Shown here one piece after another: positions 1 through 64,000 of a DNA stretch of 64,000 nt (positions are counted from its first letter, which is position 1; every line of letters starts with the position of its first letter). This DNA is from Falsiroseomonas algicola (GTDB taxonomy: Bacteria; Pseudomonadota; Alphaproteobacteria; Acetobacterales; Acetobacteraceae), in NCBI RefSeq assembly GCF_011040385.1, contig NZ_JAAIKB010000006.1, positions 248,001 to 312,000 on the forward strand, given 5' to 3'. The notes beneath the pieces were generated by a model that saw only the letters and a list, made by a program, of their open reading frames with translations, ran no database searches and was not told the DNA's origin. The position numbers and the translations under genes were made by a program.

Positions 1-10
1 GCCCTGACTT

Positions 11-31
11 GAGACGGTCCAGGCCCGTCTC
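11..31. other. Inverted repeat at window edge
   Basis: Seven-base arms GAGACGG and CCGTCTC are perfectly complementary around a 7-base loop. It lies beyond the terminator-like hairpin at 61-87, so it may belong to a unit left of the window. There is no T-tract. The role is unknown. Confidence 0.3.
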
Positions 32-60
32 GGGCCCCTGGTCCCTTTGGGCGGATAGGG

Positions 61-87
61 TCCGGGAAAGGCAGAGCCTTTCCCGGA
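61..87 (-). terminator. Terminator-like hairpin after the leftward catabolic unit
   Basis: A perfect 12-bp stem (TCCGGGAAAGGC pairing with GCCTTTCCCGGA) closes a 3-base AGA loop. It starts 1 base past the stop codon of the gene at 89-766, read leftward. No clear T-tract follows, so it could be a weak intrinsic terminator or a 3-prime stabilising hairpin. Its position at the operon end supports a transcript-end role. Confidence 0.5.
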
Positions 88-88
88 A

Positions 89-766
89 TCACGCATCCCC
101 CTCCGCCGGAATCTCCACCCAGGCCCTGAACGCGTCGGAGGCCTGCACCTCCCCCGACGCGATCACCCCGCGCCACAGCCCCGCCGCGTGCACCACGTTG
201 GGCAGCCCCGCCGGCTGCACCGTCAGGCACATCGCCTCCGCCATCCAGCGTTCCTCCACCCCCACCGCGTAGGCGGCGCGAAGGTAGCGCTGCACCCCCG
301 CGGAATCCCGCCGCGCGGTGCAGGCGGCGAGCAGCGCCAAGGCGCGGCGTGACGGCGGCAGGGTGGGGGTCAGCGCCTCCAGCGCCGCCGCTTCCGCCGC
401 CCCGGCGTCCCAGCCCGGCAGTTGCCCGGCCCAGCCCTCGGCGGCGAAGTCGAAGCGGGAGCGCGCCACGGCGAAGCCGGCGAGGCGGAGCGCGGCCTCC
501 ACGCCCTCGATGCCCCCGCCCGCTTCCCTGTAGCGGCGCACGTGATGGCGCGCCGTCGCACTGCCGACCACGGCGGTGATGACCAGCCAGAGGAACTCCT
601 TCTCCTCCGCCGGCAGGGCCACGGGCTGCAGGGCGAGGCGGCCATAGGCGGCCTCATAGGCTTCCGCGAAGTCGGGCGAGAGCAGGCGGAACAGGCCGTG
701 ATGCGGCAGCAGGTAGCCGCGCTTCGCCCGCGCCGCCTGCAGCCCCGCGCGGAAGCTGTCGCTCAT
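89..766 (-). CDS. Carboxymuconolactone decarboxylase-like (CMD/AhpD fold) protein
   Basis: A 225-residue protein. Its centre reads LVITAVVGSATARHHVRRYREAG, which I can only show in part: the AxxHHxxRY-type stretch followed by a helix resembles the CMD/AhpD fold, where such helices carry catalytic or redox residues. No CxxC pair is visible, so an AhpD-type peroxidase is unlikely. A lactone-handling or structural role in an aromatic pathway fits better. The start was set at the ATG overlapping the stop of the upstream NMT1-type gene (ATGA, 763-766), although the frame stays open further upstream. It is the last gene of the leftward catabolic unit. The exact reaction is not assignable. Confidence 0.7.
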   Translation of the reverse strand: MSDSFRAGLQAARAKRGYLLPHHGLFRLLSPDFAEAYEAAYGRLALQPVALPAEEKEFLWLVITAVVGSATARHHVRRYREAGGGIEGVEAALRLAGFAVARSRFDFAAEGWAGQLPGWDAGAAEAAALEALTPTLPPSRRALALLAACTARRDSAGVQRYLRAAYAVGVEERWMAEAMCLTVQPAGLPNVVHAAGLWRGVIASGEVQASDAFRAWVEIPAEGDA

Positions 767-1665
767 CCGAAGGCCTCGGCGCGGATCGAGGGATCGAGGT
801 AGCGCGCGGGATCGGTGAGCGCCTTGCCCGTGAAGTGGCTGCGCAGCCGCAGCACGGTGGCGAGGCCGGCCTCGCTGATCGACAGGTCGCGCGTGATGCC
901 GCGGACGGGATCGAGCAGCGCGGTGACGGCGCGCGCCGCGACGGGGGGCGGCATCTTCGCGCCCTCGGCCAGGATGGCGGCGGCCTCCGCGTGGTCGGCA
1001 TCGAGCAGCGCGAGCGTTTCGCGAAATGCGCGGGCGAAGGCGACCAGCGCGGCGCGCTTCTCCGCCAGCACGCCGCGGCGCGATGCCGCGACGATGCCCT
1101 GGTAGGGGCCGACGACATCCTGCGCGCGGGCCAGGCGCAGGCAGCCCTTGGCCTCGGCCGCCAGGTCGAGCGGCGTGTTCAGCAGCGTCGCCTCCTGCGC
1201 GCCCTCGACCAGGGCCGCGAGGCGCTGCGCGCCGCCGCCGACGGCGACCCATTCCACCGCCTCGGCCACGCCGGCGCGGCCCAGCATCTCCCGCAGCACG
1301 AAGGCGAAGCCGGTGGTCATGGCATCGACCGCGACGCGCCGGCCGCGCAGCGCGGCGATGTCGGCGATGCCGGGCACCGCCATGACGTTCAGCATGCCGT
1401 CATCGACGCCGAGCCAGGCGACGAAATCGGCGGGGCCGGGCAGTTCCACCTCCCCCTGCCCCTCATCATAGGCGACGATGTTGTCCACCGCCGTCAGCGC
1501 CAGGTCGAAGCGGCCGGCGTAAAGATCGCTCGCCATCGCCTTGGAGTTGGGCGTGAGGGAGAGCGCGATCTCCAGCCCATGGCGCGCGAAGACGCCGTGC
1601 TTCGTGCCCGCCCAGAGCGCGAGGTTGGAGGCGCCGGCGAAAGCGACGACGTTCAAGGTCTGCAT
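763..1665 (-). CDS. NMT1/THI5-type ABC transporter substrate-binding protein
   Basis: A 300-residue protein opening with a VVAFAGASNLALWAGTKHGVFARHGLEI-like strand-loop-helix (positions 6-33), the usual start of NMT1/SsuA-type periplasmic binding proteins. Later come a GRFDLALTAVDNIVAY hinge-like segment and a DAMTTGFAFVLREML segment. These proteins bind small organic ligands for ABC import. No N-terminal signal peptide is evident and no ABC permease or ATPase lies beside it, so it may be cytoplasmic or partnered elsewhere. An intrinsic terminator sits just upstream, so its expression is probably reduced relative to the operon or driven separately. A GAGGG ribosome site precedes the ATG by 4 bases. 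The ligand is unknown. Confidence 0.75.
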   Translation of the reverse strand: MQTLNVVAFAGASNLALWAGTKHGVFARHGLEIALSLTPNSKAMASDLYAGRFDLALTAVDNIVAYDEGQGEVELPGPADFVAWLGVDDGMLNVMAVPGIADIAALRGRRVAVDAMTTGFAFVLREMLGRAGVAEAVEWVAVGGGAQRLAALVEGAQEATLLNTPLDLAAEAKGCLRLARAQDVVGPYQGIVAASRRGVLAEKRAALVAFARAFRETLALLDADHAEAAAILAEGAKMPPPVAARAVTALLDPVRGITRDLSISEAGLATVLRLRSHFTGKALTDPARYLDPSIRAEAFG

Positions 1666-1678
1666 GAATCCCTCAACG

Positions 1679-1710
1679 AAAAAGGGCAGGGATGCGGTGC
1701 ACCCCTGCCC
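1679..1710 (-). terminator. Rho-independent terminator inside the catabolic gene row
   Basis: Read leftward: stem GGGCAGGG/CCCTGCCC (8 bp, positions 1684-1710) followed directly by TTTTT (1683-1679). It lies between the Bug-type gene (stop at 1735) and the NMT1-type gene (start at 1665). This is the only hairpin plus T-tract of textbook form I found in the window. It would end most transcripts before the last two genes. Confidence 0.75.
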
Positions 1711-1734
1711 GTGACGGTCGTCAGTCCGACACCC

Positions 1735-2721
1735 TCAATCCGCGAATTGGCCGGCCGCCTGCAGGATCGGGCGCCAGCGCGCGATCTCCGACACCAGATG
1801 CGCGCGGTGCACATCGGGGTTCTGGCGCTCCACCGGCTCCGGCGGGCTGCCGAGCTCATTCATGCGCGTCACCACGCGCTGATCGGCGAGTGCCGCGCGC
1901 AGCGCCTGGTTCAGGCGCATCACCACAGGCGTCGGCGTGCCCTTCGGCGCGTAGATGCCGTGCCAGATACCGATCTCGAAGCCCGGCAGCCCGGCCTGGC
2001 CCGCGGTCGGGATGCCCGGCAGCTGCGCCATCGGCTCCGCCGTCGTCACTGCCAGCCCGCGCACGCGCCCGCTGGTGACGAAGGAGGAGGCGGAGGTGGT
2101 CTGGTCGCAATAGATGTCGAGGCGATCCGCCATCAGCTCCGGATAGATCGGGCCCGAGCCGGTGTAGGAGACGGTGGTGACGCGCACGCCGAGGCTCGCC
2201 TGGAACAGCGTGCCGCAGAGCTGGCTGGCGGAGCCGAGGCCGGCATTGGCCAGGTTCACCGCCTCGCCCCGCTCGCGCACATGGCGGATCATCTCCGCGA
2301 AGTTGGTCACCGGCAGGCCGGGGCGGGCGAGCCACACCATCGGCGTCGCGGTCACCAGGCCCACCGTCTCGAAAGCCGTGACGGGATCATAGGGCAGGCG
2401 GCGGTAGAGCGTCGGCGCGGTGGAGATGCCGATGTTGTGCAGCAGGATGGTGTAGCCATCCGGCGCCGCGGCGGCGACGCGCGCCGTACCCGTGGTGCCG
2501 CCGGCGCCGCCGACATTCTGCGCCAGCACGTTCTGGCCGAGGTCGCGGCCCATCGCCTCCGCGATCAGGCGACCCACCACATCGGTCGGCCCGCCCGGCG
2601 CGAAGGGGATCACCATGGTGATCGGGCGTTCGGGCCAGTTCTGCGCCTGCGCCGCACCGCCGAGCATCGGCAGGGCCAGCGCGGCGGCCGCCAGCAGGCG
2701 GCGCGTCGTCCTCATCATCAT
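1735..2721 (-). CDS. Bug-family (TctC-like) periplasmic solute-binding protein
   Basis: A 328-residue protein with a clear Sec signal peptide (TTRRLLAAAALALPMLGGAAQAQ, cleavage near residue 27). The mature part begins with NWPERPITMVIPFAPGG then TDVVGR, the hallmark of Bug/TctC receptors that bind carboxylates or amides. Later features include GxAPDGYTILL-like and YTGSGPIYPELMADRLDIYCD segments. Such receptors normally feed tripartite tricarboxylate transporters, but no TctA/TctB genes are present here, which is common because Bug proteins are often orphans. A GGAGG site lies 10 bases before the first of three consecutive ATGs (2721, 2718, 2715). It probably recognises the substrate of the ring-cleavage operon. 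Confidence 0.9.
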   Translation of the reverse strand: MMMRTTRRLLAAAALALPMLGGAAQAQNWPERPITMVIPFAPGGPTDVVGRLIAEAMGRDLGQNVLAQNVGGAGGTTGTARVAAAAPDGYTILLHNIGISTAPTLYRRLPYDPVTAFETVGLVTATPMVWLARPGLPVTNFAEMIRHVRERGEAVNLANAGLGSASQLCGTLFQASLGVRVTTVSYTGSGPIYPELMADRLDIYCDQTTSASSFVTSGRVRGLAVTTAEPMAQLPGIPTAGQAGLPGFEIGIWHGIYAPKGTPTPVVMRLNQALRAALADQRVVTRMNELGSPPEPVERQNPDVHRAHLVSEIARWRPILQAAGQFAD

Positions 2722-2756
2722 GGTTCGTTGTCCTCCGTTATTGTCGAAACAGAATG

Positions 2757-3557
2757 TCAGCGTCCGCCGCCGATATCCACCAGCGTTCCCGTCATGTAGG
2801 AGGCCGAGGGCGAGAGCAGGAAGGTGATGAGCGCCGCCACCTCCTCCGGCTCCCCGGGCCGGCCCAGCGCGATCGCGGCCGTCATGGTCTTCAGGCGTTC
2901 GGCCCCGGCCTTCGCTTCGTGGGTGGCGGTGCGGATCACGCCCGGCCGCACGGTGCAGACGCGAATACCCAGCTTCCCAACCTCATTGGCGAGGCCACTC
3001 GTAAAACCATCGACCGCGCCCTTGGCGGCGGCATACATCACGCGGCCGGGCTGGCCACCGAGCACGCTGGCGCGGGAGCCGACATTGACGATGACGCCGC
3101 CCTCTCCCCCGCGATCCGTCGCCATGCGGCGCACGGCCTCCCGCGCGCAGAAGACGGTGGTGCGGAGGTTGCTGTCCATCATCCGGTCGTAATCGGCCGT
3201 GGTGAGGTCGGCGATCTTCGCATCCGCGCTGCCGCCGGCATTGTTCACCAGGCCGCGCACGGGGCCGATGCGGTCAGCGGCTTCGAACAGCGCGGTGATG
3301 CCCGCTTCGGTCTGCACATCGGCCTGCACGGCTTTTGCCTTGCCGCCCGCTGCCTCGATCGCCGCGACGACACCAGCGGCGCTGTCGGCGTCACGGGCGT
3401 AGTTGACGACGACGGTCCAGCCATCGGCGGCGGCGGCCTTGCAGGTCTCCGCCCCGATGCCGCGCCCGCCGCCGGTGACGATCAATACACCGCGTGTCTG
3501 AGGCGGCCGATTCAGATCTCCGGGCCCTTCGGCCCTCCGATCATCGGACGCCATCAT
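2757..3557 (-). CDS. SDR-family NAD(P)-dependent oxidoreductase
   Basis: A 266-residue classical short-chain dehydrogenase. The TGGGRGIG cofactor loop is at 28-35, NNAG at 104-107, catalytic Ser160 in NVGSRAS, and the Tyr174/Lys178 pair in YAAAK. The C-terminal PGEPEEVAALITFLLSP and TGTLVDIGGG segments resemble FabG and glucose/3-oxoacyl dehydrogenases. Its start overlaps the stop of the BKACE gene (ATGA), so the two are translationally coupled. The first 20 residues are a non-conserved extension, and the true start could lie slightly downstream. It probably interconverts a hydroxy and a keto intermediate of the pathway. The substrate is not predictable. Confidence 0.88.
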   Translation of the reverse strand: MMASDDRRAEGPGDLNRPPQTRGVLIVTGGGRGIGAETCKAAAADGWTVVVNYARDADSAAGVVAAIEAAGGKAKAVQADVQTEAGITALFEAADRIGPVRGLVNNAGGSADAKIADLTTADYDRMMDSNLRTTVFCAREAVRRMATDRGGEGGVIVNVGSRASVLGGQPGRVMYAAAKGAVDGFTSGLANEVGKLGIRVCTVRPGVIRTATHEAKAGAERLKTMTAAIALGRPGEPEEVAALITFLLSPSASYMTGTLVDIGGGR

Positions 3558-4444
3558 CGGCTCCAGCCGCCAACCTGGGAGAGTTCCGCGCGCGCCTCGG
3601 CGGCGGTCATCGGCTCCACGCCGAATTCGCGCAGCAGGCGCACGGCGCGTTCCACCAGCACGGTGTTGCTCGTCGCGAGCTCGCCCTTGTTGAGGTAGAT
3701 GTTGTCCTCGAGGCCCACGCGCACATGGCCGCCCAGCAGCCAGGCCTGCATCAGCATGGGGAATTCCATGCGCCCGATGGCGAAGGCGGCCCAGGGGCTG
3801 CCCGGCGGCAGGATGGACTTGGCGTAGTTCAGCGTCTGCGGATCCCAGTCGAAGCCCCAGCGGATGCCCATGCAGACCTGGAACAGGCAGGGGCCCTTCA
3901 GCACGCCCTGCTCCATCAGGTTCTTCGCCAGCCCGATATCGCCGGAATCGAAGACCTCAAGCTCCGGGATGGTGCCGACGCTGTAGATCAGCTCGGCCAT
4001 CTTCGTCACGGACCAGGGCGCGTTGATGACGACGGCATTGCCCGACCACATGGTGTTCAGGTCGAGCGTCGCGATCTCCGGCTTCAGCGCGACAATGTGC
4101 TCCACGCGCTTCTCCGGCGGCAGCAGCGTGCTGTTCGGCCCGGCCACGCGGGGATTGTCGCGGGACGGATCGAAGCGCCCGCCCGGGCCGGTCGTCAGGT
4201 TGATGACGACATCGGTGCCACTGCTGCGGATGCGGTCCACGACTTCCTTGTAGAGGTCGAGGGACATGGAAGGCTTGCCCGTCTCCGGGTCCCGCACATG
4301 GATATGCGCGACCGCGGCGCCGGCCTTCGCCGCATCGATCGCGGCATTGGCGATCTGCTCCGGCGTGATCGGCAGGTAGGGCGTCTGCTCGGGGGTGGTG
4401 ATGTTGCCCGTCACCGCGCAGGTGAGGATGACCTTGCGACGCAT
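3554..4444 (-). CDS. BKACE-family beta-keto acid cleavage enzyme (DUF849)
   Basis: A 296-residue TIM-barrel protein of the BKACE family, which uses acetyl-CoA to split a beta-keto acid into acetoacetate plus an acyl-CoA. Visible signatures are RRKVILTCAVTGN at the N-terminus, HIHVRDPETG with metal-binding His47 and His49, INLTTGPGG near 100, MWSGNAVVINAP near 150, and GGHVRVGLEDNIYL near 250. The ATG at 4444 was chosen because it begins the conserved strand and lies 4 bases beyond the upstream stop. A longer open frame upstream would run into the dioxygenase gene. Beside an intradiol dioxygenase, 3-oxoadipate-like acids are attractive substrates, but this is inference. Confidence 0.9.
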   Translation of the reverse strand: MRRKVILTCAVTGNITTPEQTPYLPITPEQIANAAIDAAKAGAAVAHIHVRDPETGKPSMSLDLYKEVVDRIRSSGTDVVINLTTGPGGRFDPSRDNPRVAGPNSTLLPPEKRVEHIVALKPEIATLDLNTMWSGNAVVINAPWSVTKMAELIYSVGTIPELEVFDSGDIGLAKNLMEQGVLKGPCLFQVCMGIRWGFDWDPQTLNYAKSILPPGSPWAAFAIGRMEFPMLMQAWLLGGHVRVGLEDNIYLNKGELATSNTVLVERAVRLLREFGVEPMTAAEARAELSQVGGWSR

Positions 4445-4448
4445 GTTC

Positions 4449-5315
4449 TCAGTCCTTCGCGGCGTTGGTGTCGGCATCCGCCTTCGGGATGCGGAATTCA
4501 TAGGTGAGCTTCGCGGGCCGGCCCTGCTTCTTCGGCTCGTCCCAGTCGGTGACGAGCGAGGCCTTCACGCCGAAGACCGCATCCTCATGCAGGTAGGGAT
4601 CACCGTCCTTGAAGATATGCGTGATCAGGTCTCGATAGCCGGGCTTCTTGATCCAGAAATGCACATGGGTCGGCCGCATCGGCCCGCGCCCCATCGCCGC
4701 CAGCACGCGGCCCACCGGACCGTCATGCGGCACCGGGTAGCTGGCCGGCATCACGGTCGGGAAGGCGACCAGGCCATCGGGGCCGGTGACGAAGCGGCCG
4801 CGCATGTTGTGCTCCTCGCCCAGCTGGCTGTCGTAGAAGCCATCCGGGGAGGTGTGCCAGACATCGACCTGCGCGCCCTCCAGCGGATTGCCGTCAGCGT
4901 CGAGGATGCGGACCTCGACCTCGAGCGGCTCGCCTTCGACGCCCGGGGACATGTTCTCCCCGTTCTTCATCGGCGGCGGATTCTCCCGGTGGAAGGGACC
5001 GAGCACCGTCGTCTCGCTGACCGACGCATGGGTGCGGTGCGCAATGGCATCGACCAGCATGGAGACGCCGAGGATGTCGGACAGCAGGATCACCTCCTGC
5101 CGCTTGTCGTCGCACCAGCGGCCGAGCTCGGTCAGGAAGCCGACCCCCTGCTCCCATTCCTCCGGCGTCAGCTCCACCTCCCGCACGAAGTCATGCACGT
5201 GGCGGATCAGCGCGGTCATGACCTGCTGGATGCGCGGATCGGCATCGCCGCGGATACGCTCCAGCACCGCGCCGGTCAGGTTCTCGCTGGTATAGGTGAT
5301 GTGGCCATCGGCCAT
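4449..5315 (-). CDS. Intradiol ring-cleavage dioxygenase (catechol/hydroxyquinol 1,2-dioxygenase type)
   Basis: A 288-residue non-haem Fe(III) dioxygenase. The expected ligands are present: Tyr161 (DGFYDSQ), Tyr193 (ASYPVPHDGPVG), and His217/His219 (RPTHVHFWI). The N-terminal helical dioxygenase_N domain spans about 15-105 and the beta-sandwich about 106-280, including LGPFHR and GAQVDVWH. Length and architecture match catechol or hydroxyquinol 1,2-dioxygenases, not the two-subunit protocatechuate enzymes. It would open an ortho-diphenol ring to a muconate or maleylacetate. It sits second in the leftward operon behind the MDR oxidoreductase. Substrate choice between catechol, hydroxyquinol and substituted forms cannot be settled from sequence alone. 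Confidence 0.9.
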   Translation of the reverse strand: MADGHITYTSENLTGAVLERIRGDADPRIQQVMTALIRHVHDFVREVELTPEEWEQGVGFLTELGRWCDDKRQEVILLSDILGVSMLVDAIAHRTHASVSETTVLGPFHRENPPPMKNGENMSPGVEGEPLEVEVRILDADGNPLEGAQVDVWHTSPDGFYDSQLGEEHNMRGRFVTGPDGLVAFPTVMPASYPVPHDGPVGRVLAAMGRGPMRPTHVHFWIKKPGYRDLITHIFKDGDPYLHEDAVFGVKASLVTDWDEPKKQGRPAKLTYEFRIPKADADTNAAKD

Positions 5316-5345
5316 GGTGGTTCCTCCTCCCTGCGTCAGGGATGC

Positions 5346-6377
5346 TCAGGTCATCGTCAGCACGACGCGCCCGCGGGTGCCGCGGGCGACGGAGGCGTAA
5401 GCAGCCGCGCCATCCGCCAGGGCATGGCGTTCCGCGATGGCGGGGGCGGGGTAGGTGCCGGATTCGAAGCCCGCGCGCAGCGCGTCCATCATCGGCGCGC
5501 ATTCGGCCGCCTTGCGCTTCAGGCTGTCCACGCCGATCAGGCGGCATTCGCGGCGATAGAAGGGGATCATCTCCACCTTCATGCTCTCGCCGGGGCTGCC
5601 CGAGATGAGGATGGCGCGGCCGCCGAAGCCGAGCGCGGCGAGTGCCGGCTCCACCAGGTCCGGCCTGCCGACGCAATCGAACACCACGTCGATCGGCTTG
5701 CCGCCGGCGGCCTTCGCGATCTGGGCGGCGAAGTCGGGCTCGTTCAGGTCGATGAAGTTGTCGGTCGCGTGCCGCGCCGGCGAAGCAGGGTCCGCCTGGC
5801 CGCGGCAGGCGGCGATGACCGACGCCCCCTTGCCACGGGCGATGCCGCAGGCGGCACCACCGACGCCGCCGCTGGCGCCGATGACCAGCAGCGTCTCGCC
5901 CGGCTTGATCGCGGCGTAGTCGAGGCCGATCCAGGCGCTGATGTAGTTCACCCCGACCGCGCCGGCCTGTTCGAAGGAGAGGTTGGCCGGCTTACGGGAA
6001 AGGGCGCCGACGGGGACCGTGAGGTAGGCGGCATGGGTGCCATCCCGCGTGAAGCCGATATCGCCGCCGGTGCCCCAGACCTCCGCGCCGAGCCACTCGG
6101 CGGGACCGGCGACCACCACGCCCGCGAAATCCCGCCCCGGCGTGCGCGGCGGCACGGTCTGCTTCATGCGCCCCAGCACGTTCTTCACGTCGGACGGGTT
6201 GATGGAGGCGGCATGCACCCGGACGAGCGCCTCGCCTGCCCCGGGGGCCAGCACCGGCATCTCCTCCACCGCCAGGACCTCCGGCCCGCCATGGCGCTGG
6301 AAGCGCAGCGCGGGGGCGGAGGCCGGCAGGCTGGCGCCGGGGGCAAGGGCGGCCGGGGTTGGCGGCGCGTCATTCAT
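5346..6377 (-). CDS. Zinc-independent MDR/quinone oxidoreductase-like dehydrogenase
   Basis: A 343-residue medium-chain dehydrogenase/reductase. It shows the N-terminal GroES-like fold (ALVRVHAASINPSDVKN), the TPGRDFAGVV segment, and a Rossmann motif LVIGASGGVGGAACGIA near 170-187, with DVVFDCVG further on. The structural-zinc cysteine cluster is absent, so it belongs with quinone oxidoreductases and enoyl reductases. The ATG at 6377 is preferred over one at 6452, because the longer frame would start inside the LacI-type operator at 6448-6461. First gene of the leftward operon. It may reduce the ring-cleavage product, as maleylacetate reductase would, although it is not of that iron-dehydrogenase family. 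Confidence 0.85.
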   Translation of the reverse strand: MNDAPPTPAALAPGASLPASAPALRFQRHGGPEVLAVEEMPVLAPGAGEALVRVHAASINPSDVKNVLGRMKQTVPPRTPGRDFAGVVVAGPAEWLGAEVWGTGGDIGFTRDGTHAAYLTVPVGALSRKPANLSFEQAGAVGVNYISAWIGLDYAAIKPGETLLVIGASGGVGGAACGIARGKGASVIAACRGQADPASPARHATDNFIDLNEPDFAAQIAKAAGGKPIDVVFDCVGRPDLVEPALAALGFGGRAILISGSPGESMKVEMIPFYRRECRLIGVDSLKRKAAECAPMMDALRAGFESGTYPAPAIAERHALADGAAAYASVARGTRGRVVLTMT

Positions 6378-6447
6378 CGTCGGACGGTTCCTCAGGCGGG
6401 CGTTGCGGCCTTCGTAAGCAGTGCCCGGAAAGGGGTCAAGCATTTTC

Positions 6448-6461
6448 TGCAATCGATTGCA
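6448..6461. promoter_or_regulatory. LacI-type operator, perfect 14-bp palindrome
   Basis: TGCAATCGATTGCA is a perfect palindrome with the central CG step typical of LacI/GalR operators. It lies in the gap between the leftward catabolic operon (first start at 6377) and the rightward lacI-type gene (start at 6518), about 70 bp from the first and 56 bp from the second. One bound dimer could therefore control both directions. Confidence 0.75.
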
Positions 6462-6517
6462 TCACCCCCGACGCATGGCTGCAACCTGCCCCGAAGACGG
6501 GCTAGGATGCCGGCGCC

Positions 6518-7591
6518 ATGCCCCCCAACCGCCCGATCCCTGACGCCGCGCCGCCCCCGGCCGGCCGCGCCACCATCGCCGATGTCGCGCGCGCGGCGGG
6601 GGTGCATGCCTCCACCGTCTCCCGCGCCCTCAACCCGGCCACGCGGGGGATGGTGACGGAAGCCGTGGCGCTGCGGGTGGCGGAGGCGGCGGACAGGCTG
6701 GGCTGGCGGCCCTCGGCGCTGGCGGCCGGGCTGCGAACGCGGAAATCCCGCACCATCGGCATCCTGGTCCCGGACCTCGTGAACCCGATCTTCCCGCCCA
6801 TCGTGCGCGCGGCGGAATCGCTGCTGGCCGCGCAGGGCTACGCCACGCTGGTCGCGAACACGGACAATGACCCGGCGCGGGAGGAGATGCTGATCTCCCG
6901 CATGGCGGAGCATGTGGTGGACGGGCTGATGATGGCCTCCGCGGCAGAGGGGACGCATGCGATCGAGCTTTGCGCCCGCTTCGGCATCCCGACGGTGCTG
7001 ATCAACCGGCGCCTGCCTGGCGCCACCACATCGGCCGTCACGAATGACGACCGGCATGGCATCGGTCTCGCGGTGTCGCATCTGGTGGCGCTAGGCCATC
7101 GCCGCATCGCGCATCTCGCCGGGCCGCGCGGCGTCTCCACCGCCATCGACCGGCGCGAGGGTTTTCTCGAGGCCCTGCGGGCGGCGGGGCTCGATCCGGG
7201 GCCGGTGGTGGATGCGGCGGGCTACACCCGCGCCGCCGGGCGGGTGGCGATGGAGACGCTGCTGGCCGGCCCTTCCTTCACCGCCGCCTCTTTCACGGCC
7301 CTCGTCGCCGCGAACGATATGTTATGCCTTGGTGTCTACGACGTGCTGCGGTCACGCGGCCTTCGCGCCGGCGTCGACCTTTCCGTCACGGGGTTCAACG
7401 ACATGCCCTTCGTGGACCTCATCGACCCGCCGCTCACCACCATCCGCATCCAGCACGCCGCCATGGGACGGGAAGCGGCGGAGGCGCTGCTGGCGGAGAT
7501 TGCAGAACCCGCCGCCCCGCGCCGCGACACGCGCCTCGTCCCCGAACTCGTCATCCGCGCCTCCACCCGCGCACCCCGACAGGAACACTGA
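6518..7591 (+). CDS. LacI-family transcriptional regulator of the ring-cleavage operon
   Basis: A 357-residue protein. The N-terminal helix-turn-helix and hinge helix are clear: TIADVARAAGVHASTVSRALN at about 19-39 and LGWRPSALAAGLRTRKSRTIGILVPDL at 65-92. The periplasmic-binding-like effector domain follows, with DGLMMAS, TVLINR, NDDRHGIGLAVSHLVALGHRRIAHLAGP and VTGFNDMPFVDLIDPPLTTI. The last is the usual GalR/LacI C-terminal signature. It is divergent from the aromatic operon with a perfect operator in between, which makes it the likely local repressor and probably self-regulated. Its stop overlaps the ATG of the metallophosphoesterase by 1 base. Confidence 0.92.
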   Translation: MPPNRPIPDAAPPPAGRATIADVARAAGVHASTVSRALNPATRGMVTEAVALRVAEAADRLGWRPSALAAGLRTRKSRTIGILVPDLVNPIFPPIVRAAESLLAAQGYATLVANTDNDPAREEMLISRMAEHVVDGLMMASAAEGTHAIELCARFGIPTVLINRRLPGATTSAVTNDDRHGIGLAVSHLVALGHRRIAHLAGPRGVSTAIDRREGFLEALRAAGLDPGPVVDAAGYTRAAGRVAMETLLAGPSFTAASFTALVAANDMLCLGVYDVLRSRGLRAGVDLSVTGFNDMPFVDLIDPPLTTIRIQHAAMGREAAEALLAEIAEPAAPRRDTRLVPELVIRASTRAPRQEH

Positions 7592-8436
7592 TGCCCATCA
7601 TCGTCGCGCAGATCTCGGACGCGCATCTCGGCCCCCGCACCACCGTCTTCCAGGCCAACATGGCGCGGATCGAGGCCGTGCTGCATGCGGACCCGCCCGC
7701 CGCGCTGGTCGCCAGCGGCGACCTCTCGCTCGATGGCGCGGACCGGGATGCGGACCTCTCCTTCGCCGCCAGCGCGCTCCGCCGCGCCGCGGGCCGCGCG
7801 CCGCTGCTGGCCATCCCCGGCAACCACGATGTCGGCAGCACGCGGGAGACGATGCCGACCCAGGTGGTGGACGAAGCCCGCCTGGCCCGCTGGGACGCGA
7901 TGCTCGGCGCCGACCGCTTCATCCAGGACCTCGATGGCCCCGGCGGTGAATCCTGGCGCCTGATCGGCCTGAACACGGAGATCATGGGCACCGGCCTGGC
8001 GCGGGAGACCGAGCAGGCAGGCTTCGTGGCCACGGCGCTGGAGGGGCTCGGCCGGCGGCGCATCGCGCTGTTCCTGCACAAGCCGCCCTTCGTGCACGGG
8101 ATGGAGGATCCCTTCGACTACTGGTCCGTCCCGCCCGCCGCCCGCGCCACGCTGGCGCCGCTGCTGACCCACCCCGCGCTGCGGCTGGTCGGCTCCGGCC
8201 ATGTCCACCTGCACCGCCTGGTCCAGCGGGGGGAGGTCATCCACGCCTGGGCGCCCCCGGCCTCCTTCGTCTGCGAGCCGGAGATCCAGCCCGGCATTCC
8301 CGGCGACCGCCTGGCCGGCTTCCTGCGCCACCGCCTGCATGCCGACCATGCGGAGGTGGAACTCGTCTCCCCCGCCGGCATCCGCGCGCCCTTCCTGGAG
8401 GAGGTGCGCGCGGAGACCTATCCGCGGCAGGGCTGA
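7591..8436 (+). CDS. Calcineurin-like metallophosphoesterase (CpdA-like)
   Basis: A 281-residue protein with all five metallophosphoesterase blocks: QISDAHLG (Asp9, His11 region), ASGDLSLDG, IPGNHDVG, FLHKPP and GSGHVHLHR. This di-metal arrangement matches class III cyclic-nucleotide phosphodiesterases and related 3-prime,5-prime-cAMP or phosphodiester hydrolases. No signal peptide is seen, so it should act in the cytoplasm. It is translationally coupled to the LacI-type regulator (TGATG), so the two are co-expressed. The link between a phosphodiesterase and the ring-cleavage operon is unclear. The substrate is unassigned. Confidence 0.85.
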   Translation: MPIIVAQISDAHLGPRTTVFQANMARIEAVLHADPPAALVASGDLSLDGADRDADLSFAASALRRAAGRAPLLAIPGNHDVGSTRETMPTQVVDEARLARWDAMLGADRFIQDLDGPGGESWRLIGLNTEIMGTGLARETEQAGFVATALEGLGRRRIALFLHKPPFVHGMEDPFDYWSVPPAARATLAPLLTHPALRLVGSGHVHLHRLVQRGEVIHAWAPPASFVCEPEIQPGIPGDRLAGFLRHRLHADHAEVELVSPAGIRAPFLEEVRAETYPRQG

Positions 8437-8563
8437 GGCTTCTCACGAAAAAGAGAGCGTTCCAATTTTGACTTAAGCGAGAAAGCGGGTTTCTCAACCC
8501 GTGATCTGTTTCCGGCCAGAATCCAGCCGGCTATGACGTGCCGGCGGTCAAACAGGGGCGGCG

Positions 8564-8764
8564 ATGTCGCAGACCAAGCAACAACGGTCGGAATTCCTGG
8601 GGTTGCGCGACCCCTATGCCGAGACAACCCCGGGTGAGGAAACCTCCCGCCCCCCCGCCGAGCCGCTGGTGACGCGGGAGAAGATGGAGGAGCTGGCCCG
8701 CGCCGGCGCCGCCCTGGCGGTGCTGATGCTGGCCATCGCGGGCGTCGTCGCCGCCATCAGCTGA
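8564..8764 (+). CDS. Small membrane protein of unknown function
   Basis: A 66-residue ORF starting MSQTKQQRSEFLGLRDPY. It has a polar, Pro-rich middle and one C-terminal hydrophobic helix (about 46-65, AALAVLMLAIAGVVAAIS), so it would be a tail-anchored protein. Its last 8 bases overlap convergently with ltnD. The upstream 127 bp is more AT-rich than its surroundings and contains TTGACT (8468-8473), a possible -35, but I see no good -10 at the usual spacing. No family was recognised. Codon usage looks coding, with GC-rich third positions. Confidence 0.5.
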   Translation: MSQTKQQRSEFLGLRDPYAETTPGEETSRPPAEPLVTREKMEELARAGAALAVLMLAIAGVVAAIS

Positions 8765-9659
8765 CCGGCGTCTTCTCCGGCAGGCTGATCCCCGTCAGTG
8801 CCTGCCAGACGCGGATGACGAAGCCATCATCCGCGCGCCCATGGCCCATGGCGCTGGCCGCCGTGAACAGCTGCTGCGCCTGGGTGGCCAGCGGCACCGG
8901 GTGGTTCAGCCCCCGCGCCATCTCCGCCACCAGGCCGAGGTCCTTGACGAAGATGTCCACGGCGCTGCGGGGCGCGTCATCGCCGACCAGCACGCGGGCC
9001 ATCCGGTTCTCGAACATCCAGGAATTGCCGGCGGCACTCGTCACCACGTCATAGAGCTGCCGCGGATCGGCGCCGGCGCGGATGCCGAGCGCCATCGCCT
9101 CCGCCGCCACGGCGATATGCACCCCGGCCAGCAGCTGGTGCACGACCTTCACGGTGGCGCCGATGCCCGGCGCATCGCCGAGTTCCCAGACTTTCGCGGC
9201 GACGGCATCCAGCACCGGCCGGGCCCTGGCGAAGGCGGCAGGCGAGCCGGAGGCCATCACCGTCATCTCCCCCGAAGCGGCCTTGGCGGCGCCGCCGGAG
9301 ACCGGCGCATCGAGGTAGAGGAAGCCGGCTGCCTCGGCCTTCTCCGCCAGGCGCTTCGCATCCGCCGGGCCCATGGTGGCGGAGGAGAGGATGACGGCGC
9401 CCGGCGCCAGGCGCGGCGCGCAGCCTTCCGGCCCGAAGAGCGCGGCCTCCGTCTGCGCGGCGTTCACCACCAGCAGCAGCACGGCCTCCGTGCCCTGGTC
9501 GATCCCGGCCGCGCTGGCGGCGGTGGCACCACCCGCGGCGGCGAACTCGGCGCGCGCCGTGTCGCGCATGTCGCAGCCCGTCGTCGCCAGGCCCGCGCGA
9601 TGGCAGGACAGCGCGGCACCCATGCCCATGGCCCCGAGGCCGATCACCGCCACCTTCAT
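8757..9659 (-). CDS. ltnD: L-threonate dehydrogenase-like beta-hydroxyacid dehydrogenase
   Basis: A 300-residue member of the 3-hydroxyisobutyrate dehydrogenase family. The dinucleotide loop GLGAMGMG is at 7-14, the substrate loop DAPVSGG at 117-123, and catalytic Lys171 lies in ATVKVVHQLLAG. The Lys-x-x-His-Gln spacing and the MALGIRAG and AAGNSWMFENRM segments match LtnD, which oxidises L-threonate (and related tetronates) to 2-oxo-tetronate. In other genomes ltnD sits with OtnK/OtnC-type kinase and aldolase genes. Those are not here, so its pathway partners lie elsewhere or the substrate differs. It is convergent with the small membrane ORF. Confidence 0.8.
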   Translation of the reverse strand: MKVAVIGLGAMGMGAALSCHRAGLATTGCDMRDTARAEFAAAGGATAASAAGIDQGTEAVLLLVVNAAQTEAALFGPEGCAPRLAPGAVILSSATMGPADAKRLAEKAEAAGFLYLDAPVSGGAAKAASGEMTVMASGSPAAFARARPVLDAVAAKVWELGDAPGIGATVKVVHQLLAGVHIAVAAEAMALGIRAGADPRQLYDVVTSAAGNSWMFENRMARVLVGDDAPRSAVDIFVKDLGLVAEMARGLNHPVPLATQAQQLFTAASAMGHGRADDGFVIRVWQALTGISLPEKTPVS

Positions 9660-9705
9660 CGCCGCGCTCCCTGCGTGTTCCCTGCACCCTTACCGGGCGC
9701 AGGGC

Positions 9706-9795
9706 TCATGACAAGGCAAGCCGCGCGATCTGCACGAGGGCGGAGATGACGAGCAGCACCAGCACGATGCGGCCGAGCTTGTCCGGGGATGGCAT
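9706..9795 (-). CDS. Possible 29-residue single-pass membrane peptide
   Basis: An ATG at 9795 opens a 29-codon frame. It encodes a short polar start (MPSPDKLGR) and one long hydrophobic helix (IVLVLLVISALVQIARLAL). It lies between the marR-type gene and ltnD on the same strand, 16 bp after the marR stop. No strong ribosome site is visible and no family is known, so it is tentative. The hydrophobic run is unusual enough in this GC-rich sequence to be worth recording. Confidence 0.35.
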   Translation of the reverse strand: MPSPDKLGRIVLVLLVISALVQIARLALS

Positions 9796-9811
9796 GCGCG
9801 GCAGATGGGGA

Positions 9812-10258
9812 TCAGCCCGCTTCAGATGAAGGCCCCGCAATGTCCCGCAGCAGCGCCTTCAAGGCGGGCGCGGCCCCTGCGTGGCGGGCGAGCAGCGCGG
9901 CCTCATGGGCACGGGCTTCCGCCACCAGCTCGGCGGCCAGCGCGGCACCAGGGGGCGTCAGCCGGATGCGCATCATGCGGCCCTGGCGCTGCCGCGCCAC
10001 CAGGCCATCCGCCGCCATCCGGTCCAGCAGCTTGGACATGGTGGGCTGCTGCATCAGGCAGGTCTCGGCCAGTTCGCCGACCGTGACACCCTGCGCCGCG
10101 CCCTCCAGCGTCGCCAGCACGCGCCAGACCGGCACGGCCACGCCGCGCGCCTTGAGTTGCGCATGGAACCCGGCGGAGGCCGCATGGCTCGCCCGTGCCA
10201 GCAGGGCCAGCAGATAGCCATCGACGAAGCGGGGGGATTCGCCCATGGCGGCCAACAT
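9812..10258 (-). CDS. MarR-family transcriptional regulator
   Basis: About 148 residues with a winged helix: GVAVPVWRVLATLEGAAQGVTVGELAETCLMQQPTMSKLLDRMAADGLVARQ covers helices 2-4 (quoted only as a locator, about residues 40-90), and the wing lies around RQGRMMRIRLTPPG. The start is uncertain. ATGs exist at 10270, 10258 and 10246, and the first two lie inside the palindrome at 10255-10274. I chose 10258, where a weak GAAAAG precedes. Divergent from the NicX-like gene and likely its repressor. MarR-type NicR regulates nicotinate genes in pseudomonads, which fits the neighbourhood. Confidence 0.85.
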   Translation of the reverse strand: MLAAMGESPRFVDGYLLALLARASHAASAGFHAQLKARGVAVPVWRVLATLEGAAQGVTVGELAETCLMQQPTMSKLLDRMAADGLVARQRQGRMMRIRLTPPGAALAAELVAEARAHEAALLARHAGAAPALKALLRDIAGPSSEAG

Positions 10259-10274
10259 ATGACTTTTCATATGT
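10255..10274. promoter_or_regulatory. MarR-type operator, 8-bp-arm inverted repeat
   Basis: Arms ACATATGA and TCATATGT are perfectly complementary around CTTT (20 bp overall). This AT-rich palindrome overlaps the candidate start codons of the marR-type gene and lies about 47 bp upstream of the proposed start of the divergent NicX-like gene. Placement and size suit a MarR dimer site controlling both units. Confidence 0.7.
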
Positions 10275-10320
10275 CACGGACCAGCGTTATCCTTGGGGCA
10301 ACGTCAGGGAGTGCCCGGGA

Positions 10321-11358
10321 TTGCGCGACGACCGGATCGAGCCGCAATGGATCGAGGCCTTCGAGGCCGTGCTGCGGCTGTGCAAAGCGCAGCCGGGGGA
10401 GGTCGTCTGCCTGCTGGCGGAAAGCCAGTCGCGGCCGCTGAACCTCGACCTGGCGGAGCTGGCCGCCCATCGCCTGGGCTGCCGGCCCTTCCGGCTCGTG
10501 GTGCCGACGTCGCGGCAATCCGCGCCGGTGCCGGTGCGCTCCACCGGCGCGTCCCGCGCACTGCAGGGCCATCCCGGCGCGCTGGCGGCGCTGAAGGCGT
10601 CCTCCCTGATCCTGGACCTGACGCTGGAAGGCCTGCTGCACGCGCCTGAGCTGAAGGAGATTCTGGCGGCGGGGTCGCGCATCCTGATGGTCTCCAACGA
10701 GCATCCGGAGGCGCTGGAGCGGCTGGTGCCACGGCCCGAGGACGAGGCGCCGGTGAAGGCGGCGGTGAAGCGCGCCCGCGCCGCGAAGCGGATGACCGTG
10801 ACGAGCGCGGCCGGCACGGACCTGGTGGTGGACATGGCGGGCGCCATCACCGCGGGGGTCTGGGGCTGGACGGACCGCCCCGGCACCATCGCGCATTGGC
10901 CGGGCGGCGTCGTCGTCAGCTTCCCGCGCGCCGGCACGGTCAACGGCACGCTGGTGCTGGCGCCGGGCGACGCGAACCTGACCTTCAAGCGCTACATCGA
11001 AAGCCCCGTGCGCCTGACGCTGATCGATGACCACGTCACGGCGATCGAGGGCGCGGGCACCGACGCCATCGCCATGCGCGAGTATCTCGCCGCCTGGGGC
11101 GATCGCGCGGCCTATGCGGTGAGCCATGTCGGCTGGGGCATGAACGCGCGCGCGCGGCGGGAGGCGCTGCTGGCCTATGGCGCGCGCGACACCAACGGGA
11201 CGGAGCTGCGCGCCGCGGCGGGGAACTTCCTGTTCTCGACCGGCGCGAATGAATTCGCGGGCCGCTTCACGGAGGGGCATTTCGACATCCCCGTCTTCGG
11301 CTGCACCATCGCGCTGGATGGCGAGCCCGTCGTCATCGAGGGGAGGCTCGTTCCATGA
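10321..11358 (+). CDS. NicX-like dihydroxypyridine dioxygenase / peptidase M29-family protein
   Basis: About 345 residues, related to aminopeptidase-T (M29) proteins and to NicX, the Fe(II) 2,5-dihydroxypyridine 5,6-dioxygenase. Candidate metal ligands are His269 in AVSHVGWG, and His320 and Asp322 in GHFDIP. They fit the H...H-x-D arrangement known for NicX. NFLFSTGAN and WGWTDRPGTIAHWPGG are also family-like. No in-frame ATG lies near the start. TTG at 10321 follows an AGGGAG site by 10 bases and is preferred to an upstream start that would cross the operator. Overlaps the next gene by 4 bp. The substrate could be a dihydroxypyridine or another electron-rich ring; peptidase activity is the alternative. 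Confidence 0.78.
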   Translation: MRDDRIEPQWIEAFEAVLRLCKAQPGEVVCLLAESQSRPLNLDLAELAAHRLGCRPFRLVVPTSRQSAPVPVRSTGASRALQGHPGALAALKASSLILDLTLEGLLHAPELKEILAAGSRILMVSNEHPEALERLVPRPEDEAPVKAAVKRARAAKRMTVTSAAGTDLVVDMAGAITAGVWGWTDRPGTIAHWPGGVVVSFPRAGTVNGTLVLAPGDANLTFKRYIESPVRLTLIDDHVTAIEGAGTDAIAMREYLAAWGDRAAYAVSHVGWGMNARARREALLAYGARDTNGTELRAAAGNFLFSTGANEFAGRFTEGHFDIPVFGCTIALDGEPVVIEGRLVP

Positions 11359-12056
11359 CCACCATCCTACTGCACGGCATTGGCGGCCCCTCCTGGGGTA
11401 ATCTGGTGCCGGGCGCCCTCGACTGGCCGTTCCCGGGCTTCTGCGGCACGGCGCCCCTGCCTTCGATGACCTTCCCCGCGCTGACGGCGGCGCTGCTGGC
11501 GGCGATGGACGAGCGTGGCATCGCGAAGGCCACGCTGGTCGGCCACTCCATGGGCGGCATGGTCGCGCAGGATTTCGTGGCGACGCATCCCGACCGCGTC
11601 GCGAAGCTGGTGCTCTACGGCACCACGCCGGCCTTTGGCGGCCGCGACCCGAGCTTCGCCGACGCCTTCCTGCGCGCGCGCCTCGGCCCGCTGGAAGGCA
11701 GCACGATGCGGGAGGCCGCGCCGGCGATGCTGGAAGGCATGTTCGGCCCGGACGCCGCGCCCGATGCCTATCCCCGCGCGCTGGAGGCGATGCAGGCGGT
11801 GCCGGAGGATGTCTATCGCGACACGCTGCGCTGCCTGACGACCTTCGACCGCCGCGCCGACCTGGCGCGGATCAGCGTGCCGACCGTGCTGATCGCGGGC
11901 GAGCGCGACCAGGCCGCGCCGCTCAAGACCATGCAGCGCATGGCGGAGACGATCCCCGGCGCGCGGATCATCGTGATCCCGGAGGCCGGGCATCTGATCC
12001 ACCTGGAGAAACCCGCCGAATTTGCGGCCGCGCTGCGCGACGCATTGGAGAGCTGA
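11355..12056 (+). CDS. Alpha/beta hydrolase, NicD-like
   Basis: A 233-residue alpha/beta hydrolase. The oxyanion region is LLHGIGG, the nucleophile elbow GHSMGG has Ser65, the acid is in LIAGERDQAAP, and the histidine in EAGHLIHLEKP. It starts within the stop of the NicX-like gene (ATGA). In nicotinate degradation NicX is followed by the alpha/beta hydrolase NicD, N-formylmaleamate deformylase, so this order is suggestive. Many ester and enol-lactone hydrolases share the fold, so the reaction is open. It lacks a signal peptide and should be cytoplasmic. Confidence 0.82.
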   Translation: MTTILLHGIGGPSWGNLVPGALDWPFPGFCGTAPLPSMTFPALTAALLAAMDERGIAKATLVGHSMGGMVAQDFVATHPDRVAKLVLYGTTPAFGGRDPSFADAFLRARLGPLEGSTMREAAPAMLEGMFGPDAAPDAYPRALEAMQAVPEDVYRDTLRCLTTFDRRADLARISVPTVLIAGERDQAAPLKTMQRMAETIPGARIIVIPEAGHLIHLEKPAEFAAALRDALES

Positions 12057-12058
12057 GC

Positions 12059-13324
12059 ATGGACGCCCTGCCCGCCACCACGCTGGAAGACGCGCCGATC
12101 TTCGACGCCGACGCCTTCCGGCTGACCCCATTCGAGGCCGAACTGACCGCCAAGGCGCGCCGCTTCGGCGCGACGGTGCTGGCGCCCCGCGCCGCGCGCT
12201 GGGACCGCGAGGCCACCTTCCCCACCGACAACTATCGCGACATGCATCGCGAAGGGCTGCTCGGCATCTGCATCCCGAAGGATGAAGGCGGGCTCGGCGC
12301 CGATTTCCGCGCCTATTGCATGACCGCCGCCGAACTCGGCCGGTATTGCGGCGCCACCGCGCTGACCTGGAACATGCATGTCTGCTCGACGCTCTGGACC
12401 GGTGCGCTGACCGAGGATCTGGACATTCCCGCCGAGGCCCGTGCGGAACATCGCCGGCGCCGACAGATCCACTACGACCGCATCCTGGCCGATGGCGCGA
12501 TCTACTCGCAGCCCTTCTCCGAAGGCGGCGCGGCCGCCGCCGGTGCCGCGGCCTTCGGCACCACGGCGAAGCGCGTGGAGGGCGGCTTCCTCATCAACGG
12601 CAAGAAGATCTTCGCCAGCCTCGCGGGGCACGCGAACTACTACGGCATCCTCTGCACGGAGGTGCATGAAGGCGAGAAGCTGTCGCGAAGGGACACGCTC
12701 TATCTCGGCGTGCCGGCCACCGCGCCTGGTGTGACGGTGGAGGGCGAGTGGGACCCGCTCGGCATGCGCGGCACCGTCTCCCGCAACCTGCTCTTCAAGG
12801 ATGTCTTCGTCCCCGACGATGCGGCGCTGATGCCGCCCGGCCTCTACTTCCAGGCCGCCACGCGCTGGCCGCACATGTTCATGACGCTGTCTCCGACCTA
12901 CATGGGCATCTGCCAGGCGGCCTACGACTTCACCGTGAAGTATCTGCGGGGCGAGGTGCCGGGCACGCCGCCGGTCAAGCGCCGCATGTATCCGACCAAG
13001 CAGATCGCCGTCGCGCAGATGCGCATCATGCTGGAACAGACCAAGGCGCTGTGGTTCCAGGCCATCACCGATGCGCGGCCCGATCCGAGCAAGGAGCAGA
13101 TGATGCGCGCGCTGACCGCGCAATACACGGTGATGGAGAATGCGAATGCGCTCTGCGCGCTCGCCATCCGCACCTGTGGCGGGCAGTCCATGCTGAAGTC
13201 GCTGCCGCTGGAACGGATGTATCGCGACAGCCGCTGCGGCGCGCTGATGCTGCCCTGGACGGCGGAACTCTGCCTGGATCGCCTCGGCCGCGACACGCTC
13301 TACGAGAAGGGCGAGGTCGATTGA
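12059..13324 (+). CDS. Acyl-CoA dehydrogenase-family flavoprotein
   Basis: A 421-residue protein with the acyl-CoA dehydrogenase plan. The N-terminal helical domain includes HREGLLGICIPKDEGGLGAD near 62-81. The middle beta-domain includes SQPFSEGGAA near 152 and GGFLINGKKIFASLAGHANYY near 178-198. The C-terminal helical domain ends in RTCGGQSMLKSLPLERMYRDSRCG. The catalytic Glu is not obvious by eye, so it could be a dehydrogenase or a flavin monooxygenase-like relative. It follows the hydrolase by 2 bp and overlaps the CoA ligase by 4 bp, implying that a CoA thioester made by that ligase is its substrate. Confidence 0.85.
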   Translation: MDALPATTLEDAPIFDADAFRLTPFEAELTAKARRFGATVLAPRAARWDREATFPTDNYRDMHREGLLGICIPKDEGGLGADFRAYCMTAAELGRYCGATALTWNMHVCSTLWTGALTEDLDIPAEARAEHRRRRQIHYDRILADGAIYSQPFSEGGAAAAGAAAFGTTAKRVEGGFLINGKKIFASLAGHANYYGILCTEVHEGEKLSRRDTLYLGVPATAPGVTVEGEWDPLGMRGTVSRNLLFKDVFVPDDAALMPPGLYFQAATRWPHMFMTLSPTYMGICQAAYDFTVKYLRGEVPGTPPVKRRMYPTKQIAVAQMRIMLEQTKALWFQAITDARPDPSKEQMMRALTAQYTVMENANALCALAIRTCGGQSMLKSLPLERMYRDSRCGALMLPWTAELCLDRLGRDTLYEKGEVD

Positions 13325-14778
13325 CCGCGCCGCTCCACCACTGGGCGGCCTCCCACCCGCCCGGCTGCATTGCGCTGCGCTTCGGCGAGGCCGCGCTGGA
13401 CTACGGCGCGCTGGACGCTGCCGTCGCTGGCATGGCCGGCGCGCTGGCTTCGCGCGGCATCGGGCGGGGCGACCGCATCGGCTTCCTCGGCCACAACCAC
13501 CCCGCGCAGATCGTGGCGCTGCTGGCCTGCGCCAGGCTCGGCGCCATGCAGGTGCCGCTGAACTGGCGCCTGGCCGCGCCGGAATGGCGCTTCATCCTGG
13601 AGGATGCGGGCGCGTCCCTGCTGCTGGCCACGCCTGATTTTCTCGAGACTGCCGTGGCCGCCGCACCCGAAGGCTGCGCGGTGATGGATGCGACGGCGCT
13701 GCACGGCGATGCCGTGCCACCGGCCGTCGGCACCGACGATGACCCGCTGCTGCTGGTCTATACCAGCGGCACCACCGGCCGGCCGAAGGGCGCGGTGCTG
13801 GACCAGCGGGCGCTGCGCTTCAACGCGCTGAACGCCATCGCGACCTTCGACCTTGCGGCCGATGACCGCGTGCTGACCGTGCTGCCGCTCTTCCATGTCG
13901 GCGGCCTCAACATCCAGACCACGCCGGCGCTGATGGCCGGCGCCGAAATCATCCTGCATCCGCGCTTCGAGGCCGACGCCTTCTTCGACACGGTGGAGCG
14001 CGACCGCCCGACGCTGACGCTGCTGGTGCCCGCCGTGATGCAGGCGCTGGTCTCGCATCCCCGCTGGGCCAGCGCGGACCTCTCCTCGCTCCGCGCCATC
14101 GGCGCCGGCTCCTCCGACGTGCCGCTGCCGCTCATCGAGGCCTTTCATCAGCGCGGCATCCCGGTGCAGCAGGTCTATGGCGCGACGGAGACCTGCCCGA
14201 TCGCCATCGTGCAGACGCGGGAGGAGGCGCTGGCCGCTCCCGGCTCCATCGGCCGCCCGGCCCTGCACGCGGAATGCCGCCTGGTCGATACCGGCGGCGC
14301 CCTGTGCCCGCCCGGGACCGATGGGGAGATCCAGGTGCGCGGCCCCGCCGTACTACGCGGCTACTGGAAGCGCGACGATGCGCTGACGCCGGATGGCTGG
14401 TTCCCCACCGGCGATGTCGGGCGCGTCGACCCGGAGGGTCGCTACTGGTTCACCGACCGCCTCAAGCACGTCATCATCTCGGGCGGGGAGAACATCTACC
14501 CCGCCGAGGTCGAACGCCTGCTGCGCAGCGCGCCCGGCGTCGCGGAAGGCGCCGTGGTCGGCCGCGACGATCCGCGCTGGGGCGAAGTGCCGATCGCCGT
14601 GGTCGTGCCCGGCGAGGGCTTCGATGCCGCCCGCGTGCTGGCCCATTTCGAGGGCCAGATCGCGCGCTTCAAGCAGCCCCGCGCGGTCGTCGCCCTGCCT
14701 GCCCTGCCGCGCACCGCGCTCGGCAAGGTGGAGGTCGCGCGGCTCAGGCAGATGGTGGCCGCATACCCCAGTCGCTGA
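13321..14778 (+). CDS. AMP-dependent acyl-CoA synthetase/ligase
   Basis: About 485 residues of the ANL superfamily. The P-loop-like core YTSGTTGRPKGAV lies near 145-157, the ATE motif YGATETCP near 285, the hinge TGDVGRVDPEGRYWFTDRLKHVIISGGENIYPAEVE near 360-396, and the C-terminal lysine in PRTALGKVE. The start is TTG at 13321, within the upstream stop (TTGA) and after a GAAGGGCGAGG site. It activates a carboxylate to its CoA ester through an acyl-adenylate. Fourth and last gene of the MarR-linked rightward unit. It converges with the BLUF-like gene, overlapping its 3-prime end by 35 bp. The substrate is unknown. Confidence 0.88.
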   Translation: MTAPLHHWAASHPPGCIALRFGEAALDYGALDAAVAGMAGALASRGIGRGDRIGFLGHNHPAQIVALLACARLGAMQVPLNWRLAAPEWRFILEDAGASLLLATPDFLETAVAAAPEGCAVMDATALHGDAVPPAVGTDDDPLLLVYTSGTTGRPKGAVLDQRALRFNALNAIATFDLAADDRVLTVLPLFHVGGLNIQTTPALMAGAEIILHPRFEADAFFDTVERDRPTLTLLVPAVMQALVSHPRWASADLSSLRAIGAGSSDVPLPLIEAFHQRGIPVQQVYGATETCPIAIVQTREEALAAPGSIGRPALHAECRLVDTGGALCPPGTDGEIQVRGPAVLRGYWKRDDALTPDGWFPTGDVGRVDPEGRYWFTDRLKHVIISGGENIYPAEVERLLRSAPGVAEGAVVGRDDPRWGEVPIAVVVPGEGFDAARVLAHFEGQIARFKQPRAVVALPALPRTALGKVEVARLRQMVAAYPSR

Positions 14779-15046
14779 ACTCCCGCGCGGCCACGGCGCG
14801 ATCCTCCAGCACCACCAGGTCGCGGTGGCGCCAGTCCCGCTTCAGGCGGGCGAAGGCGTTGCGCACGGCGCGGGGTGGGCCTTCCAGCACCTGGCCGATG
14901 CAGTGGCCGCGCAGCGTCAGGCAGCCCGTCACGCCGCGCGCCAGCAGACCGCCGCGCAGCCTGTCCGCCATCGCGGCGATGGCGGCGGGGTCCGCCGCCA
15001 CGCCGGACTCGCCGATACTCATCGCCACGATGCGGTGGAGCGTCAT
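14744..15046 (-). CDS. Degenerate BLUF-domain protein
   Basis: A 100-residue protein that is a single BLUF-like domain: [29 protein letters not shown] and [23 protein letters not shown] match the fold (the second half of the beta-sheet and helices). Of the photocycle residues, the Gln of the QVLEG strand is kept. The Tyr expected in the first strand (Y-x-S) is replaced by Ala8 (A-M-S), and the flavin-contacting Asn by a Leu or nearby residue. It is therefore unlikely to sense blue light in the normal way. Its ATG overlaps the stop of the chemoreceptor gene upstream (ATGA), so it is coupled to that receptor. Confidence 0.75.
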
Positions 15047-16740
15047 GCCGCGCGCAGCGTGACCAGCACGTCCCGCACCTGCCGGCGCAGCGCTTCCGCC
15101 TGTTCCGACAATTCGCCGGCGGTGGCGTTGACCTGCGTCGCCGCGCCGCCGGTCTCCCCGGCCGCCTGGCGCACCTCCTCGATCCGCGCGGCCACGTCGC
15201 GCGTCCCGCTGGCGGCGGCCTGGACGCTGCGGGCGATGTCCTGCGTCGCGGCGCCCTGCTGCTCCACCGCCGCGGCGATGGCCACCGCGATGTCGCTGAT
15301 CTTCACGATGGTATCGCGGATGGCGCTGATCTCGGTCGCCGCGCCGCGCGTCGCGTCCTGCATCGCGCTGATCTGCTGGGCGATGCCTTCCGTCGCGCGC
15401 GTGGTCTGGCCGGCCAGCGACTTCACCTCGCTCGCCACCACCGCGAAGCCCTTGCCGGCATCGCCGGCGCGCGCCGCCTCGATCGTCGCGTTCAGCGCCA
15501 GCAGATTGGTCTGGCCGGCGATGCTGCCGATCAGCTTCAGCACCTCCTCGATGCGTTGCGAGGCCTCGTTGAGGTTGGCGACGGTGCTGTTGGTCCGCTC
15601 CGCCTGTTCCACGGCGGCGCGCGCGACGGCGGAGCTCTCGTTCACCTGCCGCGCGATCTCGGCGACGGAGCTTGCCAGCTCCTCGGTCGCCGCGGCGACG
15701 GTGCCGACATTCTCGCTGGTGGCGCCGGTGGCGTCGCTCACCTGGCTGGCGCGCATCGCGCCCTGCTCCGCGATCCCAACCAGCGAGGTGGCGGCGGCGT
15801 TGAGTTCGTTGGAGGCGGAGGCGATGCCCTCCACCACGCCGCCGACGCGCTCCTCCAGCTGCGTGGCGACGCGCTCCAGATCCTGCTTGCGGGCCGCCTC
15901 CGCGGCATGCTTGTCCTCCTCCTGCCTGGCGCGAAGGGCGGCATTCTCCCGCAGCCCTTCGGCGAAGCCCGACAGCGCGCGCGCCATGGTGCCGACCTCG
16001 TCGCCGCGGTCGGTTTCAGGGACCTTCGTCTCGAAGCGGCCCGCCGCCACGGCAGCGGTCGCGTCATTCAGGCGCTTCAGCGGATGCACGACGGTGGCGA
16101 GCGCCATGCCGGCCGCCATCGCGACAGCAAGCAGCAGCCCGACGCCAAGGCCGATCTGCAGCCACAGCGCGGTCGCATCGACGGTGTCGGTCAGCTGCGC
16201 CGATCGGCGATCGGCCAGGCCGACGAACGCCTCCATCAGGCGGCGGTTCTGCCCCCGCAACTCGACGACCTGGTTCAGGAAGTCGCGGCGCAGCATGGCC
16301 TCGGCTTCCGCCTGCCGCCCCTCCGCCAGGATGCGCAGGCCCGCCAGCGCCACCTGCTGCAAGGCGGCAAAGCGTTGCTGCATCGCCTGGATATCCGCCG
16401 CCAGCGTGCCATCGGGGGCTGCCTCCCGCATCTCCCGGATATGGGACGCCATCGTCTCGCCCATCTCCTCGATCTCGCGCTGCGCGACCGCGACCTCCGC
16501 GCGTTCCTCGAACGCCGTCGCGCGCCAGACCGCGCGCGCCATGTCGATGGTGGTCGCATTGGCATTGGCGGCCGCTGTCGCGGCCTCCGCCTCACGCTCG
16601 ATCAGGATCGAGTATTCGGCATCGACGGATTGCACGACGCGGATGAGGTAGAAGGTGCTGCCGGCGGCCAGTGCCGCCAGCAGTGCCACGGGCAGGAGCG
16701 CCTTCCACAACAGGGACAGGTTGCTGAACGGTCGACGCAT
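15043..16740 (-). CDS. Transmembrane methyl-accepting chemotaxis protein
   Basis: 565 residues. TM1 is at about 11-33. A periplasmic helical bundle of about 155 residues follows, rich in Glu/Ala heptads (4HB-type). TM2 is at about 193-217, and HAMP at about 218-270 starts [20 protein letters not shown]. The cytoplasmic signalling hairpin has its conserved tip near [18 protein letters not shown]. The start at 16740 was chosen for its GGAGG site 5 bases upstream and because TM1 follows at once. The C-terminus ends VLVTLRAA and lacks a CheR-tethering pentapeptide. It is separated from the che operon by 20 kb and coupled to a BLUF-like protein. The ligand is unknown. Confidence 0.9.
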
Positions 16741-16841
16741 CGGATCCTCCGGCGACGTTGCGGGCGCGTCATCCCGGAGCCCGGAACAGCCGCCGGGCGC
16801 CACTGCCACGTTTCCGGCTCAGGAATGACTAACGGCGCCCG

Positions 16842-17723
16842 CTATCCCGTGACGGAAACCCGCCAGGTGAAGCGCCGCGTCTCTCCCGCCTCCAGCATCT
16901 CGATCCCCGGCTTGGACCAGAGATCGACGTCGTAGCCATCGATATCCGCGTGTCCCGCCCAGGGCTCGATGCAGAGGAAATCGGCGCCGGGCTTCATCCA
17001 GAGGCCGAGCTGGCCGAAGCCCTGCCAGGCCACTTCCAGCCCCGGCGCACCCGGCGCGCCGTATTGCAGGCGGCGGCTGGCGGGGTTCAGCAGGATCATC
17101 GCACTCGGCCGGAACAGATCCTCCCGCAGTCCGAGCGTGCGGCCATGCGTCGGCAGGGCATGCGGCGTCTGGTCGATCAGGCCCTTGTCGTTCAGCCGGA
17201 AGAAGGGCCCGGCCTCCTCCTGCTCGAACTCGATGCGGTGCGCGAGCTTGCCGGCGCTGCCGGGCAGCGGCCAGCGGAAGGCGGGATGCGCGCCGACGGA
17301 GAAGGGCAGCGTGCCTTCCCCCGCATTGGTGACGCCATAGGTCACGGCCAGCGTCGCACCATGCAGGGCATAGGCGACCTCGAAGCGGAAGGCGAAGGGG
17401 TAGATGGCGCGCGTCGCTTCGCTGTCCTGAAGCAGGAACCGGCACCCCGTCGCGTCATGCTCCACCAGCGTGAAGCGGCTGTCGCGCGCGAAGCCGTGCT
17501 GGCCCATGGGGAAGCTCGCCTCCCCGATGCGGAGCGTGTCGTCTTTCACCTTCCCCACGATCGGGAAGAGCACGGGCGAATGGCGCGGCCAGGCGGCTTC
17601 CGCCTGCCAGAGCAGCTCGCGGCCCTCCCCGTCCTTCAGGCTGGTGAGTTCCGCACCCTCGGCCTTCACCACGGCCTTGAGCTTCGGCGTGCCGAGGCTG
17701 ATCCGATCCGCTGAACCGCTCAT
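16842..17723 (-). CDS. Aldose 1-epimerase family protein (LacX-like mutarotase)
   Basis: A 293-residue galactose-mutarotase-like beta-sandwich. Visible motifs are WQAEAAWPRHSPVLFPIVG (sugar-binding Arg in the family), QHGFARD near 73-79 and VGAHPAFRWPL near 142-152 with the candidate catalytic His. IEPWAGHADIDGYD near 250 has the Glu position expected for the base. These enzymes interconvert alpha and beta anomers of hexoses or hexose phosphates in the cytoplasm. It overlaps the upstream panE-like gene by 4 bp (ATGA). No sugar-transport or kinase genes lie nearby, so its pathway cannot be named. Confidence 0.85.
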   Translation of the reverse strand: MSGSADRISLGTPKLKAVVKAEGAELTSLKDGEGRELLWQAEAAWPRHSPVLFPIVGKVKDDTLRIGEASFPMGQHGFARDSRFTLVEHDATGCRFLLQDSEATRAIYPFAFRFEVAYALHGATLAVTYGVTNAGEGTLPFSVGAHPAFRWPLPGSAGKLAHRIEFEQEEAGPFFRLNDKGLIDQTPHALPTHGRTLGLREDLFRPSAMILLNPASRRLQYGAPGAPGLEVAWQGFGQLGLWMKPGADFLCIEPWAGHADIDGYDVDLWSKPGIEMLEAGETRRFTWRVSVTG

Positions 17724-18664
17724 GGCCGTCGCTTCGCCTCCCGCCGCTGGTCATGCGCGCGGGCGTGCAGCAGCGCCAGCGCGTGCAGGTCTTCCGGCAC
17801 ACCCGCCGCACGCGCGGCATCGGTCAGGAAGCCCAGTATGTGCTCCGCCTCCGTCCGCCCGCCCGCTTCGAGATCCCTCAGCATGGAGGCGGTGTAGGCG
17901 CTCCCGGCATCGGAGAACATCGCGCGGTAGCTCTCCATGAAACCGGGCGACATCGGGAAGCCCTGCGCCGCCGCGATGGCGGCGTTGCGCTCCAGCAGCG
18001 CCAGTAGGAAGCCGCGGCCGCCGGCGCGGATGATCTCGCCGACGCTGGCGCGCATCAGCACCGTGCCGGCCGCGACGGTGCCGAGATGGACCAGCTTCTC
18101 CCACATGCGCCGCCTGATGTCCGGCACCGCCTCCGCCACCAGCCCCGGCGATTGGCCCAGCGCCGCGGCAAAGGCGGCGGCACGGCCATCCAGCGCGCCG
18201 TCCTGCTCCCCGCCCCCTTGTTCACCAAAGGTCAGCCAGTGCCAGTCATTGAGGTGCTGGATGGTGCCGTCCGGCCGCAGCGTCGCCGCGCATTTCGCGA
18301 GGCCCCCCCAGACGCGCGCCGCGCCGAAGGCGGCGTTCAGCCGGTCGATATGCGACAGCCCGTTCAGCACCGGCAGCACGCAGGCGCCCGCCTCCACCGC
18401 CGGGCGGATCGCCTCGATCGCGGGATCGAGGTCATAGGCCTTGCAGGAGAGCAGCACGACATCGAAGCCGGGACAGGCGCGCTCCATCGTGGTGACGGGC
18501 CCGTCGAAATCGCCATGCGTGCTGCGCAGCCGCAGCCCATCCCGCGCCAGCGCGGCCGCCCGCGCCGGGCGGACCAGGAAGGCGACATCGAGCCCACGCT
18601 GCATCGCGCGCGCCCCGAAATAGCCGCCGAGCGCGCCCGCCCCCAGCACCAGCATCCGCATCAT
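17720..18664 (-). CDS. 2-dehydropantoate 2-reductase family protein (PanE/ApbA-like)
   Basis: About 314 residues. The N-terminal Rossmann motif is VLGAGALGGYFGARAMQRG. VVLLSCKAYDL gives the family lysine after strand 4, and NGLSHIDRLNAAFG lies near 110. The C-terminal helical domain has KLVHLGTVAAGTVLMR with a Lys in the usual catalytic place, and SMLRDLEAGGRTEAEHILG, a PanE/ApbA signature. It reduces ketopantoate to pantoate with NADPH in pantothenate synthesis, or an analogous 2-keto acid in paralogues. Starts at 18664 (ATG), 18661 (ATG) and 18670 (GTG) are all possible. It may be a catabolic paralogue, because many genomes carry several. Confidence 0.83.
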   Translation of the reverse strand: MMRMLVLGAGALGGYFGARAMQRGLDVAFLVRPARAAALARDGLRLRSTHGDFDGPVTTMERACPGFDVVLLSCKAYDLDPAIEAIRPAVEAGACVLPVLNGLSHIDRLNAAFGAARVWGGLAKCAATLRPDGTIQHLNDWHWLTFGEQGGGEQDGALDGRAAAFAAALGQSPGLVAEAVPDIRRRMWEKLVHLGTVAAGTVLMRASVGEIIRAGGRGFLLALLERNAAIAAAQGFPMSPGFMESYRAMFSDAGSAYTASMLRDLEAGGRTEAEHILGFLTDAARAAGVPEDLHALALLHARAHDQRREAKRRP

Positions 18665-18751
18665 GGCCACCCGTTTCCCCGTGCACGGCCAGAATCACGC
18701 AAGCCAGGGCGATGTCCAGCCCGGGACGACTCGCTTGAGCCGCCGCCCGAT

Positions 18752-18766
18752 GTTCTATAAATGTTC
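18752..18766 (+). promoter_or_regulatory. LexA (SOS) box of alphaproteobacterial type
   Basis: GTTC-TATAAAT-GTTC exactly matches the alphaproteobacterial LexA site GTTC-N7-GTTC. It lies 23 bases before the ATG of the UdgX fusion. The spacer TATAAAT could itself be the -10, with CTTGAG or TTGAGC at 18734-18740 as a weak -35 (15-16 bp spacing), so LexA binding would block the promoter. Confidence 0.75.
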
Positions 18767-18789
18767 CCTCTGACGAGGAGGGGCTTCGC

Positions 18790-20283
18790 ATGGCGGTCGC
18801 GGCGATCCTGGTAGGGCCGGCGGATTTCGGGGGGTGGCGGCAGGCGGCGCGCGGCCTGGTGGCGGCGGGCCTCAGGCCCGACCAGGTGGAATGGCGCGTG
18901 GCCGGCGACAGCCCCGGCCTGTTCGGCGAGACGCCCGCGCCCCCGCCCCCCGCGGAGCCCGGCCGCTTCACCGTGCCCCGCGCCTTCATGGGGCTCGCCG
19001 AGGTCGCCATCCGCCACAGCGATCCCGAACGCTTCGCGCTGCTGTATGGCCTGCTCTGGCGCATCCATGCGGGGGAGGCGGCGCTGATGCAGGTCTCGAC
19101 CGACCCGGCCGTGGCGCGGCTGGAGGCGATGGCCAAGGCGGTGCGGCGGGACGCCCACAAGATGCACGCCTTCCTCCGCTTCCGGCAGGTGGAGACGGAG
19201 GCCGGCACGCGCCACGTCGCCTGGTTCGAGCCCGACCACCATATCGAGGAGGCGGAGGCCGATTTCTTCGTCCGCCGCTTCGCCAGCCTGCGCTGGACCA
19301 TCGTGACGCCGCGCCGGACGGTGGGCTGGGACGGGGAGAGCCTGTCCTTCGGCCCGGGCGGCAACCGCGCCGAGGTGCCACCGGATGATGCGGTGGAGCC
19401 CCTCTGGCGCGCCTATTACGCCGCGATCTTCAACCCCGCCCGGGTGAAGCCCAACGCCATGCGGGCCGAGATGCCCCGCAAATACTGGCGCAACATGCCG
19501 GAGACCTTCGAGATTCCCCGCCTGCTGGCGGAAGCCCCCCAGCGGGTGCGGGAGATGGTGGCCCGCGGCGGCGGCGCCCCCAACCCGCAGCCGCAGCGCG
19601 CCGTGCATGTCCCGGCGCAGGTGCCCGTGAAGCCTGGCGCGGCGCCGCGCGTTGAAGCCGCCATGGACCTGCTCGACACCTCCAAGGATCCCGCCCTGGC
19701 GCTGGCCGATCTCCGCCAGGAACTGCTCGGCCGGAACGACCTCCCGGACTGGACCACGCGCGCCACGCAGCCGGTGTTCGGGGAGGGCGCGGTCGGCGCG
19801 CCGCTGCTCTTCGTCGGCGAACAGCCGGGTGATGAGGAGGACATCCAGGGCCGCCCCTTCGTCGGCCCCGCCGGGCGCCTCTTCAACCGCGCGATGGAGG
19901 CGGCGGGGCTGCCGCGCGATGCCGCCTACGTCACCAATGCGGTGAAGCACTTCAAGTTCACGCCGACCGGCAAGCGCCGCCTGCACCAGTCGCCGGACGC
20001 CGGCGACATCACCTACTACCGCCCCTTCCTGCTGCGGGAGGTCGGGCTCGTCGCGCCGAAGCTGGTGGTGGCGCTGGGCGCCTCGGCGCTGCAGGCGCTG
20101 ACGGGCAAGAAGCTGCCGGTGATGAAGACCCGCGGCACCACCGTGACGGCACTGGAAGGCCATCCGGTCTTCGCGACGGTGCATCCGAGCTACCTCCTGC
20201 GCATCCCGGACCAGGAGGGGCAGGCGCGGGAGTTTTCCCGATTTGTGGAGGATCTGAAGGCGGCGGGGCAGCAGACGGCCTGA
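18790..20283 (+). CDS. UdgX-family uracil-DNA-binding protein fused to a DUF4130-like N-terminal domain
   Basis: 497 residues in two modules. Residues about 1-245 resemble the DUF4130 domain usually paired with a radical-SAM DNA-repair protein (HKMHAFLRFRQV near 123-133, WFEPDHHI near 145-152). Residues about 290-497 are a family-4-like uracil glycosylase of UdgX type: GEQPGDEED at 343-351, FVGPAGRL, TNAVKHFKF, the UdgX-specific KRRLHQ at 395-400 with His399, and HPSYLLR at 465-471. In UdgX that His forms a covalent bond with the abasic site after uracil excision. A GAGGAGGGG ribosome site and a LexA box precede it. No radical-SAM partner gene is adjacent. It stands alone between divergent and convergent neighbours. 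Confidence 0.92.
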   Translation: MAVAAILVGPADFGGWRQAARGLVAAGLRPDQVEWRVAGDSPGLFGETPAPPPPAEPGRFTVPRAFMGLAEVAIRHSDPERFALLYGLLWRIHAGEAALMQVSTDPAVARLEAMAKAVRRDAHKMHAFLRFRQVETEAGTRHVAWFEPDHHIEEAEADFFVRRFASLRWTIVTPRRTVGWDGESLSFGPGGNRAEVPPDDAVEPLWRAYYAAIFNPARVKPNAMRAEMPRKYWRNMPETFEIPRLLAEAPQRVREMVARGGGAPNPQPQRAVHVPAQVPVKPGAAPRVEAAMDLLDTSKDPALALADLRQELLGRNDLPDWTTRATQPVFGEGAVGAPLLFVGEQPGDEEDIQGRPFVGPAGRLFNRAMEAAGLPRDAAYVTNAVKHFKFTPTGKRRLHQSPDAGDITYYRPFLLREVGLVAPKLVVALGASALQALTGKKLPVMKTRGTTVTALEGHPVFATVHPSYLLRIPDQEGQAREFSRFVEDLKAAGQQTA

Positions 20284-20323
20284 GCGGACACGCCGGTTCC
20301 CCCGGCTCCCCGCTGGACCGTCC

Positions 20324-21169
20324 TCAGTTCAGCCGCTGCCGCAACTCCTCCAGCAGGCCCTTCACCCGGGCGGCCTGGGGGCCTTCCGGCACCAGCTTGA
20401 GGAAATTCTCGAGCGCGGCGATGGCGGCCCCGATCTGGTCGAGGCGCTGGTGCATCAGCCCGGCCTCCCGCCACAGGGGCGCGGCATCGGGGGCGATGCG
20501 CAGCATGTCTTCCGTGCAGGCCACGGCGCCCGCCAGGTCGCCGCCGCGCAGGCGCCGCACCTTGATGTTGTTCTGCAGCCGCAGCAGCACCGCGCGCTTG
20601 TCCATGCGCGCCAGCGACGAAGGGCCGAGTTCCGCCTGCTCCCCCGCGAAGCGCTTCAGGGTGGCACGCAGGTCGCGCGCATCCATGGCATGGCCGCCGG
20701 CGAAGACATCCACCACCACCTGGCCGCGCCCCGCCAGCGCGATCAGGAAATGGCCGGGGAAGTCGACGCCATGCGCCTCCCACCCCGCCGCCTCCGCCGC
20801 ATGCAGCCAGAGGATGCCAAGCGCCACCGGCAGCCCCCGCCGGCGCTCCATCACGCGCAGCAGGTTGGCGTTGGCCATGTCCTCATAGGTTTCCTCATCC
20901 CCGGCATAGCCGAACTGGCCGTGGATGACCTGGGCGAGGACGGCGCGGCGGCGGGCAACGTCGCCGGCATCGGCTTCCTTGTCCGCGGCGGCGGCATTCA
21001 CCGCGGCGCGGGCCAGCGCCGTCAGGTGTTCCGCCCCCGCGCGCCAATCCGCCTCCAGCGCATCGACGCGCGCCAGTTGCAGCGCGGCCTGGCCGATATC
21101 GATCTCGCTGTCCGGCAGCGTGCCGAGCGCGGCCAGCGCCGCCCGCGCATCCTGCAGCGGGTTGCTCAT
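20324..21169 (-). CDS. SirB1-family protein (transglutaminase-like domain plus TPR)
   Basis: A 281-residue protein. The N-terminal part has the SirB1/transglutaminase-like core: LAQVIHGQFGYAGDEETYEDMANANLLRVMERRRGLPVALGILWLHAAEAAG (about 90-140, locator only), then GVDFPGHFLIAL with its His. The cysteine of true transglutaminases is not seen. The C-terminal part (about 190-280) forms TPR-like helices (LWREAGLMHQRLDQIGAAIAALENFLKLVP). The biochemical role is unknown. It lies 4 bp downstream of the HIT gene and is convergent with the UdgX gene. Confidence 0.83.
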   Translation of the reverse strand: MSNPLQDARAALAALGTLPDSEIDIGQAALQLARVDALEADWRAGAEHLTALARAAVNAAAADKEADAGDVARRRAVLAQVIHGQFGYAGDEETYEDMANANLLRVMERRRGLPVALGILWLHAAEAAGWEAHGVDFPGHFLIALAGRGQVVVDVFAGGHAMDARDLRATLKRFAGEQAELGPSSLARMDKRAVLLRLQNNIKVRRLRGGDLAGAVACTEDMLRIAPDAAPLWREAGLMHQRLDQIGAAIAALENFLKLVPEGPQAARVKGLLEELRQRLN

Positions 21170-21172
21170 GCC

Positions 21173-21559
21173 TCAGCCCTGCGCCGGCACCATCCGGCCG
21201 ACGCGGCGGCCCCCGAAGATGTGGACGTGGAAATGCGGCACCTCCTGCCCCCCATCCTCGCCCATGTTGGAGAGGATGCGATAGCCCGAAGCCTCCAGCC
21301 CGAGGTCGCGCGCCACCTTGCCGACCGCGCGCCAGAAGCCCGCGACCTCGGCGTCCGACGCCTGCGCGCTGAAATCGGCATGGGAGACATAGGGCCCCTT
21401 CGGGATCACCAGCACATGCACCGGCGTCTGCGGGTTGATGTCGTGGAAGGCGAGGGCGAACTCATCCTCATGCACCCGCTTGCAGGGGATCTCGCCGCGC
21501 AGGATGCGCGCGAAGATGTTGCCGGAGTCGTAGGGCGGCAGGCCGGTCATGCGCGTCAT
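21173..21559 (-). CDS. HIT-family nucleotide-binding protein (HINT-like)
   Basis: A 128-residue HINT-type protein. NIFARILRGEIPCKRVHEDE is at 14-33, INPQTPVHVLVIPKGPYVS at about 42-60, NMGEDGGQEVPHFHVHIFGGR near 98-118 with the catalytic HxHxH triad. Such proteins hydrolyse AMP-lysine or other purine phosphoramidates. A GGAG site precedes the chosen ATG. It follows hisE by 69 bp, and HIT genes are often found beside histidine genes in alphaproteobacteria. Confidence 0.92.
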   Translation of the reverse strand: MTRMTGLPPYDSGNIFARILRGEIPCKRVHEDEFALAFHDINPQTPVHVLVIPKGPYVSHADFSAQASDAEVAGFWRAVGKVARDLGLEASGYRILSNMGEDGGQEVPHFHVHIFGGRRVGRMVPAQG

Positions 21560-21628
21560 GGTCGAAGCTCCGCAGGCGTGGTCAGCGCCCCTGTTCTGGC
21601 GACGACACCGGGCCGGCGCAACCCGCCT

Positions 21629-22252
21629 TCAGGGCAGCTTGGTCGTCTGCGCCGCCTTCACGAGGCCCTTCGGCCGGGACGCCTTCTCCGCGATGCCCGA
21701 GATGCCCTGGCGCCGCGCCAGCTCCGCCCAGACCTCGGCCGGCGCGATGCCCGCATCCACCCAGAGCACCATGAGGTGATAGAGCAGGTCGGCGCTTTCC
21801 AGCACCGTCGCGGCGCGGTTGCCCATCGTCGCCTCGATCACGCATTCCACCGCCTCCTCGCCCAGCTTCTGGGCGACCTTGGCGGTGCCGCGCGCCAGCA
21901 GCCGGGCGGAGTGCGAATTCTCCACATCGCCGGCGGCGCGCCGCGCCTCCACCGTGCGCCAGAGCGTGTCGAGGATGGCGGCCTCCGCGCCTTCCACCGT
22001 GAAGCGGCCGAGCGCGCCGGCACCGGCGGCACTCGCCGCCTTCGGCATGGCGAGCTGTTCGGCGACGGGGATGGTCGGCGGCAGCGGCAGGCTCGCCGCG
22101 ACCTTCAGCGCCTTCTTCTTGGCCTTGGGCAGCTTGGCCTTGAGGGCCTTCGGCTTCGGCAGCTTCGCCTTTGCGGGCTTCGGCTTCGCGGGCTTCGCCT
22201 TGGGGGCCTTGGCCTTGGCGGGCTTCAGTTTCGGGGTCGCGGCCTTGCCCAT
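21629..22252 (-). CDS. hisE: Phosphoribosyl-ATP diphosphatase with Lys-rich N-terminal extension
   Basis: The C-terminal part (about 84-190) is His[44 protein letters not shown] with the acidic metal-binding residues, and [12 protein letters not shown]. It removes pyrophosphate from phosphoribosyl-ATP in histidine synthesis. The first 50 or so residues are a Lys/Ala/Pro tract of repeated PKAK and PAKPK units, like a histone H1 tail. The ATG at 22252 lies 1 base after the hisF stop, so the tail is probably translated. An internal ATG at about codon 69 would give a tail-less enzyme. Confidence 0.9.
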
Positions 22253-22253
22253 C

Positions 22254-23024
22254 TCACGCAGCCTCTGCCATGGGCCGGATCGGCAGGCCCGCCTGTTCCA
22301 GCGCGGCCTTCGCCTCCGCGATCCGCATCTGGCCGTAATGGAAGACGCTGGCGGCGAGCAGGCCGGTCGCCCCCGCCTTCGCCCCTTCCACGAAATGCTC
22401 CACGGCGCCGACGCCGCCGCTGGCCACGATCGGCAGCCGCACCGCCGCCCGCGCGGCGCGCAGCAGGCCGAGGTCGAAGCCCTGGCGCGTGCCGTCGCGG
22501 TCCATGGAGGTCAGCAGGATCTCCCCCGCGCCACGGCGCTCGGCCTCCCGGATCCATTCGATGGCGTCGATGCCGGTGCCGCGGCGGCCGCCATGGGTGA
22601 AGACTTCCCAGGTGCCCTCGCCGGAGGACCGCGCATCGATGGCGACGACGATGGCCTGGCTGCCGAAGGCCTCCGCGCCCCGCGTCACCAGCGCGGGGTC
22701 GGTGACGAAGGCGGAATTGACGGACACCTTGTCGGCGCCGGCCAGCAGCAGGCGGCGCATATCCTCCACCGCGCGGACGCCGCCGCCAACGGTGAGCGGA
22801 ATGAACACCTGCGCCGCGGTGCGGGACACCACGTCGAGCATCGTGTCGCGGCCCTCATGGCTCGCGGTGATGTCGAGGAAGGTGATCTCGTCCGCCCCCT
22901 CCCGGTCATAGATCCGCGCCTGCTCGACCGGATCGCCGGCATCACGCAACTCAAGAAAATTCACGCCCTTGACGACGCGGCCGTCCTTGACGTCGAGGCA
23001 GGGGATCACGCGCAGGGCCAGCAC
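22254..23024 (-). CDS. hisF: Imidazole glycerol phosphate synthase subunit HisF
   Basis: 256 residues when started at GTG 23024, giving [20 protein letters not shown], the standard HisF N-terminus with catalytic Asp11. GGAG lies 8 bases upstream. Longer in-frame sequence upstream is not conserved. Further motifs are [27 protein letters not shown] and the second catalytic Asp in [13 protein letters not shown]. With HisH it makes imidazole glycerol phosphate and AICAR from PRFAR. Leftward his cluster order is hisB, DUF2628, hisH, GNAT, hisA, small membrane ORF, hisF, hisE. Confidence 0.96.
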
Positions 23025-23119
23025 AGGGGGCGCTCCGCTGGGGACAGCTAGTCCGGGTTTGTCAGGGGCCGCGCCGGATGGCGAAGGCGTAGCGTGATTG
23101 CGACCGTTGTCGCCATTGG

Positions 23120-23305
23120 TCAAGCGATGATCTGCCGCGCCCAGCCCAGCAGCAGCCCCGCCAGCGCCAGCACCAGCGCGGCGCGCAGGTTGCGGTCCCG
23201 GAGGCGCACCTCCCGCCCCTTCAGCAGCCGGCCCAGCACCCGCACCGCCAGCCAGGCCGCGAGGATGAAGCAGGCCGTCTCCGCCAGTTGCAGCGGAACG
23301 GCCAC
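23120..23305 (-). CDS. Small membrane protein within the his cluster
   Basis: A 61-residue ORF starting with GTG at 23305, 8 bp after hisA. Two hydrophobic helices (about 4-25 and 41-58) flank a basic loop ([17 protein letters not shown]), predicting a two-pass membrane protein. No known family was recognised. The gap between hisA and hisF would otherwise be about 290 bp, and the frame is clean. Ribosome-site evidence is weak. Confidence 0.5.
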
Positions 23306-23313
23306 GCCAGTGC

Positions 23314-24042
23314 TCAGGCGGCGGCGAGCGCCAGGGCCGCGGCGGGCTCCACGCGGCCGTCATAGAGCGCGCGGCCCAGGATGGCGCCGGCCACCACGCC
23401 TTCCGCCTTCAGCGCCACGATATCATCCGTGGAAGCGACGCCGCCGGAGGCGATGACGGGCATGGTGACGGCGCGGGCCAGCGCCGCGGTGGCCGCGACG
23501 TTCACGCCGCTCAGCATGCCGTCGCGGGCGATGTCGGTGTAGATGATGGCCGCCGCGCCCGATCCCTCGAAGGCCTTGGCCAGATCCACCGCGGTGGTGC
23601 TGCTCGTCTCCGCCCAGCCCTCCGTCGCCACGAACCCGTCCCGCGCATCGATGCCCAGCGCCACGCGCCCCGGGAAGGCGCGGCAGGCGGCGCGGGCGAA
23701 ATCGGGGTCCTTCACCGCGGCGGAGCCCAGGATGATGCGCGTGACGCCGGCGGCGAGCCAGGCTTCCGCCGTCGCCATATCCCGGATCCCGCCGCCGAGC
23801 TGCACGGACAGCCCCGGCACGGCGGCGATGATGCGCTTCACCGCCTCCACATTGGCAGGCTTGCCGGCGAAGGCGCCGTCGAGGTCCACCACATGCACCC
23901 AGGCGAAGCCCTGCGCGGCAAAGCTGGCCGCCTGCGCGCCCGGGTCATCGGCATAGACCGTCGCCTGCGCCATGTCGCCGCGCTTGAGGCGCACCACCTG
24001 CCCGCCCTTGAGGTCGATGGCGGGGTAAAGGGTAAAGGCCAT
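23314..24042 (-). CDS. hisA: Phosphoribosylformimino-5-aminoimidazole carboxamide ribotide isomerase
   Basis: A 242-residue TIM barrel. [18 protein letters not shown] (5-22) carries the catalytic Asp, [13 protein letters not shown] the phosphate-binding strand, QLGGGIRD the substrate loop, and [14 protein letters not shown] the second catalytic Asp. VIASGGVAS closes the second phosphate site. It isomerises ProFAR to PRFAR, the substrate of HisFH. It follows the GNAT gene by 6 bp. Confidence 0.96.
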
Positions 24043-24048
24043 GGGTGT

Positions 24049-24636
24049 TCAGCCGCCCCCGATCAGGCTTTCCGTGCTGCGCCCGCGGCCGGGCTCCAGC
24101 AGCTTGTGGTAGAAATGGCCGGCGACCGTGCGGCTCTCCACCCGCGCATAGCAGGGATGGGTGCCCCACCGCGTGTAGCCGAGGCCCTCGAACAGCGCGA
24201 TGGCGCTCGACTGCGTCTCCCGCACGTCGAGGTTCAGCACGCGGATGCCGGTGCCGGCCGCATATTCCTCCACCCGCTCCACCAGCTGCCGCGCCAGCCC
24301 GTGGCCGCGGGCATAGGGGGCGATGTAGGCGTGGGTGAGCTGCGCCGCGAAGGCCTGGGCTTCGTTGTTGCGGGGCGGGCGGACCAGCTGCGCGCTGCCG
24401 ACGACATTGCCATCGAGCCGCGCGATGAACAGCGTGCGGTCCGGCACCAGCAGCACGCCGCGGAAATGCCGCGCCAGCGCGGCGCGGTCCTGGCTCTGCA
24501 CCCAGCCGAAGCCGCCACCCTCGATGATCGCGGCATTGGTCGCCTCGCAGAGCTCGTCGAGGTCATGCGGCGACAGCTCGGTGACGATCTCGACGGCCAG
24601 CTTGTGCTGGCCGGCGCGCTGGATGGTGGGGCTCAT
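24049..24636 (-). CDS. GNAT-family N-acetyltransferase
   Basis: About 195 residues. Acetyl-CoA-binding motif A is visible as AYIAPYARGHGLARQLVERVEEYA (about 108-131, with the R/Q-x-x-G-x-G/A-like loop), followed by LNLDVRETQSSAIALFEGLGYTRWG. The ATG at 24636 overlaps the hisH stop (ATGA), tying it to the his operon. GNAT genes between hisH and hisA recur in related alphaproteobacteria, but no histidine-pathway role is known. The acceptor substrate is unknown. Confidence 0.88.
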   Translation of the reverse strand: MSPTIQRAGQHKLAVEIVTELSPHDLDELCEATNAAIIEGGGFGWVQSQDRAALARHFRGVLLVPDRTLFIARLDGNVVGSAQLVRPPRNNEAQAFAAQLTHAYIAPYARGHGLARQLVERVEEYAAGTGIRVLNLDVRETQSSAIALFEGLGYTRWGTHPCYARVESRTVAGHFYHKLLEPGRGRSTESLIGGG

Positions 24637-25286
24637 GGATCCCACCGCAGGAAATTCGCCAGGATGCGCAGCCCGACCAGGCTGCTCTTCTCCACATGGA
24701 ACTGCGTGCCGGCGATGTTGTCGCGGCCGATGATGGCCGGGACCGTGCCGCCATAGCGGGCGCTCGCCAGCAACTCGGCGGGTTTGCCGCCAGCCAGCGC
24801 GTAGGAATGCACGAAATAGGCGTGGGCGCCGGGGGCGAGGCCCGCCAGCAGCGGATGCGCGGGCTGGTCCAGCACCAGCGCGTTCCAGCCCATCTGCGGC
24901 AGGGGCAGTTCCACGCCCGCCTCGTCCCGCGGGTCCATCGGCGCGATCTCGCCCGCGATCCAGCCGAGGCCCGGCGTCACGCCATGCTCCAACCCGCGCT
25001 CCGCCATCAGCTGCATGCCGACGCAGATGCCGAGGAAGGGCTTCTTCTGCCCCATGACGCTGTCGGTGAGGGCGTCGACCATGCCGGGCAGGGCGTCGAG
25101 CCCCCGGCGGCAGGCGGCGAAGGCGCCCTGGCCGGGCAGCACGACGCGGTCGGCCGCGCGCACCTCGGCGGCGTCCGTCGTCACCGCGACCTCTGCCGCG
25201 ACGCCCGTTTCGCCGATGACCCGTTCCAGCGCCCGCTTGACGGAGGCGAGGTTGCCCGAGCCGGGATCGATGACGGCGATCCTCAC
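24633..25286 (-). CDS. hisH: Imidazole glycerol phosphate synthase glutamine amidotransferase HisH
   Basis: 217 residues from GTG 25286 (MRIAVIDPGSGN). A class I glutaminase: the oxyanion strand is VVLPGQGAF, the nucleophile is in PFLGICVGMQLM (Cys about 84), and the His-Glu pair is in GTQFHVEKS. LGWIAGEI and PQMGWN are HisH-typical. It supplies ammonia to HisF. The start overlaps the DUF2628 gene stop by 4 bp. The open frame continues far upstream but is not HisH-like there. Confidence 0.95.
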   Translation of the reverse strand: MRIAVIDPGSGNLASVKRALERVIGETGVAAEVAVTTDAAEVRAADRVVLPGQGAFAACRRGLDALPGMVDALTDSVMGQKKPFLGICVGMQLMAERGLEHGVTPGLGWIAGEIAPMDPRDEAGVELPLPQMGWNALVLDQPAHPLLAGLAPGAHAYFVHSYALAGGKPAELLASARYGGTVPAIIGRDNIAGTQFHVEKSSLVGLRILANFLRWDP

Positions 25287-25681
25287 GGCAGGCTCCGCAC
25301 CAGGTCCGGGCGCTGCTGGCCGAGCCGGAACCAGGCGGTGTCCAGGCTGTCCGCCACCACCACGCCGCGTTCCGGCAGCCCGATCCGGGCGAGCCGCGCG
25401 CGCAGCCTGTCCCGCGCCTCGAAGCCCGCCAGCAGGTGCAGGACGACGGTGGTGGCGCTCAGCAGCGGTTCGGGCAGCAGCAGGGCCGCGGCGACGACCA
25501 GCACCAGCAGCGCCAGCGCCTCCCACCACAGCCGGTTCCAGGCGAACCAGAAGGGGCCGAAGATCGTCGCGGCCAGGGAGAATCCCTCCCGCACCAGGAC
25601 CGGCGGGCGCACCTTCGGCTCCGGCCAGCCCTCCGGCCCGGGGGGCGGGGGCGGCGCCGCATGGACGGTGTAGAGCTTCAC
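25283..25681 (-). CDS. DUF2628 domain-containing membrane protein
   Basis: 132 residues from GTG 25681, which follows a GGAGG site by 7 bases. The DUF2628 pattern is clear: KLYTVHAAP at the start, then a Pro-rich stretch, then LVREGFSLAATIFGPFWFAWNRLWWEA leading into two hydrophobic helices (about 35-55 and 60-90). The C-terminal cytoplasmic tail contains RLARIGLPERGVVVADS. The function is unknown. The gene sits between hisB and hisH, overlapping hisH by 4 bp, so it is co-transcribed with histidine genes. Confidence 0.85.
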   Translation of the reverse strand: MKLYTVHAAPPPPPGPEGWPEPKVRPPVLVREGFSLAATIFGPFWFAWNRLWWEALALLVLVVAAALLLPEPLLSATTVVLHLLAGFEARDRLRARLARIGLPERGVVVADSLDTAWFRLGQQRPDLVRSLP

Positions 25682-25683
25682 GA

Positions 25684-26280
25684 TCAGCCCTCCAGCGAGC
25701 CCTTGGTGGAGGGGATTTCGTTCGCCATGCGCGGGTCCGTCTCCAGCGCCATCCGGAGCGCCCGGGCGACGGCCTTGAAGCAGGCCTCCGCCACATGGTG
25801 GGCATTCGTGCCCGCCTTCAAGGTGACGTGCAGCGTGATGCCCGCGTTGAAGGCGAAAGCCCGGAAGAATTCCTCGACGAGTTCGGTGTCGAAGGTGCCG
25901 ATCTTGGGGCGCTGGAAGGGGACAGACCAGGCCAGGAAGGGCCGGCCGGAGATGTCGATCGCGGCCTCGGCCAGCGCCTCGTCCATCGGCAGCAGGCACT
26001 GCCCGAAGCGGCGGATGCCGCGCTTGTCGCCCAGCGCCTGGCGCAGCGCCTGGCCCAGCACGATGCCGACATCCTCCACCGTATGGTGGTCGTCGATATG
26101 CAGGTCGCCCCTGGCCGCGACGGTCAGGTCCATCAGCGAATGGCGGGCGAGCGCGGTCAGCATGTGGTCGAAGAACCCGACCCCGGTCGCGACCTCCACC
26201 TTGCCGGTGCCGTCCAGGGCAAGGGTCAGGCGGATGTCGGTTTCGGAGGTGGCGCGGGCGATGCTGGCGGTGCGCGTCAT
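25684..26280 (-). CDS. hisB: Imidazoleglycerol-phosphate dehydratase
   Basis: 198 residues from ATG 26280. Manganese-binding HisB motifs: [49 protein letters not shown] and [18 protein letters not shown]. It is the monofunctional dehydratase (no HAD phosphatase part). It converts imidazole glycerol phosphate to imidazole acetol phosphate. First gene of the leftward his unit, divergent from hslV across a 162-bp gap. Confidence 0.95.
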
Positions 26281-26399
26281 GGGCGCTGCACTAGCGGATA
26301 GGGCGGGCGGGGTCCACGGCCGGGTGATGACGGCGGGGCAACAATCGGGCGAACGACCCGCCCGTGTTGCATTTCTGTTCCGCGCCGCTGACGCTGCCG

Positions 26400-26427
26400 C
26401 TTGCATTGCACTGGCCCTGCCCCGATG
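26400..26427 (+). promoter_or_regulatory. Candidate heat-shock (RpoH) promoter for hslVU
   Basis: CTTGCAT (26400-26406) then 13 bases then CCCCGATG (26420-26427). This resembles the sigma-32 pattern CTTGAAA-N13/14-CCCCATNT, with the -35 stronger than the -10. It would put the transcript start only about 10 bases before the hslV ATG. hslVU is a classic RpoH target, which supports the reading. By-eye match only. Confidence 0.4.
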
Positions 26428-26442
26428 CCACATGCGCGGGCC

Positions 26443-27009
26443 ATGAACACCTCCTCCTCCCCGCATGATCCCCTCGGCTGGCACGGCACCACCATCCTCT
26501 GCGTCCGCAAGGATGGGCGCGTGGCTATGGCCGGGGATGGCCAGGTCTCGCTGGGCCAGACCGTCGTAAAGGGCAATGCGCGCAAGGTGCGGCGCATCGC
26601 CCAGGGCCGCGTCCTGGCCGGCTTCGCCGGCGCCACGGCCGATGCCTTCACCCTGCTGGAACGGCTGGAGGCGAAGCTGGAACGCTTCCCGGACCAGCTG
26701 GAACGCGCCTGCGTCGAACTCGCCAAGGATTGGCGGACGGATCGTTACCTGCGGCGGCTGGAAGCGCTGCTCGCGGTGGCCGATGGCAAGCGCAGCCTGC
26801 TGCTGACCGGCCAGGGCGACGTGCTGGAACCCGAGGACGCCGTGATCGGCATCGGCTCCGGCGGGAACTACGCGTTGGCGGCCGCCCGCGCGCTGCTGAC
26901 GGTGGAGGGCGTCCCCGCCGAGGAAGTCGCCCGCCGCGCCATGAAGATCGCCGCCGACATCTGCGTCTACACCAACGGCAACATCGTGCTGGAGACCATC
27001 GAGTCGTGA
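26443..27009 (+). CDS. hslV: ATP-dependent protease peptidase subunit HslV
   Basis: 188 residues from ATG 26443. A short propeptide ends before the catalytic threonine in [39 protein letters not shown] (Thr after Gly16). The usual [31 protein letters not shown] and [12 protein letters not shown] segments follow. It forms the double hexamer that degrades unfolded proteins together with HslU. Its stop overlaps the hslU GTG (GTGA). A possible heat-shock promoter lies just upstream. Confidence 0.95.
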
Positions 27010-28331
27010 CGGAAACCGTGAACCTCTCCCCGCGGGAAATCGTCAGCGAGCTCGACCGCCACATCGTCGGCCAGAACGACGCCAAGCGCGCCGTCGCCAT
27101 CGCGCTGCGCAACCGCTGGCGCCGCCAGCAGCTGGCAGCGGGCCTGCGCGAGGAGGTGGTGCCGAAGAACATCCTGATGATCGGCCCGACCGGCTGCGGC
27201 AAGACGGAGATCGCCCGCCGCCTGGCGAAGCTCGCCAACGCGCCCTTCCTGAAGGTCGAAGCCACCAAGTTCACCGAGGTCGGCTATGTCGGCCGCGACG
27301 TGGACAGCATTATTCGCGATCTCGTTGAGGTGAGCATCACGCAGACGCGGGAGAACTCGCGCAAATCCGTGCAGGCCAAGGCGGAGCTGGCGGCGGAGGA
27401 GAAGCTCATCTCCGCCCTGGTCGGCGAGGGTGCCTCCGGCGAGACACGGATGAAATTCCGCCGCATGCTGCGGGAAGGCCAGCTGGAGAGCCGGGAGGTG
27501 GAGGTGCAGGTCGCCGACACCACCGGCGGCATGCCGATCGGCATGATGGACATGCCCGGCGCCCAGGGCCTGCAGATGCAGAACATGCAGGAGATGCTGG
27601 GCAAAATGTTCGGCGGCCGCCAGAAGCCCCGCAAGATGACGGTGGCCGAGGCCCGCCAGGCCCTGCTGAAGGACGAGGCCGACAAGCTGCTGGACCAGGA
27701 GGCGCTGACGCGCGAGGCCGTGTCCAACGCCGAGAACAACGGCATCGTCTTCATCGACGAGATCGACAAGGTCTGCGCCCGCACCAGCGAAAGCGGCTTC
27801 CGCGGCGGCGACGTCTCCCGCGAGGGCGTGCAGCGCGACCTGCTGCCGCTGATCGAGGGCACGACCGTCACGACCAAGCACGGGCCGGTGAAGACGGACC
27901 ACATCCTCTTCATCACCTCCGGCGCCTTCCACCAGGCGAAGCCGAGTGATCTGCTGCCCGAGTTGCAGGGCCGCCTGCCCATCCGCGTCGAACTCTCCGC
28001 CCTGACCCGCGACGATTTCCGCCGCATCCTGACGGAGCCCGAGCATTCGCTGGTGAAGCAGTATGTGGCGCTGCTGGGGACGGAGGGTGTCACGCTCGAC
28101 ATCACCAGCGACGCGACGGATGCGATCGCCGAACTCGCGGCCGAGATCAACGCCACGGTCGAGAATATCGGCGCGCGGCGCCTGGCGACCGTGATGGAGC
28201 GGCTGCTGGACGAGATCAGCTTCACCGCCTCCGACCGGGGGGGCGAGACGATCACGGTGGATGGCGCGCTGGTGAAGACCCGCGTCGCGCCGCTGGCAGG
28301 CAGCGCCGACCTCTCGCGGTTCATCCTGTAA
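27006..28331 (+). CDS. hslU: HslUV protease ATPase subunit HslU
   Basis: 441 residues from GTG 27006. An AAA+ unfoldase: [17 protein letters not shown], Walker [17 protein letters not shown], the [15 protein letters not shown] pore loop (GYVG), Walker [11 protein letters not shown], a GRLPIRVEL-type arginine segment, and sensor-2 [14 protein letters not shown]. The intermediate I-domain lies at about 110-235 and includes a Met/Gln-rich stretch (MQNMQEML). Length matches the family norm of about 440. It overlaps hslV by 4 bp. Confidence 0.97.
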
Positions 28332-28340
28332 TAACAGACG

Positions 28341-28370
28341 TGGACACAGCCAGGGTCGCTGCGTTATAAC
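28341..28370 (+). promoter_or_regulatory. Candidate promoter of the toxin-antitoxin pair
   Basis: TGGACA (28341-28346) and TATAAC (28365-28370) are 18 bp apart, resembling a sigma-70 promoter. It starts 9 bp after the hslU stop and ends where the palindrome at 28370-28387 begins, as expected for an autoregulated toxin-antitoxin unit. Confidence 0.5.
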
Positions 28371-28387
28371 CTCCGTATCCACGGAGG
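28370..28387. promoter_or_regulatory. Palindrome spanning the antitoxin ribosome-binding site
   Basis: Arms CCTCCGT and ACGGAGG are perfectly complementary around ATCC. The right arm contains the Shine-Dalgarno GGAGG of the antitoxin gene (ATG at 28395). As DNA it is a plausible AbrB-type operator. As RNA it would form a hairpin that hides the ribosome site. Confidence 0.55.
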
Positions 28388-28394
28388 CTGTGAC

Positions 28395-28619
28395 ATGGCG
28401 ACCCTCAAGCTGCGCGCGATCGGCAATTCGGTGGGCGTGGTGCTGCCGAAGGAGCTGCTCGCGCGCCTCAACCTCTCGGAGGGCGACAGCCTCCAGGTCG
28501 TGGAAAGTCCGGATGGGCTGCTGCTGACCGTTGCGCCGCAGGAAACCGAGGCGCAGCTCGACCTCGGGCGCGAGATGATGCGCAAGTACCGGGAAACCTT
28601 CGCGGCTTTGGCCAAGTAG
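28395..28619 (+). CDS. AbrB/MazE-type antitoxin
   Basis: 74 residues. The swapped-hairpin AbrB DNA-binding domain fills the first 45: LKLRAIGNSVGVVLPKELLARLNLSEGDSL. The C-terminal part (EAQLDLGREMMRKYRETFAAL) is a charged helix suited to toxin binding. It should repress its own operon and neutralise the downstream Doc-like toxin. It precedes the toxin by 10 bp. Its own promoter and palindrome separate it from hslU. Confidence 0.88.
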   Translation: MATLKLRAIGNSVGVVLPKELLARLNLSEGDSLQVVESPDGLLLTVAPQETEAQLDLGREMMRKYRETFAALAK

Positions 28620-28629
28620 GGGGCGTGGC

Positions 28630-29022
28630 GTGACCACCCCCCGCTGGATCGACAAGCGGGCGCTGCTCTACCTCCACAGCGAAAGCCTGCGCCAGTTCGG
28701 CGGCGCGGAGGGTCTGCGGGATGAGGGGCTGCTGGACAGTGCCCTTGCCCGACCCCTGAACCGGCACGCCTATGAGGCCGAGACGGATCTCTGCCGCCTC
28801 GCCGCTTCCTATGCGCATGGCATCGTCCGCAACCATCCCTTCGTGGATGGCAACAAGCGCGCGGCCTTCCTGGCGGCGGGCGTCTTCCTGATGGCGAACG
28901 GGCTCGACCTGGTGGCGCCACAGCCCATGGCGACCGTCGCCATGCTCGACCTCGCCGCCGGCGAGTTCACGGAAGAGGAATTCGCCGCCTGGCTGCGGGA
29001 CCATACGGCACCTCGCGCGTAA
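28630..29022 (+). CDS. Doc-type toxin (Fic/DOC family)
   Basis: 130 residues from GTG 28630. The Fic/Doc core is HGIVRNHPFVDGNKRAAFLAAGVFLMANGLDL near 58-89; HPFVDGNKR matches HxFx(D/N)(G/A)NKR. An N-terminal FGGAEGLRDEGLLDSALARP segment is typical of death-on-curing proteins. Doc toxins phosphorylate elongation factor Tu, while other Fic proteins transfer AMP. The size and context with an AbrB-type antitoxin favour Doc. No inhibitory Fic helix motif is visible in either protein. Confidence 0.9.
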   Translation: MTTPRWIDKRALLYLHSESLRQFGGAEGLRDEGLLDSALARPLNRHAYEAETDLCRLAASYAHGIVRNHPFVDGNKRAAFLAAGVFLMANGLDLVAPQPMATVAMLDLAAGEFTEEEFAAWLRDHTAPRA

Positions 29023-29076
29023 CAACATGCGCGAACGCGGTCGCTTGCCGCGCCGCGAACCCCCATATGGTGCCGC

Positions 29077-29898
29077 ATGTCCCTCACCGTCGCCCCGCCC
29101 CCCTCTGGCATCCTGACCGACGACGCGCAGGCGGAACTCGCCCGCGCCGTCGTGCAGCTGGAGACCGTCTCCCTGGCCTCCCGCATCGCCGGCATGGTCG
29201 GCACCCCCGTGGAGGCGCTGCGCTCCCGCCTGCCATCCGGCGTGCAGTCCATGCTGGATGGCGCGGTGCGCAAGGCGCTCGCCACCGCCATGCAGGCGGC
29301 GCTGAAGGCGGCGCCGGCCTCGAACCCGACGCCCCTGCCCACCTCCTGGCTGCATCGCGGCCTGGCCGCGGCGAGCGGCGCGGCGGGCGGCGCGCTCGGC
29401 CTGCCCGGCACGCTGGTGGAACTGCCGGTCTCCACCACCCTGCTGCTGCGCCAGATCGCCGCCATCGCCGCCGAGCACGGGGAGGACCTGTCGGACCCGC
29501 TGGTCGCCGCCGAATGCCTGAAGGTCTTCGCGCTCGGCGGCCGCGACGCGCGGGATGACGCGGCCGAATCCGGCTACTTCGCCGTCCGCGTCGCCCTGGC
29601 GGAGGCGCTGAAGGGCGCGGTCGGCAAGGGCGTGGCCGGCATGGTACTGCCGGGCTTCCTCGGCCCCATCGCGGCGCGCTTCGGCGGGCCGGTGGCGTTG
29701 AAGCTCTCCGCCCAGGCGGCGCCGCTGATCGGCGCGGCGGGGGGTGCTGCCATCAACCTCGCCTTCCTCGAACACTTCCGCAGCGTGGCGGAGGGGCATT
29801 TCACGGTCCGGCGCCTGGAACGCCTCCATGGCGCGGCCGCGGTGAAGACCGCCTATGAGGCGATCGCGGCCACCCGCGACGCCCGATTCATGGCCTGA
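29077..29898 (+). CDS. EcsC-family protein
   Basis: 273 residues. The EcsC-like region shows a Gly/Ala-rich amphipathic central part: GLAAASGAAGGALGLPGTLVELPVSTTLLLRQIAAIAAEHGEDL near 90-133 and ECLKVFALGG near 147-156. A second hydrophobic zone follows (VAGMVLPGFLGPIAARFGGPVALKLSAQ near 185-212) and LIGAAGGAAINLAFLEHFRSVAEGHF. The name comes from B. subtilis EcsC, whose biochemical role is unknown. Probably membrane-associated. It stands alone after the toxin gene, with its own hairpin behind it. Confidence 0.85.
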   Translation: MSLTVAPPPSGILTDDAQAELARAVVQLETVSLASRIAGMVGTPVEALRSRLPSGVQSMLDGAVRKALATAMQAALKAAPASNPTPLPTSWLHRGLAAASGAAGGALGLPGTLVELPVSTTLLLRQIAAIAAEHGEDLSDPLVAAECLKVFALGGRDARDDAAESGYFAVRVALAEALKGAVGKGVAGMVLPGFLGPIAARFGGPVALKLSAQAAPLIGAAGGAAINLAFLEHFRSVAEGHFTVRRLERLHGAAAVKTAYEAIAATRDARFMA

Positions 29899-29906
29899 AT
29901 GGGGCA

Positions 29907-29925
29907 GCGGCGGCACGGCCGCCGC
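29907..29925 (+). terminator. GC hairpin after the EcsC gene
   Basis: Perfect 8-bp stem GCGGCGGC/GCCGCCGC with an ACG loop, 8 bases past the EcsC stop codon. There is no T-tract, so termination is inferred from position only. Confidence 0.4.
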
Positions 29926-30077
29926 CCGCCCACGCAAGCGTGAAGCGACTCCGCGCGCAACGTTCCGCCCGCCGCCGCGTTGCCGGTCACTAGCCCGTCA
30001 ACGCGCCTGAACCCCGCCGAACCATGACGGGGCCGCCGCATTGCCCCCCCGGAATCAACAACCGGGGGCCTGCCGCC

Positions 30078-32210
30078 TTGCAACTCGATCTCATCCTGCG
30101 TGGCCAATCCAACGCCGCCTACCTTGCCGAACTCGATGGCTTCGCGGGCGCGGGGCGGCTGGTGACGGAGGTGGAGCGCCTGCTCGGCTTCGATGGCGTG
30201 AACGATCGTGTGACGCTGGTCTACGACCGCGACGGCCAGGGCGGCGACACCACCTACCCCGCGACGGCCTTCCTCGACGAATGGATGGACCCGACCGCGG
30301 CCGGCGGCTGGCAGGCCGGGGAGCTGGAACGCCTCTTCCTGGACCGCATGGAGCAATACCGGGCCGATGGCCCCGGCGACGCCACCGCCATGGTCTGGCT
30401 GCACAGCGAATATGACAGCCGCGACCCCAACCTCTCCGCCGCCTCGCTGGCGGAGGCGATGCGCGTCGATGCGGCACTCGTCCGCGCCACGCTGGGTCGC
30501 GATATCCCCTACCTCTATGTCGCCGCGCATCCCTATGGCGACGGCACCGACACCGGCCACCAGGCCATCCGCCAGGCCATGGAGACGCTGGCCGCCGATC
30601 CGGCCTTCAACGCCCGCATCGCCGCCCGCGCGCCGGACCTCAACGTCGATCTGGACAATTACGACGGCAACGAGGCGACGCGGGAATATGGCGGCGCGCA
30701 TATCTCGGCCTCCGATGCGCTGATCATCGCCAGCCGCATCGCCCGCGCGGCGGCGGAGGAATGGGCCGCCTATGCCAAGCCCGGCTCGCCCGTCGCGCTG
30801 GCAGGCGGCAACATCGCCTCGGACGGCCCCCAGGTGGTGGCGGCGACGCTGCTGGACGCGACGCGGCTGCAGGTGGATGTGCGGCATGACGACACCAGCG
30901 GCTTCCTGGCGCTGGATGCGGATGCCGCGTCCGGCGTCGGCTGGTCCGCCCGCCTCGCCGACGGCACGCTGGTGGCCGCGACCGGGGCCACGATCCTCGA
31001 TGCCGACAGCCTCGTGGTCAGCTTCGGCCAGGCCCTGCCGGCCGGCGCGGTGCTCGACTACGCCTATGGCATCGGCAAGCTGTGGGGGGCGAGCGGCACC
31101 GGCCAGGGCCATGCGGTGATGGATTCCTCGGGCCTGCCGGTCTGGACCGCGGCCCAGGGCGTCGCCATCGGCACCGCCGCGCCGCCCGTGGTCGCGGAGC
31201 CCGCACCAAGCCCCGAACCGGCCCCGGCCACGCCGCCTGTCGTGGTCACGCCGCCGCCCGTCGTGCTGGAGCCCGCGCCGATCCCCGAGCCCGCGCCGGC
31301 GCCGCCGCCCGCCGCCCTCGCCCCACCCCCGCCCACCCCCGTGATCGACACCACCGCCCTGTTCCGCGACCAGGTGACGGTCACGATCACGGCGCCCGAG
31401 ACCGCCCTGGTCACCACCGCCGATGGCCGCAGCGCCACCGTGACCGGCAGCGAGATCCGTTTCGCCGATGGGCGGGAGGTGATCGGCCATGGCGGCACCG
31501 CCGGGCTGGTGGACCGGCTGCATGACATCGTGCTCGGCCGCGACACCTCCCTGCTCGGTACCGGTTGGGCGGCCGATGCGCTGGATGCCGGGCGGATCGA
31601 GGCCCGCGACCTCGCCCAGGGCTTCCTGGCGCAGGGCGGCATCGGCGAGATCGCGGATGACCGGGACTTCGTCACGGCGGCCTGGACCAACGCCTATGGC
31701 GCGCCGCCCGTCGAAAGCGGCACCGCCCTGCTGCTGCAACGGCTCGAGGCCACCAACCGCGCCGACTTCCTCGTGATGGTGGCGACGGAGGGCGAGGTGC
31801 TGGCCGCGCAGCCCGCCATGACCAGCGGCATCTTCATCGCGGATTGGGGCATGAGCTTCGCCTCCGGCCTGGTCCAGATGGCCTATGGGCGGGAGGCCAC
31901 GGTGGCGGAGCTTCGCGCCCTGGACGCCCAGCTCGATTCCGGCTGGTCCCCGGCCGACCTCGCCCGGGAGCTGACCATGACCGATGAATACCAGGCCCGC
32001 ATCGCGGGTCTGGACGAGGCCGGGGTCGCGACGCTGCTGCATGAAGGTGCGCTTGGCCGTGCACCGGATGCCGCGGAGCTGGCGGTGTGGAGCGCCTTTT
32101 TCGCCAATGGCGCCACCACCACCGACCTCGCCGTAGCGCTGGCCGATTTCTGGGAATTCCAGGCCGCCGTGCAGAGCCGGGCCGCCGACGGCATCGCCGT
32201 CATCGCCTGA
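30078..32210 (+). CDS. SGNH-hydrolase-like protein with Pro-rich linker and DUF4214 repeats
   Basis: About 710 residues from TTG 30078; the open frame extends to an ATG at 30024, but those codons are low-complexity and cover a 7-bp-stem hairpin (30046-30068). Residues 1-230 look like an SGNH/carbohydrate esterase: LDLILRGQSNA with Ser11, VWLHSEYDS near 107, resembling the WxQGExD block of sialate esterases, and YGGAHISASDA with His208. The usual Asp three residues before that His is Gly. A Pro-rich linker (about 375-430) follows, then two or three DUF4214-type units (LGRDTSLLGTGWAADAL, AYGREATVAELRALDA, ALGRAPDAAELAVWSAFF). No signal peptide. DUF4214 often occurs in exported surface proteins, so a non-classical export route is possible. 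Confidence 0.8.
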   Translation: MQLDLILRGQSNAAYLAELDGFAGAGRLVTEVERLLGFDGVNDRVTLVYDRDGQGGDTTYPATAFLDEWMDPTAAGGWQAGELERLFLDRMEQYRADGPGDATAMVWLHSEYDSRDPNLSAASLAEAMRVDAALVRATLGRDIPYLYVAAHPYGDGTDTGHQAIRQAMETLAADPAFNARIAARAPDLNVDLDNYDGNEATREYGGAHISASDALIIASRIARAAAEEWAAYAKPGSPVALAGGNIASDGPQVVAATLLDATRLQVDVRHDDTSGFLALDADAASGVGWSARLADGTLVAATGATILDADSLVVSFGQALPAGAVLDYAYGIGKLWGASGTGQGHAVMDSSGLPVWTAAQGVAIGTAAPPVVAEPAPSPEPAPATPPVVVTPPPVVLEPAPIPEPAPAPPPAALAPPPPTPVIDTTALFRDQVTVTITAPETALVTTADGRSATVTGSEIRFADGREVIGHGGTAGLVDRLHDIVLGRDTSLLGTGWAADALDAGRIEARDLAQGFLAQGGIGEIADDRDFVTAAWTNAYGAPPVESGTALLLQRLEATNRADFLVMVATEGEVLAAQPAMTSGIFIADWGMSFASGLVQMAYGREATVAELRALDAQLDSGWSPADLARELTMTDEYQARIAGLDEAGVATLLHEGALGRAPDAAELAVWSAFFANGATTTDLAVALADFWEFQAAVQSRAADGIAVIA

Positions 32211-32237
32211 CCCCGACGGCATCGCCGTCATCGCCTG
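32185..32237 (+). repeat. 25-bp direct repeat spanning the stop codon
   Basis: A 25-base unit occurs at 32185-32209 and again, identical, at 32213-32237. The first copy encodes the C-terminal DGIAVIA and runs into the TGA at 32208-32210; the second lies past the stop. Each unit contains GACGGC-ATC-GCCGTC, a small hairpin. It looks like a recent tandem duplication. Confidence 0.85.
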
Positions 32238-32288
32238 CCTGTCGCCGCCGCCCGGGGCAGCGTACCCCCCTGGGCGGCGGCTTGCCGT

Positions 32289-32304
32289 TGTTTCACGTGA
32301 AATC
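32289..32304. other. parS-like ParB-binding site
   Basis: TGTTTCACGTGAAATC matches 14 of 16 bases of the conserved bacterial parS sequence TGTTTCACGTGAAACA, including the full 12-bp palindromic core. It lies in the non-coding gap before the FTR1 gene. hisBHAF and hslVU, which lie near the replication origin in several alphaproteobacteria, are within 10 kb. Confidence 0.7.
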
Positions 32305-32321
32305 GTGATGCTTCGGGCTTA

Positions 32322-32342
32322 AATTGCGAACGCTTCGCAATT
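32322..32342. promoter_or_regulatory. Fur-like iron-responsive operator
   Basis: Nine-base arms AATTGCGAA and TTCGCAATT are perfectly complementary around CGC. The TTGCGAA...TTCGCAA core resembles alphaproteobacterial Fur sites, and it ends 18 bases before the ATG of the FTR1 iron permease. Assignment to Fur rather than another iron regulator is inferred from the target gene. Confidence 0.6.
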
Positions 32343-32360
32343 GCAGAAAGCCCCACCCCT

Positions 32361-33143
32361 ATGTCCCTTATGCTCGATGCCGGCCTGATCCTGCTGCGGG
32401 AGGGGCTGGAAGCCGTCCTCGTCCTCGCCGCCCTGGCCGCCTTCCTCGGCCGCGCCGCGCCCGAACGGACCGGCGCGCTGGGCGCGGGCGCCGCCCTCGG
32501 GCTGGCCGCCAGCCTCGTGGTCGCCATTCTCTACGCCCTCTACCTCGGCGGGGAGCATGATGACCGGGTGGAGGCCGCGACCTGCCTGCTGGCGGCCGGC
32601 CTCATGCTCTGGACCGGCGGCTGGCTGGCCCGCCACGCCGATCCCCGCGCCTGGTCGGCGGCGCTGAAGACCCGCACGGATCGGGCGCTCTCCGGCCGCC
32701 GCGTGGCCGTCGCCGTCGCCGCCATCGGCTTCCTCGCGGTGTTCCGCGAAGGCGCGGAGACGGTGCTGTTCCTCGCCGCGCTGGGCGCGGAGCAGCAGCC
32801 GATCCCTGTTCTGGCGGGCGCCGTGGTGGCAGCGCTGGTGCTCTTCGGCTTCTGGGTCGTCATCCGCCGCGGCACGCGCCGCCTGCCGCTGCGGCCGCTC
32901 TTCCTTGGCACCTCGCTGTTTCTGCTGGTGATGGCGGCGCGCTTCACCGCGGCGGCGGTGCAGGAACTGCAGGAGCAGGCCTTCATCAGCTTCACGCCGG
33001 TGGACCTGCCGGAAACCCTGCTGGCGATCGGCATCCCGGACAGCGCGGAGGCGCTGGTGGCCTTCCTCGCCGTGATCTGCCTCGCGCCCCTCGCCCTGCT
33101 GCCGCGGCGGCGGCCGTCCACGACGCCCGCCGCGGCGGAGTAA
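32361..33143 (+). CDS. FTR1-family iron permease (EfeU-like)
   Basis: 260 residues, about seven membrane helices. Both iron-binding REGxE motifs are present: LLREGLEAVLVLAAL (residues 13-17 REGLE) and FREGAETVLFLAAL (129-133 REGAE). Such permeases carry ferric or ferrous iron across the inner membrane, usually with EfeO and EfeB or an oxidase. Neither partner gene is here. The preceding palindrome suggests iron repression. The downstream gene azlC begins 80 bp later and is functionally unrelated. Confidence 0.92.
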   Translation: MSLMLDAGLILLREGLEAVLVLAALAAFLGRAAPERTGALGAGAALGLAASLVVAILYALYLGGEHDDRVEAATCLLAAGLMLWTGGWLARHADPRAWSAALKTRTDRALSGRRVAVAVAAIGFLAVFREGAETVLFLAALGAEQQPIPVLAGAVVAALVLFGFWVVIRRGTRRLPLRPLFLGTSLFLLVMAARFTAAAVQELQEQAFISFTPVDLPETLLAIGIPDSAEALVAFLAVICLAPLALLPRRRPSTTPAAAE

Positions 33144-33223
33144 CGGCGCGCCGCTGGACCGTCCTGCGGCCGGGGCCTGGCGGGGGGAGTGACGCCCGCG
33201 CCACCCCCGCGCATGCTTCCCGC

Positions 33224-33895
33224 ATGCATCCGCCCCTCCGCACCGGCATCCGGGAGGCGCTTGGCGCCCCGGCCCTCGCCATGGGCGCCACCTTCCTGGC
33301 CTTCGGCGCCGCCGTCGCGGAAGCGGGGCTTTCCCTGCCATGGGCGCTGCTCTGCACCGGCGCGGTCTATGGCATGGCGGGGCAACTGGTGCTGCTGCAG
33401 GTCGCGGCCGGTGGCGGGGCCGCGTTGCCGGCGGTGGTGGCGGCGACGGCCGCCAATGCGCGCTTCCTGCCCATGGCCGTCGCCATCGCGCCGCTGCTGG
33501 GGCGGGGCTGGCGGCGATACCTCTCCCTTCCCTTCATCGCCATCACCCCCTGGGCGGCGGGGATGCGCGTGCTGCCGGGCCTGCCGGAGCCCGCGCGCCT
33601 GAACTGGTTCCTGGGCTTCGCGATCGCCTCCTGGTGCGCCGCCATGGGCGCCACCGCGGCGGGGCACCTCGCGGCGCCGCTGCTGCCACCGGCGCTGCGG
33701 GCCGCGGCGCTCTTCACCAACCCGCTCTACTTCGCCCTGCTGCTCGGCGCCGACATCGCGCGGCCGGGCGTGGGCGCCGCCATCCTGGCGGGCGTGGCGG
33801 CGGCGCCGCTGGCCTGTTGGATCGGCGGCGCCTGGGGCCTGCCCGTCGCGGGCCTCATCGCCGGCACCATCGCCTTCCTGGTCCTGCGCCGATGA
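33224..33895 (+). CDS. azlC: AzlC-family branched-chain amino acid exporter subunit
   Basis: 223 residues, largely hydrophobic with several membrane helices. The family start GIREALGAPALAMGATFLAFGAAVAEAGLSLPWALLCTGAVYGMAGQ (about 8-54, locator only) matches AzlC/YgaZ, as does AANARFLPMAVAIAPLL near 81-97 (N-AR-hydrophobic block). With AzlD it exports branched-chain or related amino acids. It overlaps azlD by 4 bp (ATGA). Confidence 0.9.
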   Translation: MHPPLRTGIREALGAPALAMGATFLAFGAAVAEAGLSLPWALLCTGAVYGMAGQLVLLQVAAGGGAALPAVVAATAANARFLPMAVAIAPLLGRGWRRYLSLPFIAITPWAAGMRVLPGLPEPARLNWFLGFAIASWCAAMGATAAGHLAAPLLPPALRAAALFTNPLYFALLLGADIARPGVGAAILAGVAAAPLACWIGGAWGLPVAGLIAGTIAFLVLRR

Positions 33896-34215
33896 CCAGC
33901 GCCGATGCCGCCCTGGTGCTGACCATCGCCATCGGGCTGCTGCTGCGCGCGGCCGGGCTGGCGCTGGGCGGCGCGCTGCGGCCGGACCATGGCTTCATCG
34001 CCTGGGCCTCCGCCGTCTCCGTCGCCACGCTGGCCTGCTTCGTCACCCTCGCCATCGCGACGCCGGCAGGGCTGCTGGCCACGGTGCCGCTTGCGGCGCG
34101 CCTCGCCGGCCTCGCCGCCGGGGGCCTCGCCTGGTGGCTCGCCGGGCGCCGCCTGCTGCCGGCCATGGCAGCCGGGCTTGCCGCGCTGCTGCTGGCCCGG
34201 GTCTGGACAGGCTGA
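33892..34215 (+). CDS. azlD: AzlD-family branched-chain amino acid exporter small subunit
   Basis: 107 residues with three or four hydrophobic helices (about 5-25, 37-60, 63-82, 88-105). Size, hydropathy and position directly behind azlC identify it as AzlD/YgaH. Sequence signatures alone are weak: TIAIGLLLRAAGLAL is shaped like the first AzlD helix. It partners AzlC in the inner membrane. Confidence 0.85.
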   Translation: MTSADAALVLTIAIGLLLRAAGLALGGALRPDHGFIAWASAVSVATLACFVTLAIATPAGLLATVPLAARLAGLAAGGLAWWLAGRRLLPAMAAGLAALLLARVWTG

Positions 34216-34270
34216 TATACTCAGGGTTGAGAAGGGCTGAGCGTGGTAGCCTGCGGGACATGGTGGCGGG

Positions 34271-35272
34271 ATGATCGGCTTCGATTTGGGCTCCGAAGCC
34301 GGACGGGAACGTGCGCGGCTGGCCATGGAGAATTTCGGCATCGCCTTCTTCGAATCCAACATGGCCACCAGCCAGGTCGTGGTCAGCCCCAACGCCTTCG
34401 CCATGTTCGGCCTGCCGGTGCCGCCGCGCATGCCCGTGGACCGCACGGGGTTCTGGGAATGCTACCACCCCGAGGATCTGGAGGCCGCCCGCGCCACCTT
34501 CGCCGCCGACCTCCGCGGCGAACGCGACCGTGACATCTACTGCGAACGCGTCCGCATCATCCGCCAGACCGACCGCGCCATCCGCCATATCGAGTTCCTC
34601 GGCCGCATGTTCGGCCCGCCCGGCGCGCGTACCCACATCGTCGGCATGTTGCGCGACGTGACCGATGCGGCGGAGGCCGAGGCCCGCCGCGCCCTGCTGG
34701 TGCGGGAGGTCAACCACCGCGCCAACAACACGCTCTCCGTCGTGCAGGCGCTGGTCCGGCTGACCCAGGCCGCGGACATGCCGGACTACAAGCGGCGGCT
34801 CGAGGGTCGGATCCTCTCGCTCGCCCGCACCCAGACGCTGCTGGACCAGGCGGCGCAGCATCCCGCCGCCTTCGCCCTGCTCATCGCCTCCGAACTCGCC
34901 GCCTATCGCGACCACCTGACTCTGGAGGTCGATGGCGTCCCGGACCTCACCGCGAATGCGGTGCAACCCGTGGCGATGATCCTCTACGAGATGGCGACCA
35001 ATGCCGCGAAGCACGGGGCGCTGGCCACCGCCGGCGGCCAGGTGCGGATCGCGGCCAGGCGAGAGGGCGCGGAGGTGGTGCTGTGCTGGGCGGAGCAGGG
35101 CGGCGCCCCGATCGCTGCGCCGCCCGCCCGCAAGGGCACCGGCATGGCGGTGATCCACTCGCAGATCCGCCGCCTCGGCGGCACGCAGTCGCTGGACTGG
35201 ACAGCAGGCGGGCTGCAGGCGGAACTGCGCTTTCCCCTGGCGAGCTGGGCTGGCCCTCAGCCGAAGCCGTAG
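34271..35272 (+). CDS. PAS-domain HWE-family sensor histidine kinase
   Basis: 333 residues. An N-terminal PAS fold (about 15-135) ends FLGRMFGPPGARTHIVGMLRDVTDAAEAEARRALL. The HWE-type phosphoacceptor helix reads VREVNHRANNTLSVVQALVRLTQ with His about 150. The ATPase part has ILYEMATNAAKHGAL (N box) and VLCWAEQGG, the W-x-E that gives the family its name, then GTGMAVIHSQIRRLGG. No membrane segment, so a cytoplasmic sensor. No response regulator is adjacent. Its last 16 bp overlap the convergent amidohydrolase. Confidence 0.9.
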   Translation: MIGFDLGSEAGRERARLAMENFGIAFFESNMATSQVVVSPNAFAMFGLPVPPRMPVDRTGFWECYHPEDLEAARATFAADLRGERDRDIYCERVRIIRQTDRAIRHIEFLGRMFGPPGARTHIVGMLRDVTDAAEAEARRALLVREVNHRANNTLSVVQALVRLTQAADMPDYKRRLEGRILSLARTQTLLDQAAQHPAAFALLIASELAAYRDHLTLEVDGVPDLTANAVQPVAMILYEMATNAAKHGALATAGGQVRIAARREGAEVVLCWAEQGGAPIAAPPARKGTGMAVIHSQIRRLGGTQSLDWTAGGLQAELRFPLASWAGPQPKP

Positions 35273-36108
35273 AGCCGCGCCGCGTTGTCCACCAGGATGC
35301 GGTGGCGCACGCCGTCCTCCGGCGCCCAATCCGCGAGCCGGTCCAGCAGCGCGGCGTCGTCCGGGATCGCCGTGGCATTCGGGTGCGGCCAGTTGGTGCC
35401 CCAGACCAGCCGCTCCGGCACCGCGTTGACCAGTGCCCGTGCCAGGTCCCCCACCGCCTCCGGCCGCGCCTGGTCCAGCGCATAGGGCGATGACAGCTTC
35501 ATCCAGCCCCGCCCCGCCTGCATCAGCTCCATCACCACGCCCCAGGCCGGATCGGCATCCCACCCCGCCAGCGGCAGCTGCGCGAAATGGTCGAAGACCA
35601 CCGGGCAGGGCAGCGCGCGCAGCACGGGCCCGAGCCCCGCGATGATCGCCGGCGTCGCGTAGAGCTGCAGGTGCCAGCCCATCTCCGCCATGGTCCGCCC
35701 GAGCGGCGCGACATCCTCGATGCTCAGCGGGATGCCCTGCACCAGGTTGGCCCGCGCGCCGACCACGCCCGCTTCCGCCATGGCGCGAAGCTCCGCGCGT
35801 GGCGTGTCCGGCGCCACCACCGCCACCATCCGCGCCCGCGCCGGGCCCGCTTCCCGCAGCGCTTCCAGGTGCAGCGTGTTGTCGAGCCCATAGGTCGAGG
35901 GCTGCACCAGCACATGCCGATCGACGCCAAGCCGCGCCAGCACGCGCGAGTGATCGGCGAGGCTCGCATCCGCATGCGGCCGCCCGCCCTTCGCGATGGG
36001 CGCGGCGGCGTCATAGACGTGGTGGTGGCAATCCACCGCGCCGCGCGGCACCGGGATGCGGGGGGGCGCGGTGCCCGCGGTGAAGGGGATCTCGTGCGTC
36101 GTGCTCAT
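35257..36108 (-). CDS. Amidohydrolase-2-family TIM-barrel hydrolase (LigI-like)
   Basis: 283 residues from ATG 36108. GAVDCHHHVYD near 22-32 holds the H-x-H metal or substrate motif. VFDHFAQLPLAG near 183-194 and LVWGTNWPHPN near 230-240 are the later barrel strands, with the His and Asp-like positions of the amidohydrolase-2 group. This group includes 2-pyrone-4,6-dicarboxylate lactonase and other lactone hydrolases or decarboxylases. It is divergent from the 2-hydroxyacid dehydrogenase across 43 bp, so the two may act on related intermediates. Confidence 0.85.
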   Translation of the reverse strand: MSTTHEIPFTAGTAPPRIPVPRGAVDCHHHVYDAAAPIAKGGRPHADASLADHSRVLARLGVDRHVLVQPSTYGLDNTLHLEALREAGPARARMVAVVAPDTPRAELRAMAEAGVVGARANLVQGIPLSIEDVAPLGRTMAEMGWHLQLYATPAIIAGLGPVLRALPCPVVFDHFAQLPLAGWDADPAWGVVMELMQAGRGWMKLSSPYALDQARPEAVGDLARALVNAVPERLVWGTNWPHPNATAIPDDAALLDRLADWAPEDGVRHRILVDNAARLYGFG

Positions 36109-36151
36109 GCGGCCTAGGCTAGGATGAGAAGAATGAAAGGGCGAGACGTCC

Positions 36152-37144
36152 ATGCTGCGCGTGTTCCTGACCCATACGCCGGAGATGCGGGAAGGCTACT
36201 ACCCGCCCCGGGCCGAGGCCGCGCTGCGCGAGGTGGCGGAGGTCGTGCTCCACACCGGGACCACGCCGCTCTCCGGCGCCGCGCTGGCGGAGGCCGCTTC
36301 CGGCTGCCACTGCATCGTGGCGGACCGGTCGACGCCGGGCCTTCCCGCCACCTTCGCCGCCGCGCCCGACCTGCTGGCCTTCCTGCGCGTCGCCGTCGAC
36401 ATCTCCACCATCGATGTCGCGGCCGCCTCCGCCGCCGGGGTGCTGGTGACGCAGGCGACGCCGGGCTTCACCGCCAGCGTCGCGGAACTCGCCATCGGCA
36501 TGATGGTGGATCTCGCGCGCGGCGTCTCCGCCAGCAGCACCGCCTACCACAGCGGCGTGCTGCCGGCGGTGCGGATGGGCATGCAGCTGGAGGGCAAGAC
36601 GCTCGGCCTGATCGGCTGGGGCCGCATCGCGCGCCGCATCGCGCCGATCGCGACGGCGATGGGCATGCGCGTGGTGGTGCACGACCCCTACGCCCCGGTC
36701 GAGGGTGCGGAGAGCGTGACGCGGGACGCGCTGCTCGCGGCGAGCGACGTCGTCATGCCGCTCGCCGTCTCCACGCCGGAAACCCGGCACCTCATGAATG
36801 CGGAGGCCTTCGCCCGCATGAGGCGAGGCGCGCTGCTAATCAACCTCAGCCGGGGGGAGCTGGTGGACGAAGCCGCGCTGGAGGCGGCGCTGGAAAGCGG
36901 CCATTTGCGCGGCGCCGCCATGGATGTCGGCAGCGCGCCGGACCAGCGGCCGAACCCGCGCCTCGCGGCAAGGCCCGACGTGGTGGCGACGCCGCATGTC
37001 GGCGGCCTCACGCCCGAAGCGGCGGAGCACCAGGCGATGGACACGGTGCGCCAGGTGGGCCTGCTGGCGCGGGGCGAGATGCCGGATGGCGCGGTGAACG
37101 CGGAGGCCGCGACGCGCTTCGCCGCCTGGGCAAGGGCCCGCTGA
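36152..37144 (+). CDS. D-isomer-specific 2-hydroxyacid dehydrogenase
   Basis: 330 residues. The NAD-binding Rossmann loop is LGLIGWGRIARRIAPIATAMGMRVVVHDP near 151-179. The catalytic Arg is in DVVMPLAVSTPETRHLMN-like context near 215, LINLSRGELVDEAAL near 230-244 carries the second Arg, and the Glu/His pair lies in the AxxDVGSAPD and ATPHVGGLTPEA segments (His about 288). It reduces a 2-keto acid or oxidises a D-2-hydroxyacid. The substrate is not assignable. It ends directly against the convergent cheB stop. Confidence 0.88.
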   Translation: MLRVFLTHTPEMREGYYPPRAEAALREVAEVVLHTGTTPLSGAALAEAASGCHCIVADRSTPGLPATFAAAPDLLAFLRVAVDISTIDVAAASAAGVLVTQATPGFTASVAELAIGMMVDLARGVSASSTAYHSGVLPAVRMGMQLEGKTLGLIGWGRIARRIAPIATAMGMRVVVHDPYAPVEGAESVTRDALLAASDVVMPLAVSTPETRHLMNAEAFARMRRGALLINLSRGELVDEAALEAALESGHLRGAAMDVGSAPDQRPNPRLAARPDVVATPHVGGLTPEAAEHQAMDTVRQVGLLARGEMPDGAVNAEAATRFAAWARAR

Positions 37145-38203
37145 TCAGGCCGCGCCGCGGCGGGTTGCCTCTCCCTCCCGCGCCCGCACGACCTCCCGCG
37201 CGATCTGGTCCACCGTCAGCTCCTGCTCCACGGCGCCGGCCTGCATCGCGGCCTTGGGCATGCCATAGACGACGCAGCTCGCCTCCGTCTGGCCGAGCGT
37301 CCGCGCCCCCGCACGCCGCATCGCCAGCAGCCCATGCGCACCATCCTTCCCCATGCCGGTCAGGATGATGCCCATCGCATTCGCCCCCGCCGCCGCCGCG
37401 ACGGAATAGAACAGCACATCGACCGAGGGGCGGTGGCCGGAGACCGGCGCGCCATCATGCACGCGGCAGGCGTAATGCGCGCCGGTGCGCGTCACCTCCA
37501 GGTGCCGCGCGCCGGGCGCGATATAGACCTGGCCCGGCATGATGCGCCGCCCGTCGCTCGCCTCCACCACCGTCATGGCGCATTGCTGGTCGAGCCGCCT
37601 GGCGAAGCTGCTGGTGAAGCCCGCCGGCATGTGCTGGGTGATGACGATGGCCGGCGCCGTCGCGGGCATCTGCAGCAGCAATTGCTGCAGCGTCTCCACC
37701 CCGCCCGTGGAGGCACCGACCGCGACGATGCGCCCCGCGGTCGACAGCGCCGCATCCACCTGCAGCGGCGCGCTGGGTGCGGCACGCATTGCCCGCGCGC
37801 GTGGCCGCGCCGCCGCGGCGGTGCGCACCTTCGCGACCAGCTCCTCCCCCAGTGCCGTCATGCCGCTGCGGATGTCGATCAGCGGCTTGGCGACATAGTC
37901 GATGGCACCGAGTTCCAGCGCCCGCAGCGCCGCATCCGTGCCCTTCTGCGTCAGGGTGGAGACCACCACCACCGGCATGGGCCGCAGCGCCATCAGCTTC
38001 TCGAGGAAGCTGAGCCCGTCCATCTTCGGCATCTCGATGTCGAGCGTGATGACATCCGGCGCCAGCGCCTTGATCTTCTCCCGCGCCGCGATCGGATCGT
38101 TGGCCGTGCCCACCACCTCGATCCCCCGGTCGGCAGACAGCAGCTCCGTCAGCAGCTGGCGGATCAGCGCGCTGTCATCCACCACCAGGACCTTGATCGG
38201 CAT
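37145..38203 (-). CDS. cheB: Chemotaxis protein-glutamate methylesterase CheB
   Basis: 352 residues from ATG 38203, preceded by GGAAGGAAAGG. The receiver domain (1-120) has VVDDS at 8-12 and phosphoacceptor Asp55 in ITLDIEMPKMDG. The methylesterase domain has VAVGASTGGVETL (catalytic Ser), ITQHMPAGFT (His) and IILTGMGKDGAHG (Asp). It demethylates or deamidates receptor glutamates when phosphorylated by CheA. Last gene of the leftward che operon, 17 bp after cheD. Confidence 0.96.
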   Translation of the reverse strand: MPIKVLVVDDSALIRQLLTELLSADRGIEVVGTANDPIAAREKIKALAPDVITLDIEMPKMDGLSFLEKLMALRPMPVVVVSTLTQKGTDAALRALELGAIDYVAKPLIDIRSGMTALGEELVAKVRTAAAARPRARAMRAAPSAPLQVDAALSTAGRIVAVGASTGGVETLQQLLLQMPATAPAIVITQHMPAGFTSSFARRLDQQCAMTVVEASDGRRIMPGQVYIAPGARHLEVTRTGAHYACRVHDGAPVSGHRPSVDVLFYSVAAAAGANAMGIILTGMGKDGAHGLLAMRRAGARTLGQTEASCVVYGMPKAAMQAGAVEQELTVDQIAREVVRAREGEATRRGAA

Positions 38204-38220
38204 CGCGCCTTTCCTTCCGT

Positions 38221-38841
38221 TCATTCGAAGATCTCGATGCTGCCCGCCACCGGCCGCGTCGCCAGGTGCCGCCGCAGCCGCCCCTCCACGCCCGCGACCT
38301 CCGCCGTCGCCTCCGGCAGCAGCCGCATGAAGGCGCGCCCGGACACGGGCTGGTAGACGATGCTGCGCGCCCGCGTGCCGCCGACATCGCGCACCAGCGG
38401 GCGCATGCCCTCCGCCGCCAGATAGGCGTCCGCGAATTCGATGTTCCGCTGCCCCACGGAATCCGTGGCGCTGCCGACGCGTGCGCCGCCGAACAGCTTC
38501 ACCTCCATGCGGTCGCGCCGGGCGCCGCGCGCCATCAGCTCGTTCACCAGCCGCTCCATGGCGAAATTGCCGTAGCGCAGACTGGCCGCCGCCTTGCCCC
38601 AGCCCCCCTCCACGCCGACCGGGAGCATGAAGTGGTTGAGCCCGCCGACGCGCGCGACGGGATCACGCATGCAGGCCGAGATGCAGGAGCCGAGCACGGT
38701 GACGATCACCGCCTCCTCCTCCGCCGCCACATGCCAGTCGCCGGGCCCTACCTTCACCGCGCGCCGTCCCGCCAGCGGATCGCCGGACAGCAGCAGCCGG
38801 GAGGCCAGCGGCGGGTCCGGCGATGCCAGCGCGGCGCTCAT
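38221..38841 (-). CDS. cheD: Chemoreceptor glutamine deamidase CheD
   Basis: 206 residues. The catalytic TVLGSCISACMRDP (Cys53) and GGLNHFMLP (His70) pair is intact. NFAMERLVNELMARGARRDRMEVKLFGGA and VGQRNIEFADAYLAAEG are typical CheD blocks. It deamidates receptor glutamines to glutamates and can bind CheC-type phosphatases, none of which is seen here. Overlaps cheR by 4 bp. Confidence 0.95.
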   Translation of the reverse strand: MSAALASPDPPLASRLLLSGDPLAGRRAVKVGPGDWHVAAEEEAVIVTVLGSCISACMRDPVARVGGLNHFMLPVGVEGGWGKAAASLRYGNFAMERLVNELMARGARRDRMEVKLFGGARVGSATDSVGQRNIEFADAYLAAEGMRPLVRDVGGTRARSIVYQPVSGRAFMRLLPEATAEVAGVEGRLRRHLATRPVAGSIEIFE

Positions 38842-39695
38842 TTAACCCTGCGGTAGATGGTCCGGCCGAGATGCGTGAAGCGGTCGCTGACGCGGTAGAG
38901 GCTCTCGGAATGCCCGACGAAGAGGATGCCGCCGGGCTTCAGCATTTCCGCATAGCGGTCGAACAGCACGCGCTGCGTCGGCTTGTCGAAGTAGATGACG
39001 ACGTTGCGGCAGAAGATCACGTCGAAGGGCCCGCGCATCGGCCAGGGGCCGAGCAGGTTCAGCGGGCGGAAGGCGATCAGCTCCTTCAGCTCCTCCCCCA
39101 TCGCCACCGTCTGCGCATCCACGCGCCGCACATGCGCGCGCCGCAGCTCCGCCGGGATCGCCGCTGCACGCTCCATGCCATAGAGCCCCGCGGCGCCATG
39201 CGCGACCATGTCGGTATCGATGTCCGTCGCCAGCACCTTCGCATCCCATTCCGCCAGGTCCGGCATGGCGCGGTGCAGGGTCATCGCGATGCTGTAGGGT
39301 TCCTCGCCGGAGGAACAGCCGGCGGACCAGATGCGCAGCCGCCGCCGGTCGCGCGGCAGCGCCGGCAGCACGCGTTCCGCCAGCGCGTCGAAATGATGGG
39401 GTTCGCGGAAGAAGCCGGTCAGGTTGGTGGTGATCGCATTGATCATCCGCACCCGTTCCTGCGCGCCCTCCGGCCCGTCCAGCATCGCGCGGTAGTCGGC
39501 GAAGCTGGTCAGCCGCAGGGCGCGCAGCCGCCGCCGCAGCCGCCCATGCACCAGGTCCCGCTTCGTCTCGCTCAGCACGATGCCCGAGGCTTCCCGCACC
39601 ATGGCGGCGATGGCCACGAAATCCTCGTCATGCAGGATCACCTCCTGCATCAGCTGCGCGACGGTCGGGGCCGGCAGGGCCGCCACGGCGGACAT
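38838..39695 (-). CDS. cheR: Chemotaxis protein methyltransferase CheR
   Basis: 285 residues. The N-terminal helical CheR_N (about 15-75) includes SGIVLSETKRDLVHGRLRRRLRAL. The methyltransferase domain has RIWSAGCSSGEEPYSIAMTL for AdoMet binding near 121-140, DTDMVAHGAAG, and DVIFCRNVVIYFDKPTQRVLF near 225-245. It methylates receptor glutamates. The two cytoplasmic receptors of this operon end in pentapeptides that may dock on its beta-subdomain. It follows the upstream receptor by 3 bp. Confidence 0.96.
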   Translation of the reverse strand: MSAVAALPAPTVAQLMQEVILHDEDFVAIAAMVREASGIVLSETKRDLVHGRLRRRLRALRLTSFADYRAMLDGPEGAQERVRMINAITTNLTGFFREPHHFDALAERVLPALPRDRRRLRIWSAGCSSGEEPYSIAMTLHRAMPDLAEWDAKVLATDIDTDMVAHGAAGLYGMERAAAIPAELRRAHVRRVDAQTVAMGEELKELIAFRPLNLLGPWPMRGPFDVIFCRNVVIYFDKPTQRVLFDRYAEMLKPGGILFVGHSESLYRVSDRFTHLGRTIYRRVK

Positions 39696-39698
39696 GGA

Positions 39699-41909
39699 TC
39701 AGAACTCCTTCCACTCGTCATCCGCGGCCGCCTTGGCCGGCGCCGGCCGTGCCGGGCGCGCGGCGGGCGGCGTGGCCTTGGCGCGCGCCTTCGGTGCCGG
39801 CTTCGGCGCCGGTGCGGCTTCCTCCAGCACGAAGGCGGAAACCATGCCGGCCAGCGCCTCGGTCTGCTCCTCCATGGACTTCGCCGCCGCCGCGGCCTCC
39901 TCCACCAGCGCCGAGTTCTGCTGCGTGATCTTGTCCATCTGCGCGACGGCCACGTTCACCTGCTCGATCCCCGCCGACTGCTCCTGCGACGCGGCCGAGA
40001 TCTCCGCCATGATGTCCGTCACCCGCTTCACCGAGCTCACGATCTCGTCCATCGTCTGCCCGGCCGAGGCCACCAGCTTCGACCCGCTATCCACCTTCTG
40101 CACGCTGTCGGAGATCAGCGCCTTGATCTCCTTCGCCGCATTCGCGCTGCGCTGCGCCAGGTTGCGCACCTCCGCCGCCACCACCGCGAAGCCACGCCCC
40201 TGGTCGCCGGCGCGCGCCGCCTCCACCGCCGCGTTCAGCGCCAGGATGTTCGTCTGGAACGCGATCTCGTCGATCACCCCGATGATGTCGCTGATCTTGC
40301 GGCTGGACTGCGTGATGCCGTCCATCGTCCGCACCACCTCCGTCACCACCATGCCGCCGCGCGTCGCGATCTCGCTGGCGGAGGCCGCCAGCTTGTTCGC
40401 CTGCACCGCGCTGTCGGCATTCTGCTTCACCGTGCTGGTCAGCTCCTCCAGGCTCGCCGAGGTCTCCTCCAGGCTCGACGCCTGCTCCTCCGTCCGCTGC
40501 GACAGGTCGGTATTCCCCATCGCGATCTCCCGCGACGCGGTGGCGATGGTGGCGCAGCTTTCCGTGATGCCGGCGACGACGCCCGACATGGTGTCGAGCA
40601 GCCCGTTCAGCCCGGCGCAGAGCTGCTCGATTTCCCCCGTCATGCCTTCCAGCGGCACGCGGCGGCTGAGGTCATTGGCCTGCGCCGCGGTCACCACCTC
40701 CTGCGTCTGCGTGACCGCCAGCTTCAGCGCATTGGCGGCCTGCACCTGGGCGGTGACGTCGGTGGCATACTTCACCACCTTGAAGGCGCGCCCGTTCATG
40801 TCGAGGATCGGGTTGTAGCTGGCCTGGATCCAGACCTCGCGCCCGCCCTTGGCGACACGCCGGTACTGCGCGGCCTCGTATTCACCCCGGCCGAGCTTCT
40901 CCCAGAACGCCTTGTACTCGGCGCTCTGGCGATAGGCGGGATCGACGAAGAGGGAGTGGTGCTGGCCGCGCACCTCCTCCAGCGTATAGCCCATGGCGCC
41001 CAGGAAGTTCTGGTTGGCGTGCAGCACGCGGCCATCCAGCCCGAACTCGATCACCGCCATCGCCTTGTCGATCGCCGCAAGCTGCCCCTGCTGGGTGCGC
41101 AGCGTCGTCACCTCCTGCCATTCCAGGATGTTGCCGTCATAGGTGCCATCCGACGCGTAGCTGGCATTCACGCAGAGCGCGAACTTCACCTCGCCCACGC
41201 TGATGTCGGTGCGGTGCGGCAGGCGCGACGGATCCGCCAGCATGCGGCGCTGATGCGTAGGGTCGCGGTGGAAGGTGTCGATGCACATGCCGACGATCCG
41301 CTCCGGCGTGAAGCTCGGCCAGAGCTTGCGGAACTCCGGCTCATAGCGCTTCAGCAGATCGATCGTCGTGCGGTTCACATGGGTGACGACGAAGTCGCGA
41401 TCCACCATCATCATGGCGGCCGAGACCTTGTCCATCGCCTGGCCGATATGCAGGCTGCGCGCCTCCGCCGCCGCCTGCGCCGTCACGTCGCGCGCCAGCA
41501 CCACCGCCCGCGCCGGGCGACCGGGCTCCGCCGCCAGCGGCTGCGCCTGCAGGTCGAGCACCACGCTGCCGCTGCCCGCCACATGCCGCAGCCGCGCCTG
41601 GCAGGGCTGTCCCGCCGCCATCGCCTCGCGGAAGCGGCGATGCACCACGCCGTCGCGCTCCGCCTCCACCAGCAGCGCGCCATGCGGCCGCCCGGCCAGC
41701 GCTTCCGCCGCCACGCCGAGCAGCGCGGCCATCGGCGCATTGGCGTCCTGCACCTGCCCGTCGGTGCCCAGCACCATCAGGGGCTGCACGGCATCGATGG
41801 CGGCCATCACGGCAGCCATGTCACGCGCGCTGGCGCGACGGTCGGTGCCGGCGCGTCGGTCGGTGAAGCTCGCGGGCAGCAGCGCCCGCGCAGTCCGGCT
41901 CATGAACAT
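39699..41909 (-). CDS. Cytoplasmic methyl-accepting chemotaxis protein with three PAS-like domains
   Basis: 736 residues from ATG 41909 (AAAGG 6 bases upstream). No membrane helix. PAS-like domains lie at about 35-145, 155-275 and 280-395; the third contains [20 protein letters not shown] and the PAC-like [18 protein letters not shown]. The signalling domain (about 470-690) has the tip [32 protein letters not shown]. An Ala/Pro-rich tail ends in EWKEF, an xWxxF pentapeptide of the kind that tethers CheR/CheB. Paralogue of the receptor at 42517-45222, sharing a nearly identical signalling segment. Aer-like energy or redox sensing is plausible but no flavin site was identified. Confidence 0.93.
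39871..40550 (-). repeat. Near-identical receptor segment, copy A
   Basis: About 680 bp encoding the receptor signalling hairpin. Base by base it is nearly the same as copy B at 42680-43359, including most synonymous positions. Direct orientation, 2.8 kb apart. Recent duplication or gene conversion is the likely cause. Confidence 0.85.
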
Positions 41910-41931
41910 GGGATGCCTTTCTTGGGCAGGA

Positions 41932-42465
41932 TCAGGACAGAAGGCCGGACGCCGCCTCGGCATCCGGCATGGTGATGAGGTTGTCGAGCGAGACGAGGGA
42001 GACCATGCCGCCCTCGCGCGGGATCAGCCCGCCCAGCAGTCTTTCCGGCACGCCGGCGCCGATTTCCGGCACCGGGCGGATCTCCTCCGCGGCCACGGTG
42101 ATGATGTCCGACACCGCATCAACCAGCAGGCCGGCCATGCGCGTCGCCGTCTGGATGATCACCACCACATGCATCGCCGTCGGCACGGTCATGCCCTGGC
42201 CGAAGCGCGCGCGCAGGTCGAGGATGGGCACGATCGTGCCGCGCAGGTTGATCACGCCCCGCACCCAGGGCGCGGCATGGGGCAGCGCGGTCGTCTCCGT
42301 CCAGCCCTTGATCTCCCGCACCGACAGGATGTCGATGCCATATTCCGCGTCACCCAGCGTGCAGGTGATGTATTGCGCCGCCATGCCCATCTGTGGTGGG
42401 CCCGCCAGGCCGGTGTGCGGCGGGGCCTCTGTCCCGGCCTGCCGGGGCTGCATCAAGGTCTGCAT
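41932..42465 (-). CDS. cheW: Chemotaxis coupling protein CheW
   Basis: 177 residues. After a 25-residue polar lead it shows the CheW SH3-like folds: [43 protein letters not shown] near 88-107, and [18 protein letters not shown] near 130-147. It links receptors to CheA. It lies between the two PAS receptor genes, 22 bp before the next and 51 bp after the previous. Confidence 0.95.
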
Positions 42466-42516
42466 TGCTGTCTTCCCGAAACCGATGGGCGCCGGCCTGG
42501 CCGGCGCCGAACTCCG

Positions 42517-45222
42517 TCAGAATTCCCGCCAATCCGCTGCATCGGCGGTGACGCGCGCTGGCCGCTTCACCGCCCGGGGCGCAGAAGCCGGCGCGGCCGA
42601 CTTCGGCGCGGGCGGGGCCGCCACCTTGCCGTCCAGGCTGAAGGCCGCGACCATCTGCATCAGCGTGTCCGTCTGCTGCTCCATGGACTTGGCGGCCGCG
42701 GCGGCCTCCTCCACCAGCGCGGAATTCTGCTGCGTGATCTTGTCCATCTGCGCGACGGCCACGTTCACCTGCTCGATCCCCGCCGACTGCTCCTGCGACG
42801 CGGCCGAGATCTCCGCCATGATGTCCGTCACCCGCTTCACCGAGCGCACGATCTCGTCCATCGTCTGCCCGGCCGATGCCACCAGCTTCGACCCGCTATC
42901 CACCTTCTGCACGCTGTCGGAGATCAGCGCCTTGATCTCCTTCGCCGCATTGGCACTGCGCTGCGCCAGGTTCCGCACCTCCGCCGCCACCACCGCGAAG
43001 CCGCGGCCCTGGTCACCGGCCCGCGCCGCCTCCACAGCCGCGTTCAGCGCCAGGATGTTCGTCTGGAACGCGATCTCGTCGATCACGCCGATGATGTCGC
43101 TGATCTTGCGGCTGGACTGCGTGATGCCGTCCATCGTCCGCACCACCTCCGTCACCACCATGCCGCCCCGCGTCGCGATCTCGCTGGCGGACGCCGCCAG
43201 TTTGTTCGCCTGCACCGCGCTGTCGGCGTTCTGCTTCACCGTGCTGGTGAGTTCCTCCAGGCTCGCCGAGGTCTCCTCCAGGCTCGAAGCCTGCTCCTCC
43301 GTCCGCTGCGACAGGTCCGTGTTCCCCATCGCGATCTCGCGCGACGCGGTGGTGATGGTGCCGCAGCCCTCCGCGATGGCGGAAAGGACGCTGCGCATCG
43401 TATCAAGCAACCCGTTCACGCCGCCGCAGAGCGCCGCGATCTCCCCCGTCTTGCCCTCCAGCGGCACGCGCTGGCTGATGTCGTTGGCCTGAGCCGCGGC
43501 CACCACCGCCTGCGTCTCGCCCACGGCCAGGCGTAGCGCCTCGGCGAAGTGGAACTGCGCCTCCATGCCATCGGCGATGCGGTTGATGCCCTCCGCCAGC
43601 GCGGCGATGGAGCCCTCCACCCCGTCCAACGGGATGCGGCTGCCGAACTCGTTGCGGAGCGTGGCGGCCACTACCTGTTCCGCCTTCGCCACCATGGCGG
43701 CGAGCGCGCGCGCGGCCATGACCTCGCCCGTCACGTCGGTGGCGTATTTCACGACCTTGAAGGGCCGGCCGTTCAGGTCGAGGATCGGGTTGTAGCTGGC
43801 CTGGATCCAGATCTCCCGCCCGCCCTGGCCGAGCCGGCGATAGCGCCCGGCATCGTATTCGCCACGGCCGAGCTTGTCCCAGAAGGCGCGGTATTCCGGC
43901 GACATGCGTTCGGCGGGATCGACGAACATCGAATGATGCTGCCCGCGCACCTGGTCCAGCGTGTAGCCCAGCACGGTCAGGAAGTTCGTGTTGGCGGTCA
44001 GCACGCGACCATCCAGGCTGAACTCGATCACCGCCTGCGCCTTGTCGATGGCGGCGATCTGGCCGCGCAGATCGGCCTCGCGCTCCGTCGCCGCGGTCAC
44101 ATCGGCGGCGTATTTCACCACCCGCACCGGCCGGCCTTCCGCATCCAGCACGGGGTTGTAGCTCGCCTGGATCCAGACCTCGCGCCCGCCCTTGGCGATC
44201 CGCTTGTAGCGGCCCGCATCGTAGTCGCCGCGGCCGAGCTTCTCCCAGAAGGCGCGGTATTCCGGCGTCAGGCGCTCGGCCGGATCAACAAACAGTGAAT
44301 GATGCTGTCCCCGCACCTCCTCCAGCGTGTAGCCGAAGGTCGCCAGGAAGCCCGCATTCGCGTCCAGCACGCGGCCATCCAGCCCGAACTCGATCCGCCC
44401 CATGGCGCGGTCCAGCGCCGTGAAGCGTGCGCGCTGGCCGGATTGCTCCGTGATGTCCTGCCATTCCAGCAGGCGCTCCCCGCTTCCCTCGAGAGCGGTC
44501 GCCACCAGGGCGAAGCGCGCCGCGCCGATGTCGATCTCCGCGCGCTGCGCGCCACCGCGCCGCGCGAACAGGTCCCGCGGCAAGTCGGTAAGGCGCGCCC
44601 CATCCGGCGCCGCAGGATCGAGATCAGGCCAATGCGCGCGGAACCCCGCCGCATGCTGGCGCAGCATCGCGCGCGCCGCGCCATTGGCATGGCGCAACAC
44701 ACCGTCCGCATCCAGCATCATCATGGGCGTGGCGGACGCCTCGATGGTCGCGCGGTCGGCCAGTGCGCGCGCTTCCCCGGCCGCGGCCACCGTCACGTCG
44801 CGTACCACCACGGCGGCGGCGGCAACGGCGCCCTCCTCCGTCGGCAGCAGGGCGCAAGCGTAGTCCAGCAGCACGTCGATGCCGCCGGATCCCTGGTGCC
44901 ACAAGCGCGCCACCGTATCCTCGCCGCGCGACAGCTTCTCTAGCAGGCTGCGACAGGCTGCGCCGTCGCGCTCCAGACGCGTCAGCAGCGCGGCCAGCGG
45001 ACGACCCGCCACGGCTTCGGGCGCCATGCCCAGCAGCGCGGCAAAGCGCTCATTCGCCTCCAGGATGCGACCATCGACGGACAGCGTCAGCATCGCCTGC
45101 GCGCGCTGCAGCGCGGCCTGCGCCGCGACCAGGCTGCGCATCGTGGCGCGACGGTCCTGCCCCGATCGGCGATCGGTGAAGCCGGCGGGCAGCAGGGCCC
45201 GCGCGGCGCGTTCCATGAACAT
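42517..45222 (-). CDS. Cytoplasmic methyl-accepting chemotaxis protein with four PAS-like domains
   Basis: 901 residues without membrane helices. It begins [19 protein letters not shown], nearly the same as its paralogue at 39699-41909. Four PAS-like domains fill about 30-510. The third and fourth are internal duplicates: both contain [13 protein letters not shown]- or [13 protein letters not shown]-like and [16 protein letters not shown] blocks. A linker, then the signalling domain (about 620-850) with the conserved tip, then an Ala/Pro-rich tail ending DWREF, a CheR/CheB-type pentapeptide. It has one more PAS unit than its paralogue. Ligand or cofactor unknown. Confidence 0.93.
42680..43359 (-). 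repeat. Near-identical receptor segment, copy B
   Basis: Partner of 39871-40550 (constant offset of 2809 bases over the block). Differences by eye are scattered single bases. Recombination between copies would delete cheW and fuse the two receptors. Confidence 0.85.
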
Positions 45223-45317
45223 GGCTGTTCTTCCTCACGATCGTTCTTGTGGCCATCGCCTTTGCGGCATCCGGCAATGCGGTCGCGGCACGGGATCGAG
45301 CCATGCCGCACTTCCAC

Positions 45318-47336
45318 TCAGTGCAGCGCGACGGCGGCCGCGGTGGCGTGCCGCGCCGATGCACCGGCCTGCGGCAGCGTCGCCAGCCCCGCGACATCCA
45401 GGATCAGCGCGACGCGCCCATTGCCGAGGATCGTCGCGCCACCGATGCCAGCGATCGTGCCGTAATTCGCCTCCATGCTCTTCACCACCACCTGCTGCTG
45501 GCCGACCAGGTCATCCACCAGCAGGCCGACGCGGCCGGCATTGTCGGTCTCCACGATCACGACGATGCCGCGCGACGGGTCCAGCACCGCATCGGCGACG
45601 CCGAAGGCGCGATGCAACGGCAGCAGAGGGATGTAGGCCCCGCGGATGGACAGCACCTGCCCGCGGCCCACCACCTCATCGATGTCCTGCGGGCGCGGGC
45701 GCAGGCTTTCCACGATGGCCGCGATCGGCAGGATGTAGGCTTCCCGCCCCACGGAGACGACGAGGCCATCCATCACCGCCAGCGTCAGCGGCAGGGACAG
45801 CACGAAGCGCGATCCCTCCCCGAAGCGTGACTCCACCGCGATGCGGCCACCCAGCGACTGGATGTTGCGCCGCACGACATCCATGCCGACCCCGCGGCCG
45901 GACACGGAGGAGACGGCGGCGGCGGTGGAGAAGCCCGGCATGAAGATCAGCTCATCGATCTCGCCATCGCTCAGCACCGCATCCGGCGCGACGATGCCGC
46001 GTTCCTTCGCCCGCGCCAGCACCCGCGCGCGGTCGATGCCGCGGCCATCGTCGCTGAGCTCGATCAGGATGCGACCGCCGCGCTGCTCGGCGGAGAGATG
46101 CACGGTGCCCTGGCGCGGCTTGCCCGCGGCCTCCCGCGCTTCCGGCGTCTCCAGCCCGTGGTCCAGCGCGTTGCGCAGCAGGTGGGTCAGCGGATCGGCG
46201 AGCTGCTCGACCACCGTCTTGTCGATCTCGGTCGCCTCCCCGGTCACCACCAGGCGCACATCCTTGCCGAGCTGCGCCGCCAATTCGCGCACCAGCCGCG
46301 GCATGCGGGAGAAGACGGACTTCACCGGCTGGGTGCGGATGGCCATGACGCCTTCCTGCAACTCCCGCAGATGCTGCGACAGCGTCTCCAGCCCCGCGAC
46401 CAGACCGGGGCAGACCTCCGGCGGCACCGTGCTTCCGAGCTGCAGCAGCATGGCCTGGTTGATGACGAGTTCGCCGACGAGATTCACGAGGCGATCGACC
46501 TTGGCGACATCGACGCGCACGGATTGCGCGGCGGTCGGTTCGGGCCGGGCGCCCGCGGGAGCCGCCACCGCGGCAGCCGCCATGACCGGCGCATCATCCT
46601 GCACCACGGCCGGCACCAGCGGATCGATGGAGAGGTCGCAGTCATCGACGACGAACTCGAAGATCTCCTCCACCGCCGCGCGCGGCAGCGGCGCCGCCAG
46701 CACCAGCGTCCAGGCGAGATAGGCATCCTCCGGCTCCAGTGCCTCCAGCCCCGGCAGGCGGTCCAGCGCAGCGGAGACAGTGAGCGGCCCCAGCGCGCGC
46801 AGGGCGCGGATCAGCAGCAGCGGTTCATTGGCATGCCTGAACAGCGCGGCGTGCGGACGGAACTCGATCCGCCAGCCCGTTCCTTCCGGCACGGCCGCCG
46901 CGGCCGGCGCGGCCGGCGCGGCCGGCGCGGCCATGGTGGGCGCTGCGGCGCCCGGCGCCTCCACCACCGCGGCCAGGGCGGCGATCAGGCCATCCTCGAA
47001 GCCCGCCGGCATCGCCTCGTCGCGCTGCTCCGCCGCCAGCAGGTCGGCCAGCGCATCGGTTGCCTTCAGCAGCAACGCCATCCGCTCCGGCGTGCCCTCC
47101 AGCGCGCCGTCGCGCAGGCGGTCCAGCAGCGTCTCCATGACATGCGCCAGGCCGACGAGCCGCGTGAAGCCGAAGGCGCCGCCGCCACCCTTGATCGAGT
47201 GGATGGCGCGGAACAGCGCATGCATCGTATCGCCATCCGCGCGATCCTCGGCCAGCGCCGAAAGCTGCGCATAGGCGCTCTCCAGCAGCTCACCGCTCTC
47301 CTCGAAATAGGTGGCGCGGAGGTGGTCGAAGCCCAT
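45318..47336 (-). CDS. cheA: Chemotaxis histidine kinase CheA
   Basis: 672 residues. The HPt domain (1-105) has His46 in FRAIHSIKGGGGAFGF. An Ala/Pro linker contains a GCCGGCGCG tandem repeat coding APAA units. A second domain (about 155-245) lies in the P2 or CheY-binding position. Dimerisation starts VRVDVAKVDRLVNLVGELVI. The ATPase domain has HLLRNALDHGLE, DDGRGID and GRGVGMDVVRRNI. The C-terminal CheW-like domain has LPIAAIVESLRP and GLLVDDLVGQQQVV. It phosphorylates CheY and CheB under receptor control. It follows cheY by 3 bp. Confidence 0.97.
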   Translation of the reverse strand: MGFDHLRATYFEESGELLESAYAQLSALAEDRADGDTMHALFRAIHSIKGGGGAFGFTRLVGLAHVMETLLDRLRDGALEGTPERMALLLKATDALADLLAAEQRDEAMPAGFEDGLIAALAAVVEAPGAAAPTMAAPAAPAAPAAAAVPEGTGWRIEFRPHAALFRHANEPLLLIRALRALGPLTVSAALDRLPGLEALEPEDAYLAWTLVLAAPLPRAAVEEIFEFVVDDCDLSIDPLVPAVVQDDAPVMAAAAVAAPAGARPEPTAAQSVRVDVAKVDRLVNLVGELVINQAMLLQLGSTVPPEVCPGLVAGLETLSQHLRELQEGVMAIRTQPVKSVFSRMPRLVRELAAQLGKDVRLVVTGEATEIDKTVVEQLADPLTHLLRNALDHGLETPEAREAAGKPRQGTVHLSAEQRGGRILIELSDDGRGIDRARVLARAKERGIVAPDAVLSDGEIDELIFMPGFSTAAAVSSVSGRGVGMDVVRRNIQSLGGRIAVESRFGEGSRFVLSLPLTLAVMDGLVVSVGREAYILPIAAIVESLRPRPQDIDEVVGRGQVLSIRGAYIPLLPLHRAFGVADAVLDPSRGIVVIVETDNAGRVGLLVDDLVGQQQVVVKSMEANYGTIAGIGGATILGNGRVALILDVAGLATLPQAGASARHATAAAVALH

Positions 47337-47339
47337 GGC

Positions 47340-47705
47340 TCAGCCCGCCACCCGCTTGACGACATCCACCAGCTTCTCCGGATCGAAGGGCTTCACCAGC
47401 CAGCCGGTCGCGCCGGCATTCTTGCCCTCCAGCTTCTTCCCTGAATCCGATTCCGTCGTGAGCATCAGGATCGGCAGCGACCGGCACTTCGGGTCGGCGC
47501 GCAGCGCGCGGATCAGCGCCACGCCATCCATGACCGGCATGTTGAGGTCGGTGATCACCACATCAACCGGCTTCGCCTGCAGCGCGGACAGGGCCTTCTG
47601 GCCATCCTCCGCCTCGCTCACCTCGAAGCCTGCCTTGCGCAAGGTGAAGGACACCATCTCGCGCATCGTGCGCGAGTCATCCACGGTCATCACACGCTTC
47701 GCCAT
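47340..47705 (-). CDS. cheY: Chemotaxis response regulator CheY (che-operon copy)
   Basis: 121-residue single receiver domain. Acidic pocket VDDS near 8-11, phosphoacceptor Asp in VVITDLNMPVMDG (about 53), Thr in LMLTTES (about 82), and Lys in LVKPFDPEKL (about 104). CheY-P carries the signal to the motor or acts as a phosphate sink. A second CheY is encoded beside cheZ at 58266-58652, so the two may divide these jobs. One base separates it from the STAS gene. Confidence 0.95.
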   Translation of the reverse strand: MAKRVMTVDDSRTMREMVSFTLRKAGFEVSEAEDGQKALSALQAKPVDVVITDLNMPVMDGVALIRALRADPKCRSLPILMLTTESDSGKKLEGKNAGATGWLVKPFDPEKLVDVVKRVAG

Positions 47706-47706
47706 G

Positions 47707-48018
47707 TCATTCGTCCCCTTCCAGGGCCTTCCCCAGTCCCAGATCCTCGATCGCCTCCACTATCGCGGCGGAGGCATTCTCCACGCGGAAGCCGATGCCC
47801 CGCGTCCTGGCCGTGGCCGCCGCGGCCGCCAGCACCTGCAGGCCGGGCGTCAGCGCGCGTTCGACGGCGGCGCCATCGACGCGGATCGGACCGTCCGGCA
47901 GCAGCGCGCGCAGCGCCGCCGCCAGCGGCTCCGCCGCCGCCAGGTCCAGCACCGGCGGCAGGCGATAGGAATCGCCGCCGGCCCCCGGCTTCACTTCCGC
48001 GTCGATCATGAAATCCAT
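47707..48018 (-). CDS. STAS-domain protein
   Basis: 103 residues with a STAS-like alternation: YRLPPVLDLAAAEPLAAALRALL, PIRVDGAAVERALTPGLQVLAAAAATARTRGIGFRVENAS, and AIVEAIEDLGLGKAL. The Ser phosphorylated in anti-sigma antagonists (D-x-S) is replaced by D-G-A-A here, so switching by phosphorylation is unlikely. STAS proteins beside CheA/CheY occur in several alphaproteobacterial che clusters with unknown role. The start could be 48018 or 48009. Confidence 0.8.
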   Translation of the reverse strand: MDFMIDAEVKPGAGGDSYRLPPVLDLAAAEPLAAALRALLPDGPIRVDGAAVERALTPGLQVLAAAAATARTRGIGFRVENASAAIVEAIEDLGLGKALEGDE

Positions 48019-48035
48019 CCCGCTGGCCGTATTGC

Positions 48036-49118
48036 TCAGAACAGCTCTATCTCGCCCGCACCCGCGGGCTCCGCGACCAGTGCCGCGCCCTCGTCATGCA
48101 GCAGCCGGTTGAGGAAGCGCTGGCGCACGCTGCTCAGCGACTGCTGGTCGAGCATCCGCCGCAGCAGCGGGCCGTCGGCGCGCACATGCGGCACCAGGTC
48201 CGGCAGCGCCTGCGTCGTCTCCGCCTGCAACGCTTGCGTCGCCTCCCCGATCGCGCCCATCGCCTCGACCACATGGGTCAGGTGCTGCGTGGTGCGATCC
48301 TGGAACTGCGTGCCGGTGACAAGGCTGTCGACGATGGCATCGATGCCCGCCGCCGCCTCCCGCGCCTCGGCCAGCGTCTCCGACAGGGCGCGGTTCTGTT
48401 CCATCATCCCCGCCATGACCGCCGCCAGTCGCGCCTGGCCGTCCGTCACGCCGCCATTCTCCGTGCCGGCGATGCGCGCCAGGTCGGCCTGCGCCGCGCT
48501 CACGCCCCTGCCCGCCGCGGTGATCCGTTCATGCACGAGGCGCGAGGTGGCGTTGGTCTCCTTCGCCAGCTCCTTCAGCTCATGCGCGATGACCTTGAAG
48601 GTGCCGCCGGCGGCCTCGGCGCGGTGCGCCTCGATCGTCGCGTTGATGGCGACGAACTGTGCCTGGCGATTGATGGCCTCGATGCGCGTGACGCATTGCT
48701 CGACGCCGCGGACCTCGCGCGTCACCTCCTCCAGCGCGGCCATCATGCGCGCCGCCTGGGCGGCCGCATCGCGAAGTCCGTTCACGGCCTGGCCGAGCAT
48801 CGCCTCGACGAAGGCCGTCGCCTCCGCCAGCGGCATGGGCCGACCTTCCACCTCGATCATCCGGGCGATGGCGGCCACGCGTTCCACCCGCGCGGTCTGC
48901 GATTCCGCCGCCTCCGCCAGATGGCGGAACTGCGCGCTGAGCGTGACCGTGCTGTCCTCGATGAGGCGGGAGGAGGCGGTCACCTCCTCCGTCATCGCGA
49001 TGAAGGCGCGGCGCTCGATCTCACCCAGCTCGACCCATTGCGCGAGCAGCGCCGACGCCGCGCCTGGAAGGGCGGCACGGCCCGGTGGCAACGGGGCTGC
49101 ATGATCGAAGGGGGGCAC
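48036..49118 (-). CDS. Soluble receptor-like protein with a CheZ-type motif
   Basis: 360 residues, no membrane helices, mostly predicted coiled coil. Residues 149-186 (INRQAQFVAINATIEAHRAEAAGGTFKVIAHELKELAKET, locator only) mirror the receptor tip, but conserved positions are altered (EAHRAEAAG for EAARAGExG). Residues 272-278 read FQDRTTQ, matching the CheZ active-site pattern FQDxTxQ with Asp274 and Gln278. The C-terminus is acidic-hydrophobic, GEIELF. Such a protein might couple to CheA and also dephosphorylate CheY, or be a degenerate receptor. First gene of the che operon, with a possible promoter just upstream. Confidence 0.85.
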   Translation of the reverse strand: MPPFDHAAPLPPGRAALPGAASALLAQWVELGEIERRAFIAMTEEVTASSRLIEDSTVTLSAQFRHLAEAAESQTARVERVAAIARMIEVEGRPMPLAEATAFVEAMLGQAVNGLRDAAAQAARMMAALEEVTREVRGVEQCVTRIEAINRQAQFVAINATIEAHRAEAAGGTFKVIAHELKELAKETNATSRLVHERITAAGRGVSAAQADLARIAGTENGGVTDGQARLAAVMAGMMEQNRALSETLAEAREAAAGIDAIVDSLVTGTQFQDRTTQHLTHVVEAMGAIGEATQALQAETTQALPDLVPHVRADGPLLRRMLDQQSLSSVRQRFLNRLLHDEGAALVAEPAGAGEIELF

Positions 49119-49176
49119 GGGAGAGCATCCGCAGAGTGGTCGATCACCAAACTGCGAGCCAAGTATTTAGCTTCTG

Positions 49177-49206
49177 TTGATACCCTTGTGCCGCGACACT
49201 TCTCAA
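49177..49206 (-). promoter_or_regulatory. Candidate promoter of the che operon
   Basis: On the lower strand TTGAGA (49206-49201) and TATCAA (49182-49177) are 18 bp apart. The 84-bp gap between fliP and the first che gene is clearly more AT-rich than its surroundings. The -35 overlaps the fliP stop. A by-eye sigma-70-like match only. Confidence 0.4.
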
Positions 49207-49946
49207 CCGTTGCCGACACCGAAGCCCTGAACGAGGCTTCCGGCGATGAGGCGCCACCCATCAACCAGAACAAAGAAGACGAGCTTGAAGGGAAGCGCGA
49301 TCGCCGGCGGCGGCAGCATCATCATGCCGAGGCCCATCAGCACGCTGGCGACGACAATGTCGATGATGAGGAAGGGCAGGAACAGCAGGAAGCCGATCTC
49401 GAAGGCGCGGCGCAGCTCGCCGACCATGAAGGCGGGCACCAGCGCGCGCCAGGGCATCTCCTCGCCGGCTGCCGGCACCGGCAGGTTCGCGAGGTCGAGG
49501 AACAGCGCCAGGTCGGTGTCCCGCGCATGCGTGACCATGAAGGCGCGGAAGGGCTCCGCCGCGGCCTTCAGCCCCGCGATCTCGTCGATCGTCCCCTGGG
49601 ACATCGGATGCAGGCCGAGCGTCCAGGACTGCTCCAGCACCGGCTGCATCACGAACCAGGTCAGGAACAGCGCGAGCCCGATCAGCACGGGGTTGGGCGG
49701 CACGCCCTGCGCGCCGATGGCGCTGCGCAGCAGCGACAGCACGATGATGATGCGCCCGAAGGCCGTCGCCATCACCAGCAGCGACGGCGCCAGGGACAGC
49801 AGGCCGATCAGCGCCGTCAGCTGCACCAGCCGCGCCGTGGCACCCGCGCCGCCCTGCTGGCCCATGTCGATGTTGACGCTCTGCGCCAGCGCCAGCCCCG
49901 GCACCAGCAGCATCATGAGGAGGAGAAGGACGAGGATGCGGCGCAT
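49203..49946 (-). CDS. fliP: Flagellar type III export protein FliP
   Basis: About 247 residues. An N-terminal signal peptide (RRILVLLLLMMLLVPGLALAQ) is normal for FliP. The family blocks are TALIGLLSLAPSLLVMATAFGRIIIVLSLLRSAIGAQGVPPNPVLIGLALFLT (about 45-97, locator only), VPAFMVGELRRAFEIGFLLFLPFLIIDIVVASVLMGLGMMMLPP, and KLVFFVLVDGW. Core export-gate subunit with FliQ and FliR. ATG 49946 overlaps the fliO stop by 1 base; GTG 49949 is an alternative. Last gene of the leftward flagellar unit. Confidence 0.96.
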   Translation of the reverse strand: MRRILVLLLLMMLLVPGLALAQSVNIDMGQQGGAGATARLVQLTALIGLLSLAPSLLVMATAFGRIIIVLSLLRSAIGAQGVPPNPVLIGLALFLTWFVMQPVLEQSWTLGLHPMSQGTIDEIAGLKAAAEPFRAFMVTHARDTDLALFLDLANLPVPAAGEEMPWRALVPAFMVGELRRAFEIGFLLFLPFLIIDIVVASVLMGLGMMMLPPPAIALPFKLVFFVLVDGWRLIAGSLVQGFGVGNG

Positions 49947-50209
49947 CACGATGCCTCCGCCGGCAGCGGCATCAGCACGTCGGTCGGCCCGCCCGTGAGC
50001 AGCAGCATCGGGCGTCCGTCACAGCGCAGCAGCAGCAGGCGGCGGCGCCCGTCGATGGGCAGCGCCTCCTCCACCGCCAGGCGGCGCGTCGCGCTGCTTG
50101 CCGCCGCGGGCGCCCAGCCAAGCCGGCGCAGCCCGCGCGCGAGCAGCATGATGAGGAGCAGCACGCCCGCCAACGCGGCGAGTGCCGTCCCGATCGATTG
50201 GGGGTCCAT
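49946..50209 (-). CDS. fliO: Flagellar biosynthesis protein FliO
   Basis: 87 residues. One N-terminal membrane helix (about 8-25, ALAALAGVLLLIMLLARGL), then a small basic domain RRLAVEEALPIDGRRRLLLLRCDGRPMLLLTGGPTDVL typical of FliO. It helps assemble the FliP ring. It overlaps fliP. The gap of 79 bp to the FlgN-like gene is the longest in this unit. Confidence 0.88.
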   Translation of the reverse strand: MDPQSIGTALAALAGVLLLIMLLARGLRRLGWAPAAASSATRRLAVEEALPIDGRRRLLLLRCDGRPMLLLTGGPTDVLMPLPAEAS

Positions 50210-50288
50210 GAAGCCGGCCTCCTGCCGTGCCAGTCGATGGACCTGAAGAAGAAGCCTGGCCGTTTATCCGCTGTTAACCGCGCCGCCT

Positions 50289-50669
50289 TCAGGCGCGCAC
50301 GGAAATGGCGATGGCGCCGGCACCGGGGCGCGCGGGGCGCGCATAGCCCGGCATGCCGTTGCCCTCCGGCCGCGTCGCGACCTTGGCGATGGCCTTCACC
50401 ACGCGGGCCTGCAGCGCCAGCGCATCCTCCAGCGCCGCGCGATTGGCGGCGGCGCTGTCCCGCAGCCCGTCCACCAGCATCGCCAGGCGATGGTCCAGCG
50501 TCCCGCTGGTGTCGAGCGTCGCGCGCGCCTTCACGAAGTCCTCGATCGCGACGCTCTTCGCGGGCTGCAGCGCCGCCGCGCCGCGCAGGTCGCGCGCCTT
50601 CAGCGCGGCCGTCTCCTCCCGCAGCAGGGCTTCCAGCACCTCCGCGGCTTCCAGCAGCTCCGTGCTCAT
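50289..50669 (-). CDS. FlgN-like flagellar chaperone or coiled-coil protein
   Basis: 126 residues from ATG 50669. The first 100 residues are helical with heptads: LLEAAEVLEALLREETAALKARDLRGAAALQPAKSVAIEDFVKAR and LVDGLRDSAAANRAALEDALALQARVV. This is the shape of FlgN export chaperones, which guard hook-filament junction proteins. The position between flgJ and fliO fits. Sequence identity to FlgN is too low to be sure. It overlaps flgJ by 4 bp. Confidence 0.7.
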   Translation of the reverse strand: MSTELLEAAEVLEALLREETAALKARDLRGAAALQPAKSVAIEDFVKARATLDTSGTLDHRLAMLVDGLRDSAAANRAALEDALALQARVVKAIAKVATRPEGNGMPGYARPARPGAGAIAISVRA

Positions 50670-50962
50670 CGGCTGTTCCTTTGCATCTCTCGCAGCACCG
50701 CATCGGCCAGGCCGAGCCCGCCCTGGCGCGCGATGGCGTTGCCCATTTCCTGCACCAGCATCGGCTGCCACTGGGCCTCCCCGGTGCCGCCGCCGAACAG
50801 GCCCTTGCCGTCCAGCCCGGCGAACATCGGCTGCAGCAGCGCGCCCAGCACCTGGCCTTCGAAGTTCTGTGCCGCGGCGCGCTGCGCGGTGGTGGTTCCT
50901 GCGTTGCGTGGCGCGTTGATCGCCGGCTGCGTCGCCGCCGGCACCCGCGATGTGGGGTCCAT
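50666..50962 (-). CDS. flgJ: Rod-binding protein (FlgJ N-terminal type)
   Basis: 98 residues. The Rod-binding domain shows AAQNFEGQVLGALLQPMFAGL, a GLFGGGTGEAQWQPMLVQEMGNAIARQGGLGLADAVLREM stretch (about 55-94, locator only), as in FlgJ N-terminal domains. The muramidase domain of enteric FlgJ is absent, which is normal in alphaproteobacteria. It caps and assembles the rod in the periplasm. It lies 5 bp after flgI. Confidence 0.88.
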   Translation of the reverse strand: MDPTSRVPAATQPAINAPRNAGTTTAQRAAAQNFEGQVLGALLQPMFAGLDGKGLFGGGTGEAQWQPMLVQEMGNAIARQGGLGLADAVLREMQRNSR

Positions 50963-50967
50963 GCTCG

Positions 50968-52062
50968 CTACCTCACTTCCAGCTCGGCCTGCAGCGCGCC
51001 GGCCGCCTTGATGGTCTGCAGGATGGAGATCATGTCCCGCGGCCCGACGCCGAGCTGGTTCAGCCCCTGCACCAGGTCCTGCAGCGTCGTGCCGCCCCGC
51101 AGGATGCCCATCCGCCTTTCGTTCTGGTCGTCCACTTCCACGTTGGTGCGCGGCACCACCACGGTCTGGCCGTTGGACAGCGGCCCGGGCTGGCTGACCT
51201 GCGGCGTTTCCGTCACGCGGATGGTCAGGTTGCCCTGTGCGATCGCGACGGTGGAGATGCGGACATTCGCACCCATCACGATCGTGCCGCTGGCTTCCTC
51301 GATCACCACGCGCGCCACGCTGTCGGGCTCGACCCGCAGCTGCTCGATCTCCGCGATGAAGCCGATCGCGTCGCGGCCGGCCAGCGCGATGGTCACGCTG
51401 CGCGGATCCGTGGCACTGGCCGGGTTGCCGGGGGCGTAGCGGTTGATCGCGGCCGCGATGCGCCGCGCCGTGGTCAGGTCGGGGTTGCGCAGCGCCAGCC
51501 GGATGGCCGGGCGGGACGCGAAGGCGAAGCCGACCTCGCGCTCCACGATCGCGCCGTTGGAGATGCGCGCCGCCGTCGGGACGCCACGCGTCACCGAACT
51601 CGCCGCGCCCCGCGCCGCGATGGCGCCGGTCGCGACCGCACCCTGCGCCACCGCATAGACTTCTCCATCCGCCCCCAGCAGCGGCGTCACCACCAGCGTG
51701 CCGCCCGTCAGGTTCGTGGCGTCGCCGAGGGCCGCGACGGAAACGTCGATCCGGCTGCCCGTGCGCGCGAAGCCCGGCAGATTGGCGGTCACCATCACGG
51801 CGGCGACGTTGCGCGTCTCCAGCTGCCGTTCCTGGTCGCGCGTATTGACGCCCAGCCGCTCCAGCATGCCGATCAGCGACTGCCGCGTGAACACCGCGTT
51901 GCGCAGCCGGTCGCCCGTTCCGTTCAGCCCGACGACCAGGCCGTAGCCCACCAGCTGGTTGTCGCGCATGCCCTCGACATCCGCGATGTCCTTGATCCGC
52001 ACGCCCTGGCCCAGCGCGGGTAGGGAGATGAGCAGGCCCAGCAGGAAGATCAGGCTGCGCAT
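50968..52062 (-). CDS. flgI: Flagellar P-ring protein FlgI
   Basis: 364 residues with a signal peptide (SLIFLLGLLISLPALGQG). RIKDIADVEGMRDNQLVGYGLVVGLNGTGD is the FlgI hallmark. GGTLVVTPLLGADGEVYAVAQG and the C-terminal RGGTTLQDLVQGLNQLGVGPRDMISILQTIKAAGALQAEL are also diagnostic. It polymerises around the distal rod in the peptidoglycan layer. It follows flgH by 2 bp. Full family length. Confidence 0.97.
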   Translation of the reverse strand: MRSLIFLLGLLISLPALGQGVRIKDIADVEGMRDNQLVGYGLVVGLNGTGDRLRNAVFTRQSLIGMLERLGVNTRDQERQLETRNVAAVMVTANLPGFARTGSRIDVSVAALGDATNLTGGTLVVTPLLGADGEVYAVAQGAVATGAIAARGAASSVTRGVPTAARISNGAIVEREVGFAFASRPAIRLALRNPDLTTARRIAAAINRYAPGNPASATDPRSVTIALAGRDAIGFIAEIEQLRVEPDSVARVVIEEASGTIVMGANVRISTVAIAQGNLTIRVTETPQVSQPGPLSNGQTVVVPRTNVEVDDQNERRMGILRGGTTLQDLVQGLNQLGVGPRDMISILQTIKAAGALQAELEVR

Positions 52063-52064
52063 GG

Positions 52065-52781
52065 TCAGAACGGCAGGATGATGTCGAGCAGCTGCTGCCC
52101 GTAGCGCGGCTGCTGCACGTCGCTGACCGTGCCACGGCCGCCATAGGCGATCCGCGCCTCGGCCAGGCGGTCATGCTTGACCGTGTTGTCGCTGGCGATG
52201 TCCTGCGGCCGGATGATGCCGGAGACCTGGAGGTCCCGCAGCTCATGGTTCACCCGCACCTGCTGGCGGCCCGCCACCACCAGGTTGCCGTTCGGCAGCG
52301 CCTGCGTGACGGTGGCGGCGACGCGCAGCGTCACCGTCTCCGTCCGCTGGATCTGGCCATTGCCGGCGGAGGAGCTGTCGGAGGCGCCGGAGACCAAGCG
52401 CGAGGGATCGAAGCCGTTCGGCAGCAGCCGGCCATAGCTGGAATCGAGGCCGAGCAGACGCGGCAGGCCAAGCGATTCGGTATTGGCGCGCGTGCGCTCC
52501 GTGCTGTTCTGCAGCTGCGCGCGATCCTCGATCTGCACCAGCACGGTGACGAGGTCACCGACCTGCGCCGCGCGCTGGTCGCGCAGGAAGGTACGGCTGC
52601 CCTGCCGCCACAGCGAATTGGCCTCCGCCGGTGCCGTCTGCGGCGCGGGCATCGGCATGCTCACCGGGCGGACGTTCGGGTTCTCGATCGGCGCCATGCT
52701 CGGCGCGCGGCCGAGTTCGGACAGACGCTCCGCGCAGCCCGTCATGGACAGCAGCAGGAGGAGGGGGAGGGTGCGCTTCAT
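52065..52781 (-). CDS. flgH: Flagellar L-ring protein FlgH
   Basis: 238 residues from ATG 52781. A lipoprotein signal: TLPLLLLLSMTGCAERL, with lipidation Cys about 16. SLWRQGSRTFLRDQRAAQVGDLVTVLVQIEDRAQLQN and GNLVVAGRQQVRVNHELRDLQVSGIIRPQDI are FlgH blocks. The end reads SDVQQPRYGQQLLDIILPF. It forms the outer-membrane ring. It overlaps flgA by 4 bp. Confidence 0.96.
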   Translation of the reverse strand: MKRTLPLLLLLSMTGCAERLSELGRAPSMAPIENPNVRPVSMPMPAPQTAPAEANSLWRQGSRTFLRDQRAAQVGDLVTVLVQIEDRAQLQNSTERTRANTESLGLPRLLGLDSSYGRLLPNGFDPSRLVSGASDSSSAGNGQIQRTETVTLRVAATVTQALPNGNLVVAGRQQVRVNHELRDLQVSGIIRPQDIASDNTVKHDRLAEARIAYGGRGTVSDVQQPRYGQQLLDIILPF

Positions 52782-53761
52782 CGTGAGGCTTGATCCCTGC
52801 GGTTGACGCGGGCGGCGATGGCGGGGGGCAGGCTGGTGGCAGCGCCGATGGCGCGGGCGCGGCCCGGGCCGATCACCTCCGCCTGCACCACGCTGCCGGA
52901 GGCGAGGTTGAGCACGTGGAAGCTGCGGCCGCGGAACCCGTCCTCCAGCGCGCGGCCCTGCGCCGTCAGCGTCAGGCCCGGCGCCTGATGGAGCAGCTGC
53001 ACGGCGGATTCGCGTGCGATGATGGCGGCGACGGCAACGTCCGCCGGCGACAGCGCCTGCCCGGCGGCGATGGCGCGGCGCAGCCGCTGGCCGGTCACGG
53101 CTTCCACATCCTCCGCGACGCTGGCGGGGGCGCGATCCACCGCCATGCGGCTGAGCGTGACGTCGCCGGGCATCACCATCTCGCCGGCGCGCAGCGCCTT
53201 GGCCGCGACGACCACGTCGCGCATCGCGACCGCCCGGCCGCTGACGCGCTGCGTGAAGGTCGGCATGCCCTCCGCCACCACGACCAGCGTCGCGGAGAAG
53301 CGGCGCGACACGCCATCCCACAGCGCGCCATCCACCGCCACGCGCGCATCCGGCGCGCCGGCGGGCAGGCTCGGCGGCTGGAAGCCCGGGATGTCGAGGT
53401 CGAGCTCGGGATCGGCGCCGAGTGCGACGAGTTCCGCCCGCAGCGGCTCCAGCACCTCCTCCCGCCGCATGGCGCGGCCAGGGCGCTCCACCACCACGCG
53501 CTCATCGCCCAGGACCGGTCGCCACGCCAGGCCGTAGTCGCGCGCGATGGCGGCGAGTTGCGGCGCCTCCACCACGAAGCGGCGGCCCGGCGCCGGGGCG
53601 GGGCCGAGCGTCGTCTCCGCCCGCGCGCCCGCATGGTCGAAGATGTCGCCCAGCGTCACGACGGCGGATTCCACGACGGCCTGCGCCCGCGGCGCGGGCG
53701 CCTGCGCGAAAGCAGGCGTCGCCAGAAGCGCCAGCACGAGGAGGGACGACCACGCGCGCAT
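52778..53761 (-). CDS. flgA: Flagellar P-ring assembly chaperone FlgA
   Basis: 327 residues with a Sec signal (AWSSLLVLALLATPAFAQ). The C-terminal SAF/ChapFlgA domain is clear: VVVAAKALRAGEMVMPGDVTLSRMAVDR, VTGQRLRRAIAAGQALSPADV, and LEDGFRGRSFHVLNLASGSVVQAEVIGPGRARA. The N-terminal half (about 30-180) is longer than in E. coli FlgA, as seen in some alphaproteobacteria. It chaperones FlgI in the periplasm. It overlaps flgG and flgH. Confidence 0.93.
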   Translation of the reverse strand: MRAWSSLLVLALLATPAFAQAPAPRAQAVVESAVVTLGDIFDHAGARAETTLGPAPAPGRRFVVEAPQLAAIARDYGLAWRPVLGDERVVVERPGRAMRREEVLEPLRAELVALGADPELDLDIPGFQPPSLPAGAPDARVAVDGALWDGVSRRFSATLVVVAEGMPTFTQRVSGRAVAMRDVVVAAKALRAGEMVMPGDVTLSRMAVDRAPASVAEDVEAVTGQRLRRAIAAGQALSPADVAVAAIIARESAVQLLHQAPGLTLTAQGRALEDGFRGRSFHVLNLASGSVVQAEVIGPGRARAIGAATSLPPAIAARVNRRDQASR

Positions 53762-54546
53762 CAGCGCATCCGCGTCAGGGTGGACAGCATTTCGTCACCC
53801 GCGGTGATGACCTTGCTGTTCATCTCATAGGCGCGCTGCGCGGTGATCAGGTTCGTGATCTCCTGCACCACGTTCACGTTGCTGGACTCGAGGAAGCCCT
53901 GCTGGATCTGGCCGTAGCCGACGCCGCCCGGCACGCCCGGCTGCGCCTGGCCCGATGCCGGCGTCGCCAGGAACATGTTGTCGCCCGTGGCTTCCAGCCC
54001 GCCCTCGTTCGGGAAGATCGCGATCTGGATCTGGCCGACATTCTGCGGCTGCACCTGGCCATCCAGCTTCACCAGCACCTCGCCCGCCGCGTTGATCGTC
54101 ACGTCGCGCGCCGCGGCCGGCACCACGATGCCGCCGGAGACAGGGAAGCCGTCCGCGGTCACGATCGTGCCCTCGGGCGAAAGGCCGAAGCTGCCGGCGC
54201 GGGTATAGGCCGTCTCGCCACTCGGCAGCGTCACGGGGAAGTAGCCATTGCCGCGCACCGCCAGGTCGAAGCGGTTCTCCGTCTGGGTCAGGCTGCCCTG
54301 TTCGGAGATGCGGTAGATCGCCGCCGTGCGGACGCCGAGCCCGAGCTGCGCGCCGGAGGGCAGAACCGTGCCCTGGTCGCTGCTCTGCGACCCCGCGCGG
54401 CGCAGGTTCTGGTAGATCAGGTCCTGGAACTCGGCGCGGCGGCGCTTGTAGCCCGTCGTGCTCATATTCGCGATGTTGTTGGAGATGACTTCGACGTTGG
54501 TCTGCTGGGCCTGCAGCCCCGTCGCAGCGATGTCGAGCGTGCGCAT
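53761..54546 (-). CDS. flgG: Flagellar distal rod protein FlgG
   Basis: 261 residues from ATG 54546. The N-terminal rod helix MRTLDIAATGLQAQQTNVEVISNNIANMSTTGYKRRRAEFQDL (about 1-43, locator only) and the C-terminal VNVVQEITNLITAQRAYEMNSKVITAGDEMLSTLTRMR are standard FlgG. Length equals the family norm. It builds the distal rod. It lies 22 bp after flgF. Confidence 0.97.
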   Translation of the reverse strand: MRTLDIAATGLQAQQTNVEVISNNIANMSTTGYKRRRAEFQDLIYQNLRRAGSQSSDQGTVLPSGAQLGLGVRTAAIYRISEQGSLTQTENRFDLAVRGNGYFPVTLPSGETAYTRAGSFGLSPEGTIVTADGFPVSGGIVVPAAARDVTINAAGEVLVKLDGQVQPQNVGQIQIAIFPNEGGLEATGDNMFLATPASGQAQPGVPGGVGYGQIQQGFLESSNVNVVQEITNLITAQRAYEMNSKVITAGDEMLSTLTRMR

Positions 54547-54568
54547 GTGGTCTTCGACTCCTGTTCGG

Positions 54569-55312
54569 TCAGCGGCGGCGGAGGATGCGATCGACGGCGC
54601 CACCCAGGCGCTCGCCTTCCTTCTCGATGAACTGGGCGGCGAACTGGAATTCGCGCAGCCCGGCGGTCAGCCGCGTCAGCTCCGCCACCGGGCTGACATT
54701 CGATTCCTCGACGGCACCCTGCACCACGTTGGGGCGGTCCACCGGCAGCGCGTCCACGCCCTGCGGCGCGTTGAACAGGCGCGATCCCTCCGCGACCAGG
54801 CGCTGCTGCTGCTCGAACCGCACCACGCGCAGACGTCCGACGACGCCGCTTTCGCTGCTGATCGTGCCGTCGCCCTTGATCTCCAGCCGCACATCGCCGG
54901 GCGGCAGGGTCAGCGGCTGCCCGCCTTCGCCCAGCACCGGATTGCCGTCGGGGTCCACCACCTGGCTGTCGGGGGAGAGGGTGAAGTGGCCGGCGCGCGT
55001 GAAGCGTTCACCGCGCGGCGTCTGCACGGCGAAGAAGCCGTCGCTGCCCAGCGCCAGGTCCAGCGGGTTGCCGGTGTGGCGCACCGCGCCGGCCGACATG
55101 TCGCGCCAGGTCGCGCGATCCATGGTGAAGGCCAGCTGCTCGCCGCCCGTCGGCGTCTCGGCGCCGGATTGCCGGGCCAGTTGCTGGGCGAAGACGGTCT
55201 GGCTGGCCTTGAAGCCGGGCGTGCCGGCATTGGCGATGTTCGCCGCCAGCACCTCCGTCGCGCGGGATTGCGCGGCCAGGCGTGACAGGACGATGTAGCC
55301 AGGCGTGTCCAT
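54569..55312 (-). CDS. flgF: Flagellar proximal rod protein FlgF
   Basis: 247 residues. TPGYIVLSRLAAQSRATEVLAANIANAGTPGFKAS is the rod-family N-terminus. GSDGFFAVQTPRGERFTRAGHFTLSP and SNVSPVAELTRLTAGLREFQFAAQFIEKEGE fit FlgF. First gene of the leftward flagellar unit, 245 bp from divergent fliL. The start ATG at 55312 has no strong ribosome site. Confidence 0.94.
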   Translation of the reverse strand: MDTPGYIVLSRLAAQSRATEVLAANIANAGTPGFKASQTVFAQQLARQSGAETPTGGEQLAFTMDRATWRDMSAGAVRHTGNPLDLALGSDGFFAVQTPRGERFTRAGHFTLSPDSQVVDPDGNPVLGEGGQPLTLPPGDVRLEIKGDGTISSESGVVGRLRVVRFEQQQRLVAEGSRLFNAPQGVDALPVDRPNVVQGAVEESNVSPVAELTRLTAGLREFQFAAQFIEKEGERLGGAVDRILRRR

Positions 55313-55331
55313 GCGCCGCGGTCCTTACGTG

Positions 55332-55360
55332 GCGCATGGCCGGAATCCCGGCCGATGCGC
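55332..55360. promoter_or_regulatory. Imperfect palindrome in the flgF-fliL divergent gap
   Basis: GCGCATGGCCGG and CCGGCC-G-ATGCGC pair over 12 bp with one bulged G around AATC. It lies 20 bp upstream of flgF in the 245-bp gap that must hold promoters for both flagellar operons. I found no convincing sigma-54 or sigma-28 promoter in that gap. It could be an activator site or an RNA hairpin. Confidence 0.4.
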
Positions 55361-55557
55361 ATGGGGGCTGGCGGCTGAGATCCTCGCAACCGCGTCGCCG
55401 GCCGGTCAGGGCCAGGCAAGGGTCCACGGCAGTTCTTCCGCCTCGGGTCTCGATCTACGGCGCAGTTGTTTCCGGCCTCTGAAGGGGGGTCCTGCCGGGC
55501 AAGGACACGTTAACAGCCGGGGCATAGATCGATCCTGCATTCCAGGACGGGGGCCCC

Positions 55558-56049
55558 ATGACGGACGCCGCTTCAAAGCCGAAGGACGCGCCGGCGAAGA
55601 AGGGCAAGGCGCGACTGCTCATCATCGCGGGCGCCATCGTGCTGCTCGCCGGTGGCGGGGCCGGCGCTGCCTTCTTCCTCAAGCTGCCGCCCTTCGGCGG
55701 CGGCGAGGCCAGCCATGAGGAAGCCGGCGCACCACAGGCCGCGCCGCCCGTCTTCGTCGAGATCCCCGACATCGTGGCCAATCTGAACGCCGGCGCGCGC
55801 CGTCAGTCCTTCGTCCGCGTCAAGGCGCGGCTGGAAGTGGCGCGGCGCGAGGATGCGGCGATCGCCACCGCCGCCATGCCCCGCCTCCAGGACCTCTTCA
55901 CCACCTATCTGCGGGAGATGCGGCCGGAGGAGCTGCGCGGCAGCATCGGCACGCAGCGGCTGCGGGAGGAGCTGCTGGCCCGCGCCAACCTCGCGACGCG
56001 GCCCGGCACCGTCACCGATGTCCTCTTCGTCGAGCTGATCGTGCAATGA
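55558..56049 (+). CDS. fliL: Flagellar basal-body protein FliL
   Basis: 163 residues. Cytoplasmic Lys-rich lead, one membrane helix (about 19-41, ARLLIIAGAIVLLAGGGAGAAFFL), a short linker, and the periplasmic FliL domain with FVEIPDIVANLNAGARRQSFVRVKARLEVAR and LQDLFTTYLREMRPEELRGS. FliL supports stators at the motor. It opens the rightward flagellar operon and overlaps fliM by 4 bp. Confidence 0.94.
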   Translation: MTDAASKPKDAPAKKGKARLLIIAGAIVLLAGGGAGAAFFLKLPPFGGGEASHEEAGAPQAAPPVFVEIPDIVANLNAGARRQSFVRVKARLEVARREDAAIATAAMPRLQDLFTTYLREMRPEELRGSIGTQRLREELLARANLATRPGTVTDVLFVELIVQ

Positions 56050-57188
56050 GCGACGAACTGCCGAAGACCGCCGTCGAGGAGCCGGCAGAGGATGATTGGG
56101 GCGCCGCCCTGGCGGAGGCCGCGGAGGACGACCTGGCCGCGCATGCGGCTGCCGAGCGCATCCTGGCCGATCCCGTTCCCGTCGCGGGCCCGGTGGAGCC
56201 GACCCGTGTGCTCAACCAGGCCGAGATCGACAGCCTGCTCGGCTTCGGCAACGGCGCCGGGGGCGATGATGGCGGCGGCAGCGGGATGGAACGCGTCATC
56301 GCGCGCGGCCTTGTCTCCTATGAACGCCTGCCGATGCTGGAGATCGTCTTCGATCGCCTGGTCCGCATCCTCTCCACCACGCTCCGCAACTTCACCTCCG
56401 ACACGGTCGAGGTCTCGATCGATGAGATCCAGTCGCTGCGCTTCGGGGACTACCTGAACTCCATTCCCCTGCCCGCCATGCTCTCCGTCTTCAAGGCGGA
56501 GGAATGGGACAATTACGGCCTCGTCGTCGTCGATTCCGCGCTGATCTATTCGGTGGTGGACGTGCTGCTCGGCGGCCGCCGCGGCACCTCCGCCATGCGG
56601 ATCGAGGGCCGGCCCTACACCACCATCGAACGCACGCTGGTGGAGCGGCTGGTCAATGTCGTGATGAACGACCTGTCGGAGGCCTTCGCGCCGCTCTCCC
56701 CCGTCCGCTTCAAGTTCGAGCGGCTGGAGGTGAACCCGCGCTTCGCCATGATCTCCCGCAGTTCCAACGCCGCCGTCCTGGTTCGGCTGCGCATCGACAT
56801 GGACAGCCGCGGCGGGGAGCTGCAGCTGATGCTGCCCTACGCGACGCTGGAGCCGGTGCGCGACCTGCTGCTGCAGCAGTTCATGGGCGAGAAGTTCGGC
56901 CGCGACAGCATCTGGGAAACACATCTGGCCGAGGAGTTGAGGCAGACCGGCGTCGCCCTCGACGTCGTGCTGGATGAGCAGACCATGGCCCTTTCCGACG
57001 TGCTGCGCCTGCAGGTTGGCGACCAGATCCTGCTGAATGTCGGCCCCGGCGCGCCGGTGCGGCTGCGCTGCGGGGAAACATCGCTGTTCGAGGGGCTGGT
57101 CGGCCGGCGCAACGACCGCCTGGCGGTCAGGATCGAGAATGTGCTGGCGCGCGAAGATGCCAGCCGTGGAGCGGAGGATCTGGCATGA
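56046..57188 (+). CDS. fliM: Flagellar motor switch protein FliM
   Basis: 380 residues. VLNQAEIDSLLGFG near 57-70 is the CheY-P-binding motif; a 55-residue acidic lead before it is longer than usual. The middle domain has GLVSYERLPMLEIVFDRLVRILSTTLRN and LLGGRRGTSAM (GGxG-type loop). The C-terminal SpoA domain has LQVGDQILLNVGPGAPVRLRCGETSLFEGLVGRRNDRLAVRIE. It switches rotor direction. Overlaps the next gene by 4 bp. Confidence 0.96.
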   Translation: MSDELPKTAVEEPAEDDWGAALAEAAEDDLAAHAAAERILADPVPVAGPVEPTRVLNQAEIDSLLGFGNGAGGDDGGGSGMERVIARGLVSYERLPMLEIVFDRLVRILSTTLRNFTSDTVEVSIDEIQSLRFGDYLNSIPLPAMLSVFKAEEWDNYGLVVVDSALIYSVVDVLLGGRRGTSAMRIEGRPYTTIERTLVERLVNVVMNDLSEAFAPLSPVRFKFERLEVNPRFAMISRSSNAAVLVRLRIDMDSRGGELQLMLPYATLEPVRDLLLQQFMGEKFGRDSIWETHLAEELRQTGVALDVVLDEQTMALSDVLRLQVGDQILLNVGPGAPVRLRCGETSLFEGLVGRRNDRLAVRIENVLAREDASRGAEDLA

Positions 57189-57613
57189 GCATGGCGATGA
57201 TGGAGTGGCTGCTGGAAGCGGCCCTGGTGGCCGGCATCATCGCCGCCCTGCCCCCGGCGCTGCGACTGGAACGCGCGCTCAGCGGCCTCAGCAAGGACAA
57301 GTCCGCCGTGATGGACAGCGTCCGCGGCTTCACGGAAGCGACGAAGCAGGCGGAAGCCTCCATCGGCCGGCTGCGTGCCACCGCCGACAGCGCATCCCGC
57401 AGCGTGGCGGAACAGGTGGCGGCGGCGACGGCGCTGCGCGACGACCTCCGCTTCCTGACGGAACGCGCCGGCGTCGCCGCGGATCGCCTCGACACCGGCC
57501 TGCGCGGCGGTGGCCGTCCCCCCGTGCCGGAGGCCGCCAACGTCTCCCCCATTCCCCGCGCGCGCGCCGAACAGGAATTGCTGCGCGCGATCAGCCGGAG
57601 CCGCAGCGCATGA
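57185..57613 (+). CDS. DUF6468-like coiled-coil membrane protein of the flagellar operon
   Basis: 142 residues. An N-terminal membrane helix (about 6-24, MEWLLEAALVAGIIAALPPAL) is followed by a long helical region RLERALSGLSKDKSAVMDSVRGFTEATKQAEASIGRLRATADSASRSVAEQVAAATALRDDLRFLTERA (about 27-95, locator only). A disordered Pro/Arg tail ends it. The place between fliM and motE and the architecture match the DUF6468 proteins of alphaproteobacterial flagellar clusters. The function is not established. Overlaps both neighbours by 4 bp. Confidence 0.75.
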   Translation: MSMAMMEWLLEAALVAGIIAALPPALRLERALSGLSKDKSAVMDSVRGFTEATKQAEASIGRLRATADSASRSVAEQVAAATALRDDLRFLTERAGVAADRLDTGLRGGGRPPVPEAANVSPIPRARAEQELLRAISRSRSA

Positions 57614-58218
57614 ACGCCGCCAATGCCGTGCGCGTCCTCCTCGTCATCGCCGGCTTCCTGCTCGGCCTGAAGGGGATGGCGCTGGTGCGCGATTTCCCGC
57701 TGCTGACGCGCGCGATCCCGGCCTTCTCCACCACCGCGCTGGCGGCCGATCCGGCACCCGCGGCGCCGTCACCCGCGCCCGCCACCACCCCCGCGCCGGC
57801 CGCCGCCCCCAGCGCGACGGACGCCATGGCGGCAGGCCTGCGCGCGCGGCGCGAGGCATTGGAGGAGCGGGAGCGTTCCATCGCCACGCGCGAAGCCCTG
57901 CTGGCCGTCGCCGAACAGCGCCTGGCCGCGCGGCTCGCGGAACTGACCGCCCTGCAGGGCCGCCTGGAACAGGCCGATGTCGATGCGCGGGAGCGCGAGG
58001 AATCGCACTGGCGCACCATGGCCAAGCTCTATGAGACGATGCGGCCGCGCGAAGCCGCCGCCGTCTTCAACGAACTCGACCTGCCCGTCCTCGTGCAGGT
58101 CGTCGAACGGATGAACGACCGCAAGGCCGCCCCCGTTCTCGGCGCCATGCTGCCGGACCGTGTCCGCCAGCTGACCGTCGAACTCGCCCGCCTCCGTGCC
58201 GCCCGCCCACCGGCCTGA
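57610..58218 (+). CDS. motE: MotE-like flagellar stator chaperone (MgtE-N domain)
   Basis: 202 residues from ATG 57610. One N-terminal membrane helix (about 6-25, AVRVLLVIAGFLLGLKGMAL), an Ala/Pro linker, a coiled coil (about 80-135, LRARREALEERERSIATREALLAVAEQRLAARLAELTALQGRLE), and the C-terminal MgtE-N-like part TMAKLYETMRPREAAAVFNELDLPVLVQVVERMNDRKAAPVLGAM. This is the MotE layout; in Sinorhizobium MotE chaperones the stator protein MotC. The real name depends on synteny, which fits. Confidence 0.83.
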   Translation: MNAANAVRVLLVIAGFLLGLKGMALVRDFPLLTRAIPAFSTTALAADPAPAAPSPAPATTPAPAAAPSATDAMAAGLRARREALEERERSIATREALLAVAEQRLAARLAELTALQGRLEQADVDAREREESHWRTMAKLYETMRPREAAAVFNELDLPVLVQVVERMNDRKAAPVLGAMLPDRVRQLTVELARLRAARPPA

Positions 58219-58265
58219 CGCCGGCGGCCCGCAATCGCAGCCTGAACAGAAGGGACAGGACAGCC

Positions 58266-58652
58266 ATGAGCATCGACCGCAACATGAAGGTTCTCGTTGT
58301 CGATGACTACAAGACGATGACGCGCATCATCCGCAACCTGCTGAAGCAGATCGAGTTCAACGAGACGGATGAGGCCAGCGACGGGCATGAGGCCCTGGCC
58401 AAGCTGCGCGCCGGCAATTTCGGCCTGGTGATCAGCGACTGGAACATGCAGCCGATGACGGGCCTCGACCTGCTGAAGGAAGTGCGCGCCGACGCCCGCC
58501 TGAAGCACCTGCCCTTCATCATGGTGACGGCGGAGAGCAAGACGGAGAACGTCGTCGCCGCCAAGCAGGCCGGCGTGTCCAACTACATCGTCAAGCCCTT
58601 CAACGCGGAGACGCTGCGCGACAAGATCGAGAAGGTCCTGGTCCATGCCTGA
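58266..58652 (+). CDS. cheY: Chemotaxis response regulator CheY (flagellar-operon copy)
   Basis: 128-residue receiver domain. Acidic pair in VVDDYKTMTRIIRNLL, phosphoacceptor in GLVISDWNMQPMTGLDLLKEV (Asp about 59), Thr in IMVTAES, Lys in YIVKPFNAETL. The WNMQPMTG loop is typical of CheY proteins encoded with cheZ. It overlaps cheZ by 8 bp, so it is the natural CheZ substrate and motor-binding CheY. It differs clearly from the che-operon CheY at 47340-47705. Confidence 0.95.
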   Translation: MSIDRNMKVLVVDDYKTMTRIIRNLLKQIEFNETDEASDGHEALAKLRAGNFGLVISDWNMQPMTGLDLLKEVRADARLKHLPFIMVTAESKTENVVAAKQAGVSNYIVKPFNAETLRDKIEKVLVHA

Positions 58653-59160
58653 CCAGGGCCCACCCGTGGCGATCCGGGGGGACCTGGACACCACCGTCCG
58701 ATCGCTGATGTCGGAGCTGGATGCGCTGAGCCGCATCATCGCCGATGCGCGGCAGGAGGTTGCCGCACTCCGCGCCGATGATTCCGACATCGCCGACATC
58801 CCCGGCGCGACGGATGAACTGGCGGCCATCGTCTCCCACACCGCCCAGGCGACGCATGAGATCCTGGACAGCTGCGAGGCGCTGGAGACCGTCTCCGCCC
58901 GCGTCGGCGACGCGGATGCGGAGGTGCTGCAGGGCGCCATCACGCGCATCTACGAGGCGTGTTCCTTCCAGGACATCACCGGCCAGCGCATCGCCAAGGT
59001 GGTGGCCGCGCTGCAGGCGGTGGAACGGCGCATCGCCCGCGCCCGCCAGGGCCTGCCGGACCGCCTGCCGATCGTCGCCGCGACGGCGTCGCTGCTGAAC
59101 GGCCCGCAGCTGCCCGGCAACGGCATCAGCCAGTCCGCCATCGACGCGCTGTTCGATTGA
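58645..59160 (+). CDS. cheZ: CheY-P phosphatase CheZ
   Basis: 171 residues, mostly helical. The active-site motif CSFQDITGQRIAKVV is at 107-120, with Asp110 and Gln114 in place of the known CheZ Asp143/Gln147. The C-terminal amphipathic segment SQSAIDALFD (162-171) resembles the CheY-binding tail. It is shorter than E. coli CheZ (about 214), as in other alphaproteobacteria that have CheZ. It removes phosphate from CheY-P. Overlaps cheY by 8 bp. Confidence 0.93.
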   Translation: MPDQGPPVAIRGDLDTTVRSLMSELDALSRIIADARQEVAALRADDSDIADIPGATDELAAIVSHTAQATHEILDSCEALETVSARVGDADAEVLQGAITRIYEACSFQDITGQRIAKVVAALQAVERRIARARQGLPDRLPIVAATASLLNGPQLPGNGISQSAIDALFD

Positions 59161-59213
59161 GCCTGGCGGGGCGCCACCGCGCCCCGCCGCCTTCCTCACG
59201 AGGTTCCCGCCCG

Positions 59214-61946
59214 ATGTCCCGCACCCGCGTCGCCGCCTGGCTCTGCGCCGGCCTTCTCGCCCTGGGCGGTCCCGTGGCGGGGCAGGATGTGCGCGGGTCC
59301 GCGCCTTCCATCCGCGTGCGCACCGGCATCCACCCGACTTTCACGCGCATCGTCTTCGACTGGCCCGACCAGGTGCCCTACAGCATCGTGCAGAACGGGG
59401 AGACGGCGGAGCTGCACTTCGCCCGTCCCGCGCGGCTCGACGCCACCGCGCTCTCCCGCCCGCTGCGCAACCTGGCAGGCGCGGAGCCCTCGGCGGAGGG
59501 CATGGTCTTCGCGCTGCGCCCCGGCGTTCGCGTGCGTGACCTCAGGGTCGGCAATTCCGTGGTGGTGGACCTGATGGACCCGGTCGCGCCGGCCGCCGCC
59601 CCGCCGCGCGCGCCCCAGCCGGCACCGCCCGCCACGGCGCAGCGCCCGCCCGCCACGGCCGCGGCGCCCCCCCAGCCCGCGCCCGGCGCGCCCGTGCCGG
59701 AGGCCTCCGCGCCGCCGCGCACGGCATCCGCCACGCCCGCATCGCCGCCCAAGGGAGCGCCGCCCGCCCCGCCGCCCGTGGTCGCGGCGCCCGCGCCCGT
59801 CGCGGTCGTCCCTCCCCCACCCGCGCCCATGCCCGTCGCCGCGCCGCCCGCGGCCACGTCAACGCCGCCCGCGGCCACGTCAACGCCGCCCGCGGCCACG
59901 TCAACGCCGCCCGCGGCGATGCCGGTCGCCACCCTGCCGCCCGCGGCGCCCCCCATCGTCGCGCCGCCCCCCGGCACGGCCACCGGCCCCGCGCCCATCC
60001 GCCTGCCCTTCACCGGCGCCACCGCCGCCGTCATGCGCGGCGACAGCGTGCTGCTGGTGTTCGAGGATGCGACCGCGCCCGACATCGCCATGCTCCGCCG
60101 CATCAGCCCCCTGCTGGCCGGCGCGGAGATCGTGGAGATGCCCGGCGGCACCGCGCTCCGCCTGCCCGCGGCCTCCGGCATCAGCCGCGATGCGCAGGGC
60201 TGGCTGATCACGCCCGCCACCGCGCCATCGCCGCGCGGCCCGTCGATCGACCCCACGCGGCTCGGCAATGCGCTGTCGCTGCTGCCGGATGCGCGACATC
60301 CCATGGCCGCGCACGCCAACATCCCGCGCCTGCTGCATCTCCGCGACGAAAGCGATTCCACCTTGCTGGCGCGGCGGCAGGACCTGCTGGCCCGAATCGC
60401 GACGGCGCCCGCCGCCATGCGCGACTCGCTGCGCGGCGAATTGGCGGAGACGCTGCTGGCCCTCGGCCTGGCGCCGGAAGCGCAGGCCGCGCTGCGCCTG
60501 GCCACCGGCGACGATCCGCGCCGAGTCGAACAGCCGCAGGCCCTGCTGCTCTCCGCCGCCGCCGCGCTGCTGGCCGGGCGGCTCGAGGATGCGCGCGACG
60601 CGCTCGCCAACCCCGTGCTGCCTGCCGACGGAGAAGTCGCGCTCTGGCGCGGCGTCGCCGCGATGCAGGAGGATGGGCGCGTCTCCGACCCTGCCTTCCG
60701 CGCCGCGCTGCCGCTGCTGACCGCCTATCCCGCCGCGCTGCGCAATCGCCTGCTGCCGCCGATCGCCGCGGCGCTGGCCGAAGGCGGCGCCATGCGCGAT
60801 GCCGCGGCGCTGATCGAGGCCGGCGGCGACGCCTCCAACCACCCGCTCTCCCGCTTCGCCTGGGCCCGCGTGCTGGAAGCGCGGAACGAGGTCGAACCCG
60901 CGCTGCTGGCCTACACCACGCTGACCGAAAGCCGCGACCGCGACGCGCGCGCCCGCGCCATCGGCCGGCTGGCGGAACTGCGCCTCGCGACCGGCCGCAT
61001 CGACGCGGCCGCGGCGGCGGAGGCGCTGGAAGCCGCCATCCCCGCCTGGCGCGGCGACCGCCGCGAATTGCAGCGCCGCCAACGCGCCGCGGAACTCCGC
61101 ACCCGCGCCGGCCAGCACGGCCAGGCGCTGGCGCTGATGCAGGACACCGCCTCCGCCTTCCCCGAAGCCGCGGAGAGCCTGCGCGCCGCCATGCGCGGCG
61201 CCACCGTGGCCGCGCTGGCGGATGCGAATACGCCGCCGCTGGACGCCACGCGCCTGCTGGCCGAACAGCGCGCCAACCTCGTGCCGGATCCCGCGCTGGA
61301 TGCGGCGGTGGCGCGCATCGCGGACCGGCTGATGGCCATGGAACTGCCAGCCCAGGCCGCGACGCTGCTGCGGGAAGCCGTGCCCAACGCCGCCGATCCC
61401 GGCGGCCTCTCCGTCCGCCTGGCGGAGGCGCGCCTCGCGGAGGGCGACGCGACGGCGGCGCTGGAGGCGCTGCGCAACAGCGGCGGCGCCGCGCTGCCCG
61501 GCGAGATCGGCCTGCGCCGGGCGCTCGCTGAAGCCAATGCCCGCCGCCAGACCGGCGACCGCGCCGGCGCCATCGGCGTGCTGCGCGCCCTCGGCCCCGA
61601 TGGCGCCGCGCCGCTGGCGGAGCTGCTGGCGGAAGGCCAGGACTGGGCCGGCGCCGCTGCGGCACTCAACGAGCACATGGCGCGCAGCATGCCCGCGGAA
61701 GGCGCGCTCGACGATGCCGCGCGGCGCGACCTGCTGCGCATGGCGGCCTTCCTGGCGCTGGCCGGCGACCAGGCCGGGCTCGATGCGCTGCGCGACCGCT
61801 ATGCGCCCCGCCTGCCCGCCGGCGCCTTCACGGAAGCTTTCGCGGCCCTCGCCTCCCGCAGCACCGGCACGCTGAACCTGCCGCGACTGCGGGAGGAGAT
61901 CGCCGGCGCCCGCGCGCTGCAGAACCAGTCCCGCGCGCTGCGCTGA
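59214..61946 (+). CDS. Secreted or periplasmic AMIN-like/TPR protein in the flagellar operon
   Basis: 910 residues from ATG 59214. Signal peptide (RVAAWLCAGLLALGGPVAGQ). Residues about 30-125 form a small beta-domain: SIRVRTGIHPTFTRIVFDWPDQVPYSIVQNGETAELHF and VRDLRVGNSVVVDLMDP, AMIN-like. A Pro/Ala linker (about 128-260) carries three AATSTPP repeats. A second small domain lies around 265-335. From about 365 to 900 the protein is continuous helical TPR-like repeats. It probably works in the periplasm on peptidoglycan or flagellar assembly. The function is unknown; it sits between cheZ and flgB. Confidence 0.8.
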   Translation: MSRTRVAAWLCAGLLALGGPVAGQDVRGSAPSIRVRTGIHPTFTRIVFDWPDQVPYSIVQNGETAELHFARPARLDATALSRPLRNLAGAEPSAEGMVFALRPGVRVRDLRVGNSVVVDLMDPVAPAAAPPRAPQPAPPATAQRPPATAAAPPQPAPGAPVPEASAPPRTASATPASPPKGAPPAPPPVVAAPAPVAVVPPPPAPMPVAAPPAATSTPPAATSTPPAATSTPPAAMPVATLPPAAPPIVAPPPGTATGPAPIRLPFTGATAAVMRGDSVLLVFEDATAPDIAMLRRISPLLAGAEIVEMPGGTALRLPAASGISRDAQGWLITPATAPSPRGPSIDPTRLGNALSLLPDARHPMAAHANIPRLLHLRDESDSTLLARRQDLLARIATAPAAMRDSLRGELAETLLALGLAPEAQAALRLATGDDPRRVEQPQALLLSAAAALLAGRLEDARDALANPVLPADGEVALWRGVAAMQEDGRVSDPAFRAALPLLTAYPAALRNRLLPPIAAALAEGGAMRDAAALIEAGGDASNHPLSRFAWARVLEARNEVEPALLAYTTLTESRDRDARARAIGRLAELRLATGRIDAAAAAEALEAAIPAWRGDRRELQRRQRAAELRTRAGQHGQALALMQDTASAFPEAAESLRAAMRGATVAALADANTPPLDATRLLAEQRANLVPDPALDAAVARIADRLMAMELPAQAATLLREAVPNAADPGGLSVRLAEARLAEGDATAALEALRNSGGAALPGEIGLRRALAEANARRQTGDRAGAIGVLRALGPDGAAPLAELLAEGQDWAGAAAALNEHMARSMPAEGALDDAARRDLLRMAAFLALAGDQAGLDALRDRYAPRLPAGAFTEAFAALASRSTGTLNLPRLREEIAGARALQNQSRALR
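59850..59912 (+). repeat. Three perfect 21-bp tandem repeats
   Basis: Three identical 21-base units (59850-59870, 59871-59891, 59892-59912) encode AATSTPP three times inside the Pro-rich linker of the AMIN-like/TPR protein. Perfect identity suggests recent slippage, so the copy number probably varies between strains. Confidence 0.9.
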
Positions 61947-61990
61947 GCGTGGTTAACACGCCTGAATCACCCCAGGGCGAAGGTCATCGC

Positions 61991-62377
61991 ATGGACAGCA
62001 ACCGCACCACGCCCATGGCGCTGGCCGAACGGCGCCTGCACTGGCTGGAACAGCGCCAGCGCGTGCTGGCGCAGAACATCGCCAATGCCGATACGCCGGG
62101 CTACCGGCCGCGGGACCTGACGCCCTTCGCCCAGGCCGTGAACACGGCGCAGCAGGCGCTGGCGCAGACCTCGCCCCGCCACATGACGGGGCCCAATGGC
62201 GATGGCCGCGCGCGCCCCGATCGCGCCGCGGTCGAGACCAGCCCGGATGGCAACGGCGTCTCGCTGGACCGCGAGGCGCTGAAGGTCGCCGATACCGACC
62301 AGGCCCATGCGATGGCGCTCGCGCTCCATCGCCGCTGGGCCGGCATGTACCGCACCGCGCTCGGCCGCGGAAGCTGA
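61991..62377 (+). CDS. flgB: Flagellar proximal rod protein FlgB
   Basis: 128 residues from ATG 61991 (GAAGG 8 bases upstream). A GTG at 61949 would add 14 non-conserved residues. LALAERRLHWLEQRQRVLAQNIANADTPGYRPRDLTPFAQ is the FlgB N-terminal rod motif, and LKVADTDQAHAMALALHRRWAGMYRTALGR the C-terminal one. It starts the proximal rod. It is followed by flgC 14 bp later. Confidence 0.92.
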   Translation: MDSNRTTPMALAERRLHWLEQRQRVLAQNIANADTPGYRPRDLTPFAQAVNTAQQALAQTSPRHMTGPNGDGRARPDRAAVETSPDGNGVSLDREALKVADTDQAHAMALALHRRWAGMYRTALGRGS

Positions 62378-62391
62378 AGGAAAGGGACCGC

Positions 62392-62802
62392 ATGGACCTC
62401 GACCGCGCCCTCACCATCTCCGCCGCCGGCATGGCCGCGCAGTCCACGCGGCTGCGCGTGGTGGCGGAGAACCTGGCCAACCGCGACAGCACCGGCCAGA
62501 CGCCGGGCGCCGATCCCTACCGGCGCCGCACCGTCACCTTCACCAACCGCATGGACCAGGCGCTCGGCGCCCCCACCGTGCAGGCACTGCGCATCGGCAC
62601 CGATCCCGGGGAATTCCCTGAACGCTACGAGCCGCATCACCCCGCGGCGGATGAACGCGGCTACGTGAAGACGCCCAACGTCAACAGCCTCGTCGAGGTG
62701 ATGGACATGCGGGAAGCCCAGCGGAGCTACGGCGCCAACCTCTCCGTCGTCGAAACCACGCGCGGCATGCTCATGCGCACCATCGAGGCCCTTCGCGGAT
62801 GA
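62392..62802 (+). CDS. flgC: Flagellar proximal rod protein FlgC
   Basis: 136 residues behind a GGAAAGG site. LTISAAGMAAQSTRLRVVAENLANRDSTGQTPGADPYRRRTVTF (about 6-49, locator only) and the C-terminal GYVKTPNVNSLVEVMDMREAQRSYGANLSVVETTRGMLMRTIEALRG are standard FlgC. Overlaps fliE by 4 bp. Confidence 0.96.
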   Translation: MDLDRALTISAAGMAAQSTRLRVVAENLANRDSTGQTPGADPYRRRTVTFTNRMDQALGAPTVQALRIGTDPGEFPERYEPHHPAADERGYVKTPNVNSLVEVMDMREAQRSYGANLSVVETTRGMLMRTIEALRG

Positions 62803-63113
62803 TGACCTTCTCCAGCGCCACCCCGGCCCTCAACGCCTATCGCGCCACCGCCGGCTTGGGCGGTGCCGAAGCGCCCGGCGCTGCCGGCGGCCCCGGCGAG
62901 GGGTTCGAGGCCGTGCTCGGCCAGGTCATGCAGCAGGCCGTCACCCAGGCCCGCCAGGCGGACCAGGCAACGCAGGCCGGCCTCACGGGCCAGATGGGCA
63001 CGACGGAAGTCGTCATGGCCGTCAGCCGCGCGGAACTCGCGCTGCAGACCGCCGTCGCGGTGCGCGACCGCATGGTCACCGCCTACCAGGACGTGATGCG
63101 CATGGCCGTGTAA
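62799..63113 (+). CDS. fliE: Flagellar hook-basal body complex protein FliE
   Basis: 104 residues. The FliE C-terminal pattern is evident: GFEAVLGQVMQQAVTQARQADQATQAGLTGQMGTTEVVMAVSRAELALQTAVAVRDRMVTAYQDVMRM (about 36-102, locator only). It joins the MS-ring to the rod. It is followed by a 138-bp gap with a hairpin array before fliQ. Confidence 0.94.
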   Translation: MMTFSSATPALNAYRATAGLGGAEAPGAAGGPGEGFEAVLGQVMQQAVTQARQADQATQAGLTGQMGTTEVVMAVSRAELALQTAVAVRDRMVTAYQDVMRMAV

Positions 63114-63138
63114 ACGGCTCGCCGCCCTCAGACGCCGG

Positions 63139-63214
63139 GCGCGCGCTCCGCGCGCTTGGCTTCGCCGCACTTGCGGCGGGCCGCATTCGCGGCCTCGCCC
63201 GCCTCCGGCGGGCG
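63139..63214. repeat. Array of four consecutive GC hairpins between fliE and fliQ
   Basis: Four perfect inverted repeats in 76 bp: 63139-63155 (7-bp arms, CTC loop), 63163-63178 (CGCCGCA/TGCGGCG, 2-base centre), 63179-63194 (GGCCGC/GCGGCC, ATTC loop) and 63196-63214 (CGCCCGCC/GGCGGGCG, TCC loop). No T-tract. It resembles a REP/BIME-type interspersed repeat more than a terminator, and sits inside an operon. Confidence 0.7.
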
Positions 63215-63251
63215 CCTTTCGCGACGACTGAACCGCAGGAGGCGGTTTCCC

Positions 63252-63530
63252 ATGGCCGATGGCGATACCATCGCGCTGGCCGGCCAGCAGGCGCTGTGGA
63301 CGGCGCTGCTGCTGGGCGGGCCGCTGCTCGTGCTGCTGCTCGTCATCGGCATGGCGATCGCGGTCGTGCAGGCGCTGACGCAGATCCAGGAGGCCTCGCT
63401 GGCCTTCGTGCCGAAGATGCTCGCACTCGGCATCGCATTGCTGCTCGGCGGCTCCGCCGCCGCCGGCATCATGCGCGGCTTCACCACGACTCTCTTCGAT
63501 CGCATCGTCGCCGTCGGCGGGGCCGGGTGA
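63252..63530 (+). CDS. fliQ: Flagellar type III export protein FliQ
   Basis: 92 residues from ATG 63252, behind AGGAGG 9 bases upstream; the frame is open further upstream through the hairpin array but is not FliQ-like. Two membrane helices (about 15-38 and 52-75), with IGMAIAVVQALTQIQEASLAFVPKMLALGIALLLGG as the FliQ signature. Export-gate subunit. Overlaps fliR by 4 bp (GTGA). Confidence 0.95.
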   Translation: MADGDTIALAGQQALWTALLLGGPLLVLLLVIGMAIAVVQALTQIQEASLAFVPKMLALGIALLLGGSAAAGIMRGFTTTLFDRIVAVGGAG

Positions 63531-64000
63531 CGCCGACCCCTGAACTCGCGGAGATCGCCTTCGCCGCCATGCTGCTCGTGGCCCGGCTCGGCGCCTGCGC
63601 GCTGCTGCTGCCCGGTCTCGGCGAGATGGACATCCCCGCCCCCTTCCGCCTGGCGCTGGTGCTGGCCCTGGTGCCGCTGCTGCTGCCCGGGCTGATGCCC
63701 AGCCTGCCGCCCGCGCCCGACGACATCGGCGCCTATGCGCTGCTGATGGGCGGAGAGGTTGCGATCGGCATCTGGATCGGCCTGCTGGCGCGGCTGGTGG
63801 CGCTGGCGCTGGTCATGGCGGGGCAGCTCGCGGGCAGCTTCATCGGCCTGTCCAGCATCTTCGCGCCCGATCCCACCATGGGCGCGGGCAGTACCGCGCT
63901 CTCCCGCTTCATGGGGCTCGCCGCCGCGGCGCTCGCCCTCTCCTCGGGCCTCTATGCGCTGCCGCTGCGCGCGCTGGCCGAGAGCTACGCCGTGCTGCCC
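63527..64000 (+). CDS. fliR: Flagellar type III export protein FliR (partial)
   Basis: Starts at GTG 63527 inside the fliQ stop; 158 codons are visible before the window ends. The translation shows PELAEIAFAAMLLVARLGACALLLPGLGE, LALVLALVPLLLPGL and GEVAIGIWIGLLARLVALALVMAGQLAGSFIGLS, all FliR membrane segments. It completes the FliP-FliQ-FliR gate. The remaining 3-prime half is outside the window. Confidence 0.92.
   Translation, partial: MTPTPELAEIAFAAMLLVARLGACALLLPGLGEMDIPAPFRLALVLALVPLLLPGLMPSLPPAPDDIGAYALLMGGEVAIGIWIGLLARLVALALVMAGQLAGSFIGLSSIFAPDPTMGAGSTALSRFMGLAAAALALSSGLYALPLRALAESYAVLP

What the first reader, a model, noticed from the sequence alone, without database searches (positions are those of the whole stretch)
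32289..32304. Near-perfect parS site in a non-coding gap, in origin-proximal gene context
TGTTTCACGTGAAATC matches 14 of 16 bases of the conserved ParB site, with the whole TTTCACGTGAAA core. A 12-bp core match by chance in 64 kb of GC-rich DNA is unlikely, and it lies outside genes. hisBHAF and hslVU, within 10 kb, are near oriC in several alphaproteobacteria (from memory, Caulobacter). If real, this segment is part of the centromere region and flagellar/chemotaxis genes lie next to it.
Basis: partly seen in the sequence, partly recalled or inferred. Interest (0 to 1): 0.7.

Follow-up and report, generated by a model that had tools for sequence, protein, structure and literature searches.

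The report
parS-like palindrome in iron-permease promoter
A sequence that looks like a bacterial centromere site is real and lies towards the origin side of the chromosome, but it sits in the control region of an iron-uptake gene and was probably kept as part of that gene's switch; whether the centromere protein also lands there is open.

Summary
TGTTTCACGTGAAATC is at 32289-32304, between genes, and is not chance. In the four of 15 genus genomes that carry the next gene (FTR1-family iron permease), a 17-bp block GTTGTTTCACGTGAAAT is invariant while most of the intergenic DNA has drifted.

The parS cluster lies with parAB on another contig. Collinear relatives place the site about 182-188 kb from the perfect parS pair and about 0.2 Mb from a local GC-skew minimum. 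"Origin-proximal" is supported at that level; membership of the compact parS cluster is not.

The site has a second identity. Seven FTR1 orthologues of 55-63% identity in other genera carry T[T/G]TCACGCGAC(A/G)-like elements at the same place, ahead of a -10-like hexamer and a Fur-like palindrome; an eighth (48%) does not. None is a parS core; three or four substitutions separate each from TTTCACGTGAAA. Of 92 12-base stretches upstream of this gene, TTTCACGTGAAA is the best conserved in six of them. The parS-like palindrome sits on an inherited promoter element.

Best reading: an FTR1 promoter/operator element that in one clade came to match the parS core; probably a weak ParB site, unlikely to be a centromere part in its own right. 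ParB ChIP-seq would decide.

The parts
32289..32304 (+). parS-like palindrome TGTTTCACGTGAAATC (12-bp core 32291-32302)
32287..32303 (+). 17-bp block GTTGTTTCACGTGAAAT, invariant in 4 of 4 genomes with this FTR1 gene
32297..32302 (+). inferred -35 hexamer GTGAAA (4 of 6 to TTGACA), the right arm of the palindrome
   Evidence: no sigma-70 site reported by the consensus scan
32320..32325 (+). inferred -10 hexamer TAAATT, 17 bp after the -35; TAAATT, TAGATT, TATGTT, TAAATT in the four genomes
32324..32340 (+). Fur-box-like palindrome TTGCGAACGCTTCGCAA
   Evidence: 19 of 22 columns invariant in the four genomes; like palindromes in distant FTR1 orthologues; a 1-mismatch copy 57 bp before the ATG of a solute-binding-protein gene in the same genome. 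Copies elsewhere are not above the reversed control in number. The Fur assignment is recalled
32244..32281 (+). GC-rich hairpin, probable terminator of the DUF4214 gene, ending 5 bp before the 17-bp block
   Evidence: whole 66-nt piece -35.4 kcal/mol, z -3.1; the three relatives z -3.9 to -4.9; one search lists one weaker terminator-like site at 32273-32286
32361..33143 (+). FTR1-family iron permease gene, inferred to be driven by this promoter
   Evidence: PF03239, E 2.7e-24; NCBIfam TIGR00145 and EfeU models match below their cut-offs
30024..32210 (+). upstream gene with DUF4214 domain
33224..33895 (+). AzlC-family gene downstream

Best explanation
The palindrome is primarily a cis-regulatory element of the FTR1 iron-permease promoter. 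Its right arm (GTGAAA) stands where a -35 hexamer would, 17 bp before a TAnnnT -10. A Fur-like operator over the expected start site would shut the promoter when iron is plentiful. In other genera the same promoter has T[T/G]TCACGCGAC(A/G)-like elements at this place. In the ancestor of four genomes of this genus a few substitutions gave TTTCACGTGAAA, the parS core (direction inferred). ParB, whose specificity residues are of the parS type, can probably bind there weakly because one full arm is present, but a segregation role is not needed to explain the conservation. Shown: position, conservation, homologous element, synteny. Inferred: promoter hexamers, Fur control, ParB binding.
For: Site present in exactly the 4 of 15 genus genomes with this FTR1 gene. 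The 17-bp block is 17 of 17 invariant, against 31 of 112 columns in the rest of the intergenic region (36 of them gapped) and 80 of 158 four-fold sites of FTR1. The 20-bp spacer to the Fur-like palindrome has no indel in 4 of 4 although only 5 of 20 columns are invariant. Six distant orthologues have an element 22-27 bp before the Fur-like box with 21 mismatches in sum to TTTCACGTGAAA, against a shuffle mean of 41.3; 0 of 20,000 shuffles were as low. Of all 92 12-base stretches upstream of the own Fur-like box, TTTCACGTGAAA is the best matched in these six (21 mismatches; median stretch 34). A seventh (L032) has TGTCACGCGACA.
Against: The consensus scan found no sigma-70 promoter here; my hexamers match 4 of 6 each in the four genomes and 2 to 5 of 6 in the distant loci. 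The promoter reading does not explain why GTTG on the left and T on the right are also invariant. Reaching the exact parS core by promoter drift alone is a coincidence, lessened but not removed by the short mutational distance. An eighth homologue, L176 (48% identity, partial match), shows no such element. The 17-mer lies near parA/parB in 7 of 52 exact matches, so the sequence may serve in or near centromeres elsewhere. The Fur-like anchors and the 18-30 bp search range were chosen after seeing the sequences, and the promoters are homologous, so the test shows conservation, not independent origin.
Confidence: 0.66

Rival explanations
1. It is a genuine outlying parS site: ParB nucleates here and spreads a few kb, adding to origin segregation, as in bacteria with scattered parS sites.
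For: Whole 12-bp core; one perfect 8-bp arm; about 182-188 kb from the parS pair. ParB carries the equivalents of Caulobacter R173, T179 and G201 (residue numbers from PMC7383237, offset inferred). The 17-mer is near parA/parB in 7 of 52 exact genome matches (400 kb in all), while 47 other loci (160 kb, same tblastn) gave none; this control is small and from one bacterial family. P. aeruginosa ParB binds sites with one intact arm and two changes in the other (PMC4368675, passages read).
Against: Position 15 is T in 4 of 4; among the 51 genus sites only the 4 FTR1 sites have this change. The site goes with FTR1: the 11 AzlC loci of genus genomes without FTR1 have no match at up to 2 mismatches within the 1.5 kb or less held. 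An ancestral promoter element explains its place. In P. aeruginosa two-mismatch sites silence only weakly and one of the four oriC-near sites suffices for segregation.
Confidence: 0.2
2. It is the operator of an unidentified dimeric regulator of FTR1, with ParB-site and -35 resemblance both incidental.
For: The outer four pairs are symmetric in this clade (TTTC..GAAA) and in three distant loci, L028, L031, L032 (TGTC..GACA), as if both half sites had changed together; the conserved block is wider than a -35 hexamer.
Against: No other copy of the core at up to 1 mismatch in this genome outside the C8 set; near copies of four distant forms (up to 1 mismatch) number only 2 in 468 kb of own sequence. 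Outer symmetry is broken in L029, L030, L174 and L175.
Confidence: 0.12
3. Chance resemblance without function.
For: A 2-mismatch match can occur by chance: 2 reversed-control hits in 15 genomes.
Against: Invariant in four genomes that differ at about half of the four-fold sites of FTR1.
Confidence: 0.02

Closest known systems
Chromosomal parS sites (ParABS)
   Same: Full CACGTG-centred 12-bp core and one perfect arm; towards the origin side of the chromosome; parS-type ParB in the genome.
   Different: Two mismatches at the end of the other arm; 182-188 kb from the perfect parS pair; tied to one gene's promoter; absent from 11 of 15 genus genomes.
Dispersed two-mismatch parS5-parS10 of P. aeruginosa (PMC4368675, passages read)
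   Same: Two mismatches to consensus, away from the main cluster; one arm intact as in parS7-9; CACGTG intact as in parS6.
   Different: There binding was measured; here it is only predicted. The present site overlaps a conserved promoter element.
Fur-controlled promoters of FTR1/EfeU-type iron permeases (recalled)
   Same: FTR1-family gene preceded by a Fur-like palindrome over the expected start site.
   Different: The region where a -35 would lie reads as a parS core in this clade.

Membership tests
parS (chromosomal centromere-like site) | 16-bp palindrome close to TGTTTCACGTGAAACA | tested here: inconclusive
   14 of 16, core whole, but position 15 is T in 4 of 4
parS (chromosomal centromere-like site) | Bound by the cognate ParB | not testable with these tools
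   Only the parS-type specificity residues of ParB could be checked: present
parS (chromosomal centromere-like site) | Clusters with other parS sites near parAB | tested here: not met
   Other sites are on C8 with parB; this one is 182-188 kb from the perfect pair, and 163-167 kb from the CG-ended copy in G009 and G006
parS (chromosomal centromere-like site) | Lies in the origin-proximal part of the chromosome | tested here: met
   About 0.2 Mb from a local GC-skew minimum in own contigs and in G006; oriC and dnaA were not located and whole-chromosome skew was not computed
Fur-controlled FTR1 promoter | Fur-box-like palindrome between the -35 region and the start codon | tested here: met
   Fur binding not testable, and the box consensus is recalled
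Fur-controlled FTR1 promoter | sigma-70 hexamers at 16-18 bp | tested here: inconclusive
   4 of 6 + 4 of 6 at 17 bp in 4 of 4; below the scan's threshold
Fur-controlled FTR1 promoter | -35-region element conserved in orthologues of other genera | tested here: met
   6 of 6 scored plus L032; L176 (48% identity) has none; the 28-39% homologues L033-L056 were scanned only for parS-like matches

The most novel reading that the evidence does not exclude
A dual-use site: a promoter element of an iron-uptake gene has evolved into a ParB nucleation site, so that ParB loading over the -35 couples FTR1 expression to segregation or replication. It would be a visible case of a new parS born from a promoter element three or four substitutions away, at a distance from the main cluster that segregation probably tolerates.
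Probability: 0.15. Interest if true: 0.6.

Novelty: new variant of a known kind. Interest (0 to 1): 0.34.

Why it matters
parS prediction rests on a 12-16 bp match. This case shows a near-perfect, conserved match, towards the origin side, that has an older explanation as a promoter element, so match plus conservation is not enough. If ParB does bind, it offers a traceable origin of a new parS site from a promoter and a test of ParB effects on a single, probably iron-controlled gene.

Tried and rejected

The first alignment of the four upstream regions had two loci on the wrong strand and is void; one search replaces it. The first script failed on a file name.

Terminator tail as the cause of the left-hand conservation: a predicted hairpin ends 5 bp before the block in the window, 2 and 0 bp before it in L025 and L026, and runs 1 bp into it in L027. 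But the tail is not a clean T run, and L029 has TTTCAC a few bases behind a stop codon without such a hairpin in view. It can explain part of the conservation at most.

Fur-like box elsewhere in the genome: 6 rows (2 forward, 4 reverse) against 5 for the reversed control (2 and 3), so number alone says nothing. Of the four other places one is 57 bp before a solute-binding-protein ATG and one lies beside an ABC-permease gene; the other two (L080, L081) were not assigned.

The parS-like match at another FTR1-type gene in G115/G171 (L038, L039) lies inside the coding sequence of a longer protein: a different arrangement.

AzlC loci of the genus: at up to 2 mismatches only those of G000, G009 and G013 have the site. 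L064 has a 3-mismatch match TGTTCCATGTGAACCA; the other near matches have 5. G006 has no close AzlC copy, so it was judged.

I then ran and mended: number of substitutions (three or four, not two to four), the hairpin distances in relatives, the control, the size of the control, L176 in the summary.

Full report
Check of the observation. TGTTTCACGTGAAATC stands at 32289-32304 and is the only match in the window at up to three mismatches to TGTTTCACGTGAAACA; 0.03 are expected from shuffles. It lies in a 150-base gap between a DUF4214-domain gene and an FTR1-family iron-permease gene. Both mismatches are at the right end.

The genome's own centromere. The window is bases 248001-312000 of contig C66 (375,404 bases) of a 6.56-Mb, 90-contig genome. 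Two perfect parS sites (C8:26157 and 29411), a CG-ended copy (C8:5213) and a one-mismatch copy (C8:87537) lie on contig C8, with the best parB at C8:30934. Frames that I take for trmE, gidA and parA lie beside it (named by position and recall). One perfect site is in front of the trmE-like frame and one just behind the gidA-like frame. The window's site is the only other exact copy of the 12-bp core in the genome.

Position. C66 from 236 kb on and nearly all of C8 are collinear with G006 contig C11 from 1,000,000 down to 701,218. G006 C11 has the same length, 1,574,521, as the Roseomonas ponticola SYSU M41301 contig, so I take it to be that strain. In G006 the site (954179) is 187.5 kb from the nearer perfect parS (766615); in G009 it (107780) is 184 and 187 kb from the pair (291815, 295068). 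The CG-ended copy is nearer: 166 kb in G006, 163 kb in G009. In G013 site and pair are on different contigs. For the own genome the sum is 95 kb to the contig end, about 60 kb of gap by G006, and 26 kb on C8: about 182 kb. GC skew over the stretches read has its minimum near C8:50 kb, and near 740 kb in G006, so the site is about 0.2 Mb from it. Skew also changes sign near 160-200 kb of C66, so this is a local statement; dnaA and oriC were not located. Caulobacter tolerates an added parS cluster in a zone of about 500 kb (PMC5815017, abstract passage, section 17 and other passages read).

Conservation. Of 15 genus genomes, 4 have the FTR1 gene and the same 4 have the site: G000, G006, G009, G013 (G006 and G009 are listed with 7% and 6% contamination). 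On the corrected alignment GTTGTTTCACGTGAAAT is invariant, 17 of 17. The rest of the intergenic columns are invariant in 31 of 112 with 36 gapped columns; four-fold sites of FTR1 are invariant in 80 of 158. A second palindrome, TTGCGAACG..TCGCAA, 20 bases downstream, is also conserved (19 of 22 columns). The 20 bases between have 5 invariant columns but no length change. The last base of the 16 varies (C, G, C, C) and position 15 is T in all four.

A promoter underneath. The second palindrome looks like a Fur box (recalled). Elsewhere in the genome a one-mismatch copy stands 57 bases before the ATG of a solute-binding-protein gene, but copies in the genome do not outnumber the reversed control. 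A search of 397 family genomes found 10 with a match at E 1e-40 or better, 8 of them outside the genus. Seven of these eight (55-63% identity) have a related palindrome ahead of the start and, before it, an element of one form: TTTCACACGACA (L029), TTTCACGCGACG (L030), TGTCACGCGACA (L031, L032), TGTCACTCGACA (L028), TTTCATCGGACA (L174), ATTCACGCGACG (L175). The eighth, L176 (48%, partial match), shows none. In the six scored (L032 was not, because its gene start had to be found by hand) the element ends 22-27 bases before the palindrome and differs from TTTCACGTGAAA by 21 bases in sum. Shuffles give 41.3 on average (sd 2.3) and 0 of 20,000 reached 21. The range searched and the anchors were chosen after looking. 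A fairer test is: of all 92 12-base stretches upstream of the own Fur-like box, TTTCACGTGAAA is the best matched in these six promoters (21; the next are its overlapping neighbours; median stretch 34). None of the seven elements is a parS core; each is three or four substitutions away. I read the right half as the -35 (GACA/G there, GTGAAA here) with -10-like hexamers 16-18 bases on. These are weak: 4 of 6 each here, 2 to 5 of 6 in the distant loci, and not reported by the promoter scan. The outer four pairs are symmetric in this clade and in three of the seven distant loci, which leaves room for a dimeric regulator.

Could ParB still bind? The genome's ParB aligns to 6t1f (E 2.7e-69; Caulobacter ParB by recall) with the same GKSRSHVANT helix and an AGHARA motif. 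With an inferred offset of 10 the residues named in PMC7383237 (passages read) are R173, T179 and G201 in both; position 184 is G here. In P. aeruginosa, sites with one intact arm and two changes in the other are bound less well than perfect ones; parS6, with changes at positions 1 and 15 and an intact CACGTG, ranks next to last; two-mismatch sites silence weakly (PMC4368675, passages read). P. aeruginosa ParB also binds single arms (PMC10419367, abstract read). The exact 17-mer occurs in 52 loci of the species-genome collection. Three are FTR1 loci (L131 Acetobacteraceae MAG, L138 R. ponticola, L165 Falsiroseomonas stagni), which seem to be G009, G006 and G013 again. Seven others have parA or parB within the fetched stretch (L125, L136, L137, L152, L155, L159, L162). 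The other 42 were not examined beyond the marker proteins. A control of 47 unrelated loci had none, but it is only 160 kb against 400 kb and from one family, so the excess is likely rather than proven. Weak to moderate ParB binding is plausible.

Weighing. Site tied to the gene, fixed spacing to the Fur-like box, an older homologous element at the same place, and a fixed non-consensus base favour a promoter role as the reason for conservation. The exact core, the parS-type ParB and the position keep a secondary ParB role alive. I put the promoter reading at 0.66, an outlying functional parS at 0.2, another regulator's operator at 0.12 and chance at 0.02.

Literature. Text searches for parS in promoters (three papers listed, one of them on repression of promoters adjacent to parS3 and parS4 in P. 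aeruginosa, seen as a listing only) and for Roseomonas with parS and ParB (none) showed no earlier report of this site in that library; some searches were other listings. A review (PMC7022226, passages read) describes ParB effects on promoters near parS in a few species.

Noticed in passing
G207, G190, G157 (family relatives): 15, 12 and 10 parS matches at up to one mismatch per genome; the ten listed for G207 and for G190 are perfect and spread over 7 and 8 contigs, where most of the 200 genomes have 0 to 4 sites. Extra replicons or a mobile element carrying parS could explain it.
   Followed up: no
L038 and L039 near position 3045 (L038 reoriented): A one- or two-mismatch parS-like sequence lies inside the coding sequence of a longer FTR1-type protein in two genomes of another genus.
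   Followed up: partly
window 32244-32281: Strong GC hairpin behind the DUF4214 gene, predicted with different stem sequence in all four genomes.
   Followed up: partly
G000 C8:87537, G006 C11:702714, G013 C24:93831: A one-mismatch site TGTTTCCCGTGAAACA about 60 kb from the parS pair on the other side, shared by three of the four FTR1-bearing genomes; one arm has the Noc-type C at the inner position.
   Followed up: no
G000 contig C66, about 160000-200000: GC skew changes from positive to negative some 100 kb before the window's site, which may mark a rearrangement in the arm.
   Followed up: no
G000 C66:160202 (L082): A two-mismatch copy of the Fur-like palindrome lies beside the start of an ABC-transporter permease gene.
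   Followed up: partly
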